64,000 nucleotides of DNA from Antedon bifida. Its lineage: Eukaryota > Echinodermata > Crinoidea > Comatulida > Antedonidae. Where the stretch lies: contig OY727103.1 of assembly GCA_963402885.1 (NCBI GenBank), positions 7,540,501 to 7,604,500 on the forward strand, read 5' to 3'. Positions 1 to 64,000 of the stretch are shown in pieces. The notes below the pieces were generated by a model that was not told the origin of the DNA, did no database searches, and worked only from the letters and a program-made list of their open reading frames with translations. The position numbers and the translations under genes are program-made. Every line of letters begins with the position of its first letter. Position 1 is the stretch's first letter.

Positions 1-3000
1 ACCGTACACCTTCCTTGTGTTGAATGCGTTGACAACTGTCATAAGAACGGTCACGTTGAAAACTAGTGTCATGTGTACAGAAGCTGCAGAACGAACACCT
101 GTTGTCTGTCCATTATCGATATCAAATAACATTTCATTATCACCTGTAAACAAAAAATATTAATAGGAACGATTTATCGCAAATTATTTCCTTTGTGATT
201 AATTGTATATTAGGAATTAATAACAAATTGTTTAGCACTTTTCCAAACTGATAAGAGCACATTAAGATAAAATTGTCACAAAATATTCTAATCAGAAAAT
301 AGATCAGTTTTCAACCTCTCAGGGTTGTTATCAAGATCATTATAATTAGCGCCATAACAGCAACATGTTTAGTCTTATAATTAACTAGCGCTTACTGAAC
401 TGAAGTTTCAAAGACCGGTTAGGACTAATAAATTGGCAATTCATTTAATCAACAAAAAAGAAACCAAATTATTCTTACCAAGTAAATAAATAATCAAGAT
501 AACAAGAAGCTGATAACCACCATGTCCAATTATAAAACGTAGTTTGATACGAGACAACAATGGCTTATACCAGCCTTGCGACACACGTTGCATGGCTGAT
601 TGACTCGGGGTTTCTCTCATTAAAATGATAATCACAGCGCAGTTGATGATGAAGTAAAGCCAAAGAAGGTGACAAGATTTCAATGGTGTTCCCTAAATAA
701 AACATTAACAAGTTTCAACAGATGTTTCTTTTCTTTTGCTGTTTGTATAGATTGTGAGGAGTTTGGTGGACATTGTTTGTTTGTTTCTTTATTTCCATTC
801 ACAAAAACATAAACATACATAAATAATCATTACAAAACAAAAGAATGGAAAGAGGGAATCTCTGAAGCACAGCTTATAATAAGTAGAAACCCCCTGTTAC
901 AAAACAATTTATAAATATATATAAATAGAAATATGAAAAAAAGGCACAAGGGCATATAGGTAAAAAATACAACTTTTAAGAAAATGCAAACAATCTTTTT
1001 TGTTTTAACAACAAAAAATGATAGTTTTCTCAGAGATTGAAATGTAATTGTTCAGTTTTAATCATTAAAAAAGGGGAGACATAAACAAACAACAAAATAT
1101 CTGTTTTAATCAGAGTATTGCAAAAGTAATTTATTTTTGCATTTTATTTTTAAAGTTATAGGATTCTTATGTAACTTAAGATTCCCAGGTATTTCACACC
1201 AAAGTTCAACCCCTTTACTGACTAAACTTAATGATTTTTGAGTGGTTCTTTTAAATTGTGGGTTGGACTACTGATCGTGGGTTTGAATTCAACACTTGCC
1301 GCAATGGTTGTATCTTTTGGCAAGTCACTTTACTTGTGTTTGTTTCTTTCCACCCAGGAGTACAAATGGGTACCTGGTAAGGTCAAAATTTTGCGCTGAT
1401 TACTAGCTGTATTTTTTTTCCATACGTTTTCCATACATTTTCAAAAATAATAATATGTTTCACAACATAGCACTATATATATTGTTCTGAGGTTGCAATA
1501 TATAGGCATTGTTTAATGTAATATTGTACATTAGAACTCCTTTAAAATAATCAAAGGTTTTGGAGTGACAGATTGATTTAGGCCTCTATTAATAAGACAA
1601 TTGAGATAGTTACTGGATCTTACAACAGAATATCTATATGGCCAAAGTATGTATAACACATGAATATCCTGTTCATTAAAAACATGTAACATTTCAAAAG
1701 GCATTGTAGGATAGAGTGTCAATAGATGGCAATAGTTTGAGTCATGGAGTAGTGTGCCCTAATATGTATGTGTATTCGAGATAGGAGTATGCATCCTGGA
1801 CTTTTTGCCCCAGGGGCGTTTCAGCTCCGGAATGCATAAGCAGGTTTCGTATTCTTGTATGGAGATCTCTACAGGAATATTAATGTTCTACCTTTCTATT
1901 TTGGAGAGGGCGCTGTCAGAATGGCGGCGCCCTGTGTAACCTTTATAACCATGTTATTTTCAATGCATAATTGACAGACAGGAGATTCTTGTGTTATAAG
2001 TTCTTTGTCCCCTTAAAGATTATCTTCAGGTTGACCACATAAAACCCTTAATTTTGCCATCGTAAAGTGTACTGTATATGAATGCAACGTATGAGTTTTA
2101 CTGTAAATAATTAGATATACTTACTGTTGAACATGCTATACCTATTATTACTGCCAACACAAGGGAAAATGCCAATGAGAGTTGGTACTGCAAGTATTTT
2201 GCTGTTGAATCCCAAATATGGCGCCCCCACATGACAGCTTGCTTGATGCTATGGAAGCTGTCATCTTGCAGGATTATATCTGCTGCCCCCTTGGCATCTA
2301 GTGTTGCAGTGGTACCCTGTTAACATAATTATTAAGAATATCACTCTCATATATTCAAATCTGGCGCAATAATCAATGGTTTAAAACATAACTGATCCTT
2401 AATCAGGTGAAGCAAAGCTTTGTACCACAGCGGCAATGGTTTTCTTAAAAATAAAAATCATGGTACTGTGAGAGAGGACTTGGGATTGTAAGCAAGCAAG
2501 CTCTAATCTAATTGGTGGATCTGATTACTGATCTGAATACAAGGTCATAAATAATAATTTGCATTTAATATACATACAAATGTGCATTCAGTATGTACTA
2601 TACCTTAAGTTGTCAAAATTTAGCATCTACTGAACCATTGATTAAGTAATAGTGTCTTACCATTGCGAGACCAATGTGTGATTTTTCAAAGAGAGCAGCC
2701 TCTTTACTGCGACGTCCTGTTACAGCTAACACCTCACGTCTGCTAGCACCAGTTACACACCCCACTATGCACTCCTTATCATCAAAGTGAGCTCTTGAAA
2801 GAACCTTTAATCGCTGCATGATATTGTACTGAATGAAAGCAGAATATCGGTGATGTAGGTGGTCTTGGTGATGGCAGTGATACAGGTAGTGATGGTGATA
2901 CCAGTGCTGATGATGATGATGAAGTTGGTGGTGATGCAGGTAGTGTTAGTGGTGCAGTTGTTGAAATGAGGGTGTTGCAAGTGGTGATGATGATGATGAT

Positions 3001-6000
3001 GGTGGTAGATGATGATGGTGGTAGGTGATGATGGTGGTAGGTGATGATGGTGGTAGGTGCTGATGGTGGTGGTAGGTGGTGATGATGATGATGACGGTGG
3101 TAGGTGATGATGGTGGTAGGTGATGATAGGGGTAGGTGATGATGATGATGGTGGTACGTTATGATGGTGGTAGGTGCTGATGGTGGTGGTAGGTGCTGCT
3201 GATGGTGGTGGTAGGTGAGGATAATGGTAGGTGAGGATGATGGTGATAGGTGAGGATGATGGTGGTAGGTGGTGATGGTGGTGGTAGGTGAGGATGGTGG
3301 TGGTAGGTGCTGATGATGGTAATGGTGTTATTGATGTTGATGCTGGTGATAAGGCAGTTGATGATGATGATGATGATGGTGTTGGTGATGATGATGACGG
3401 TGGTGATGATGATGACAGTGGTAGGTGAGGATGATGGTGGTAGGTGATGATGATGGTGTTATTGATGTTGATGCTGGTGATAAGGCAGTTAATGATGATG
3501 ATGGTGGTGTTGGTGATGATGATGATGACGGTGGTGATGACGGTGATGATGATGGTGCTTTTGATGATGGTGGATGATGATTTTAAACTTGAGAGATGAT
3601 TGACAAAACAATGAAAGTGGTTGTAAAATAAATAAATAAATAAAATTTGAAATTAAAGAATATCCATAAAAAAATACTTTGTGTACCATCTCAAGCAACA
3701 TTATTTTTTTCAATAAAAGTAAATATACATTCATTACTAATATTTTAATGAACAGAATCTTATACCTTGCCTCTTGATTGTGATAAACTTTGATTAAAAT
3801 CACGGCTTTCCATCGCCAAGTCATCTGTGTTTACATTTAGTATACCTGTATCCACAGCAACATCATGTGCTGCATTCATATCATCACCAGTGAGCATTCT
3901 AACATTGATGCCTCCATCTTGGCAAGACTCAACTGCAGATCTGGACTGTGTTAAAAAAACATACATTTGATCAATTTGATTGTAAAGATAATTAATTTGA
4001 TATCAAGATATTTAAATTCTACCTCATAGTGAATATATTAAAGTGATAAAATCTTTTTTTCTCTATACTTACGTTACTTCTGACTGGATTAGACAGAGCA
4101 ATAACAGAAATAAACGTCAAATGCGACACATTGTCATATTTGGTAGAATACTTCAAACTTGGTTTTTGTGCGAAGTCTCTATAGGCTAGACACACCATCC
4201 GCAACCCTGGTAACGACATCTCTTTAAACGTTGTCTTCAACTCATCACGCAGCTCACTGGTCAACTCTTGAGATTGTCCTTCAGCATCCAAAATGTAAGA
4301 ACAACTGGAAAATAGATTTGAAAATGTCAATGAATGAAAATAATCTCTCCATTCAATGAACACATGATATTCTTTATTGAATCATTTATTTTGGTTTTTA
4401 TTTGTTTATCAACACAACAATTTGCTATCAATCATTTGTCAAAGGCTAGGACTGGTTGGATTTCATTGCAATATTTTTTATCAACATATACCGTTGTACA
4501 ATAAAAAATTGTCATGAGCTTGTTGTTGAATAGAACCATTGAATAGAAATGTTACTGTTGAATAGAACAAAATAACCAATGTTATAATAATATGAAATGA
4601 ATCCATCAAATAACATGGATATACTTAATGGGTGTGTTATCAAAGCTATATAAGATTGAATGGAATACCTATTGAATATAATTTCAACAGCGCCTTTAAC
4701 ATACAGTCGCCATATAGGTTCAGCATTTGCATCCTCTGTTTCAATGAATGTACCCATGAATCTACTATTCGAATCAAAGGTGTAGGCTTGTTCCAGTCTT
4801 TCTTCTGGCCATTTATTACGAAGGGTCCTGTAGCAGATCTCGCCGATAAAGTGTAACAATGCACAGTCGGTTTGGTCTCCAACTTGATGCAATTTGTTTC
4901 CAATTTGCTAAAAAAAAATTATGAAAAAAATGTTCTGGAGGTGCCAGTTGAAAAAACCAGTAAGAAAATTCCAGTTAAAGCCAGTTAATTGCAGTAACTA
5001 GTTTAATGATACAATAACTAATTTAAACTAGTAAGTATTAAAAAATTTCCAGAGATTAAAGTCAAAGTACCAGTTAAAACCAGTTTACAACATGTCATTT
5101 TCCTTTATTACTTGCGCTTGATTTATGTGCAATAGCATAGCATGTATTATATATACTGTTAGACCTTCAAAATATTAAATAAATTTTAATGATGCAATAC
5201 ATAGTTATACTGCCCTCACATCACTTACATATATCTGCGTGGCATATTCACTGTTAACTGCAATACTTTCTTGAAGAAGCTTCATGATTTCTTGGTTAAT
5301 TTTTCCAAGATATCTGTTGGCGCAAGGTCCAATTGTTTCGGACATACTCTGTCTTTTCTCAAAGTCATGCAGTCTGTCAGCGATGTAACATTTTTTAACC
5401 TCCATATTGCTTTGTGTTAGTACACCCGTCTTATTGCTACAAATACATGTGATGTTACCCATTAGCTCACATGCATCTTGGTTGCGAAATAATAAATTGT
5501 CTTCCAACATCCCCTGTAAATAGACATACATAAGGAATAACTTAATGATATTATATAAAAATCTATTTTTGCACTATATGTTCTTTGACTTGGATCAACA
5601 GCAGCAGTGAATCAAAATAGCACTGTATAGGCCAACATATAATAATAACAGAACATGTGAGGCCTTCTGTTGCATGATTTCTATTCTATATCCAAATATA
5701 CAGTAACATAGCACATTTATTAAGATTGAATTTAGCTAGTACAGTAGAGTCATTTGCTTTTGGTACAGTAAATGAATGACACAGTAATTTAAGTGTGGTT
5801 CCCACTAGAACCCAATGCAGCAACGTATAGACGCAAAGTGCTGTATTTTGTAATCACAAGTGGGAACTGACAATGCAGGTGCTGCAAACAATAGCTACAG
5901 GAAATCAAATCACGCAACAACGCAAGAACACTGGAAAACATAGTACAGCACGTAGCCAAGTATGCATGTCAAAGTCTATGACAACTAACATTGACATGCA

Positions 6001-9000
6001 ACTAAGCAGGTTTGATTTGACACAGACGGAGGCAAACCCAATTATTGGAAGGGTATTTTCTTACGTTCCGTAGGTTGAGGTACGTTGCGTCGCTTGTGGG
6101 AACCACGCTTTACTGAAAGACTAATCTGTGTATGCATGTAAGCACAATAGGCCTCTATACTATAGAGATCTGTTGATGTAAAGTTCGGTTTCAAACCAAA
6201 CAGAGCATAGCTTGCGATGTCGAGAAGTAGCTTCTTGTTTTAAAATCTAAAGACACATTTCACACCTTTTATAGCTTGCTAACTTTTTTTTGTATCTTTG
6301 ATTTACTATCCCAAATTGATGTCGCTATTGATGTACTTTTACTTAAAAATAACTATCTTCGTAAAAATAGGGTTTCACCTTTTTAGACTCTACAACTCAA
6401 CAACCCAAACAAGTTTATTATCAATAAAAGCGTTTCAACAGCTATCTTTTCTGTCTTTATTTTTTTTTGCAAACTATCGAAATAAAGTGCACACATTACT
6501 GCTAGTAAACTGTGCAGTTTATGAAAATATTTTTGTAGTTACCTTTTTAAAAATATGGTACAGGAGTCTATTTTCAGCAGGTATTTCATGATTTGCTATC
6601 AGATAGGATACAAATCTGGAAAACTTTCAATTGGTATGTTTTTCCAAAGGAGATCGTTTATATAAAGAAAACAGACTTACCTTTAAGGAATGTGCAATAG
6701 CTCTTTTAACAACTAAAACTTGATTTCTTGGGCGGATAAATATATACAACATGAGTGATATGATTAAAAACTCTACATAGTCCTTTATGTAATACGAAGT
6801 CCAATGAAGTTGTAGTCTTACAAACACTTCAATACTAAAACGAATTGTGGATAATAGGAAGAATATAACCACCACAGACACACCTAAGGAAAATAGAAAA
6901 CTACAATTATTAATGTTTTGAACTGATTTATGGTGCAATGAGTAAACTTTAAACAGGCAAATATTATCACCTTCGCTGAAGAATGGATTAATTTGAAATG
7001 TTTACCAGTAAATGAAAAGCAAGAGAAGAAAGTCCAATATTGTTTGTGAAACTTTAGATACATTTAGACCGACAAGACCTTCCTATATTAACTACAGCGC
7101 CAATGCTGTTACGTTGTAGTATTATGCTCCTTATTGCCGCCATACTTATGTTTGCTGTTCTCCAGTTGTAGTTACAGTAGGAGTTATTAAAAGTTGATCA
7201 TTACAGTCATAACCGTGTCTCTCGTACGATTACTGTGTGTGGAACATTGACCTCAACACTGGCGCAGGAAAACTAGTTCGATAGGGTTTTTTGTGGTGTA
7301 TATCGTTAGTGACGCCATCAAGTGACACTATCCGTGCAGTGGTTTTATAAAAACAATTAACATAAAATGTAGTCAAGTACAGGGCTTCATAAAAAAACAT
7401 AATTTTAAGTTGAAGAAATCTTCATTTAGATTTTTTATTTGCACACCTGTAAAGTTAGACAATTATTTAAACTACAGTACTATAAGGTGGTGTGGTTTAA
7501 TTACAGTTTATTAACTAAAAGTAAGCTAAGGGTAAACATTATTGTCACTTCATGAAAACAAAAACTACATTTCATGCTATAGTCACATTTTTTTAGGGAG
7601 AATGACAAAATTAGCAGTAGAATTACATATTGTCTAATCATCACACCTGTTTATGCAAATTATTTAGCAAGTTATTTGGTAATCATACACACTTTGTTAA
7701 TTGCAGTGAATATGTATGTAATATTTCTATACATTGAAACAACCTAAAATCATACATTATTGCAGGCAAAAAATATAGTTACTGCAATAACAGCAGTAGA
7801 ACATTTGACATGATCCCTTCATTCTTACCTATATATTTGGTAATATTTGTAATTTTCTTTAGTTTTGAGGTAAGCACTGCTTTATTGCGAGACTCAGCTT
7901 GTGGAGGAATCAACGAATCCGTTTCATTTCGTATAGAATTGACAGCATCCCCGGTTCTGCTATCTAGCGAATCTAGCACGCCATTGCTTCCAGAATCAAC
8001 ATTATCTGGCGAGTTATCATTCGTTCCCGCATTCGTTTCATTTTCCTCCTCTATTGTCGCTTGTTGTGTTCTACGACGCTTCCTAAACTTTTTGCGGCCA
8101 TCATCGTCATCATTATTTTGACGACCGTAATTTCTTGAGATGCTACGGACTACAATACGTGGAATTCCAACAGACTTGGCATCTATTTTGAAATACAGCA
8201 AGTATTATAGTTTATAAATAATAGACATTTAGTTCCGTATTCAAATTATATTATTCTATACTGTCATACATACTGTATACATCAAAGAAAGGTCAACGTT
8301 TTTATGCTATATCATTATAAAAAAATATTTTTCACAAAAAAACGCCGCTTGACTTAACAGTTTGAATAGCTGTCCTTCCTTTAGAAATAATGATTTATCA
8401 TCAATTATTTTTGTTTAAAAATCAGTAGTAAACATTTTGTGTAATATGAGTATAGTCTGTCCTACTCTACAGAACAAAAATATTATCATAAACTATACAG
8501 TACTGTACATATTCCAGGGTAGGGGCATTATTTCCTTTGGTCATAGTGATCAGCCAACATACTAGGTATAATGATGTAAAATTAAAAGTTAATAAATTAT
8601 ATATTTCCTCCCTGTTAGTATTTTGTATCAATATTACAACAAAAAAAGAATTATGAAAATCTAACTTATTTTTGACTTTTTTTTTTTCGTTTTCAGCCAC
8701 GAACAAAGTAAACAAATTGTGTCCTAAGTCGTAAATTGTTTGAACTACGCCATTTTTTGATAAAATAATTACATACAATTACAGTTTTTAGAATTATATA
8801 TTTTGATTATCAACATTGTAAATGTCAATAAAATATGATACTACATATTTATTAAATAAAAAGTGTTTATTTAACCTCATTCAAAGAATTTCAATACATT
8901 ATTTTGAGAGCCAACGTGACACTTCATGGCACACGCTAGAAAATGTTTAGAGGAAGGAATTATTTGACCATTATTCAATGATAAAGTGATGGTATTTATT

Positions 9001-12000
9001 AAAAATTAATCTTTAAAGATAATTGAGCAATGCACAGTATAGCAAAAAAAGTAGGCCTACTGATGGATTCATAATAAAATGACTAAAGCTCTGTCTACAC
9101 TATCAAACTTTATGTGACAACAAAAATGTGACATATCCAATAATATAATAATAGTTCAGTACATACAAATATAGGCATAAAAACATCAAATGAGTATAAA
9201 ATGTACTATAAAGATTCACATCTTGTTAATGTGCTTAGTGAGACTGAAAGCAAAGGTAAACTTTGTTGTAATAATTTGTTTGTAAATTGTTTCAAGCTTT
9301 ATGTGTTTTTCCGGTTATGTTGTTTGAGTACCGTACGAAAAAAAAAAACAAAAAACAAAAGGCCTACACTAAAATATTTAAAACTACGATATAAAAATGA
9401 TCACTTTAAAAGCATATTAAAATGTTAAAAATTTTAAAATTTCCATTATTATGTTTGCATGTCATTTTGAGCAAAAAAGTAAAAAGATAGGTCATTGCTT
9501 TTAGGAGCAGTACATAAAATATACAATTAAAATCTAAATGTAAAACATTTTAAAATGATCACTTTTAAGCTTAAAGACTGTTAAAATTACCAATTGTGTT
9601 ACTATATAATGTAAAAAGATACAGTAGATCTGAAAATCAAAACACATTTTTTTCTATAGATAGTGATCCTCCTTAAAATTCTTACTCAACATTAATAATC
9701 ATGATTTATATAATAGTCCATATTATTATAGTAGTCTATCATTACAATATTGGTGTTTCTTTTTCGGTGCAAAGGAAATACACAACACTTTCATGTGATC
9801 ACTTCAGAGACTTTCAAGGTTATTTCAACCTGATGTTACTTTTACTGCTGGTCTGTGGCAAAAGTCATGTGATGATACAAAACCACTCATCACATGATCT
9901 TTACAAAGTTTGATGAGATCTGAAACATTGGCCTAGTTTTAATGTTCCTGTCACAAAAAAAATACCAACCAGGGCTGTTCATCTTGGAGCTAAATTTAAC
10001 TCAGGACAATTAGACTAGTAAGTTTTTTTTTAAATAGCCTGAATCAAATTTTACTCACCAACAACAATGGTTTAAAACAAACCATAGTTTTTTTAATGGC
10101 CCAAATTAAATGTTACTGGCCAACAAAAAAGGTTTAAAACGTACAAACCATGCAGTTTTTTTTTACTGGCCCTAATTCAATTATACTGTCCAAGAAAAAT
10201 AGTTTAGAACAAACCATGTTTTCTCGTTAGACCGAGGTTCGAATCCAACTCTCGCCGCATTGCTTGTATCCTTAAGCAAGATACTTTACTTACGTTGGCC
10301 TCTCTCCACCCAGGTGTATAATTGGGAACCCGGTTAGATCAAGACACAACTTTGCGCTGATTACTAGCTGCATATATGGGAGTATGTTTCCATAGGTGTT
10401 TGATCAGGAAAAGACTGGGGTAATAATGTTCAGCACATTGAGAGCTTGCTTATATGCGCTATATAAGAATGAACTATTATTATTATTTTCTGTAAACAAA
10501 AATGACTGGGCAAAATGCTCATGCGGTTTCAAGACCCGCATCATGAATTTTACTGGCCCGCATTGACCAGTGGACCTGTATGAAATCAAAACAATTGGAA
10601 AGCACCATTCATTTTATCTTTTTTTCATTTGGAAAAGTGTTTTATGAAAGAAATAAAAATATTGTGTGAAATTATTTTTTTTACATTAGAAACATAATTT
10701 AACATAACATTCTGACCTTCATAATCTCCAACTGTGTTCTTGCCTACAACTGTGACGACAAGTTTCGTACTTCCCTTCCTCACTACAGATCCTAGAATTT
10801 AAAGGTACAAATTTGAATAATGAATATATTGTATTAAATGGGGGGGAAAAACAGATTGCTGGTTTAAATGTTATGATTGGCAAAATGGCGTATGCTGAAG
10901 ATTAATTTTAGTATGAGCGGGGTGTCGAAATGAAAGCATTTGTCGATGAATATAAAAACAATAGGCTTTCTTCAAAAATTTGTTAAAATAAAACATTACA
11001 CATAAAAAAGTTCAATATCAATATTACAGCATTTTTACAATTTTTATTATGTTATTTTTGAACTCACTTCTTTGGGCAATGTGTACAATTTTTGTCAGTA
11101 CATTTCTTTTCATACTGGGATATAGAAAAAATATTTTTTTCTCTTCTTTTTACGAACAGATTAGTTTCTTTTTTTTTTCATCTTTACTCATATCATTAAA
11201 AGGGAAGTTTTTAAATGACATAGCTTACTTGCATATTCTAATATATTTCTTTCCATACTTAGTCTTCTATCTTCAAAGGGCCAGTTTTTAAATTACATTA
11301 TTGTTTGAAGGTTTTCATGGTGAAATTAAATGTTGATATAAAGTTTGCGGTACACCACATGTATTAGTTCTGAAAAGAACTGTTGAGTTTCTTGACGTTT
11401 CGATCAATATGCTTTGATCGTCCTCACGCAAACTTCATATCAACAAATTACATTATTATTATCATACTGTATCTATTTTTTTTTCATATTCAATCCTCTC
11501 TTTAAAGGGACAATAAATTATATTATTATTAATGTGTCTATTTCTTTTTCATACTCACTCCTTAAAGGGGCAGTTTTTTAAATACACAGCTTACCTGCAT
11601 ACAGAAATGGATCAGTTTCTTTCTTTTTCATCTTCACTCCTGTCTTTAAAGGGGCAGTCTCATTAACTTCCAAATCCTTTGCTGATATCATTATTCCATC
11701 AGCTGGAACCACATCACCTACAATGTAACGCCAACACATTCATAGTTATACATAGCATACTCATTAACCTTAAGTAATGGCTATATGAGCAATTTAGCTA
11801 AACCCAGGGGCCCTCAGGCTTACAAGAGCACCTGAGCAGGGGCTAGAAGAGAAACATGCATTGAAATATGTCCAAAAATGTTTTAAATAGGTGCCTCATG
11901 CCTCTGCATTACATCACTGAGCAGAGATACAGTTCTTTAAATATAAATATCAGTGATAATATAATTAATAATGAAAACAATTCAAGGTGGTCGAGATCTC

Positions 12001-15000
12001 ATTTTTTTTATACCCAAACAGTAAAATGTTAGCAACGCCATCATAGTTCCCTCTGTTACTGCTTGTGCACATACATAATATGAGTTAAGTAGATGAATCT
12101 AGGCCTAGGGTGATGTGACGATAATAATCTTTCATTACAGTCTCCCACAGTGCTCAAACAGTACACAGCACTGATAATTACAGTATTTCATTCCATGTAT
12201 CTTCATTGAATGTACAGGATTTGCTGTCAACAACATGTAAGAAAAATAACTCATCACTACTGGAATTTATGATAGTCTTCAGATCATTATGGGTTTCCCT
12301 TGTGTCTTTCTTATCATGCCTTGTAGTGTTTGATGCTTTTAAATGTACAGTTAGGCCTAGGCTAATTTATTTTATCAACCCTCATGGGTGAAATTGGTAT
12401 ATGATTGATGATGTTGAAATAATATATAAAAATGTTTAAAAGTCACCTAGCAAAGAAAATATACTGCCAATTTGCATTAAAAACATCACTCACACCTACT
12501 TTAAATTTCATTAAAATAAACTTAATAATGCACCAAATTTACAATCAGGGTACAGGCTGTAGTATTTATTTTGCTGTAGTTTAAAGGGGTTTGTAGTAAA
12601 AGGGGGATTTGCCTGAACCATAAGAAATCGCCCTGCCTCCTGTTTTAGCGATTATTCACTTACCTCGGTACAATGAGACCACATCTCCAACAACAAGCTT
12701 TGTAACTGGAATCTCTTTACGCAACCCATTACGCGTAACAAACACTTTCGCAGCTAGAGCCTCCTTTCTAAGTAGGCGATTTATAAGAATCACTATTCGT
12801 TCCAACAAGATGTCTTGTACAATGTCAAATAATAGAATGATAACTGTTAAAACAATGCTTGTGAGGGAAAGTGGCCATTCTCTTGATATATCTGAAAAAA
12901 AAACAAATTTGAAAACACCATATATAATTTACAACTATATATGCCTAGCCTAACATAGTTTTGATGACTGACGTTATCATTTTATGGTTTTTCTTTAACT
13001 ATCCATTTTGAACCTCTGGATAAATGTAACAACCTTCCGAAATGTATCATACAAGGAAAAATGAAAACATTTATCTTTGAGTTTAACATATTGAAAACAA
13101 TAAATATGTATTACAGTAAAATACTGCACATATTTTTTTTCCCATACGCATCCAAATCGAGCACAAACTCGCCAATTACAGGATGGATAAACTATTTTAT
13201 ATATCTTTTTTTATATTATATTTTATATTTTTTATATCCAAACTTTAATAGTGCTGAGACTGTGTGCTGAAGACGCTTTTATTATTCAATTAATTTGTCA
13301 AACATGGCTTGAAATCTACCTCACAGGTTCCAAAATAAACACTGTAAACAAATTACTCTGGTAATAAGTATGTTACAGCATAAACAAATTCAAATTCTGG
13401 CTATTAGTTTAAATACACTATCAGCTAATCACTTCATTATGCAATCAGGTTTTTATGTCGTAATGAACTTTTTACAGTTACTGACCTAATTGACAGCTCT
13501 GGAAAAACAAGTATGCTTAATTTCATATTCATGTGGCTAATTTAATTCATCCACAAGACATGCACCATTTGATATTCAGCAAAACACTCTTGATTAATAT
13601 GAACTATATGCTTCAGTGGACAGACTATCTTTGAGACTAAAAGCTTTCAGCTTTAAACAAATCCAAAGAAATTACAAATCTTCTACTGGATTTTACAGTA
13701 TCTTATCATGACGAGTTTGGTGATTTTCACAAACAGAAACAGAAGACAGATTTCCAGAGAAATTGGGTATCTATCTTCTATTATAATTACAGTCAAATCA
13801 AACTTTAAAAACACATTTCCTGAAATTGTTGACATTTTGGAAAAATCAATGCATATATATATATGCTTCAAAAACATTAAAGCAAGTCAATCCTTGTTTT
13901 ATAATGTAAAGATCTATGGTTAATTATGATAAAAAGAGAAAAACAATGTATCCGAAATGTAGCCTGTTTGCCTCAAATGTTTTTCACCTACACTGTAGGC
14001 CTAGGCTAGTATTGTAGGCTGTAATCCTAGTCTGGTAACTAGCTTTAACGTATGACATCACATCATACCGTAGCTACAATATGGCCTAGCCACGTATTGT
14101 CTTGCTGAATTATAGTCTTTATTTTTTGCTAGAAATCTCACCAAAATCTAATGAAAATTTCAAAATTTAATCAGGAACGAATCAGAATACATTATTCTGG
14201 GTTTAAATGTAAATACGTAATTGTACAGTATGCAAGGAAGCGAGCTCAAAAGTTAAACTTACCTTCTTTTTCCTGCAAAAATGAAACACCAAATGACAAC
14301 AGACTTAGTATTAAAACACAGACTAATGCCCAATTTTCAAACAATGTCGTAACTATTAAATTTGAAATGCTTGTTCTAGCTCTCTCAGTTTTACGTATGT
14401 TTTCTCCAAATCTCTCTCTATGCAAATGTGCGTCTGTTTCATGTATACCTAAAGTTAACAAAATATAAATACATTATTATTATTTTATTCTATTATTGGA
14501 ATTAAAAGGATAGACAAAACCTTCAGGAAATCTGGAAGATTTATTAACAAAATTTACATTACATATGTGAGATATATTGGTTTGCTTGTTGAAAAGTTTG
14601 TAGATTTTTTGAAACCCTTAAATTTTATTAACTGCCAGTGTAAAATCCAAATTTAAGAAAAACATATGGTAAACAATTAAATTAACAAAGATAAAGTAAC
14701 AAATATACAGAAACATATTTGATTAAATCATACACTGTTGTACATTACTGTATGTAGAAGTTTATGAGTCACTGCAATAAACACTGTGTATGATATCCCA
14801 AGAAAAAATATCATAAAGTGGTTTAGTAAACAAAATGTACTGCAGTAACTAGAGTAAAATATGTTAACATGGTCCTTGTACATCAATACCAATCACTAAC
14901 AGTAAATGTGTCAAACAACAACGATTGACTTTGCATTGTTTTGACAAGATTGATAGAAGGATGTCGCTATTTTAAGTGGATACTTCAATTTATTTAAAGA

Positions 15001-16915
15001 TTAATTCAATACACTTTTGTTGTTTGTAGTATTTCACCAAAAAAAAGCAATCTAGATTTGGTTAAAATGTGTACTTTAAACAAATATTTAAATGGAAATT
15101 ATTGACAGCGACGTCAAAAGGTCCTACAACATGAATAATATACATAAAACTGAAATGGTAAAATAGAATGTTGATCAGACAGAGACTAAACTCCTCCAGA
15201 CAGCACAGGTGAGCAATTAAAAAACATGTTGTTGTTGATATTGCTTTATTACTATAATTCAGACCTACATTAAGTGGAGCATGGTCACACTCATAGCAAA
15301 CATCACAGACATCACAATTAGCGAAAATATACATTTTTCAATGACAGTGAAAACTGTAAATTGAATTCTCCTACAAAATAGAAGCATGATGTGCTACCAG
15401 TGACCTTCAGTTATTCATAAAAGAGAACATTTTTTGTTGCCCAACAAGAAACATTTTTTTAAATTTTAGATTTCGTTATTAGCAAAAATTCAGATTTATT
15501 TTGTTAGTAAACTCCAAGAGACAAATCTAGCTTTTCAATTGATGAGCAATGATGGGAATCATAACAATATTATATGTAATAAGCAAAAAGGTATTTGGAA
15601 TTCTCAATGCAATTAAACGAAACAACTAGCAATTACCAATAAAATTGACCAATTAAATTCTTTTTACAGACAATTATGCTGGCTGTGTAGGCCCAACCAA
15701 TCTAATAGAATCTCGTTTTACCAGTCGTTAAAATAGATTTCCTTTAATTAAATAATTGACAGTAATTACATGCACTTAAAACAGCCTAATTTATTTAGGG
15801 TATGTTCACATTCATGGAGTTCATGCTTTAGTATGGCAAACAAGGTTATAATTAGCATCGTAACAGCAAAGTGTTCAGACTCGCAACCATCTGGTATGCA
15901 AGAATAAATTTGATTGGTTGTAGGAACATTGAGCATGACTTTCGTATCATAAGCATTGTTCACTAATCTTGTAACGTAAGTTGTCATAACAAACGAAAGA
16001 TCAGTGTGTCGTAAGAGGTGGCTTCCACTAATCTTTTTTTGGTACAGTATTATGGAGCTGCACAGCGTGTACGATACAAAAGCACACAGTACATAGGCAT
16101 GAACAGGCCCTTAAATAAGTTGAAAATGCATTTTAGATCTCATTAATGTTTTAATCACTTTGTTTTGATATCTCAATCTGTTTCATGTAACTTAACATGT
16201 TGTTTCTAAATAATACTAAAATATCCATAAAGCAGTCACATATAATTTTGAGTAAGTAAAATTGAATAGATAATATTATCAAGATGGATGTATTTTAAAA
16301 GTGTGTTCATTATTTTCTTAATTTCAACTAAAAAGAGCATTGAAACAGCAATGTCAGCAAGCCCCTGCTGAGGGTTCAATTGAACTGCCATTTTTATACT
16401 AGAAACTAGGAGAAGAAAAGTCACGGTAAATAGGTCTAATTAACCTGACTTTTCCTCTTTCATCGAAAAAAACATTTATCTATTTTTCTCTGCTTTAGTA
16501 TTGAGCACTTTTTTTATGCCTTGCATCAAGACAAAAACAAAGGTTATTATAAATTATAAAACTTAAAAATACACTGTAGAACACTTTGAGAGATATTCAG
16601 GGAACATTCCAATTGAGGGGACACTTTAAACTCAATGTGTCCTCTTACAAGGTTCTACTGTATATCATTTTGATATATAAGCCACCAGTTTGTGAAACGG
16701 TATGATAACTTTTAAGGTAGAAACATGTTTTTACCATCATCCTTGTTACTATTCAATCCACTACATAACATCTTTTCATCTCCAAACTTCTGCTGGAATA
16801 TCTGCAGAGCACGTGCAACATCTTTGACATGCATCAGCTTTTTAAGCTGCTCTTTGGTGAAACGGAATTGAGAATTGGATGCCATCATCTCATACGACTC
16901 CTGACTGGACATCAT
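1..16915 (-). CDS. P2B-type (PMCA-like) calcium ATPase homologue, predicted catalytically dead; 3' end outside the window
   Basis: Fifteen phase-compatible exons with GT/AG borders: 16735-16915, 14263-14448, 12664-12891, 11595-11717, 10717-10791, 7829-8182, 6681-6883, 5229-5513, 4669-4907, 4073-4304, 3766-3945, 2661-2828, 2125-2316, 479-692 and <1-143, giving 1001 codons. The start is the first of two ATGs at 16915; a tiny upstream ORF (ATG ATG AAC TAG) lies just before it. Order matches PMCA: cytosolic N-terminus, TM1 (exon 2), TM2 and A-domain (exons 3-5), a highly charged linker (exon 6), TM3-TM4 (exon 7), P- and N-domains (exons 8-12), TM5 (exon 13), TM6-TM7 (exon 14), TM8 (exon 15). TM9-10 and any calmodulin-binding tail lie off the left edge. 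Retained: KGA (616-618) and MLTGD (719-723). Lost: TGES is replaced by KTGV (223-226), PEGL by PRNQ with Arg435 for the Glu, DKTG by NKTG (Asn477), DPxR by NPVR (Asn697), TGDGxND by TGRRSKE (799-805), and the TM6 Asn/Asp by Tyr895/Asn899. No frameshift or stop is seen. Family membership is certain; loss of transport is inferred. Confidence 0.93.
779..905 (-). repeat. Probable non-LTR retrotransposon 3'-end remnant, antisense, in ATPase intron 14
   Basis: Read on the minus strand the stretch ends in an AATAAAG-type sequence followed by a short (AAAC)n tail, the usual look of LINE/SINE 3' ends. No coding part is visible. Family not assigned. Confidence 0.3.
1240..1440 (+). repeat. tRNA-derived SINE, copy 1
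   Basis: Contains a B-box-like GGGTTTGAATTCAAC near 1279, then a conserved core (TTTCCACCCAGGAGTACAAA at 1347-1366, then GGGTACC) and TTTTGCGCTGATTACTAGCT. The same order of blocks occurs at about 10215 and 59380, which identifies a dispersed family. This copy lies in the intron between ATPase exons 14 and 13 and is diverged. Confidence 0.6.
2840..3585. repeat. GAT/GGT-rich minisatellite in ATPase intron 11
   Basis: About 740 bp built from GATGATGGTGGTAGGT-like units with variable 3 bp expansions. Near 3310-3365 and 3446-3500 a non-simple block (GTTATTGATGTTGATGCTGG) recurs about 137 bp apart, so there is a longer period above the short one. The minus-strand ORF through it (poly-His) is a by-product of the repeat. 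Confidence 0.9.
5792..6109. mobile_element. 318 bp MITE, PIF/Harbinger-like, in the intron between ATPase exons 7 and 8
   Basis: Terminal inverted repeats start AGTGTGGTTCCCAC (left) and AGCGTGGTTCCCAC (right, reverse complement), and a second inverted block GCAACGTA lies inside both. The element is flanked by TTA on both sides (5789-5791, 6110-6112), the 3 bp TWA-type target duplication of PIF/Harbinger elements. No transposase ORF, so it would be non-autonomous. Superfamily assignment is inference from the TSD. Confidence 0.6.
10021..10200. repeat. Three degenerate tandem copies of a ~65 bp sequence
   Basis: Each copy runs poly-T, a GGCCC-like segment, AATTxAATxTTACTGGCCAA and GGTTTAAAACAAACCAT. 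The sequence resumes after SINE copy 2 (TTTTACTGGCCCGCATTG near 10549), so the SINE inserted into or beside this array. Confidence 0.55.
10215..10492 (+). repeat. tRNA-derived SINE, copy 2 (best preserved)
   Basis: Shows the B-box GGTTCGAATCC near 10235, then a CTCTCGCCGCATTGCTTGTA block, the CTCTCCACCCAGGTGTATAA core, GCGCTGATTACTAGCTGCAT, TATGCGCTATATAAGAATGA, and a (TTA)n tail ending near 10490. A clear A box is not seen, so the 5' end is uncertain. It lies in the intron between ATPase exons 6 and 5. Confidence 0.75.
11085..11660 (-). repeat. Degenerate tandem array derived from the 3' half and donor site of ATPase exon 4
   Basis: Read on the minus strand, the functional copy (exon 4, after about 11656) runs ACTGCCCCTTTAAAG, GTGAAGATGAAAAAGAAAG, TATGCAG|GTAAGC, TTTAAAAA. 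Diverged versions of the same order follow downstream in intron 4: CCCCTTTAAGG near 11565, CCCTTTAAAG near 11500, GGCCCTTTGAAG near 11275 with ATGCAAGTAAGCTATG near 11225, and CCCTTTTAATG near 11200. Some keep the splice-donor-like segment. A 115 bp hairpin element interrupts the array. Confidence 0.6.
11331..11445 (-). mobile_element. 115 bp hairpin element with a hammerhead-ribozyme-like core
   Basis: Ends are near-perfect inverted repeats: TGTTGATATAAAGTTTGCG (11331-11349) against CGCAAACTTCATATCAACA (11427-11445). On the minus strand the interior reads GTGAGGACGATC, loop, GATCGAAACGTCAAG, resembling the CUGANGA / helix II / GAAAC order of a type I hammerhead. The first C of CUGANGA is G here and the helix II register is off by one, so it is probably a degenerate ribozyme, as in Penelope-like elements or retrozymes (known association; assignment inferred). 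Confidence 0.45.
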
Positions 16916-17504
16916 CTTGCAACTAGTTCATCATATTCTGACAGTAATTGTCAGTGGCATCAAACCATTGTTATTGACGCTACTAAAAGATAAAAAAATG
17001 ATATATAATCTAAACTGAAACAATTGTGTTCCACAAAAAGAGGTCTTTAAAGAAATAATGCATGAAGATTGTAAGTGAAAAATGGAAGCCTTGCAATAAT
17101 CATTTCTGTTTTGGTATATAAAGATTTATTTTATACTGTGTATTATTATTTGGGCTGAAAATAAAAAACATGATTCAATTATATAACTGCATACAATGCA
17201 ATTCAAGAACTTGTTAATTGTCATGAAGTATCAGTATTATTTACTCAAACCAGAAATATTAAAGCAAGCATAATCAAAATGTCTCAATCATATACAGTAT
17301 AGCAATTTGAACCTCTTCTCCTAATTGCAACCATGTTTGAACTTTTAAATTTGTATTTGACCTCATATGTCATAGGTTCCAATTAAATCTTTGATCAGTG
17401 ATTAATTCATCAGTAATTAATGTTACAGCAAATGTTAAAATAAAGTGCTGAACTTAATAGTATATCCAATTTAATGTGCACATTGTAATTTTTGAAATTG
17501 GTGG

Positions 17505-17600
17505 AGTAAGGGGGATGTGGTACAAGTGGTAATTCCACCTGCCACTAACCTACAGTATCCTATGCAGGCTGGATTTGACCCACTAGATGGTAGTAGTAGT
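17505..17600 (+). repeat. Weak tRNA-like / SINE-like stretch
   Basis: GGATGTGGTACAAGTGGTAA followed 45-50 bp later by GCTGGATTTGACCC resembles an A box and degenerate B box, then a (GTAGTAGTGG) simple stretch. No clover-leaf can be drawn. Confidence 0.25.
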
Positions 17601-18047
17601 GGTAGTTGAGAAAATACAAAACAGTATAGGCCCAGATATCCTAACATTGTTCCTGTGTGGATGCTGTGTTAAAATTAGACTGGCTGGAGGGCTTTAAATT
17701 AACTTTTAGGCCTGGGTGCATGCCCTTGAAGGCCGGTGCCCCTGCCCACATCCATAGGCTCATGGCATATACTGCCCATACTAGGGATTTATTTACAATA
17801 AACAACACCATAATAACATTATACTATATTGAGCAAACTATTCACGATTAGAAGAAGACATTGATAATGAAACAACGTAACGGGAAGTACTTCAAAGACC
17901 ACAAAGTAATCCTATCCCATAATAGCAGAACCCAGTATTTAAAGATCATGTATCACAGCTCCTGGACTTACTCACACTGTTTTTGTCAAATAATTTTCTG
18001 AAATCATATCATTTTCATTTAATTATTTTATTTTACTCTTTCGAAAG

Positions 18048-18130
18048 ATGCATTGGGATCTTTACAGTGCAAACGAGCCAGCGTGTACACTGGATCTCCA
18101 GTTTAAGACCTTTTAGTCAAGAAAACTTGT
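18048..18130 (+). repeat. Dispersed repeat fragment, copy a
   Basis: GATCTTTACAGTGCAAACGA, GCCAGCGTGTACACTGGATC and a TTTAAGACC segment. The same blocks, diverged, occur at 21790-21845. Family not identified. Confidence 0.45.
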
Positions 18131-18259
18131 TCTACCTATTTTTTAGGAAAGCCTTGAATTGAACTGTGCCGATTGTATGGCTGCAGTTGGCGGTGCCCAT
18201 TAGCTGCTCAGCATTGGCTCTGTAGTTGAAAGAATTCGGATTCCTTAAAATACATATGT

Positions 18260-18602
18260 ATGATTTGTTCTAATTTTAGTTGGAAAATCTACAAAATTAG
18301 CTCAGCTACCTTCTATAAATCTATACATTACAAAATATTTTCTAGGATAGATTCTTTAATTGGTTCTCGCACTGAACTGAACTCCTTCCTTCCACAAACC
18401 ATTAAACTTTTTAACAATATTACAAACGATGAAAATTATAAGTAAAATATACTGTAAATAGATATGCTTTTTATTGTTTTTATATATATCAAATATGTTT
18501 ATTATTGTAATGTGTTTAAATTATTGTTCTGTAATTTTTAATGCAAGCAATGGAATTTCCAGAAATGGATGAGAATAAAATTTGAATCTTGAATCTTCTG
18601 TG
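18260..18602 (+). mobile_element. LINE remnant: C-terminal RT-region peptide plus 3' tail
   Basis: An open stretch ending at 18445 encodes a peptide whose last part (RTELNSFLPQTIKLFNNI) fits the NSFxPxxIxLxN motif found at the end of many non-LTR retrotransposon ORF2 proteins. About 140 bp later the sequence ends in GAATAAAATTTGAATCTTGA, an AATAAA-like signal plus a short direct repeat, as in CR1/L2-type 3' ends. Only the 3' end is present (5' truncated). Confidence 0.5.
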
Positions 18603-18899
18603 AAGTGAGTGGATGTGGTCATCAAGAAATTAACCAAATGTCATGTAATGAAAAACATGGTTGTAATTTAAATTCTAGGAAAGCAATTAAAGGAAGGATC
18701 TTAATCATTATTTTACATTTGTTCATTGTTTTGTCAGCTAATTGTACTACGAAAATGTCAATTAATTTTTTTACTGCAGTTACCACAATTTACTACATTT
18801 TGTTTACAGATTTAATCTTTCTATGCTATTATAGCAATTTGTTTAGGGTATGCATACATACTGTTTATTGCAGCCATTGACTGACTGCATAAAATAGTC

Positions 18900-19294
18900 T
18901 TAAACAATTTATGTAATAAATAGAAAATGTCAGTAGTTTTGTATGCGTCGTGTCAAACAGTGTTTTGTGGCATTTTACGACATGTTGAGTTTTACACAAA
19001 CCCAAAAGTAGGGACTTTGGAAATGTGGGCCATTGATTTGTCCATAATTTTTGTGTTTTGCCAGGGATTTACCATCATTTTCCACTGTTTGTACATGTAT
19101 TTCCATGATATTTCTTTTCTGTATGTCTGAGATTTAGCCGAATTTCTGTAATTAATGATTTAATGATTGATTGATGGATGTTCTATGTATGATGTAATTG
19201 TGAATGTTTTACCATATTTTCTGTCGAGGAAAACAATTTTTCCATGTACACTTTTTATATATGGAACGAATAAAGATTTGATTTGATTTGAGAT
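18900..19294 (+). mobile_element. LINE 3'-end remnant with (TTTGA)n tail
   Basis: Non-coding sequence ending GGAACGAATAAAGATTTGAT followed by repeated TTTGA, a typical microsatellite tail of CR1/L2-like elements. No conserved protein is visible; the small ORF at 18927-19130 is not recognised. Confidence 0.4.
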
Positions 19295-20639
19295 CCTGCA
19301 ATTAAAGTTTGTCATATTATATTACGTTATTTTGTGTTATTGTTTAAACAGATATTGCTTGCTTCTATATACAGTACAACATTTAATAACATTTTAGATC
19401 CTCCTCCTCATGTGATTGTGCCTACTGTATGTAATATAATTAAATATCACATGTATGCTTAATTTGAAATCCCAAACAATGAATAACACATTAATAGCAA
19501 GTGTCTTTCAATATCCACAGTTCTAATAGGAAATTATTAAACTTTAGCCTACATGACCTTCACAATTGTTAAGGTCGTTAAAAAATCTGTCAAATTTTCG
19601 AAACAAGAAATAATTTTCAATATTCAATCTCAAATGACTAATAATATAACTACACCATAGCACGTCATACCAAGAAGCACAACATTTAGTGATGATGCCA
19701 GGAATTGGATTTCTCTTGAGCCTGTTTTTGCTGGGAGCAAATAACCGGTTTGAATGGAGTGTGTCAATTTGTTGTCCAATCCTATACCTAGCCAGCAGAA
19801 ACAAATTACTTTAATCCACTCTAGACTAGGCCATTTATTTTTCTTCAGTTGCTTATACTTTGCACATGCCCTATTTTGAGGAAAAAAGGACAAGAACTCC
19901 CTGTAAAAATCCTGGCTGAGGGCTTGATTGATAAATTGCTATAATGTTATTGTAAAATAATCATATTGGTTAATTATTTACAACAGAAATTAATGGTAAA
20001 TAATTATGAATATGTAATGAAAATTATATTTTTGTTAACTACAGTATTACAATGTACAATATAATACAGGAATGTAAAAAAATAAAAACCTTAGTGTAAA
20101 ATTTTATTTAGATTTTTTAAACTAATGAGTGATTGAGGCTATACACCTGCATTTTATAGCAAGAATGGCAGGATTCATTAATAGTGAAATATTCACTATC
20201 ATAACCTTTGACCTTTTAGTAAGAAAATTCAATAAACAGATTTAAGATGATGAATTTGCTGCTCAAATAGTGAGAGATATAATGAGATGTAAATTTATTC
20301 AAATAGCAAATCACATGTCAAATTACGTATATCAGAAGCAAAGAGATGGAGTAAAAAGCAAATCATTATGACCTGACCAAGTATAATCTCTCCCACACCA
20401 CCTACTGTGTATAAATTTAAGCCTAATTAAGAAAACTTTGGCAAATCCATTATTATTGCAATCCTGGGCAAATCCCACACACTAATTTTCACCAAATTTT
20501 TAAATCAGGCCTTTTGGACTATCTCAGTTATCATACCGGGTTGATTTGACGCTGAATACATTTGAGGTAAAAGGGGTAAAAATATTATACTGAAAATGAA
20601 TTAATTTTAAAAACGATGAGGAAATCTGTGAGAATAAGA

Positions 20640-20722
20640 AAAAGCTGTTCAAACTGAGGAGATTTGAACCTGGAACCTTTTGCTTGATATGCAAATATCC
20701 TACCATTGGACTGTTGAGCCTT
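20640..20722 (-). pseudogene. Degenerate tRNA-like sequence (tRNA-Cys-like?)
   Basis: On the minus strand: AATGGTAGGATATTTGCATA, then ATCAAGCAAAAGGTTCC and a good B box GGTTCAAATC. Spacing and the ATTTGC/ATCAAG context recall tRNA-Cys, but the acceptor stem does not pair and the anticodon arm is short. Most likely a tRNA pseudogene or a SINE head. Confidence 0.35.
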
Positions 20723-21654
20723 TTGGTAATGTTAAATTTGATAGCGACTCTTTAACACCTTTGGTATAAGTACGACAGAACAGCACTAGTTCTTGTACGG
20801 ATTGTACGCATGCGCAACAGACATCAAATTGATATGCCCACATATTCCATATTAATTCACGAAGCGGGATCTCTATACATAAATTACTCTTATATAATAT
20901 TAAATAGATTAATTGTTTATACAGTAGGCCTACAGTGTTTTTTTTAAGTAAGAAGGAAGGAAATAAATTCATAACGGAAAATGATAAAACAATATTGAAT
21001 TTATACAATGTATGTTGCATTTGAAAAAGGTTAAAGTGTGTTTTCTCATTTCACGTACAGCAACCATAGACATTTCTCTTTTGTTTTTATGATTCAGCTC
21101 TTATTCATGACTTCTCGCTTTAACTTTCTCAGAAAATGCAAAGGATGTCAATTTTTTAATTTTCTATTAGTCATTTCTTTATATTTTTTAGGATTTTATG
21201 TTTTGTAGTTTTGTCAATCAATGAAATGTGATTATCAATTTGGATTTTTCATGAGTCATAAAAAAAGTTTGAAGCAAATTTAGTGAATCATTAGTCTTAA
21301 TTCTTTATAAAAGTATCCAATTACCGATTCATAAATATGACCAAAAAAGATGCTCATATAATATTTATATTTCTTAATCCCTAAAATTGTTGACGTTTTG
21401 TAAAATATATTGCATATATATTACTTTAAAGACATTAAACCAGGTCATTTCTTGTCTTAATGTTCTATGGTAAGAGAAAAACAATGCACTACCGAACTCA
21501 TAGCTCTCATTGAATGTCCTCTCGTGGACGGCTTTAGGTCTAGCCTAGCTTAGTTTTTGGCCAAGCTGGTAAAGTAGTAACGTACGAACATTGTATGCTA
21601 GCTATAGGCCTAGCCTGACGTTTTCTTGTTTTTTCAAAATTCTGTCATTCATCA

Positions 21655-21722
21655 TGCCTAGAATCACAGATCCTAGGATCTTTTGAGAATCACAGATCCT
21701 AGGATCCTAGAATCACAGACCA
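21655..21722. repeat. Short tandem repeat built on the palindrome GATCCTAGGATC
   Basis: GAATCACAGATCCTAGGATC occurs twice at about a 31 bp step, with a partial copy (TAGAATCACAGAC) after and another (CTAGAATCACAG) before. Confidence 0.7.
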
Positions 21723-21784
21723 CAGCGTAAACATTAATTTTTTGGGGGGTATGTTAATTAATTAGACAGGTTTCAGACTAGAAA

Positions 21785-21850
21785 CTAGGTTTTTTAAAGT
21801 GCACATGAGCCAGATGTGTACACTGGACCTTTGTTTCATAGTCCTTATTC
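21785..21850 (+). repeat. Dispersed repeat fragment, copy b
   Basis: TTTAAAGTGCACATGAGCCA followed by GTGTACACTGGACC matches the block order of the fragment at 18048. Confidence 0.45.
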
Positions 21851-22394
21851 TGAGAAGACGCGTTCTAGCTCGGCCACTCACTCGCCTCAAAATTCTTTTA
21901 TGTTTTTGCAAAAAAATAAAAACAGAGAGAGGGGGAAGGGAAACACCACCACCAATGCCTTGGTACCACTGAAATACCACAGCATTGTGGTGTTTTTCCA
22001 GTAATTTTCCTTTGGATTTATACAGATACATTTATTTCTATACTCCGAGTTGACTTAAATGACTAAAGATGAATCACAGCATTCTTTTATATACTAAATA
22101 TAGTTTAGTCATCAAAATCGTTATTTACAATATTTAATGCCCTGAAATAACCTTTAAATAGCTTTACCTATTGAACTTGGAACATTAAAATTAATATGAG
22201 TCCAAATACATGCCAACAATTTAAAAAGGAAGACGATAAACAGAATAATTATCCTCAACCCGGTACATAACATCCTCTAGTAGAATGACAAAACAGAGCA
22301 CAGAAAATTGATTAAAAAAATTCAATAGTTGCTGGTGAAATTTGTTGGTGGAAATCTTTTCCATTTTATTTGTGATTCGTTTTATTGTGTTTCT

Positions 22395-23605
22395 AATTTT
22401 TGGTTATCCGCACTTGGCGGATAACCCCTTGTTATTGTCAGGATCTTTTTTTTTTTCTATATTCTTCTTTCTTTCCCAGAATTTTGTGTCACGTGTATCT
22501 CAAATTACTATCAACATTACATCGTATAACTTTGTCAGAAGATTGACCTCTAGCTGTAAAAGTGCAGGACATTTAGTTTTTTTACTTTAGAGTCGCGCAG
22601 CGTAAGTTACGCGCGATTTTATGAATTTCGCGTATTTAACATAGACTAAAAACCAAAAGTCATTTTGTAATGACACTTGATGAACATTTAAGTCATATCA
22701 AGGGCAAACTTTCTATGGATTAAAAATGGCATGTTTCAAAGAAAGTTACGCGCGCACGCGCGTTTAAAATTTCAAAATGCGAAAAATCAACTTCTAATCA
22801 ACTTTCTACGCATTTCATGTCATTTTGAGCACTTCAAAAATTCCCACGCACGCGCATTTATTTTACGCGCACGTGCGCATGTAGCGCAAAAACATACTTT
22901 TTTCACGTGATTTATGTTTTTCCAGCCTTTTCTAGTAATTTTACCAACTTTTAAACAATTTCGACTTAAAATTACGTTATACGAGCACGTCGAATTGGAT
23001 AATTTGCGCACGTTTTTTATCAAAAAGCTCAAAAAATCGTCAAAATTATGCTTTTTTTTAAACAGTCGTAGTTTCTAAACTAAACGGTGAAAGTTATTTT
23101 TATTACATATTCTGGAAGTTAATGAGTTGTAGATATCAAATCATACATTAATATTGCTAACAGGACATTGTGACGTCATCGTATGGCCACGCGAATATAA
23201 AATATAGGATATTTGTCTCTTTCGTTATTGCTCATCTCATTCAATGGAGCGCATCTCCACTTATCCGTATTCCATTTCTCCCCATTTTTTTACATTGTCT
23301 AGGTCAATCAATTACCTTTCGCATGATTCACCATTTTAAAAATTGTGATGACGTCATCATGTTCAAAAGCGTAAATAACTTTGATCACTTATTTTTACCT
23401 AAACGGCACTGTATGTAGTATGTATACAGTATATAGTGTATACTGTATATACTTAGACGTGACACAAAATAGAGAGCACACTGAAATTGTTTTAATGGCA
23501 TAATCGTTTTCCTGTTTGCAATATTCTAACGTATGACGTGCACGTGGCCTTTGCGCTGCGGATAACCTAACTCGTCCGTAGTGACGAGTTCAAATCTAGT
23601 TTAAT
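22395..23605. repeat. CpG-rich repeat-like segment bounded by GGTTATCCGC motifs
   Basis: GGTTATCCGCACTTGGCGGA occurs near 22401 and the inverted GCGCTGCGGATAACC near 23556. Between them are clusters of alternating CG/CA runs (for example ACGCGCGCACGCGCG near 22747 and ACGCGCACGTGCGC near 22863), very unlike the AT-rich surroundings, plus two TGACGTCA palindromes (about 23170 and 23349). Probably an old mobile element; ends are uncertain. Confidence 0.4.
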
Positions 23606-24056
23606 TATGTATTTGTGCCTGTTAATCATTGGTTGTCGTCCATGCCTTTACCTATAGCTTTTTTACTAGGATAGAAGGCTGATACTCAACTGGTGCCAAC
23701 TGCCTAACTCCATACTTCAATGTGGATGCTGCCATGAAAGTTTACTTCCCTTATTTTCCCTTTTCACTTGCGATTTGAGAGGTTTTTTTTTGCGCTTTAT
23801 AAATTAAAAACTATAAACCTAATAAACATCACCTTCAGTATGTCCCCTTTGGGCCTGTTCTGCTACATGACGTCGAATAAACAATTTATTTCAAAAATAT
23901 AAATTTTAGGATGACCACATTTTCTGCTAAGTTTCTGCTCACAAAAAATCTTTAAAATTTTTGAAAAAAAAAAACAAAAAACATTAACATTACCCAAAAT
24001 GCAATGCTACATCAGAAGGTCAAACTTACAAGGTAGTACAGCTGTCTAACCGTTAA

Positions 24057-24396
24057 AGATGTATTGTCCCCCAAAAACATGAAAAATGAAGATTAATTAA
24101 ATCAGACTTTGAATAGGTTATTTTTTAATTTTAATAAAGTTAATCACTTCCGTAGAAAAATAAAATAAAAAAAAATGTTTTCACTTTTAAAATAACAAAA
24201 TGGTTAAATTAAAAAAAAATCCAAAAATCCATTGGCTGGCAGCCAATTTGACCATTTTTTGCTTTAAATTTTTTCAGGTAAATACAATTTTTTTTAGATC
24301 GATTTTTGGTCAAAGTGGATAACTATTATGTGACATTAAAATTCCATATTCAATAAAAAAAATTGTAAAATAATTTTTCAGGGGGACAATACATCT
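24057..24396. mobile_element. 340 bp TTAA-flanked MITE, copy A
   Basis: Inverted termini AGATGTATTGTCCCCC and GGGGGACAATACATCT, flanked on both sides by TTAA (24053-24056 and 24397-24400). No ORF. Same family as 50740-51274, 60534-60912 and the degenerate copy at 26821. The TTAA duplication points to a piggyBac-type transposase, though the termini do not start with the common CCY. Confidence 0.85.
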
Positions 24397-25520
24397 TTAA
24401 CTTGTGTTTCAGCTAAAGTTGCACAGCAATAACTGGTTAAATGGCGTTATAAAACCAAATCATTTCGTTTTTTTGTTTTTAACCGTTATTTTCATGCTTC
24501 CATTTAACAGGTTATTGAAAATTTGTCCTGTTTCTGCTTTAAAAAAATTGGGGTTAATTTATCCACACTGTTATTACCGGTTATTTTTTTCACAGCAGAA
24601 ACAGGACCTTAGATACTAATACAAAAACAGGTGTTTTAGTCAGATAGAATGTCTAAAGTACTCATGGATGTTGCTACCTGGGAGAGGACATGTATACTTT
24701 CACATAAACAAAACACTTTGAGACATTTGGAAAACATTCCGGACATGATTCTCAAAACATTAATAAATAAGATCTAAGTGAAGATCTAAACCTAAAAGAG
24801 AACTTAATGTAAACTCATCACCGTGATCATCAGCATAAATGCAAAGTTAAATTAATATGTGCACTGATTTTGAGTATGTACAATAAAAACTCAGTACTGA
24901 ATTTGGTCTATAGCATGATAGAAGACATACTAATATAGGTGACATACATAATTTGTAAACATTTTGAAACATGACCACATGATAAAAAAAAAAATGAAGA
25001 CAACCTAAAAAAAAGAACCAGGGTTGCACAACCGACCACCCAAAATAATTCAAAGGTCAAATACAACATTTTGAACCCCCACAAATTTCTATTTATATTT
25101 CTCTTTTCACTCAACAATACAAACAGGCAAGGCCTAATCAGCAAAAAAGCAAAATGCAAAAAGTATGTATGACTGTCTGTTAATGAGCTATGAAAGTAAC
25201 TTGGTCTATGAAAATAACAATATGATCGACGTACTGTGTTATTTGGTTACGCTTTGCTCATATTTTGTCATCATTCATCTAAAAAAATGTCTTTCGTATC
25301 GTGATAAAGGCAAATTTTGTTCGGACAGTAGTTAAATTATGGTCATGTGTAAAATGTTTACACCTTTGTTTTCTTCTAACTGGCACTGGCACACTTCTAA
25401 GTAACAATTACTTAATATTACTTAACATTATATAATTTTAAATTAAGATGGCATAAGGGAACATAATACCAAATATACCACAGAATGTCTGAACCTCTAT
25501 TATTTTATATTAAAATATTC

Positions 25521-26037
25521 CAGCGGGGCAGATACTGGGTGTAAAGATTGTTTTGAGCTACAATTTAACAATAGCCAAAATCAGATACGCAAAAAAAAAG
25601 TAACACGCCTCCATACCATAGCTGTTCTGTACAATGCTGCACAAAGGGAGCGCACTATGGCCAGACTGCCTGCCTCCTCAATTAATAGCGCGCCGTTTCA
25701 GAATCCTGGATGATGATTTTGAGTGCTATTTCTGTTACGGAGTTACATGATCTGAACCCAGGAAAGTTTCAAGAATCAATGCGGCACACTGCACACTCGC
25801 AATTTTTATTTTTTTCCATTTAGGGTGTCAGTTCCCAGCCAACTAGATTAGAAAGAGGTGCCATTTTATCATGCGTTTTATGTCCGAATGTCCCAGAGAA
25901 CCATTTACGACCATCTGTCATTTTCCTAAAAAAAAATTGCTTCGTGGCTCAAATATTTGGTGTCTAAGGACCCATCCTCTATTTAAAATGGATACACCCC
26001 TGACCCCCTACTTAAAAAATTGTTGCCGCCCCGCTGG
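25521..26037. mobile_element. Candidate 517 bp non-autonomous DNA element
   Basis: Ends are inverted: CCAGCGGGGC at the left and GCCCCGCTGG at the right. No clear target duplication remains, and the 10 bp TIR match is short. No coding sequence. Confidence 0.4.
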
Positions 26038-26820
26038 ATAATATAGGAGCTCAACACCAGACGATAGAGGATACGGATAGGTCAGGATGGTTATCGCATC
26101 CTTTCCGTCTTATCATACTGTACACCACCACAGAGCGATAGGCGTGGAACACGACGGTAGCTCTCAGGCGAAATCAGGTGAATGTTGATGGTTTATTATA
26201 CACAATAAATAGTTAAAATAATAAACATTTTACTCACCAGAATTTAAAAATAATCACAACATACGTCCAAAAAGCTCTTTAGATTTGGAAAATATTCACG
26301 TACAGTACTCGCATTGTAAGCCGCACAGGCTCTGGCTTAAAAATAATAATAATAAAAAAATGTTAATACCGCCCTCTCTATGTGAATTTCCTAGCATCAA
26401 AGATTTTTGATAAAAATATGTACTATAGTATACTGTGTGATGCTCTTTTCATCATTCATTCAAAATGAGCTTGTGTTTATTTTCCCCTCACATAGATGTG
26501 CGTAGAAACCGCCAATTCATTGCCAAGCGTTTCAACTATTAAATTGGCAAGATCAAGGAGGCACAGTTGAAAGTCCGATGGTCTTTCTGTGCTGTCCTGT
26601 GGTCCATAAATGAGGTAGGCCTATATATAATCTTCTGAATTATATAGGCCATATATCATGGAGGAATAAAATAATATTTCATACCTCCATGGGCCTATTT
26701 ACATAATTGAAGAAATATATGATTATATGATTATTTTCGGTTTTCTGGAAAATCACTTTTCGTCATTTTGTGCTAATATTTTTACCTGCACTTTTAAGTA
26801 ATAATAATTTAATACCACGA

Positions 26821-27113
26821 AGATATACTGTCCCTCCTCCTGAAAAAAAAAATTTTTTGAATATGCAATTGTAATGTCAAATAATAGTTATTCACTTTGA
26901 CAAAAAATTGGATCGAAAAAAAAAATATTTACCTGGAAAACTGTAATTTAGAGCAAAAAAATAGTCAAATTTGCTGCCAGTCAATGTGTTTGTCATTTAA
27001 TAAGCGAGTTTTTTTCTTCCACGGAAGAACTTTGTTAAAACTACAAAATGGTCTATATCAAAGTGTGATTTTATTAATCTTCATTTTTCATGTTTTTGGG
27101 GGGATAATACAAA
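26821..27113. mobile_element. Degenerate TTAA-family MITE, copy D (inverted orientation)
   Basis: Starts AGATATACTGTCCC and ends GGGGGGATAATACAAAG. The right interior, read in reverse complement (CCCCAAAAACATGAAAAATG, then AAGATTAAT), matches copy A. Flanking TTAA is not preserved. Confidence 0.6.
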
Positions 27114-28441
27114 GGAAAACAATTAGATCTAAGCGGTAAATGAAATGTTTCAGTTTGATTTGAGTTGTAAAAAATCAGAAACTTGCTGCTTTGTTTTCTC
27201 TTCATACTCCGTACATTTAACTTATTTTGTTTGCCTACTTTATATAACGATTTAAACGTTGATGTAGCTTGAACACTCAGCCTGGCAGGTATATACTGGA
27301 AAACAAGCTTAACGATTAACTTATTTATGATGCTGGTTGTTGCTGGCATCTGGTGGGCAGCAGAGTTAAGTAAGAAGAGGCGGATGTAAGAATTATTATT
27401 TAAGGTGAAAATACTTTCTAAAAATATATTCAAACTTATGAGTTTATTGTAGTTCACAGGCCTAGTTCATTACTACGGAATGTTTTACCAGGAGGGAAGA
27501 GTGAATGAAATCCCTGGTTTTACCGATGTGTTGATAAGCAATATACGGTAGGCTACAAATATACTGCATCGACCTATCTATTTTTACAAAATATAAATAA
27601 AAATGTATAGGCCTAAAAACCACTATAACAAAATTACAGTTTAAAAAAAAGAAGAAAAATATTAATTTAACGTTGTCTTGTGTTTCTGAGAAATGATTAA
27701 TATTTGTAAACGAAATTTTTTAGAGTAACTGCACAGAAAAAGTATCACACTTTTTTTTGTTTTGTACTTTACATAGGAATACTCAATATACAGCTTATCA
27801 CGGTGCATAAAAAAACATGCTATTTGTTTAGGCCTAAAGGCCCATTTACACTAGAACGATAACGATCGACGATAATAGATAAACATACATTTTCTTGCAT
27901 AAAACAAAAGAAATTTAAAAAGTTTGTGTTCTACTAGAACTATATTCTATTGAGAAACCAAACATGTGTAAGGTTTGTAAAATAGGTTTTTTAGGGTAAG
28001 CAAAGAAAATGGCTTATTATAATCCGTTTTATCCCATCTAGATACCGTACTTTATATAGTATAAGAAGATAGAAGAGAGAGACTAAATTACGCAGCTATA
28101 TATATATATTGCCTCGATAGTTCTATTTTTACAAACAAATTAATAAAAATATATAAAAAACAAATATAAAAAGAAGAAAATGTTGCATTCTATCTTTAGT
28201 GAGAAATGTAATTTGTAAAAAAGGTTTTTTCTAAGGGTAACTGCAAAGAATTTATATAATACTTTTATTTTTTTAATGTTTTTTTTATTAATTAATTGTT
28301 TACGACTTGCAATTATGCCTGCTTTTTACAAGTATTCAAGATAAGTACTGGTAGACTTAACCATTTTCAAGTTATATCTTGAAAGTTTACGAATTAAAAA
28401 AATGTGCATCGAGTGTGCGTAATTGACAGATATTCACATGA

Positions 28442-28482
28442 TATAAAACAAACATAAGCCTATCGGGTGGTCTGCTTCAGTC
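28442..28482 (+). promoter_or_regulatory. Putative sulfatase core promoter (TATA plus initiator), conserved in all five units
   Basis: TATAAAA at 28442-28448, 63 bp before the ATG, is followed by TCAGTC (28477-28482), which fits the TCAKTY initiator. The A of the initiator is 37 bp from the TATA start, slightly longer than usual. The same arrangement starts at 33228, 38015, 43133 and 47921 in units 2-5. Promoter function is inferred. Confidence 0.45.
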
Positions 28483-28504
28483 ATTAGTTGAGTTGATAAA
28501 AACA

Positions 28505-31251
28505 ATGAAAGCTGCTATGAATTACAAGATATCATTTTTGTTACTAGTTTTGTTGAAATGTACAGTTTGCCGGCCTCAGAACAAACCGAATATTGTCATA
28601 TTTCTGGCTGATGATTTAGGCTACGGTGATCTACAGGCGACAGGAAACCCGATCTCAGACACTCCAAATATTGATATACTCTATCGAGACGGCCTGAAGC
28701 TTACACAGTTTTACAGTTCGGCTTCAGTCTGTAGTCCATCAAGGTATGTAGAATACATCCATGTTGTGAACCGTCCATTCCAAAGCTTACGCTTTACCAA
28801 AACTTGTTAGTAATAATGTCTTCATTATGGAATACTTCTCTTTAAAATCTTTAGAGCTGGTTTGCTGACAGGTAGATATCCAGTACGGAGTGGTTTCTGG
28901 ATCAATGAGAACCTGCCATCACTGAGGCTAAACAGTCCACTGGGACTTCCATTAAACGAGACGACCATCGCAGAGCTCGTCGCCGACCAGGGTTACAAGT
29001 CTGCTCTTATTGGCAAGTGGCATCTTGGAGTTGGTCGCAACAGAGAGTTCCTACCAAAACATCATGGATTCGATCACTTTTTTGGCCTTCCTGTCTCGGT
29101 TTACCTTAGCGGGTGTCCGCCCCAGATATGTTTTCCTCCAGATGTACCTTGTGTAACAGCAGATTGTACAAGTACGGACCCTCCTCTTCCATTATTTTTA
29201 GAAGATGAGATTATTGAGCAACCAGTGAATCTGTTAACACTGATTGAAAGACAAACCATAGCCGCTAGAAGTTGGGTTACAGAGTTTAGTGAAAGTGGTA
29301 ATCCATTTCTCCTGATGTACTGGTTTGTGCAACCTCATGTTCCACATTTTGCCTGTTCACGGTTTCATAATTCTACCCTAGGTGGGGATTATACAGATTC
29401 TTTGGCTGAGATGGATTGGCAAATTGGAGATATCATCACTAAATTAAAAGAAATCGGAGAGTTTGACAACACTTTATTCCTATTTACGTCTGACAATGGG
29501 TAAGTATAATAAATCTCTTAGGACTTTTACTTAGGGTAGTAGTCTTATGCAATGACCAGATTCTAACATAAATAAAAAACAACCACATTTGAGAAAATGA
29601 TAACAACAATTTATTTACAAATCCCAAAAATTTTGTAATGTGCACCTAAAATTAAAAATATTACGAAAAAAAAATTAAGAACAATTTAAGAATTAATTTA
29701 ATTATTAAATTTGTCTTCCTAATTAAAAAAAAAAAATTTTAAAAACATAATATCTCAGGACTTTGACATGGGGTATTAAATAAAGACAGATCATTTTCAC
29801 TTATTTCTGATTTGGTTTAACCCCAATTAACAATTCAAAAAAAAGATCACTTACTAACAAGAAAAGAAACATAACCAAATATAATCACAAATTGTTTTCC
29901 AGTCCCGACAAATCTTCTGGTTTTCAAGGTGGTTCATCCGGACCATTTCGATGTGGAAAATCTTCTTCGTTTGAAGGCGGTACACGAGTACCCGGTGTGG
30001 TGTATTGGCCAAGTCGAATTGCTCCTGGAATATCTAAGGAATTGATCAGTCATCTTGATATATTCCCAACGATTGCAAGTTTAATTGGGTCATCAGTTGA
30101 CAATATACAGCTTGATGGTTACGACATAAGTGATGTGCTCTTTAATATGGGAAAGGTTTGTATTTATTCTTTCTCGATTCCGATGATAACGACGATGACA
30201 AAATTGATATTTGGTTTTATATTGATGATGAAGAAGAAGAAAACAACAACTGAGATGATGATGAACAAATTAATGATTTAGGGTGATTATTAAAATGGTT
30301 GATGAAATGAATGATCGTAAAGCGATCAATCGGTAGGCCTAAATTACATCGATCGGCAGTGACGGTGTATATGACACATATAAACAGATAACGCTAGGAG
30401 TGGGTTTGGTCCTTAATTCTTCGGGATCTGTTTAATCCAAAACTTACCTTTCATAAAGAAACCATACCTCCAAAGCAAACTTAAATCGTTCTTGGTATTT
30501 ATTCGTTCTCTTAGCCATTAGTTGCTTTCTTACCATATGAAAAATCTTTGCTTGCTTGTAATTTGTTTGTTCATGCTTATATTTCACGAAATTTTTACAA
30601 AAATATAATTTATTCGTGTTTGGAATGAAATTAAATAACCAGTGAATGATTTCCATTTTCCTACAGAGTCCTAGATCAAGTTTGATGTTTTTCAATAATA
30701 CATGGAAAAGCCCATTTGCCTACCGTTACAACCAGTACAAAGCGCATGCCGTAATACTTCAATCTTTTTCGACGATCTCTGAAGATTTAGATGACTATAA
30801 TGCCAGGTGTGGTAACGCTATGCCACTTAGTCGACACGATCCCTCGTTACTTTACAATCTCCACCTAGACCAAGAAGAACGTGTAAACATTGGTGAAGAT
30901 CAGGAGATGCAGTCAGTACTGAATCAGTTACACACTGCTAGATTATTAGAAGAGAGTGGCCTAACTTACGGTGAGAGTATACTGAATCGATCTGCTGATC
31001 GTTTTCAAGCTTGCTGTAACGAGGGATGCGAACCGTTTCCACTATGTTGTCAATGCGTTTCAAATTATACAAACGAACTATTCTCCAATTCTCAACGCGT
31101 CACAGCCGTTTCTTTTCCGAGCTCTCAGTTTGCCTGGCTGGTTGCATTTGTGATAATATTTGTAACTGTATTTTTAAGTGCAATTATAATGTTATTAATA
31201 CCACGTTTAAGACAAAAACAAAATGAAGAAAATTATATAAAGCTATCTTAA
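28505..31251 (+). CDS. Arylsulfatase A-like, membrane-anchored, unit 1
   Basis: Exons 28505-28743, 28855-29499, 29903-30155 and 30667-31251 join in phase to 573 aa. Predicted to hydrolyse sulfate esters in the secretory/lysosomal route. Signal peptide at residues 1-22; metal ligands D36/D37 (ADDLGYGD); formylglycine motif C76-S-P-S-R80 then AGLLTGR, with the intron splitting the Arg codon; GKWH (K134, H136); SDNG (292-295); RCGK (K314), matching ARSA active-site Lys302. The C-terminal CCxxGC...CCxC cluster is ARSA-like. It then departs from ARSA: a hydrophobic helix (about 534-558) and tail ending NYIKLS. Several N-glycosylation sequons. Unit 1 differs from the others by a three-residue shorter signal peptide (KIS for MIFHIS) and shares its exon 2 haplotype with unit 5. 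The start ATG is the first in-frame ATG after the putative initiator; an alternative is Met5. Confidence 0.93.
29500..29902 (+). other. Sulfatase intron 2, unit 1
   Basis: AT-rich, poly-A-rich, no gene. The equivalent introns in units 2-5 differ by scattered substitutions and, in unit 3, by a 326 bp insertion. Small ORFs here and in intron 3 (for example minus strand 30444-30695) repeat in every unit simply because the unit is duplicated. Confidence 0.7.
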
Positions 31252-31309
31252 GCTAATCTTCAAATAATTAATACAATGGTTACCTGGCAGGTATATACTG
31301 GAAAACAAG

Positions 31310-31655
31310 CTTAACGATCGTGGTGATGCAATTACGACACATATATATATATTTATGATGCTGGTTGTTGCTGGCATCTGGTGGGCAGCAGAGTTAAGTA
31401 AGAAGAGGCGGATGTAAGAATTATTATTTAAGGTGAAAATACTTTCTAAAATATATTCAAACTTATGAGTTTATTGTAGTTCACAGGCCTAGTTCATTAC
31501 TACGGAATGTTTTACCAGGAGGGAAGAGTGAATGAAATCCCTGGTTTTACCGATGTGTTGATAAGCAATATACGGTAGGCTACAAATAGATAGCCTATAT
31601 ATTATAGACGGCTATTTAGGTATTGTTATCTATTTTTACAAAATAGAATAAAACT
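31310..31655. repeat. Intra-unit old duplicate, segment A (unit 2 flank)
   Basis: Carries GCTGGTTGTTGCTGGC, AACTTATGAGTTTATTGT, TTCACAGGCCTAGTT and TAGGCTACAAATAGATAGC in order. A diverged version with the same order lies at 32325-32640. Present at the head of every unit. A likely polyA signal (AATAAA, 31647-31652) for the preceding gene lies here. Confidence 0.7.
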
Positions 31656-31819
31656 ACTCAGACAAAGAAAAATAATTAAGAAAAAGAGGAAAACTATTAA
31701 TTTTAGGGTAACTAAAGAAAATGACATTTTTTGTTTACATTATATTGGACATTTTATAATTACATATTGTCATCGATTATGAAAATTTTAACGCAGGGAA
31801 TTCCATCTAGTTAAAATTG

Positions 31820-32150
31820 TATCTTAAAAAAAAGTATTATTCCACCAGCTGTGGCAACAAGACAAAAACAAACAAAAAATGGTTCTCAACAAGAAACAAA
31901 ACAAGGCCAACAGCCATAAGTCGCGTGCTCTCAGAAAAAAATGAACTTTCAAAAAGTAATGTACTTTAAAACTTTTCTGTACATCAAAACAGTTAAAAAA
32001 GTACAAAAAGCGATAAAACGCATAGTGATACCGGACCGACAGACAGACCGACAGACCGACCGACCGACATAGTGAACTATAGAGTCGCTTCCACGCGACT
32101 AAAAAAACCGTACCAATCAAACAACAATTTATACAAATCATGAGTAGACT
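31820..32150. repeat. Repeat block with (GACC/GACA)n microsatellite
   Basis: Between segments A and B of each unit. Holds a GACAGACCGACC-type tract (32036-32068) just before GTCGCTTCCACGCGAC. The tract is 8 bp shorter in unit 3 (36831-36856). A minus-strand ORF of about 105 codons crosses it but is not recognised as a protein. Confidence 0.5.
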
Positions 32151-32324
32151 CTAAAGTAAGTATACTGCTAAATTTTTCCATTTTAGGTTATAGGCCTATA
32201 CATGCATATTATTTTCAAAAGCAATATATTTATATTAAAATAATCATGTTGTATCTACAATTTCAACCCGCAGTTATCAATTCGTAAATGATTAAAATAA
32301 TATTACAAGGTCAAAAAGTACCGT

Positions 32325-32640
32325 AACGACAGGGATGCAATTAGGACATATATATATTATAGGTGCTGGTTGTTGCTGGCGTTTGATGAACAGAGTAAGA
32401 AGAGGCGAATATAATAATTATTATGAGAATATATGGTTAAAGTTTCAAACTTATGAGTTTATTGTTTTTGTGGTTCACAGGCCTAGTTAGTTGCTTATTA
32501 TTAATCAGGAACTGAATGTTTTACCCATTTTTGTGATACTATAGTAATTATACGGTATAGGCTACAAATAGATAGCATATATTCAAAGGGGGCTATTAAG
32601 ATATTGTTATCTATTTTCACAAAAATATAATAAATATATA
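32325..32640. repeat. Intra-unit old duplicate, segment B (unit 2 flank)
   Basis: Diverged partner of segment A (31310-31655). Unit 1 lacks a clear segment B, so the A/B duplication or its loss distinguishes unit 1 from units 2-5. Confidence 0.65.
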
Positions 32641-33290
32641 CAGTACTCACTACTAAAAAATCAAAAAAATCACGTTGTCTGTTTCTATTGAGAAACCAAA
32701 CATGTGTAAGGTTTGTAAAATAGGTTTTTTAGGGTAAGCAAAGAAAATGGCTTATTATAATCCGTTTTATCCCATCTAGATACCGTACTTTATATAGCAT
32801 AAGAAGATAGAAGAGAGAGACTAAATTACGCAGCTATATATATATATTGCCTCGATCGTTCTATTTTTACAAACAAATTAATAAAAATATATAAAAAACT
32901 AATATAAAAAGAAGAAAATGTTGCATTCTATCTTTATTGAGAAATGTGATTTGTAAAAAAAGGTTTTTTCTAAGGGTAACTGCAAAGAAATTATATAATA
33001 CTTGTTATTAGTTATACTTAATATGCCTATATCCTATCACGGTGCAATAAAAAAGGTGTTTTGTTTTTTTATTAAATTGTTTACGACTTGCAATTATGCC
33101 TACTTTTTACATGTATTCAAGATAAGTACTGGTAGACTTAACCATTTTCAAGTTATATCTTGAAAGTTTACGAATTAAAAAAATGTACATCGAGTGTGCG
33201 TGTCGTAATTGACAGATATTCACATGATATAAAACAAACATAAGCCTATCGGGTGGTCTGCTTCAGTCATTAGTTGAGTTGATAAAAACA

Positions 33291-36047
33291 ATGAAAGCTG
33301 CTATGAATTACATGATATTTCACATATCATTTTTGTTACTAGTTTTGTTGAAATGTACAGTTTGCCGGCCTCAGAACAAACCGAATATTGTCATATTTCT
33401 GGCTGATGATTTAGGCTACGGTGATCTACAGGCGACAGGAAACCCGATCTCAGACACTCCAAATATTGATATACTCTATCGAGACGGCCTGAAGCTTACA
33501 CAGTTTTACAGTTCGGCTTCAGTCTGTAGTCCATCAAGGTATGTAGAATCCATCCATGTTGTGAACCGTCCATTCCAAAGCTTACGCTTTACCAAAACTT
33601 GTTAGTAATAATGTCTTCATTATGGAATACTTCTCTTTAAAATCTTTAGAGCTGGTTTGCTGACAGGTAGATATCCAGTGCGGAGTGGTTTCTGGAGCAA
33701 TGAGAACATGCCATTACTGGGGCTAAACAGTCCACTGGGACTTCCATTAAACGAGACGACCATCGCAGAGCTCGTCGCCGACCAGGGTTACAAGTCTGCT
33801 CTTATTGGCAAGTGGCATATTGGAGTTGGTCGCAACAGAGAGTTCCTACCAAAACATCATGGATTCGATCACTTTTTTGGCCTTCCTGTCTCGGTTTACC
33901 ATAGCGGGTGTCCGCCCCAGATATGCTTTCCTCCAGATGTACCTTGTGTAACAGCAGATTGTATAAGTACGGACCCTCCTCTTCCACTATTTTTAGAAGA
34001 TGAGATTATTGAGCAACCAGTGAATCTGTTAACACTGATTGAAAGACAAACCATAGCCGCTAGAAGTTGGGTTACAGAGTTTAGTGAAAGTGGTAATTCA
34101 TTTCTCCTGATGTACTGGTTTGTGCAACCTCATGTTCCACATTTTGCCAGTTCACGGTTTCATAATTCTACCCTAGGTGGGGATTATACAGATTCCTTGG
34201 CTGAGATGGATTGGCAAATTGGAGATATCATCACTAAATTAAAAGAAATCGGAGAGTTTGACAACACTTTATTTTTATTTACGTCTGACAATGGGTAAGT
34301 ACAATACACTCTCTTAGGACTTTTACTTAGGGTAGTAGTCTTATGCAATGACCAGATTCTAACATAAATAAAAAAACAACCACATTGGAGAAAATGATAA
34401 CAACAATTTATTTACAAATCCCAACAATTTTGTAATGTGCACCTAAAATTAAAAATATTACGAAAAAAAAATTAAGAACAATTTAAGAATTAATTTAATT
34501 ATTAAATTTGTCTTCCTAATTAAAAAAAAATAATTTTTAAACATAATATCTCAGGACTTTGACATGGAGTATTAAATAAAGACAGATAATTTTCACTTAT
34601 TTCTGATTTGGTTTAACCCCAATTAACAATTCAAAAAAAAGATCACTTACTAACAAGAAAAGAAACATAACCAAATATAATCACAAATTGTTTTCCAGTC
34701 CCGACAAATCTTCTGGTTTTCAAGGTGGTTCACCCGGACCATTTCGATGTGGAAAATCTTCTGCGTTTGAAGGCGGTACACGAGTACCCGGTGTGGTGTA
34801 TTGGCCAAGTCGAATTGCTCCTGGAATATCTAAGGAATTGATCAGTCATCTTGATATATTCCCAACGATTGCAAGTTTAATTGGGTCATCAGTTGACAAT
34901 ATACAGCTTGATGGTTACGACATAAGTGATGTGCTCTTTAATATGGGAAAGGTTTGTATTTATTCTTTCTCGATTCCGATGATAACGACGATGACAAAAT
35001 TGATATTTGGTTTTATATTGATGATGAAGAAGAAGAAAACAACAACTGAGATGAGGATGAACAAATTAATGATTTAGGGTGATTATTAAAATGGTTGATG
35101 AAATGAATGATCGTAAAGCGATCAATCGGTAGGCCTAAATTACATCGATCGGCAGTGACGGTGTATATGACACATATAAACAGATAACGCTAGGAGTGGG
35201 TTTGGTCCTTAATTCTTCGGGATCTGTTTAATCCAAAACTTACCTTTCCTAAAGAAACCATACCTCCAAAGCAAACTTAAATCGTTCTTGGTATTTATTC
35301 GTTCTCTTAGCCATTAGTTGCTTTCTTACCATATGAAAAATCTTTGCTTGCTTGTAATTTGTTTGTTCATGCTTATATTTCACGAAATTTTTACAAAAAT
35401 ATAATTTATTCGTGTTTGGAATGAAATTAAATAACCAGTGAATGATTTCCATTTTCCTACAGAGCCCTAGATCAAGTTTGATGTTTTTCAATAATACATG
35501 GAAAAGCCCATTTGCCTACCGTTACAACCAGTACAAAGCGCATGCCGTAATACTTCAATCTTTTTCGACGATCTCTGAAGATTTAGATGACTATAATGCC
35601 AGGTGTGGTAACGCTATGCCACTTAGTCGACACGATCCCTCGTTACTTTACAATCTCCACCTAGACCAAGAAGAACGTGTAAACATTGGTGAAGATCAGG
35701 AGATGCAGTCAGTACTGAATCAGTTACACACTGCTAGATTATTAGAAGAGAGTGGCCTAACTTACGGTGAGAGTATACTGAATCGATCTGCTGATCGTTT
35801 TCAAGCTTGCTGTAACGAGGGATGCGAACCGTTTCCACTATGTTGTCAATGCGTTTCAAATTATACAAACGAACTATTCTCCAATTCTCAACGCGTCACA
35901 GCCGTTTCTTTTCCGAGCTCTCAGTTTGCCTGGCTGGTTGCATTTGTGATAATATTTGTAACTGTATTTTTAAGTGCAATTATAATGTTATTAATACCAC
36001 GTTTAAGACAAAAACAAAATGAAGAAAATTATATAAAGCTATCTTAA
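33291..36047 (+). CDS. Arylsulfatase A-like, membrane-anchored, unit 2
   Basis: Exons 33291-33538, 33650-34294, 34699-34951 and 35463-36047; 576 aa. Same architecture and catalytic residues as unit 1, with the modified Cys at residue 79. Signal peptide is the longer MIFHIS form. Exon 2 carries haplotype B (SNENMPLLGL; YHSG; CIST; NSFL; ASSR). Unique change: GKWHIG in place of GKWHLG, next to the catalytic Lys/His. Exon 3 has SPG and KSSA, exon 4 has YRYNQ. No disabling change found. Confidence 0.93.
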
Positions 36048-38077
36048 GCTAATCTTCAAATAATTAATACAATGGTTACCTGGCAGGTATATACTGGAAA
36101 ACAAGCTTAACGATCGTGGTGATGCAATTACGACACATATATATATATTTATGATGCTGGTTGTTGCTGGCATCTGGTGGGCAGCAGAGTTAAGTAAGAA
36201 GAGGCGGATGTAAGAATTATTATTTAAGGTGAAAATACTTTCTAAAATATATTCAAACTTATGAGTTTATTGTAGTTCACAGGCCTAGTTCATTACTACG
36301 GAATGTTTTACCAGGAGGGAAGAGTGAATGAAATCCCTGGTTTTACCGATGTGTTGATAAGCAATATACGGTAGGCTACAAATAGATAGCCTATATATTA
36401 TAGACGGCTATTTAGGTATTGTTATCTATTTTTACAAAATAGAATAAAACTACTCAGACAAAGAAAAATAATTAAGAAAAAGAGGAAAACTATTAATTTT
36501 AGGGTAACTAAAGAAAATGACATTTTTTGTTTACATTATATTGGACATTTTATAATTACATATTGTCATCGATTATGAAAATTTTAACGCAGGGAATTCC
36601 ATCTAGTTAAAATTGTATCTTAAAAAAAAGTATTATTCCACCAGCTGTGGCAACAAGACAAAAACAAACAAAAAATGGTTCTCAACAAGAAACAAAACAA
36701 GGCCAACAGCCATAAGTCGCGTGCTCTCAGAAAAAAATGAACTTTCAAAAAGTAATGTACTTTAAAACTTTTCTGTACATCAAAACAGTTAAAAAAGTAC
36801 AAAAAGCGATAAAACGCATAGTGATACCGGACCGACAGACAGACCGACCGACCGACATAGTGAACTATAGAGTCGCTTCCACGCGACTAAAAAAACCGTA
36901 CCAATCAAACAACAATTTATACAAATCATGAGTAGACTCTAAAGTAAGTATACTGCTAAATTTTTCCATTTTAGGTTATAGGCCTATACATGCATATTAT
37001 TTTCAAAAGCAATATATTTATATTAAAATAATCATGTTGTATCTACAATTTCAACCCGCAGTTATCAATTCGTAAATGATTAAAATAATATTACAAGGTC
37101 AAAAAGTACCGTAACGATAGGGATGCAATTAGGACATATATATATTATAGGTGCTGGTTGTTGCTGGCGTTTGATGAACAGAGTAAGAAGAGGCGAATAT
37201 AATAATTATTATGAGAATATATGGTTAAAGTTTCAAACTTATGAGTTTATTGTTTTTGTGGTTCACAGGCCTAGTTAGTTGCTTATTATTAATCAGGAAC
37301 TGAATGTTTTACCCATTTTTGTGATACTATAGTAATTATACGGTATAGGCTACAAATAGATAGCATATATTCAAAGGGGGCTATTAAGATATTGTTATCT
37401 ATTTTCACAAAAATATAATAAATATATACAGTACTCACTACTAAAAAATCAAAAAAATCACGTTGTCTGTTTCTATTGAGAAACCAAACATGTGTAAGGT
37501 TTGTAAAATAGGTTTTTTAGGGTAAGCAAAGAAAATGGCTTATTATAATCCGTTTTATCCCATCTAGATACCGTACTTTATATAGCATAAGAAGATAGAA
37601 GAGAGAGACTAAATTACGCAGCTATATATATATATTGCCTCGATCGTTCTATTTTTACAAACAAATTAATAAAAATATATAAAAAACTAATATAAAAAGA
37701 AGAAAATGTTGCATTCTATCTTTATTGAGAAATGTGATTTGTAAAAAAGGTTTTTTCTAAGGGTAACTGCAAAGAAATTATATAATACTTGTTATTAGTT
37801 ATACTTAATATGCCTATATCCTATCACGGTGCAATAAAAAAGGTGTTTTGTTTTTTTATTAAATTGTTTACGACTTGCAATTATGCCTACTTTTTACAAG
37901 TATTCAAGATAAGTACTGGTAGACTTAACCATTTTCAAGTTATATCTTGAAAGTTTACGAATTAAAAAAATGTACATCGAGTGTGCGTGTCGTAATTGAC
38001 AGATATTCACATGATATAAAACAAACATAAGCCTATCGGGTGGTCTGCTTCAGTCATTAGTTGAGTTGATAAAAACA

Positions 38078-41000
38078 ATGAAAGCTGCTATGAATTACAT
38101 GATATTTCACATATCATTTTTGTTACTAGTTTTGTTGAAATGTACAGTTTGCCGGCCTCAGAACAAACCGAATATTGTCATATTTCTGGCTGATGATTTA
38201 GGCTACGGTGATCTACAGGCGACAGGAAACCCGATCTCAGACACTCCAAATATTGATATACTCTATCGAGACGGCCTGAAGCTTACACAGTTTTACAGTT
38301 CGGCTTCAGTCTGTAGTCCATCAAGGTATGTAGAATCCATCCATGTTGTGAACCGTCCATTCCAAAGCTTACGCTTTACCAAAACTTGTTAGTAATAATG
38401 TCTTCATTATGGAATACTTCTCTTTAAAATCTTTAGAGCTGGTTTGCTGACAGGTAGATATCCAGTGCGGAGTGGTTTCTGGAGCAATGAGAACATGCCA
38501 TTACTGGGGCTAAACAGTCCACTGGGACTTCCATTAAACGAGACGACCATCGCAGAGCTCGTCGCCGACCAGGGTTACAAGTCTGCTCTTATTGGCAAGT
38601 GGCATCTTGGAGTTGGTCGCAACAGAGAGTTCCTACCAAAACATCATGGATTCGATCACTTTTTTGGCCTTCCTGTCTCGGTTTACCATAGCGGGTGTCC
38701 GCCCCAGATATGCTTTCCTCCAGATGTACCTTGTGTAACAGCAGATTGTATAAGTACGGACCCTCCTCTTCCACTATTTTTAGAAGATGAGATTATTGAG
38801 CAACCAGTGAATCTGTTAACACTGATTGAAAGACAAACCATAGCCGCTAGAAGTTGGGTTACAGAGTTTAGTGAAAGTGGTAATTCATTTCTCCTGATGT
38901 ACTGGTTTGTGCAACCTCATGTTCCACATTTTGCCAGTTCACGGTTTCATAATTCTACCCTAGGTGGGGATTATACAGATTCCTTGGCTGAGATGGATTG
39001 GCAAATTGGAGATATCATCACTAAATTAAAAGAAATCGGAGAGTTTGACAACACTTTATTCTTATTTACGTCTGACAATGGGTAAGTATAATACAATCTC
39101 TTAGGACTTTTACTTAGGGTAGTAGTCTTATGCAATGACCAGATTCTAACATAAATAAAAAACAACCACATTGGAGAAAATGATAACAACCAATTTTTTT
39201 CTCTTTTGTGGCGTTAACCACTATTTTATTCATTTCATTCTCAAATGATCAATACAATGATTTTACACTTCATCCAAATATATATTCCCTTGTTATTCTT
39301 TTCTGTTATTTTCTTGTACTTTCTTTTATCTTTAGTACGATTTGATCGAAACAACTCGGTCAAATATATATATATATATTTATATATACTTTATACTTTT
39401 ATATGTATTATCCACTTTTTTCATTATTTTCTTTTATTTTAACTATTCCTTTCTACAATAGGTCTATGTCTTTGTACAAAACACACAAGTGCATATATTC
39501 GAGTACATGATTGCACATGATAACAACTATTTATTTACAAATCCCAACAATTTTGTAATGTGCACCTAAAATTAAAAATATTACGAAAAAAAAATTAAGA
39601 ACAATTTAAGAATTAATTTAATTATTAAATTTGTCTTCCTAATTAAAAAAAAATAATTTTTAAACATAATATCTCAGGACTTTGACATGGAGTATTAAAT
39701 AAAGACAGATAATTTTCACTTATTTCTGATTTGGTTTAACCCCAATTAACAATTCAAAAAAAAGATCACTTACTAACAAGAAAAGAAACATAACCAAATA
39801 TAATCACAAATTGTTTTCCAGTCCCGACAAATCTTCTGGTTTTCAAGGTGGTTCATCCGGACCATTTCGATGTGGAAAATCTTCTGCGTTTGAAGGCGGT
39901 ACACGAGTACCCGGTGTGGTGTATTGGCCAAGTCGAATTGCTCCTGGAATATCTAAGGAATTGATCAGTCATCTTGATATATTCCCAACGATTGCAAGTT
40001 TAATTGGGTCATCAGTTGACAATATACAGCTTGATGGTTACGACATAAGTGATGTGCTCTTTAATATGGGAAAGGTTTGTATTTATTCTTTCTCGATTCC
40101 GATGATAACGACGATGACAAAATTGATATTTGGTTTTATATTGATGATGAAGAAGAAGAAAACAACAACTGAGATGAGGATGAACAAATTAATGATTTAG
40201 GGTGATTATTAAAATGGTTGATGAAATGAATGTTGATCGTAAAGCGATCAATCGGTAGGCCTAAATTACATCGATCGGCAGTGACGGTGTATATGACACA
40301 TATAAACAGATAACGTTAGGAGTGGGTTTGGTCCTTAATTCTTCGGGATCTGTTTAATCCAAAACTTACCTTTCCTAAAGAAACCATACCTCCAAAGCAA
40401 ACTTAAATCGTTCTTGGTATTTATTCGTTCTCTTAGCCATTAGTTGCCTTCTTACCATATGAAAAATCTTTGCTTGCTTGTAATTTGTTTGTTCATGCTT
40501 ATATTTCACGAAATTTTTACAAAAATATAATTTATTCGTGTTTGGAATGAAATTAAATAACCAGTGAATGATTTCCATTTTCCTACAGAGCCCTAGATCA
40601 AGTTTGATGTTTTTCAATAATACATGGAAAAGCCCATTTGCCTACCGTAACAACCAGTACAAAGCGCATGCCGTAATACTTCAATCTTTTTCGACGATCT
40701 CTGAAGATTTAGATGACTATAATGCCAGGTGTGGTAACGCTATGCCACTTAGTCGACACGATCCCTCGTTACTTTACAATCTCCACCTAGACCAAGAAGA
40801 ACGTGTAAACATTGGTGAAGATCAGGAGATGCAGTCAGTACTGAATCAGTTACACACTGCTAGATTATTAGAAGAGAGTGGCCTAACTTACGGTGAGAGT
40901 ATACTGAATCGATCTGCTGATCGTTTTCAAGCTTGCTGTAACGAGGGATGCGAACCGTTTCCACTATGTTGTCAATGCGTTTCAAATTATACAAACGAAC

Positions 41001-41173
41001 TATTCTCCAATTCTCAACGCGTCACAGCCGTTTCCTTTCCGAGCTCTCAGTTTGCCTGGCTGGTTGCATTTGTGATAATATTTGTAACTGTATTTTTAAG
41101 TGCAATTATAATGTTATTAATACCACGTTTAAGACAAAAACAAAATGAAGAAAATTATATAAAGCTATCTTAA
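38078..41173 (+). CDS. Arylsulfatase A-like, membrane-anchored, unit 3
   Basis: Exons 38078-38325, 38437-39081, 39822-40074 and 40589-41173; 576 aa. Haplotype B in exon 2, SSG/KSSA in exon 3, YRNNQ in exon 4 (shared only with unit 4). Intron 2 is enlarged by a 326 bp insertion (39191-39516) but its splice sites are unchanged. All active-site residues listed for unit 1 are present. Confidence 0.93.
39191..39516 (-). mobile_element. 326 bp insertion with 11 bp target-site duplication in sulfatase intron 2, unit 3
   Basis: Absent from the other four units. ATGATAACAAC occurs once in the empty sites and twice here (39180-39190 and 39517-39527). The left end is a T run after CAATTTTTTT, so on the minus strand it ends in a short A run, as after target-primed reverse transcription. 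No ORF of note. Probably a SINE or truncated LINE. Confidence 0.75.
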
Positions 41174-43195
41174 GCTAATCTTCAAATAATTAATACAATG
41201 GTTACCTGGCAGGTATATACTGGAAAACAAGCTTAACGATCGTGGTGATGCAATTACGACACATATATATATATTTATGATGCTGGTTGTTGCTGGCATC
41301 TGGTGGGCAGCAGAGTTAAGTAAGAATTATTATTTAAGGTGAAAATACTTTCTAAAATATATTCAAACTTATGAGTTTATTGTAGTTCACAGGCCTAGTT
41401 CATCACTACGGAATGTTTTACCAGGAGGGAAGAGTGAATGAAATCCCTGGTTTTACCGATGTGTTGATAAGCAATATACGGTAGGCTACAAATAGATAGC
41501 CTATATATTATAGACGGCTATTTAGGTATTGTTATCTATTTTTAAAAAATAGAATAAAACTACTCAGACAATGAAAAATGATTAGGAAAAAGAGGAAAAC
41601 TATTCATTTTAGGGTAACTAAAGAAAATGACATTTTTTGTTTACATTATATTGGACATTTTATAATTACATATTGTCATCGATTATGAAAATTTTAACGC
41701 AGGGAATTCCATCTAGTTAAAATTGTATCTTAAAAAAAAGTATTATTCCACCAGCTGTGGCAACAAGACAAAAACAAACAAAAAATGGTTCTCAACAAGA
41801 AACAAAACAAGGCCAACAGCCATAAGTCGCGTGCTCTCAGAAAAAAATGAACTTTCAAAAAGTAATGTACTTTAAAACTTTTCTGTACATCAAAACAGTT
41901 CAAAAAGTACAAAAAGCGATAAAACGCATAGTGATACCGGACCGACAGACAGACCGACAGACCGACCGACCGACATAGTGAACTATAGAGTCGCTTCCAC
42001 GCGACTAAAAAAACCGTACCAATCAAACAACAATTTATACAAATCATGAGTAGACTCTAAAGTAAGTATACTGCTAAATTTTTCCATTTTAGGTTATAGG
42101 CCTATACATGCATATTATTTTCAAAAGCAATATATTTATATTAAAATAATCATGTTGTATCTACAATTTCAACCCGCAGTTATCAATTCGTAAATGATTA
42201 AAATAATATTACAAGGTCAAAAAGTACCGTAACGATAGGGATGCAATTAGGACATATATATATTATAGGTGCTGGTTGTTGCTGGCGTTTGATGAGCAGA
42301 GTAAGAAGAGGCGAATATAATAATTATTATGAGAATATATGGTTAAAGTTTCAAACTTATGAGTTTATTGTTTTTGTGGTTCACAGGCCTAGTTAGTTGC
42401 TTATTATTAATCAGGAACTGAATGTTTTACCCATTTTTGTGATACTATAGTAATTATACGGTATAGGCTACAAATAGATAGCATATATTCAAAGGGGGCT
42501 ATTAAGATATTGTTATCTATTTTTACAAAAATATAATAAATATATACAGTACTCACTACTAAAAAATCAAAAAAATCACGTTGTCTGTTTCTATTGAGAA
42601 ACCAAACATGTGTAAGGTTTGTAAAATAGGTTTTTTAGGGTAAGCAAAGAAAATGGCTTATTATAATCCGTTTTATCCCATCTAGATACCGTACTTTATA
42701 TAGCATAAGAAGATAGAAGAGAGAGACTAAATTACGCAGCTATATATATATATTGCCTCGATCGTTCTATTTTTACAAACAAATTAATAAAAATATATAA
42801 AAAACTAATATAAAAAGAAGAAAATGTTGCATTCTATCTTTATTGAGAAATGTGATTTGTAAAAAAGGTTTTTTCTAAGGGTAACTGCAAAGAAATTATA
42901 TAATACTTGTTATTAGTTATACTTAATATGCCTATATCCTATCACGGTGCAATAAAAAAGGTGTTTTGTTTTTTTATTAAATTGTTTACGACTTGCAATT
43001 ATGCCTACTTTTTACATGTATTCAAGATAAGTACTGGTAGACTTAACCATTTTCAAGTTATATCTTGAAAGTTTACGAATTAAAAAAATGTACATCGAGT
43101 GTGCGTGTCGTAATTGACAGATATTCACATGATATAAAACAAACATAAGCCTATCGGGTGGTCTGCTTCAGTCATTAGTTGAGTTGATAAAAACA

Positions 43196-45951
43196 ATGAA
43201 AGCTGCTATGAATTACATGATATTTCACATATCGTTTTTGTTACTAGTTTTGTTGAAATGTACAGTTTGCCGGCCTCAGAACAAACCGAATATTGTCATA
43301 TTTCTGGCTGATGATTTAGGCTACGGTGATCTACAGGCGACAGGAAACCCGATCTCAGACACTCCAAATATTGATATACTCTATCGAGACGGCCTGAAGC
43401 TTACACAGTTTTACAGTTCGGCTTCAGTCTGTAGTCCATCAAGGTATGTAGAATCCATCCATGTTGTGAACCGTCCATTCCAAAGCTTACGCTTTACCAA
43501 AACTTGTTAGTAATAATGTCTTCATTATGGAATACTTCTCTTTAAAATCTTTAGAGCTGGTTTGCTGACAGGTAGATATCCAGTGCGGAGTGGTTTCTGG
43601 AGCAATGAGAACATGCCATTACTGGGGCTAAACAGTCCACTGGGACTTCCATTAAACGAGACGACCATCGCAGAGCTCGTCGCCGACCAGGGTTACAAGT
43701 CTGCTCTTATTGGCAAGTGGCATCTTGGAGTTGGTCGCAACAGAGAGTTCCTACCAAAACATCATGGATTCGATCACTTTTTTGGCCTTCCTGTCTCGGT
43801 TTACCATAGCGGGTGTCCGCCCCAGATATGCTTTCCTCCAGATGTACCTTGTGTAACAGCAGATTGTATAAGTACGGACCCTCCTCTTCCACTATTTTTA
43901 GAAGATGAGATTATTGAGCAACCAGTGAATCTGTTAACACTGATTGAAAGACAAACCATAGCCGCTAGAAGTTGGGTTACAGAGTTTAGTGAAAGTGGTA
44001 ATTCATTTCTCCTGATGTACTGGTTTGTGCAACCTCATGTTCCACATTTTGCCAGTTCACGGTTTCATAATTCTACCCTAGGTGGGGATTATACAGATTC
44101 CTTGGCTGAGATGGATTGGCAAATTGGAGATATCATCACTAAATTAAAAGAAATCGGAGAGTTTGACAACACTTTATTCTTATTTACGTCTGACAATGGG
44201 TAAGTATAATACAATCTCTTAGGACTTTTACTTAGGGTAGTAGTCTTATGCAATGACCAGATTCTAACATAAATAAAAAACAACCACATTGGAGAAAATG
44301 ATAACAACAATTTATTTACAAATCCCAACAATTTTGTAATGTGCACATAAAATTAAAAATATTACGAAAAAAAAATTAAGAACAATTTAAGAATTAATTT
44401 AATTATTAAATTTGTCTTCCTAATTAAAAAAAAAAATTTAAAAAACATAATATCTCAGGACTTTGACATGGAGTATTAAATAAAGACAGATCATTTTCAC
44501 TTATTTCTGATTTGGTTTAACCCCAATTAACAATTCAAAAAAAAGATCACTTACTAACAAGAAAAGAAACATAACCAAATATAATCACAAATTGTTTTCC
44601 AGTCCCGACAAATCTTCTGGTTTTCAAGGTGGTTCACCCGGACCATTTCGATGTGGAAAATCTTCTTCGTTTGAAGGCGGTACACGAGTACCCGGTGTGG
44701 TGTATTGGCCAAGTCGAATTGCTCCTGGAATATCTAAGGAATTGATCAGTCATCTTGATATATTCCCAACGATTGCAAGTTTAATTGGGTCATCAGTTGA
44801 CAATATACAGCTTGATGGTTACGACATAAGTGATGTGCTCTTTAATATGGGAAAGGTTTGTATTTATTCTTTCTCGATTCCGATGATAACGACGATGACA
44901 AAATTGATATTTGGTTTTATATTGATGATGAAGAAGAAGAAAACAACAACTGAGATGATGATGAACAAATTAATGATTTAGGGTGATTATTAAAATGGTT
45001 GATGAAATGAATGATCGTAAAGCGATCAATCGGTAGGCCTAAATTACATCGATCGGCAGTGACGGTGTATATGACACAGATAAACAGATAACGTTAGGAG
45101 TGGGTTTGGTCCTTAATTCTTCGGGATCTGTTTAATCCAAAACTTACCTTTCCTAAAGAAACCATACCTCCAAAGCAAACTTAAATCGTTCTTGGTATTT
45201 ATTCGTTCTCTTAGCCATTAGTTGCCTTCTTACCATATGAAAAATCTTTGCTTGCTTGTAATTTGTTTGTTCATGCTTATATTTCACGAAATTTTTACAA
45301 AAATATAATTTATTCGTGTTTGGAATGAAATTAAATAACCAGTTAATGATTTCCATTTTCCTACAGAGCCCTAGATCAAGTTTGATGTTTTTCAATAATA
45401 CATGGAAAAGCCCATTTGCCTACCGTAACAACCAGTACAAAGCGCATGCCGTAATACTTCAATCTTTTTCGACGATCTCTGAAGATTTAGATGACTATAA
45501 TGCCAGGTGTGGTAACGCTATGCCACTTAGTCGACACGATCCCTCGTTACTTTACAATCTCCACCTAGACCAAGAAGAACGTGTAAACATTGGTGAAGAT
45601 CAGGAGATGCAGTCAGTACTGAATCAGTTACACACTGCTAGATTATTAGAAGAGAGTGGCCTAACTTACGGTGAGAGTATACTGAATCGATCTGCTGATC
45701 GTTTTCAAGCTTGCTGTAACGAGGGATGCGAACCGTTTCCACTATGTTGTCAATGCGTTTCAAATTATACAAACGAACTATTCTCCAATTCTCAACGCGT
45801 CACAGCCGTTTCCTTTCCGAGCTCTCAGTTTGCCTGGCTGGTTGCATTTGTGATAATATTTGTAACTGTATTTTTAAGTGCAATTATAATGTTATTAATA
45901 CCACGTTTAAGACAAAAACAAAATGAAGAAAATTATATAAAGCTATCTTAA
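43196..45951 (+). CDS. Arylsulfatase A-like, membrane-anchored, unit 4
   Basis: Exons 43196-43443, 43555-44199, 44603-44855 and 45367-45951; 576 aa. Haplotype B in exon 2, but exon 3 combines SPG with KSSS (the latter shared only with unit 1), and exon 4 has YRNNQ as in unit 3. The 3' half of intron 2 resembles unit 5 (GTGCACATAAAATT). Catalytic and metal residues are intact. Confidence 0.93.
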
Positions 45952-47983
45952 GCTAATCTTCAAATAATTAATACAATGGTTACCTGGCAGGTATATACTG
46001 GAAAACAAGCTTAACGGTCGTGGTGATGCAATTACGACACATATATATATATTTATGATGCTGGTTGTTGCTGGCATCTGGTGGGCAGCAGAGTTAAGTA
46101 AGAAGAGGCGGATGTAAGAATTATTATTTAAGGTGAAAATACTTTCTAAAATATATTCAAACTTATGAGTTTATTGTAGTTCACAGGCCTAGTTCATTAC
46201 TACGGAATGTTTTACCAGGAGGGAAGAGTGAATGAAATCCCTGGTTTTACCGATGTGTTGATAAGCAATATACGGTAGGCTACAAATAGATAGCCTATAT
46301 ATTATAGACGGCTATTTAGGTATTGTTATCTATTTTTAAAAAATAGAATAAAACTACTCAGACAAAGAAAAATAATTAAGAAAAAGAGGAAAACTATTCA
46401 TTTTAGGGTAACTAAAGAAAATGACATTTTTTGTTTACATTATATTGGACATTTTATAATTACATATTGTCATCGATTATGAAAATTTTAACGCAGGGAA
46501 TTCCATCTAGTTAAAATTGTATCTTAAAAAAAAGTATTATTCCACCAGCTGTGGCAACAAGACAAAAACAAACAAAAAATGGTTCTCAACAAGAAACAAA
46601 ACAAGGCCAACAGCCATAAGTCGCGTGCTCTCAGAAAAAAATGAACTTTCAAAAAGTAATGTACTTTAAAACTTTTCTGTACATCAAAACAGTTCAAAAA
46701 GTACAAAAAGCGATAAAACGCATAGTGATACCGGACCGACAGACAGACCGACAGACCGACCGACCGACATAGTGAACTATAGAGTCGCTTCCACGCGACT
46801 AAAAAAACCGTACCAATCAAACAACAATTTATACAAATCATGAGTAGACTCTAAAGTAAGTATACTGCTAAATTTTTCCATTTTAGGTTATAGGCCTATA
46901 CATGCATATTATTTTCAAAAGCAATATATTTATATTAAAATAATCATGTTGTATCTACAATTTCAACCCGCAGTTATCAATTCGTAAATGATTAAAATAA
47001 TATTACAAGGTCAAAAAGTACCGTAACGATAGGGATGCAATTAGGACATATATATATTATAGGTGCTGGTTGTTGCTGGCGTTTGATGAACAGAGTAAGA
47101 AGAGGCGAATATAATAATTATTATGAGAATATATGGTTAAAGTTTCAAACTTATGAGTTTATTGTTTTTGTGGTTCACAGGCCTAGTTAGTTGCTTATTA
47201 TTAATCAGGAACTGAATGTTTTACCCATTTTTGTGATACTATAGTAATTATACGGTATAGGCTACAAATAGATAGCATATATTCAAAGGGGGCTATTAAG
47301 ATATTGTTATCTATTTTTACAAAAATATAATAAATATATACAGTACTCACTACTAAAAAATCAAAAAAATCACGTTGTCTGTTTCTATTGAGAAACCAAA
47401 CATGTGTAAGGTTTGTAAAATAGGTTTTTTAGGGTAAGCAAAGAAAATGGCTTATTATAATCCGTTTTATCCCATCTAGATACCGTACTTTATATAGCAT
47501 AAGAAGATAGAAGAGAGAGACTAAATTACGCAGCTATATATATATATTGCCTCGATCGTTCTATTTTTACAAACAAATTAATAAAAATATATAAAAAACT
47601 AATATAAAAAGAAGAAAATGTTGCATTCTATCTTTATTGAGAAATGTGATTTGTAAAAAAGGTTTTTTCTAAGGGTAACTGCAAAGAAATTATATAATAC
47701 TTGTTATTAGTTATACTTAATATGCCTATATCCTATCACGGTGCAATAAAAAAGGTGTTTTTTATTAAATTGTTTACGACTTGCAATTATGCCTACTTTT
47801 TACAAGTATTCAAGATAAGTACTGGTAGACTTAACCATTTTCAAGTTATATCTTGAAAGTTTACGAATTAAAAAAATGTACATCGAGTGTGCGTGTCGTA
47901 ATTGACAGATATTCACATGATATAAAACAAACATAAGCCTATCGGGTGGTCTGCTTCAGTCATTAGTTGAGTTGATAAAAACA

Positions 47984-50739
47984 ATGAAAGCTGCTATGAA
48001 TTACATGATATTTCACATATCATTTTTGTTACTAGTTTTGTTGAAATGTACAGTTTGCCGGCCTCAGAACAAACCGAATATTGTCATATTTCTGGCTGAT
48101 GATTTAGGCTACGGTGATCTACAGGCGACAGGAAACCCGATCTCAGACACTCCAAATATTGATATACTCTATCGAGACGGCCTGAAGCTTACACAGTTTT
48201 ACAGTTCGGCTTCAGTCTGTAGTCCATCAAGGTATGTAGAATCCATCCATGTTGTGAACCGTCCATTCCAAAGCTTACGCTTTACCAAAACTTGTTAGTA
48301 ATAATGTCTTCATTATGGAATACTTCTCTTTAAAATCTTTAGAGCTGGTTTGCTGACAGGTAGATATCCAGTACGGAGTGGTTTCTGGATCAATGAGAAC
48401 CTGCCATCACTGAGGCTAAACAGTCCACTGGGACTTCCATTAAACGAGACGACCATCGCAGAGCTCGTCGCCGACCAGGGTTACAAGTCTGCTCTTATTG
48501 GCAAGTGGCATCTTGGAGTTGGTCGCAACAGAGAGTTCCTACCAAAACATCATGGATTCGATCACTTTTTTGGCCTTCCTGTCTCGGTTTACCTTAGCGG
48601 GTGTCCGCCCCAGATATGTTTTCCTCCTGATGTACCTTGTGTAACAGCAGATTGTACAAGTACGGACCCTCCTCTTCCATTATTTTTAGAAGATGAGATT
48701 ATTGAGCAACCAGTGAATCTGTTAACACTGATTGAAAGACAAACCATAGCCGCTAGAAGTTGGGTTACAGAGTTTAGTGAAAGTGGTAATCCATTTCTCC
48801 TGATGTACTGGTTTGTGCAACCTCATGTTCCACATTTTGCCTGTTCACGGTTTCATAATTCTACCCTAGGTGGGGATTATACAGATTCCTTGGCTGAGAT
48901 GGATTGGCAAATTGGAGATATCATCACTAAATTAAAAGAAATCGGAGAGTTTGACAACACTTTATTCCTATTTACGTCTGACAATGGGTAAGTATAATAA
49001 ATCTCTTAGGACTTTTACTTAGAGTAGTAGTCTTATGCAATGACCAGATTCTAACATAAATAAAAAACAACCACATTGGAGAAAATGATAACAACAATTT
49101 ATTTACAAATCCCAACAATTTTGTAATGTGCACATAAAATTAAAAATATTACGAAAAAAAAATTAAGAACAATTTAAGAATTAATTTAATTATTAAATTT
49201 GTCTTCCTAATTAAAAAAAAAAAATTTAAAAAACATAATATCTCAGGACTTTGACATGGAGTATTAAATAAAGACAGATCATTTTCACTTATTTCTGATT
49301 TGGTTTAACCCCAATTAACAATTCAAAAAAAAGATCACTTACTAACAAGAAAAGAAACATAACCAAATATAATCACAAATTGTTTTCCAGTCCCGACAAA
49401 TCTTCTGGTTTTCAAGGTGGTTCATCCGGACCATTTCGATGTGGAAAATCTTCTGCGTTTGAAGGCGGTACACGAGTACCCGGTGTGGTGTATTGGCCAA
49501 GTCGAATTGCTCCTGGAATATCTAAGGAATTGATCAGTCATCTTGATATATTCCCAACGATTGCAAGTTTAATTGGGTCATCAGTTGACAATATACAGCT
49601 TGATGGTTACGACATAAGTGATGTGCTCTTTAATATGGGAAAGGTTTGTATTTATTCTTTCTCGATTCCGATGATAACGACGATGACAAAATTTATATTT
49701 GGTTTTATATTGATGATGAAGAAGAAGAAAACAACAACTGAGATGAGGATGAACAAATTAATGATTTAGGGTGATTATAAAAATGGTTGATGAAATGAAT
49801 GATCGTAAAGCGATCAATCGGTAGGCCTAAATTACATCGATCGGCAGTGACGGTGTATATGACACATATAAACAGATAACGCTAGGAGTGGGTTTGGTCC
49901 TTAATTCTTCGGGATCTGTTTAATCCAAAACTTACCTTTCCTAAAGAAACCATACCTCCAAAGCAAACTTAAATCGTTCTTGGTATTTATTCGTTCTCTT
50001 AGCCATTAGTTGCTTTCTTACCATATGAAAAATCTTTGCTTGCTTGTAATTTGTTTGTTCATGCTTATATTTCACGAAATTTTTACAAAAATATAATTTA
50101 TTCGTGTTTGGAATGAAATTAAATAACCAGTGAATGATTTCCATTTTCCTACAGAGCCCTAGATCAAGTTTGATGTTTTTCAATAATACATGGAAAAGCC
50201 CATTTGCCTACCGTTACAACCAGTACAAAGCGCATGCCGTAATACTTCAATCTTTTTCGACGATCTCTGAAGATTTAGATGACTATAATGCCAGGTGTGG
50301 TAACGCTATGCCACTTAGTCGACACGATCCCTCGTTACTTTACAATCTCCACCTAGACCAAGAAGAACGTGTAAACATTGGTGAAGATCAGGAGATGCAG
50401 TCAGTACTGAATCAGTTACACACTGCTAGATTATTAGAAGAGAGTGGCCTAACTTACGGTGAGAGTATACTGAATCGATCTGCTGATCGTTTTCAAGCTT
50501 GCTGTAACGAGGGATGCGAACCGTTTCCACTATGTTGTCAATGCGTTTCAAATTATACAAACGAACTATTCTCCAATTCTCAACGCGTCACAGCCGTTTC
50601 CTTTTCGAGCTCTCAGTTTGCCTGGCTGGTTGCATTTGTGATAATATTTGTAACTGTATTTTTAATGGCAATTATAATGTTATTAATACCACGTTTAAGA
50701 CAAAAACAAAATGAAGAAAATTATATAAAGCTATCTTAA
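47984..50739 (+). CDS. Arylsulfatase A-like, membrane-anchored, unit 5
   Basis: Exons 47984-48231, 48343-48987, 49391-49643 and 50155-50739; 576 aa. Exon 1 is of the unit 2-4 type but exon 2 is the unit 1 haplotype (INENLPSLRL; YLSG; CTST; NPFL; ACSR). Exon 4 has two private changes near the membrane helix (SFSSSQ for SFPSSQ; FLMAII for FLSAII). The stop codon TAA lies inside the TTAA target site of a MITE (50740-51274), so the natural 3' flank is displaced by 535 bp. The MITE brings an AATAAA at 50772-50777 that could serve as polyA signal (inference). Confidence 0.93.
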
Positions 50740-51274
50740 AGATGTATTGTCCCTTTGTCAAATTCTAAAAAAATAAAAGATTTCGAAAAAAAGTGGGTCG
50801 TTTTGAAGTATCATAATAGTTATTAACTTTCACAAAAAATTAGTAAAAAAATCATTTAAATGAAATACAGACGTTTTTTGGTTCAAAAAATAACTTTGAC
50901 TTCCAGTCAATGTTTTCAATCAAAACATACCTCATAATGCAACGCGCTTATTTGGATACTCTGTATGCATACTCATAAAACTTCCTCGCGATCTGTGTGA
51001 AAACACCTTCTCAACCGTGACGAGTTGTAAACAATCCTAATCAGCATATGCATAATGCGTACTTGTGGTTTGAAATCTTTGTTTACTTTCGCTCGCGACG
51101 ATTTTCCAGACGAAATGTAATCAAACTAATTTACCTGTTAATTACGTAAACTTGTTGCTTTTGACTCGAATTTTCGACTTAAAGTGAATAACTTTAATAT
51201 TACTTTGATATGGCCAATTTAAATTTAGAATATTTTGACCTTCATTTTTTTGTGTTTCAAGGGACAATACATCT
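50740..51274. mobile_element. 535 bp TTAA-flanked MITE, copy B, directly after the unit 5 stop codon
   Basis: Termini AGATGTATTGTCCC and GGGACAATACATCT, TTAA on both sides (50736-50739, 51275-51278). Units 1-4 keep the empty site CTATCTTAAGCTAATC, so insertion with TTAA duplication is shown directly. Longer interior than copies A and C; no transposase. Confidence 0.92.
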
Positions 51275-51308
51275 TTAAGCTAATCTTCAAATAATTAATA
51301 CAATGGTT

Positions 51309-53529
51309 CAAAATACTTCCTATTATTTCCATTTATTCTGATTTCATCAAAACCATGTAATCATTAGTAGGCCTATGTTTGTAGAAATATACATAGACAT
51401 ATACTTTAGAATACATTTACTAGACTTCTCTTTACATATACATATAAGGGGCACACAAATGTATATTACAGTATAACCTGTATCCATACATACATGCATA
51501 CACACACACAACACAATTTATAAAATGACCCAAATGCATGACAATATTATATACATACAATTATTATATTTTAACTATACAATTGCATAAAATGAAAAAA
51601 AAAAGCCATTATTATTCATGTCAAGTACATGGGCGGCCGTTGGCCCTACAAAACATAATTGACTATATATAACTTACGATATCATCATGATTTATTATTT
51701 CTTTGGTAAGATCAAAATCGGATTGGTGGTATAGAGTACGAACGACTACTGGAGGTCATGTGCAAGTCCCACCCAAATAACTAGTCATGTTCTCAATATA
51801 CTTAGCATAGGCCTAAAGTAGAACATTACGTCATATTAGGGCAAACTTTTGACCAATTACTCATTGAGACAAAACCACTCCACACAGTAGGGCCTAGCTT
51901 CAAAGTGCAAAGTGGTTTCCTAATATAGGCAAGCTTGTGTTAGAAAGTAACAACAATATGGTAGGTCTGGCGGTGGCCAAATTTTATAAGTTGCTGTATG
52001 AATACATTTGTGTCTTAAATCATTATAAAATGTACAATCAACATTAAATAAAATTCGTCTTCTACACTGTTCTGTTTACTAATTTTACACATTTTGTTCC
52101 CGTGCCTTTCAATGTCAAGCTCCAATATCCGTATTAAACGTAACTTACTCAATGATCTTTTTTTTAAATGAATGATATTCATTTAAAACATATCTCTTTT
52201 TTTATAAGGTAGAAGAACTAATTAACTTGGGAATAAACTAAAAATAATTTGGAAAGCATTATTGTTTTTCGATTACTACTTGATGATATTATTATTTAAA
52301 AATCTTTAAACTTATCTAAGGCAGCAACATTTGGCCATTGTTACCAATACCAAATTCGTTTCCATTAAGTATAATTAACATCCAAAATGGTTCCAAGTAT
52401 TTGATAATATAGTCGACTATACATTTTTTCTACCCGCAGAATCACTTCTTAACGCGATTTTATTATTTTATTTATTGACATTATTTGCACAATTACCAAA
52501 CCACCGGCATTTATTGCCTGTGACACGTATGTATTTAGTGCTGATTAACTAGGGTGAATATACTATGAAGGGGCTGTGATAAAAAAAAAGACGAATGAAG
52601 GTGACTCATGTATACTATAGATTGGCTAAAATAGAGGAGTTACTTTAGCTGATTATCTACTTGCTCTAGTAGGCCCTATATATGAAGACGAGACCAATGC
52701 TACGTACAAATACAGTTAGTATCCCTATTAAGGTGAATCCTTCAGGACACAACACATTTTCCATAAAAGTTTCACCTGAATGAGGGGTTAGTTGTTAAAA
52801 TATTGCCCCTCTGTTCGAAGGAAAGTATCCCCTAAATACTGGGGACGCTAACCAAAAGTTGAAAACAAAACCAAAATTGTTCTTTAGGGGTTTTCACAGG
52901 ACAAAACAATACCAAAATGAAAAATATATGACAAACTCTTGAGAATTGAGAGAATTGGAAATTTAGTAGGCAACGTTTCACCATAAAAACTGTCAAGCCA
53001 GGGAAAAAGTATCATGATTATGGCAAGATTAACATAACAGTGGTTACGGCAATTGTGTAGGCAATAGATGTCGTTAAATAAAAATAATAAAATTGCATAA
53101 AGTGATTCGGCGGGTAGAATGCAAAGTCATAATGACTACCAATAATCCCATGCAAGCTATAGAGCATTTTTGCTCTGTCTCTCAGGATTGTTTTAACTCT
53201 GTTTTATTTTATCTTAACTTTACAGACACTGATTGGAAAGAAAATATGGAATTGCAATTACACATTTGTATAAATTTTTTAGATGATATTCCTGCTTTTG
53301 TGCATTATTCATATTCATATTAAGCCTATACATTTTTTTTGGCTCCTGTGAAAATTCTAATAACATCTAAAAATAAATAAAGTATCAAAATTATTATATC
53401 CATTTTGTATAAATAAAGTGTCCCCTTAATAAATAGGGGTGTCCCTTGACGTCTGAAGCGTTAAAACAATTTGCTCTCGTTTCGTTCAAAAAAAAAAGAG
53501 GGTCAGAGCGCTAAATATGTTAATAATAC
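51309..53529. other. Intergenic region, no supported gene
   Basis: AT-rich single-copy sequence after the last sulfatase unit. A CA-rich stretch lies at about 51485-51515. Small ORFs such as 53093-53323 have no recognised similarity or splice context. Confidence 0.55.
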
Positions 53530-54185
53530 AGAGCCATATATATAAAGAGTTACGACATTGAAAATTAGAAGCCATTTTTGTGTCAAAGAATTCGCTATAA
53601 TAACAAAAGAATAAATGCTAGGGCCTACATGCAAGTCAGGATACATCAAAGCATGAACCAATACAAAAACACACAAATTCACCCCTCTTTTTATACAGTA
53701 TATGGCTCTTTGTGTGTTTTTGACACAAACTTTCAGAGACTCGTTCATCATTTTATTTGTAATAATTTGCCTTTATTATTTTAATATTGTTCATACCCTA
53801 TTCAATATATTAACAAATATATCCACGACACTTTATTATTTTATTTAGTCATCAAAGCATGCATTATGGATTGAAAATATTACATAATTGTTATTAATAG
53901 GACGTAGTTATGGGATGTTTCGTTCTAAAATCAATCAATCGAACTTTATAATATACTAGCGCACGCGCGCGCAATATTCTTTGTCTCAAGTACTTCTGTA
54001 CGCTGTGCACATCGATATTTCACCGTAAAATGTGCAATTACATTTTTTTAAATATAAGAAAAAGTTTAAAGTATTTTCTTGCTCCTATACTTTACATGCA
54101 TTAACGGAGACAAGTTTGACACAAATTGATCTGCATATCACGTGACTATAATCCAATGTCGTAACTCTTTATATATATGGCTCTG
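53530..54185. mobile_element. 656 bp hAT-type non-autonomous element
   Basis: Long TIRs: CAGAGCCATATATATAAAGA (left) against its inverted partner ending TATATATATGGCTCTG (right), continuing through GAGTTACGACATTG. Exactly 8 bp TAATAATA flanks each end (53522-53529, 54186-54193). A CAGAG start and 8 bp TSD are hAT hallmarks. No transposase ORF. Its right end is 115 bp before the SDR start codon. Confidence 0.88.
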
Positions 54186-54300
54186 TAATAATATAAGTAC
54201 TGGCGCCCTCTTTTAGTTTTAGACGTACCTGGGAATCCATACTGCAGTTGATGTTGTTCAGCTAGTCCGCTCAGCTGCTAGGCCTACAGTAGCTCTCTGC

Positions 54301-57300
54301 ATGGAAATGTGTTCGTTTTCTGGTAAAGCTGCACTTATTACAGGTTAGTAACATTAAAATCCATTCCAACATTTACTGTAGGGTATGAATCTACTCTCTA
54401 ATAAGCCCTATTTAGGCCTTTGTTATAAACATGTAATGGGGGTTCTAGGCAGGCCTAACCTAGCCTACTACTAGCTAGGTTTTAGGCCTAGCCTACTACT
54501 AGCCTAGGCTAGCTAGGCTAGAGCCCTGTTTGGCCCCCAGTGGCTAGCTATAGCTAGGCTAGGCTACTATTTAGGCCTAGTAGTAAGCCTAGTACAGTCA
54601 AAGCGCCCTACCTACAGATAGGCCTAGCTCTAGTCTAGGCCTAGGCCCTACTATTTGTTATAATAATATTCGAGTCGAGGCCCTTGCTTGGGGTCCTCCT
54701 AAATACCAAGACCTACCAAGACCTACCAAGACCTGTCAATTTAAAGTGTTAATTTAACGAAATATGATATATATAGACTTCTAATAGCATTTCCAACAAT
54801 AAAACCTCAATTTTAGCGCTATATAGACACCAAAAATGTTAAATAATCGACAAGCTTCGCGTTCGCGAAACGAACTGAGTTGATGCATACATTGCGTCAC
54901 AAATGTCCGTATTGCGTCAACTAGTATGACCAACCAAGACCTACCAAGACCTGTCAATTTAAAGTGTTATTTTAACGAAATATAATATATATAGACTTCT
55001 AATAGCTTTTCAAACAATAAAACCTCAATTGTAGCGCGATATAGACACCAAAAATGTTAAATGTAGGCCTACGACCCAGTAGGCCTATGACAGGAGAACT
55101 GCGTCGAGTGTCAGTGAGCCATACTAGTTGACGCAATACGGACATTTGTGACGCAATGTATGCATCAACAACTCAGTTCATTTCACGAAGCTTGTCGATT
55201 ATTTAACATTTTCGTAACATTTTTGGTGTCTATATCGCGCTGAAATTGTTGGAAATGCTATTAGAAGTCTATATATATCATATTTCGTTAAAATAACACT
55301 TTAAATTGACAGGTCTTGGTAGGTCTTGGTTGGTCATACTAGTTGACGCAATACGGACATTTGTGACGCAATGTATGCATCAACTCAGTTCGTTTCGCGA
55401 ACGCGAAGCTTGTCGATTATTTAACATTTTTGGTGTCTATATCGCGCTAAAATTAAGGTTTTATTGTTGGAAATGCTATTAGAAGTCTATATATATCATA
55501 TTTCGTTAAATTAACACTTTAAATTGACAGGTCTTGGTAGTTCTTGGTAGGTCTTGGTAGTTCTTGGTAGGTCTTGGTATTTAGGAGGACCCCTTGCTTG
55601 GGCCTTTTAGCCCTCTAGAGTCTAGGCTAGGCCTATCTAGCTAGGTACAGGCCTAGGACTACGTAGGCCTCTAGTACTACTAGTAGTAAGGCGGGCCTAG
55701 CTAGGTAGTAGGCAGCAGGGCTCTACTATAGGCCTAGTAGTTTTGCACTCCCACCATGGATAGATTTTGACTAACTTGATCGTGGATAGCACTTGGAGAG
55801 CTATAAATGTTACCTCTATGGATAGCACACCTTGAATTATTAAAATGTCATGGTTTTTAATTCGAAGTGATTAGGATTCCGGCAGAATGAACGCAATTTA
55901 TTGGTCAATTGAAAATCGCTCATACATGCACATTTTTATAACCTCATGTACACAGTTCAACACCAATTTTGACGACTGGTTGGCTGGCTTAGTGGTGTGG
56001 TATTGCGGCTAGGGGTCTAAAGGTTTTGCTGGTCATTGTAGGTTCAATTCTCGATCAATTTTTTACATTTTTTTTTATTCACAAAATTGTATTTGATTGA
56101 ACATTGTCTTTATTCATTATCGTCTTTACCCACCATATTGCCTAGACGGATGTTTTTTTTTAGTTTTAGGTTTTAGTGAAAAGTTTCTGTCGGAATCTGT
56201 TACAATGGGCAGTTGAGTTCAGGTGCCGGAATCCTAACCATGGCATTTTTAATTTTAGGTGCAAGTTCTGGTATTGGAGCAGCAACTGCAAAGGAATTTG
56301 CATTAAGAGGATGCTCCGTGTCTTTGATTGGTCAGAACCAGTCCAACTTGGAGGAAACGTCTAGAGCATGTCAGGAAGCTGGACTTTCTCCAGATCAGGT
56401 GAGAATGTTAACTAAGATTTACTTGAAAGGAAAGGGAATAAATAAAGAGTAGTAGTACTAGTAGGCCTATGTGATTGAAACAAGACAATGAACAACTTTG
56501 AACTGTTTTATTTTTAAAATGTGTGTTTTGTTTTCCATTTCTATTGCGAAAATAGTAGTATTACTTATTAGTTTTAAAATTAGTTTTGTAATAGCGTTGA
56601 GTCAACTTTTATGTTTTTAGTTCTTAATCAAATATGAAAAATGTTTTAGTATCAGTTTTTATTTCCCATTGTGTATTAAATTTTGTAATCTGTATGGATG
56701 CACCATCTACGCATTGTGTGCCACTGTTAAAAATGTGTAGTTCCAAATAAATATTATTTATTATTAAGATTAAGAAGATGAGTTTTTGGCGTCAAATCCA
56801 TATGTAAATATATTTTATCAATCATCTTTAGAAAGGTTAAAAAAGTTATTTAAACTAAATTTATCCATGTTTTTCAGGTTTTAATTCTGCAAGGTGACAT
56901 GTGTAAAGAAGATGATGTAGAACGTTTTGTTAAGTCCACTTTAGATCACTTTGGACGACTTGATATATTGGTAGGATATCTTACAATCAAATGGTGTAGT
57001 AGTCCATGGGATGGTGTAGTAGTCCATGGGATGGTGTAGTAGTCCATGGGATGGTGCAGTAGTCCATGGGATGGTGTAGTAGTCTATGGGATGTTGTAGC
57101 AGTCCATAGGATTGTGTAGTAGTCCATGGGATGGTGTAGTAGTCCACGGGATGGTGTAGTAGTCCACTGGATGGTGTAGTAGTCCACGGGATGGTGTAGT
57201 AGTCCATGGGATGGTGTAGTAGTCCATGGGATGGTGTAGTAGTCTATGGGATGTTGTAGCAGTCCATAGGATTGTGTAGTAGTCCATGGGATGGTGTAGT

Positions 57301-60300
57301 AGTCCACGGGATGGTGTAGTAGTCCACTGGATGGTGTAGTAGTCCACGGGATGGTGTAGTAGTCCACGGGATGGTGTGGCAGTCCATGGGATGGTGTAGT
57401 AATCCATGGGATGGTGTAGTAGTCCATGGGATGGTGTATTAGTCCATGGTATGGTGTATTAGTCCATGGGATGGTGTAGTGGTCCATGGGATGGTGTAGC
57501 AGTCCATGAGATGGTGTAGTAATTTATGGGATGTTGTAATAGTCCATGGGATGGTGTAGTAGTCCATGGGATGGTGTAGTAGTCCATGGGATGGTGTAGT
57601 ATTCCATGGAATGGTGTTGTAGTCCATGGGATGGTGTTGTAGTCCATGGGATTGTGTAGTAGTCCATGGGATGGTGTAGTAGTCCATGGGATGGTGTAGT
57701 AGTCCATGGGATGGTGTAGTAGTCCATGGGATGGTGTAGTAGTCCACGGGATGGTGTAGTAGTCCACGGGATGGTGTAGTAGTCCACAGGATGGTGTAGT
57801 AGTCCATGGGATGGTGTAGTAGTCCATGGGATGGTGTAGTAGTCCATGGGATGGTGTAGTAGTCCACGGGATGGTGTAGTAGTCCATGGGATGGTGTAGT
57901 AGTCCATGGGATGGTGTAGTAGTCCATGGGATGGTGTAGTAGTCCATGGGATGGTGTAGTAGTCCATGGGATGGTGTAGTAGTCCATGGGATGGTGTAGT
58001 AGTCCACGGGATGGTGTAGTAGTCCACGGGATGGTGTAGTAGTCCACAGGATGGTGTAGTAGTCCATGGGATGGTGTAGTAGTCCATGGGATGGTGTAGT
58101 AGTCCATGGGATGGTGTAGTAGTCCACGGGATGGTGTAGTAGTCCACTGGATGGTGTAGTAGTCCACGGGATGGTGTAGTAGTCCACGGGATGGTGTGGC
58201 AGTCCATGGGATGGTGTAGTAATCCATGGGATGGTGTAGTAGTCCATGGGATGGTGTATTAGTCCATGGTATGGTGTATTAGTCCATGGGATGGTGTAGT
58301 GGTCCATGGGATGGTGTAGCAGTCCATGAGATGGTGTAGTAATTTATGGGATGTTGTAATAGTCCATGGGATGGTGTAGTAGTCCATGGGATGGTGTAGT
58401 AGTCCATGGGATGGTGTAGTATTCCATGGGATGGTGTTGTAGTCCATGGGATGGTGTTGTAGTCCATGGGATTGTGTAGTAGTCCATGGGATGGTGTAGT
58501 AGTCCATGGGATGGTGTAGTAGTCCACAGGATGGTGTAGTAGTCCATGGGATGGTGTAGTAGTCCATGGGATGGTGTAGTAGTCCACGGGATGGTGTAGT
58601 AGTCCACGGGATGGTGTAGTAGTCCACAGGATGGTGTAGTAGTCCATGGGATGGTGTAGTAGTCCATGGGATGGTGTAGTAGTCCACAGGATGGTGTAGT
58701 AGTCCATGGGATGGTGTAGTAGTCCATGGGATGGTGTAGTAGTCCATGGGATGGTGTAGTAGTCCATAGGATGGTGTGTGGTAGTCTGTGAGATGGGGTG
58801 TAGTTAGTCTGTGAGATGGGGTGTAGTAGTCTGTGAGATGGTGTGTAGTAGTCCAGGGGATGGTGTAGTATTAGTATAGTCCAGATTGTTTTTTATATTC
58901 ATTACACTATTAATTATGTAAATTAATTACAATGAAACCTTACAAAATGGTGTATTTTTGTAATTTTAGGTTAACAATGCTGGAACAGCAGCCAAAAATA
59001 CACTTGAAACAGCAACAATGGAAACTTTTGATCAAGTCTTTAATCTCAATGTTAGATCTGTTGTACAAATTACTAATCTTCTTGTGCCTTCATTAATCAA
59101 ATCTAAAGGTTAGTTAAATGTAACTGATTGTCAGTAGGTTTTTAAAAATATTCTTTGACTTAAACAGATAAATTTAATGGTACAGGTAAACACCTGGGAC
59201 TACTGTTTTTGGATAAAGATCATCTGGGAACATTGCGTCAGGTGCTGTATAGATTTATTGGTGCGGTCAAATCCCTCCCTGAGACTACTGTTCTTAGATG
59301 AAAGATCATCTAGGAATATCGCGCCAGGTGTAGACTGAGAGCCTGTAACGCAGTGTGTTGGAAGTTGGACTTCTTGCGAGATCAGGATTTTGAGTCCAAT
59401 GCTCATGGCATTGCTTATATCCTTCGGCAATATACTATGTTTGCCTTGCCTCTCTCCACCCAGGTGTACAAATGGGTTCTACACTGATTACTTTGCAACA
59501 CTATGGAAGTATGTTTCCAAATGTTTGATCAAAATAACCAGGGTGATAATTTGAAAGCGTCATTTGCACATTATGTATTTAATTACCATTGAATTTGTGC
59601 TATATAATTATTAATACAGTATTATCTATTATTGCCACACTGTCAATGTCCACCTTTTATCAAAGTATCTGTCCAGCAGATACAGTAATAATTTATTCAG
59701 TAGTAAAATTGTTTTCTGTTTTAGGTTCAATTATAAATGTTTCCAGTGTTTGTGGAACAAGGGCTGTAAGTATTATTTGTGATTTCATAATTGTAATGAA
59801 GAAAACAAATGACTTTTATATCTAAGACTTTTAATTTCTTTTTAAAACTTTTAAGAGTTGCTCAACTGTAGGAAGGTACAACAACCTATATAGTTGTTTT
59901 TCCAGGTTTTTATACATAAACAGTGTACAATAATTCTTCATCATGCATTTTATGTGTACAGTTTTTATGTACAGAGACCATTGGCTTAGCATCCATCCTA
60001 TATGAAAGACAATAAACATATTCTGCCTAAGGGCACAAACAAGGTGACACAGGCAGTTCCTGAACCCATGCCTCCTCATATACAGTGTGGTTCACTGCCA
60101 TTGCACCATATCATTCTCTTACATTAAATTACTATGTTTACATACAGGTTCCTAATATGATAGTTTACAACATGTCAAAGAGCGCCCTCGATCAGTTCAC
60201 ACGAGTTACAGCACTTGGTACGTATAAATGATTTGATGATGATTATTATATTGCGCACATACTACTGACGGTGCTCAATGTGCTTATATTGACCTTGTAG

Positions 60301-62187
60301 AGGTTACACACATACCACTGACGGTGCTCAATGTGCTTATATTGACCTTGTAGAGGGTCAGTATTTTATTGGTACTTACTTTAGAATCAGTTGCACTTAA
60401 GTGTTATCAGATTCAGATTCGATTTATTAAGTCATTCATACATATAGTACAATGATATTATTTTCTTGACAGAAAAACACAAACAAAACAATACACACAT
60501 AATATTTACATTCATGATCAACATGGAACTTAAAGATGTATTGTCCCCCAAAATCATGAAAAATAAAGATTTTTAAAATCGGACTTTGAATAGGCCATTT
60601 TGCAGTTTTAATCAAAGTTGTTAACTTCTATAAGAAAAAAAACGGGGAAAAGAAACTTATATATTATATATTATATATTCTGTTTATTTTGTCTTTATAA
60701 AAAGACAAAATAAACAGTTAAATTACCCAAAAACTCATTGTCTTCCAGACAATTTGACAATTTTTTGTTTTAAATTACATTTTTCTCAGGTAAATACATT
60801 TTTTTTCAGACCCAATTTTTTGTGAGAGTGAATAACTATTATGTGACATTAAAATAACATATTCAACAAAAAAATAAAAAAAAAAATATTTTTTTAGGGG
60901 GACAATATATCTTTAACAACTGATCAAGCAATATAAAATACAAAATACCTAATGACTTATCTTTGGAACTCATTGTTGTGTGTCTAATAGCGCTAGGTAA
61001 GAATGAACATTTATGTCTATTTGTTTTAACTGGAATTGTTTGTTAATCTTCCAGATCTGGTAACTACTAACTTATTGTTGAGAATATGAGATTCATCAGC
61101 TAAAATACTATTTAATTTAGATATAATTTCATCATTACACTCATTATATGTGTGATATACCTCGACACCAAGTATCAAGTGTTATGTGATCTTTAAGTAA
61201 AAGTTTCTTTATTCATATTTTTATAATTTCAGAATTGGCGCCAAAAGGAGTGAGGGTCAATTCTGTCAAGTAAGTTTTCTTTCCTCCAAAGTTAAAAACT
61301 CTTCCCTGCAATTGTTGACATTTTGTAAAAATTAGGCATAGATATTACTGTAAAAACATTAAACCAGGACATTTGTTTTCTCTTCATATTGATCGAAAGT
61401 AATCAGAGCATCATAAAAGCAAAACAAAAATATCAATCTGTGTGTGATACATGATGGTTAAGCGGGCTGCTTAAATTATAAGAATCAACTTATTTTGTTA
61501 AAGATGAAAACAATTATTGCAATAGGCCCATATAATATTTTTTTTATATAATTTTATCGAAATCAAGGTAAAGTATACTATTATTAATAAATAAAGTAAA
61601 TATTAATAAGTACTTAAATTTGCCTAGTGCAAACCTCCGCGATGGAAGGGGAATCTTCTCTGGTTCCGTTAACTATATCCACACACAGCAGTCGGTTAAA
61701 AGCTTGAAAATGGAAGGTGAGCAACAAATAAGAATTAGTCTCCTCGTCCCCACATATGCACCTGATAAATGTGAAAGTTACTTTTGAATACAATTTATTT
61801 CATTGCAGTCCTGGATCTATTGACACCCCACTTCATGAAAAAATTGGTAAGGATATAAATAAAGTTAGAGAGGTACGTTTTAATCAACTTTTAATTTATA
61901 TACAGTAATTGTAGTAGTAGTTCTGCTTCTTCGCTTTCTGGTAGAAAGGAGTGGGATTTTAAGGTGGTTGATTTTATAATGAAAAATAGAAATTAGCATT
62001 CTAGAGTTACTTTTTATTTTACGTTTCCTTTTTTTAGTTGGCCACCAAGATCCACCCGCTTGGAAGAATTGGTGAAAGCGATGATGTTGCGAAATCCATT
62101 GTGTTCTTAGCGTCGGATGATGCATCGTTTGTAACAGGAAGCTTTATGCCTATAGATGGTGGAAGATATCTGATGTGTCCTCGTTGA
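54301..62187 (+). CDS. Classical short-chain dehydrogenase/reductase (FabG-like), nine exons
   Basis: Exons 54301-54343, 56259-56398, 56878-56970, 58970-59108, 59725-59765, 60148-60217, 61233-61269, 61809-61872 and 62038-62187 join in phase to 258 aa, the usual classical SDR length. It should bind NAD(P)(H) and oxidise or reduce a hydroxyl/keto substrate; the substrate is unknown. Motifs in order: TGASSGIG (nucleotide loop, about 14-21), GDM, NNAG, NVRS (catalytic Asn), NVSS (catalytic Ser), YNMSK (catalytic Tyr/Lys), NPGSIDTP, PLGRIGESDDVA and the IDGG C-terminal signature. No signal peptide, no transmembrane helix; likely cytosolic. The ATG at 54301 gives the normal short lead before the first beta strand; a second in-frame ATG is at 54307. 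Resembles bacterial-type oxoacyl-reductase-like SDRs common in invertebrates. A possible extra exon lies in intron 7. Confidence 0.93.
54440..54660. repeat. CTAG/GGCC-rich low-complexity stretch, left part
   Basis: Dense overlapping GCCTAGGC, CTAGCTAG and TAGGCCTA words in SDR intron 1. The stretch resumes at 55610-55740 on the other side of the foldback element, so the element inserted into it. Confidence 0.8.
54692..55591. mobile_element. 900 bp foldback (palindromic) element with target-site duplication, SDR intron 1
   Basis: Left end GGTCCTCCTAAATACCAAGA is repeated inverted at the right end. The arms stay nearly identical for about 370 bp each. Each arm is itself a direct duplication of about 250 bp (CAAGACCTGTCAATTTAAAG recurs). 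Flanks CCTTGCTTGG at 54682-54691 and 55592-55601 are identical; since the base at the border is ambiguous, the duplication is 8 to 10 bp. No ORF. Confidence 0.9.
55610..55740. repeat. CTAG/GGCC-rich low-complexity stretch, right part
   Basis: Continuation of the stretch at 54440-54660 beyond the foldback element, with TAGGCCTA, CTAGTAGTA and GGGCCTAGCTAGG words. Confidence 0.75.
55983..56055 (+). repeat. tRNA-like sequence, possible SINE head
   Basis: GGCTTAGTGGTGTGGTATTG resembles an A box region and GTAGGTTCAATTCTCGATC a B box about 45 bp later, followed by a poly-T run. Acceptor stem pairing is poor, so a functional tRNA is unlikely. Confidence 0.4.
56985..58865. repeat. 20 bp minisatellite, about 90 copies, with higher-order repeats, SDR intron 3
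   Basis: Unit AGTCCATGGGATGGTGTAGT repeats almost without indels from about 56990 to 58780, then decays into 22-24 bp variants to 58865. Variant units (CTATGGGATGTTG; GAGATGG; AATTTATGGG) mark longer periods: 160 bp (57081/57241) and 820 bp (57501/58321). Because 20 is not a multiple of 3 and the unit lacks stops on the minus strand, all three minus frames stay open; these are not genes. Confidence 0.97.
59330..59560 (+). repeat. tRNA-derived SINE, copy 3
   Basis: Degenerate B-box region (GGATTTTGAGTCCAATGCTC), CATTGCTTATATCCTTCGGC, the CTCTCCACCCAGGTGTACAA core and GGAAGTATGTTTCCAAATGT in the same order as copy 2 (10215-10492). Lies in SDR intron 4. Confidence 0.6.
60254..60358. repeat. Tandem duplication of a ~52 bp segment
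   Basis: ACTGACGGTGCTCAATGTGC followed by TTATATTGACCTTGTAGAGG occurs twice, back to back, in SDR intron 6. Confidence 0.85.
60408..61090 (-). mobile_element. Antisense LINE 3'-end remnant, split by a MITE
   Basis: On the minus strand about 61020-60980 encodes CSFLPSAIRHTTMSSK, matching the FLPSAIR motif at the C-terminus of many non-LTR retrotransposon ORF2 proteins. The strand ends near 60410 in AATAAATCGAATCTGAATCT, a repeat-type tail. The 379 bp MITE at 60534-60912 sits inside it. SDR intron 6. Confidence 0.55.
60534..60912. mobile_element. 379 bp TTAA-flanked MITE, copy C
   Basis: Termini AGATGTATTGTCCCCC and GGGGGACAATATATCT, TTAA on both sides (60530-60533, 60913-60916). Interior is similar to copy A (24057-24396), with an extra TATATTA / AAAGACAAAATAAAC palindromic stretch in the middle. 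Confidence 0.85.
61628..61716 (+). other. Candidate alternative (poison) exon in SDR intron 7
   Basis: An 89 bp segment between a TAG acceptor and a strong GAAG|GTGAGC donor stays open in the frame delivered by exon 7, and is less AT-rich than its surroundings. Inclusion would leave phase 1 where exon 8 needs phase 2, producing a stop within about 16 codons of exon 8. May be a regulated nonsense exon or chance. Confidence 0.3.
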
Positions 62188-63768
62188 TCGTGGGCGATAC
62201 CCGACACATGACCTCGTTGATAGCAGATATGTAATTGTGCCCTTGGTGGTATCTGTCAACTTTGAAACTAACAGTAATTGGAAGCTTTTGATTTGCAACG
62301 TTCAACGACAAAGAAACATGCTAGCTAGGTCAGTTGGTGTGTTGTTGATTGTCACCTGACAACCTATGTAAGGAGTGGGAAAGTATGTCCCAACTTTCCT
62401 GCATGTGATCAATATATTGACATGACCTAGTTAGGTCGTAGGTCATCGTAAATCAAAAGCCGATTGAACAATGCTGCAAATTATTTAGTACTGTATCAAA
62501 TCACATTAAGACAGTGAAAACTTGATTAATGAACTCTCAAGTCAAGAAAACGTGGCAGACATTAAATTATGTTTAAAGACAAATTTTACTGCAATTCAAA
62601 ACTGAATTTCAAGATAAACCTAATGCCCTAAATTTTAGAAGGCAAGACAAGTATGTCCAGTTATACAGTACTTGTATATTTCAAACTATTTAACTACTAA
62701 TGGTAATAATTAAAGTATAATATAGTTTGATCAATCAAAGTGTTGAATCAGTTGAATTTCAGTACAGTTACAGTACTTTGTGCATTAGTATGCGGTCTCC
62801 AATTCGGTATAAAGGCCAATTTACACAGACGAGGGGTAGACTTGCCTTAAGTCTCTGTCTTTAGTCCAGCAGTCGATGTTTCGTTTCAAGCTTAAGTAGT
62901 ATATGTATGAAACGCCATATGTGCCAAAATATATATCTTTTTACTAATATTAAGTCAAAACTCTGTCTGGAACCCAGACTAAGACGAGGGGTAATGGCAA
63001 TAAAAATATAGAATCCATGTTATTCCTTATGGCCATTTACACAAAGCGTGGAGAGGACGAGCAGTTTCCACGTGGGACAAGCTACGTGGTTTTCCGCTTA
63101 CCATTACCGCTTGTCTGTGGTAAGTTGGCCTTAAATGTTATCTGAACTCATAAGGATTCTCCCTTTTTTTATTGTCTGGTTCCGTTCCTTGGCTGGTGGG
63201 TCTATCAATTTACAGTTGATTGTTTAGATTACATAACAGCAAAGCAGAAAAAGGCCTTTGTTTAGGATTCGTAAGAGCCCTCCAACGATGGGTAGTTGCA
63301 ATGGGGCTGCTCATGCTACGAGGTTTAGCTAGTAAGTGCTCATAGCTGTTGCATCAATGTTACCTAATCATGTCACTCTCCCACAGAGAAATATAACCGA
63401 TCATTCACAAAAATGCTGGTATTGGATTGCCGCAAGTATTGTAAGTTGTAATATGACTAGGCTGTTATGTATGTATGCCGTTACTATAGGCATAAAGAGG
63501 GTTTTTGTTTGAAGATGCAGTACACAGGTATACAACAAAACAAAAGAGACAAATTAAACTTAAATATTCAAAGTATTTATTGTAAAATACTAATTGATTT
63601 GTATTGATTCTATTGAGTTCCAAATTTATTGTAACATCATTTTCTATATATAATGTTCAGAAGACTTTTGTGGAACGTTTATTAATACCAAAATTGCTTT
63701 GGTTAACACATATTACACACCAGAATGGTTACCATTTTGTGTTCTGTTGGAAACAAGCAAGCTAATTT
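62188..63768. other. SDR 3' UTR and downstream intergenic sequence, no supported gene
   Basis: No long ORF or recognised family. No strong AATAAA close to the SDR stop; ATTAAA near 62562 is a possible polyA signal. Repeated GACGAGGGG and TGGCAATAA-like words occur near 62830-63010. Confidence 0.5.
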
Positions 63769-63803
63769 TCATTTTTTCCCAGATTTCTTCATTCCAGGAC
63801 CTC
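63769..63803 (-). CDS. Weak candidate for the terminal coding exon of a minus-strand gene
   Basis: On the minus strand a pyrimidine-rich tract ending TTTTTAG is followed by a short open stretch that could read GPGMKKSGKK and then TGA (63771-63769), with an AATAAA (63579-63584, minus) about 190 bp further on. Another frame stays open longer. No family recognised; upstream exons would be beyond the window. Confidence 0.2.
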
Positions 63804-64000
63804 CTAAAAATAAAAATGTAAAATGAATGTAAATTAAACTTGAAGTTATGGGGTGAAGCCTGATAAAATAGTAATTTGAAAAAATTAAATTAAAATAATT
63901 CCTATTGTGTTTCAATGGTCTTGCATCTCAAGTGTAATTCTTTTGATACAAAAAAAAAACCATTGCATGCTTCAATTACTATGTCCTACTTTTTTGAGCC

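Follow-up and report, generated by a model that had tools for sequence, protein, structure and literature searches.

The window, i.e. the whole stretch of DNA that was analysed (64,000 nucleotides of Antedon bifida, C16:7540501-7604500), carries a PMCA-like gene on its minus strand, here named W, which was rebuilt exon by exon. The genome examined comprises 315.6 Mb in 27 contigs, C16 being the contig with the window. Within the window W consists of 15 exons, running from 16915 to 1, with GT-AG borders at 14 of 14 introns and 1001 open codons free of stops. The last of these exons runs past base 1. A sixteenth exon, supplied by the neighbouring stretch L009, begins about 0.7 kb past the window edge and ends 906 bases past it (C16:7539595). 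Spliced in silico, the 16 exons form a single stop-free frame for a predicted protein of 1104 amino acids. The first-pass annotation had described a full-length gene of 15 exons in one frame; the frame, the 15 exons and their intact splice sites were recovered, whereas the full length includes the exon outside the window. Ten hydrophobic membrane peaks are retained in a hydropathy scan, and a Pfam scan of three single-exon ORFs gave one match, Cation_ATPase, in the ORF of exon 9. The exons are listed below in window coordinates unless the contig is named.

Exon 1: 16735..16915, minus strand, start methionine, with an in-frame TGA upstream
Exon 2: 14263..14448, minus strand, N-terminal part and M1
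Exon 3: 12664..12891, minus strand, M2 and start of the A domain
Exon 4: 11595..11717, minus strand, A domain, with KTGV (11646-11635) in place of the pumps' TGES
Exon 5: 10717..10791, minus strand, end of the A domain
Exon 6: 7829..8182, minus strand, long, charged A-M3 linker
Exon 7: 6681..6883, minus strand, M3-M4, with PRNQ (6731-6720) in place of the pumps' PEGL
Exon 8: 5229..5513, minus strand, start of the P domain, NKTGV with its Asn codon at 5435-5433
Exon 9: 4669..4907, minus strand, N domain, with Phe (4778-4776) and KGA (4697-4689) kept
Exon 10: 4073..4304, minus strand, Arg560 equivalent (4201-4199) kept, NPVR with its Asn at 4090-4088
Exon 11: 3766..3945, minus strand, first TGD (3891-3883) kept
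Exon 12: 2661..2828, minus strand, Lys684 equivalent (2777-2775) kept, TGRRSKE (2720-2700) in place of TGDGTND
Exon 13: 2125..2316, minus strand, hinge and M5
Exon 14: 479..692, minus strand, M6-M7, two Ca2+ ligand positions occupied by Tyr (656-654) and Asn (644-642)
Exon 15: 1..143 in the window and on to C16:7540423, minus strand, crossing the window edge
Exon 16: C16:7539828-7539595, minus strand, outside the window

The intron directly before exon 12 contains a minisatellite rich in ATG/CAT triplets (2981-3581). A recent array of five tandem sulfatase gene copies (28401-50739, plus strand) lies beside W, with first ORFs at 28442, 33228, 38015, 43133 and 47921 and 97-99% identity to the first unit; the first copy matches Pfam Sulfatase and Sulfatase_C. 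An ORF at 56180-56449 on the plus strand matches short-chain dehydrogenases (Pfam adh_short, 8.4e-8), and a second minisatellite at 56991-58870 consists of 93.6 copies of a 20-base unit (92% matches), with several minus-strand frames open. On the other side, about 7.6 kb downstream of W, a plus-strand ORF (L009, about 1042-1409) resembles histone H2B. In 501 bases of the mitochondrial COX1, AAA occupies both sites at which Asn is expected and ATA occupies sites at which Ile is expected, a pattern that fits code 9, the mitochondrial code of echinoderms, and supports an echinoderm source.

The codons of W were re-read. As the first-pass annotation had stated, the codon of the phosphorylated Asp is AAT, the Asp of DPxR is replaced by Asn (AAT), TGDGxND reads TGRRSKE and TGES reads KTGV, the two helix-6 ligands are Tyr (TAC) and Asn (AAC), and KGA as well as the first TGD are kept. 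The replacement of PEGL by PRNQ was likewise found, one codon away from the position given for it, since 6734-6723 reads RPRN. W thus has replacements at the aspartyl-phosphate site, in the dephosphorylation motif, at the Mg2+ site and at all three side-chain Ca2+ ligands.

Among the best 60 of 87 solved sequences, the closest relatives of W are PMCA2 (E 3e-140) and PMCA1 (E 3.9e-140). The plant P2B pump ACA8 matches with E 8e-79, the remaining P-types among the matches listed are weaker, and no TMEM94-named sequence occurs among these best 60 of 87. The top NCBIfam model for W is TIGR01517 (PMCA). Its sequence thus identifies W as a P2B ATPase (PMCA) by descent.

Two other P2B genes are located on C16, both outside the window. 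PMCA-A is a pump with all motifs (PEGLP, DKTGT, TGES, KGA, DPVR and TGDGTND), modelled from 2944333 to 2919957 on the minus strand, without exon 6 and the C-terminal end. The coding stretch of its exon 6, KSVLQAKLTKLAIQIG, occurs in seven similar copies with a spacing of about 73 bases (L021, C16:2926091-2926573). The other gene, B, lies on the plus strand at C16:9.677-9.691 Mb, 2.1 Mb from W. Its exons 4 to 16 form a single open frame of 868 residues with a stop directly after helix 10; exons 1-3, expected upstream and excluded from the model, did not show up when the N-terminal part of PMCA-A served as query. The motifs of B are NKTGV, TGRYIGD, DRVR, PSSLP and LWSYLLVN, of which NKTGV, TGR and the helix-6 Tyr/Asn pair are common to W. 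B was considered as a second working pump, which its motif sequence rules out. Between its exons 11 and 12 the model has an additional in-frame exon of 48 bases (L051, 5573-5620) that is absent from the models of W and PMCA-A. Across the exons compared, the reading phases agree in W, PMCA-A and B; exon lengths of 203 and 192 are identical in all three genes, and lengths of 180 and 214 in W and PMCA-A. The matching phases and lengths indicate that the three genes arose by DNA duplication and not by retroposition. Searches with W, B and the N-terminal and A-domain part of PMCA-A, the counts of which are lower bounds, returned no further gene with P2B-like scores; weaker P-type matches are located on C7, C8, C10 and C13. 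Against TIGR01517, PMCA-A scores 1083.4 bits (1027 aa, without exon 6 and the C-terminal end), W 483.1 (1104 aa) and B, of which exons 4-16 (868 aa) were scored, 360.9. W and B are both below the equivalog cut-off of 507.05 bits.

For a residue-level comparison, W, B, PMCA-A and PMCA2 were aligned with six P2B pumps from contigs that are labelled bacterial or archaeal and read as ciliate genes. Seven contigs with such labels (L054-L060) each carry a P2B pump, and in all seven the longest ORF is found under the ciliate code; they are probably chromosomes of rumen ciliates binned as prokaryotes. In the alignment 287 columns are identical across the eight intact pumps. W keeps none of the nine core catalytic and ion residues vs 131 of 254 other invariants (Fisher p=0.0034). 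For B the corresponding figures are two of nine and 115 of 218, a difference short of significance (p=0.094). Another 10 motif columns that are invariant were assigned to neither group. With a core set of eight residues, one-sided tests gave p=0.0040 for W (0/8) and p=0.023 for B (1/8). The phosphorylated Asp of DKTGT, present in 8 of 8 intact pumps, is Asn in both proteins. The Glu of TGES is Thr in W and Arg in B, and the Asp, Asn and Asp of TGDGxND are Arg, Lys and Glu in W and Arg, Gly and Asp in B. The Ca2+ ligands of PMCA2 described in PMC12488499 (E412, N869 and D873) correspond to Arg, Tyr and Asn in W and to Ser, Tyr and Asn in B. According to the same paper, the deafness-linked exchange E412K largely reduces transport by PMCA2 (PMC12488499). 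Of the residues examined together with those for PtdIns(4,5)P2, N841 is replaced by Ala in W and Gly in B, and Q837 is Gln in W and Leu in B; for PtdIns(4,5)P2 residues 344, 347 and 351 the alignment is no guide, because it omits exon 6 of PMCA-A and aligns the linker poorly.

The nucleotide-contact residues have a different fate. The suggestion of the first-pass annotation that ATP binding may survive finds support in the sequence, as the equivalents of Phe487, Lys515, Arg560, Thr353, Lys684 and the TGD are kept in W and B. A set of 14 nucleotide and motif residues is complete in both proteins (14/14). This set was picked after W had been read, and a fuller list of SERCA nucleotide contacts lends weaker support: W keeps 14 of 17 (one-sided p=0.0096) and B 13 of 17 (p=0.058), so that B alone misses the 5% level. 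Phe487 and Arg560 are described as nucleotide contacts of SERCA in PMC3203174. The losses include a change of the Glu442 equivalent to Asp in W and B, of the Lys492 equivalent to Arg in W, and of the Arg678 equivalent to Gly in B.

Both models, W and B, end after helix 10. The tail of PMCA-A, which includes the putative calmodulin domain ELRRGQILWMRGITRLQQQ, matched only its own gene (L020) when used as a query, and nothing in L009, L010, L051, L053 or the window gave an E below 0.1; this search covered about 19 kb downstream of W (L009, L010) and 0.8 kb downstream of the last exon of B. The next matches had E values of 0.11 or higher, led by those in sulfatase genes. The C-terminus of W, ...EVEVHV (L009, about 8995-9045), may be a PDZ ligand. 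In the neuroplastin-contact segment 1017-1038 of helix 10, as named in PMC12488499, W is identical to PMCA2 at 10 of 22 residues, B at 9 of 22 and PMCA-A at 12 of 22. Judged by the equivalog cut-off, the catalytic residues, the Ca2+ ligands and the calmodulin tail, W would not be classified as a working PMCA.

With the motif columns masked, W and B formed a group (UFBoot 100, SH-aLRT 99.9), and four constrained alternatives were rejected (AU p 0.0119, 0.00097, 0.0070 and 0.0016). The tree was calculated under one substitution model, leaving out L055 (92.6% DNA identity to L054), with L061-L063 unused. Branch lengths were 1.16 substitutions per site for W, 1.24 for B, 0.36 for PMCA-A and 0.20 for PMCA2; long-branch attraction is a possible cause of the grouping, though the tests reject the alternatives. 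Eighty invariant columns are changed in both W and B, in 20 of them to the same new residue, including D477N, T481V, D801R, N895Y and D899N. Catalytic columns show identical replacements more often (5 of 8) than the other columns do (15 of 72; p=0.02). Independent inactivation of W and B was considered and is disfavoured by the AU tests on the masked alignment and by the replacements shared at catalytic columns. The shared replacements imply a common ancestor that would already have been dead, so that all constraint between W and B would be constraint on a non-pump.

Such constraint was evident in the comparison of the two paralogues, which share 31.8% identity over 811 codons. They differ at 0.688 of the 96 fourfold sites, near the saturation value of 0.699, at 0.536 of first positions and at 0.398 of second positions; the 95th bootstrap percentile of d2/d4 was below 0.40, with saturated replicates (37.6%) counted as zero. 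This comparison suggests that W and B have been under long purifying selection as non-pumps and are not in decay. The fast evolution of W relative to PMCA-A and PMCA2 would fit a decaying pseudogene. Against this stand the gene's freedom from stops and frame breaks and its uniform GT-AG introns, the open frame of B over exons 4-16 with the replacements it has in common, and second positions that are constrained while synonymous divergence between W and B is near saturation. Neutral decay simulated on W at 0.05 substitutions per site introduced stops in 100 of 100 runs (mean about 6), and at d=0.01 25 of 100 runs were stop-free, so that the intact frame is compatible with a function lost very recently. 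Taken together, we consider a pseudogene highly improbable, and the earlier reading of W as a pseudoenzyme kept by selection gained support from the intact frame and splice sites, the key substitutions common to B, and the constrained divergence of the pair.

An error of assembly or consensus, or RNA editing that masks the real protein, is a negligible prospect. The Asn codons of the phosphorylation site, DPxR and helix 6 could be recoded by A-to-I editing, while AGA in helix 4, CGT in TGRR and TAC in helix 6 are beyond such editing, and several of the changes recur in B, 2.1 Mb from W. A sequencing error is very unlikely in view of how many changes there are and of what kind, and of a second gene sharing several of them. 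A transporter or ion conductor with altered chemistry, for instance one of passive conduction or for another substrate, would agree with the ten membrane peaks and with the exchange of helix 4 and helix 6 residues for particular new ones, of which two are the same in W and B. P-type ATPases devoid of the phosphorylation-site Asp, the TGES Glu and the equivalent of Asp703 in TGDGxND are not expected to perform a Post-Albers cycle. Since these residues are absent in W and B, no such cycle is expected of them, and we regard a transporter of this kind as very unlikely. Somewhat more credit, still that of an unlikely explanation, is due to a non-pumping PMCA scaffold that makes no use of nucleotide and organizes lipid or protein partners via its membrane helices and cytosolic domains, the nucleotide residues merely holding the fold. 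The core catalytic sites are gone while P2B sequence and membrane peaks persist, as such a scaffold would require, and structures of TMEM94 are described as being without nucleotide at the proposed site, yet the measured affinity for AMPPCP was micromolar (PMC12134183). The retention of nucleotide contacts above the invariant background, significant in W and nearly so in B, speaks against a scaffold without nucleotide.

W combines homology to an enzyme with the absence of its catalytic residues and is, on this basis, very probably a pseudoenzyme. Kept by selection without the residues of a pump, W and B probably have another job, maybe while still holding ATP. On balance we favour the view that both belong to a small PMCA-derived family of pseudoenzymes that bind nucleotide and serve as scaffold or regulator, a role we infer. 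W would form no phosphoenzyme and move no Ca2+ by the usual cycle; it may bind ATP or ADP and change its shape with the nucleotide, and could thereby act as a membrane scaffold or regulator that responds to nucleotide and, for example, competes with or tunes either the true PMCA or the single-helix subunit of that pump. This regulatory mechanism is put forward tentatively, with considerably less confidence than the pseudoenzyme status. A further-reaching version appears improbable: W and B would be founders of conserved echinoderm (or wider) nucleotide-sensing pseudo-pumps, in which basic residues replacing the acidic ones that bind Mg2+ (TGR-R-S-K in W, TGR in B) hold ATP or ADP without metal or hydrolysis, as a sensor of energy state coupled to PMCA or its subunit.

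Pseudoenzymes are familiar from kinases and other enzyme classes. In open-licence PubMed Central (5.39 million papers) we found no literature joining the term pseudoenzyme with P-type ATPase or plasma membrane calcium ATPase, an absence that is not proof; the broader literature yielded comparators and no dead PMCA among the matches listed, and the term D369N was absent from the matches listed for it. An old, selected and dead PMCA pair beside a live pump would offer a direct view of the P-type ATPase fold without its cycle. The pair lets one ask whether ATP binding alone, without phosphorylation, merited keeping, and it provides naturally changed residues at positions like E412 of PMCA2, which is linked to deafness.

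W resembles PMCA1 and PMCA2 (P2B; PDB: 6a69 and 9gsd) in domain order, in its ten membrane peaks and in 34% identity. It also has most of the nucleotide-contact residues of a PMCA, and its exon phases are common to the PMCA of the same genome. Unlike a PMCA, it is devoid of the phosphorylatable Asp, the TGES Glu, TGDGxND and the side chains of the Ca2+ ligands, and a calmodulin tail was not found in the stretches searched. An inactive paralogue kept beside an active one recalls the prozyme of Trypanosoma brucei AdoMetDC (PMC5201418), a dead paralogue that regulates the live enzyme and offers a model of what such a gene could do. There the enzyme is unrelated and regulation was demonstrated, whereas for W it is inferred (PMC5201418). 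The use of a P-type ATPase module in signalling is exemplified by the P4-ATPase-like domain of the malaria parasite guanylyl cyclase, which, unlike W, keeps the catalytic Asp, apparently essential there (PMC7858053). For P4A ATPases, transport-independent scaffold functions are mentioned in a 2023 review (PMC10654040). Among the cases compared here, human TMEM94, a P-type-ATPase-like protein, is the nearest debated example that would operate without the cycle. TMEM94, also called ERMA, is not known to be an obvious PMCA paralogue. W is like TMEM94, by description, in an architecture without TGES, and the report on TMEM94 argues that it does not run a Post-Albers cycle under the conditions studied (PMC12134183). 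A role as Mg2+-ATPase is still defended for ERMA in PMC13322241. In contrast to TMEM94, W clearly is a paralogue of P2B pumps, and its genome also encodes a dead sister and a true pump.
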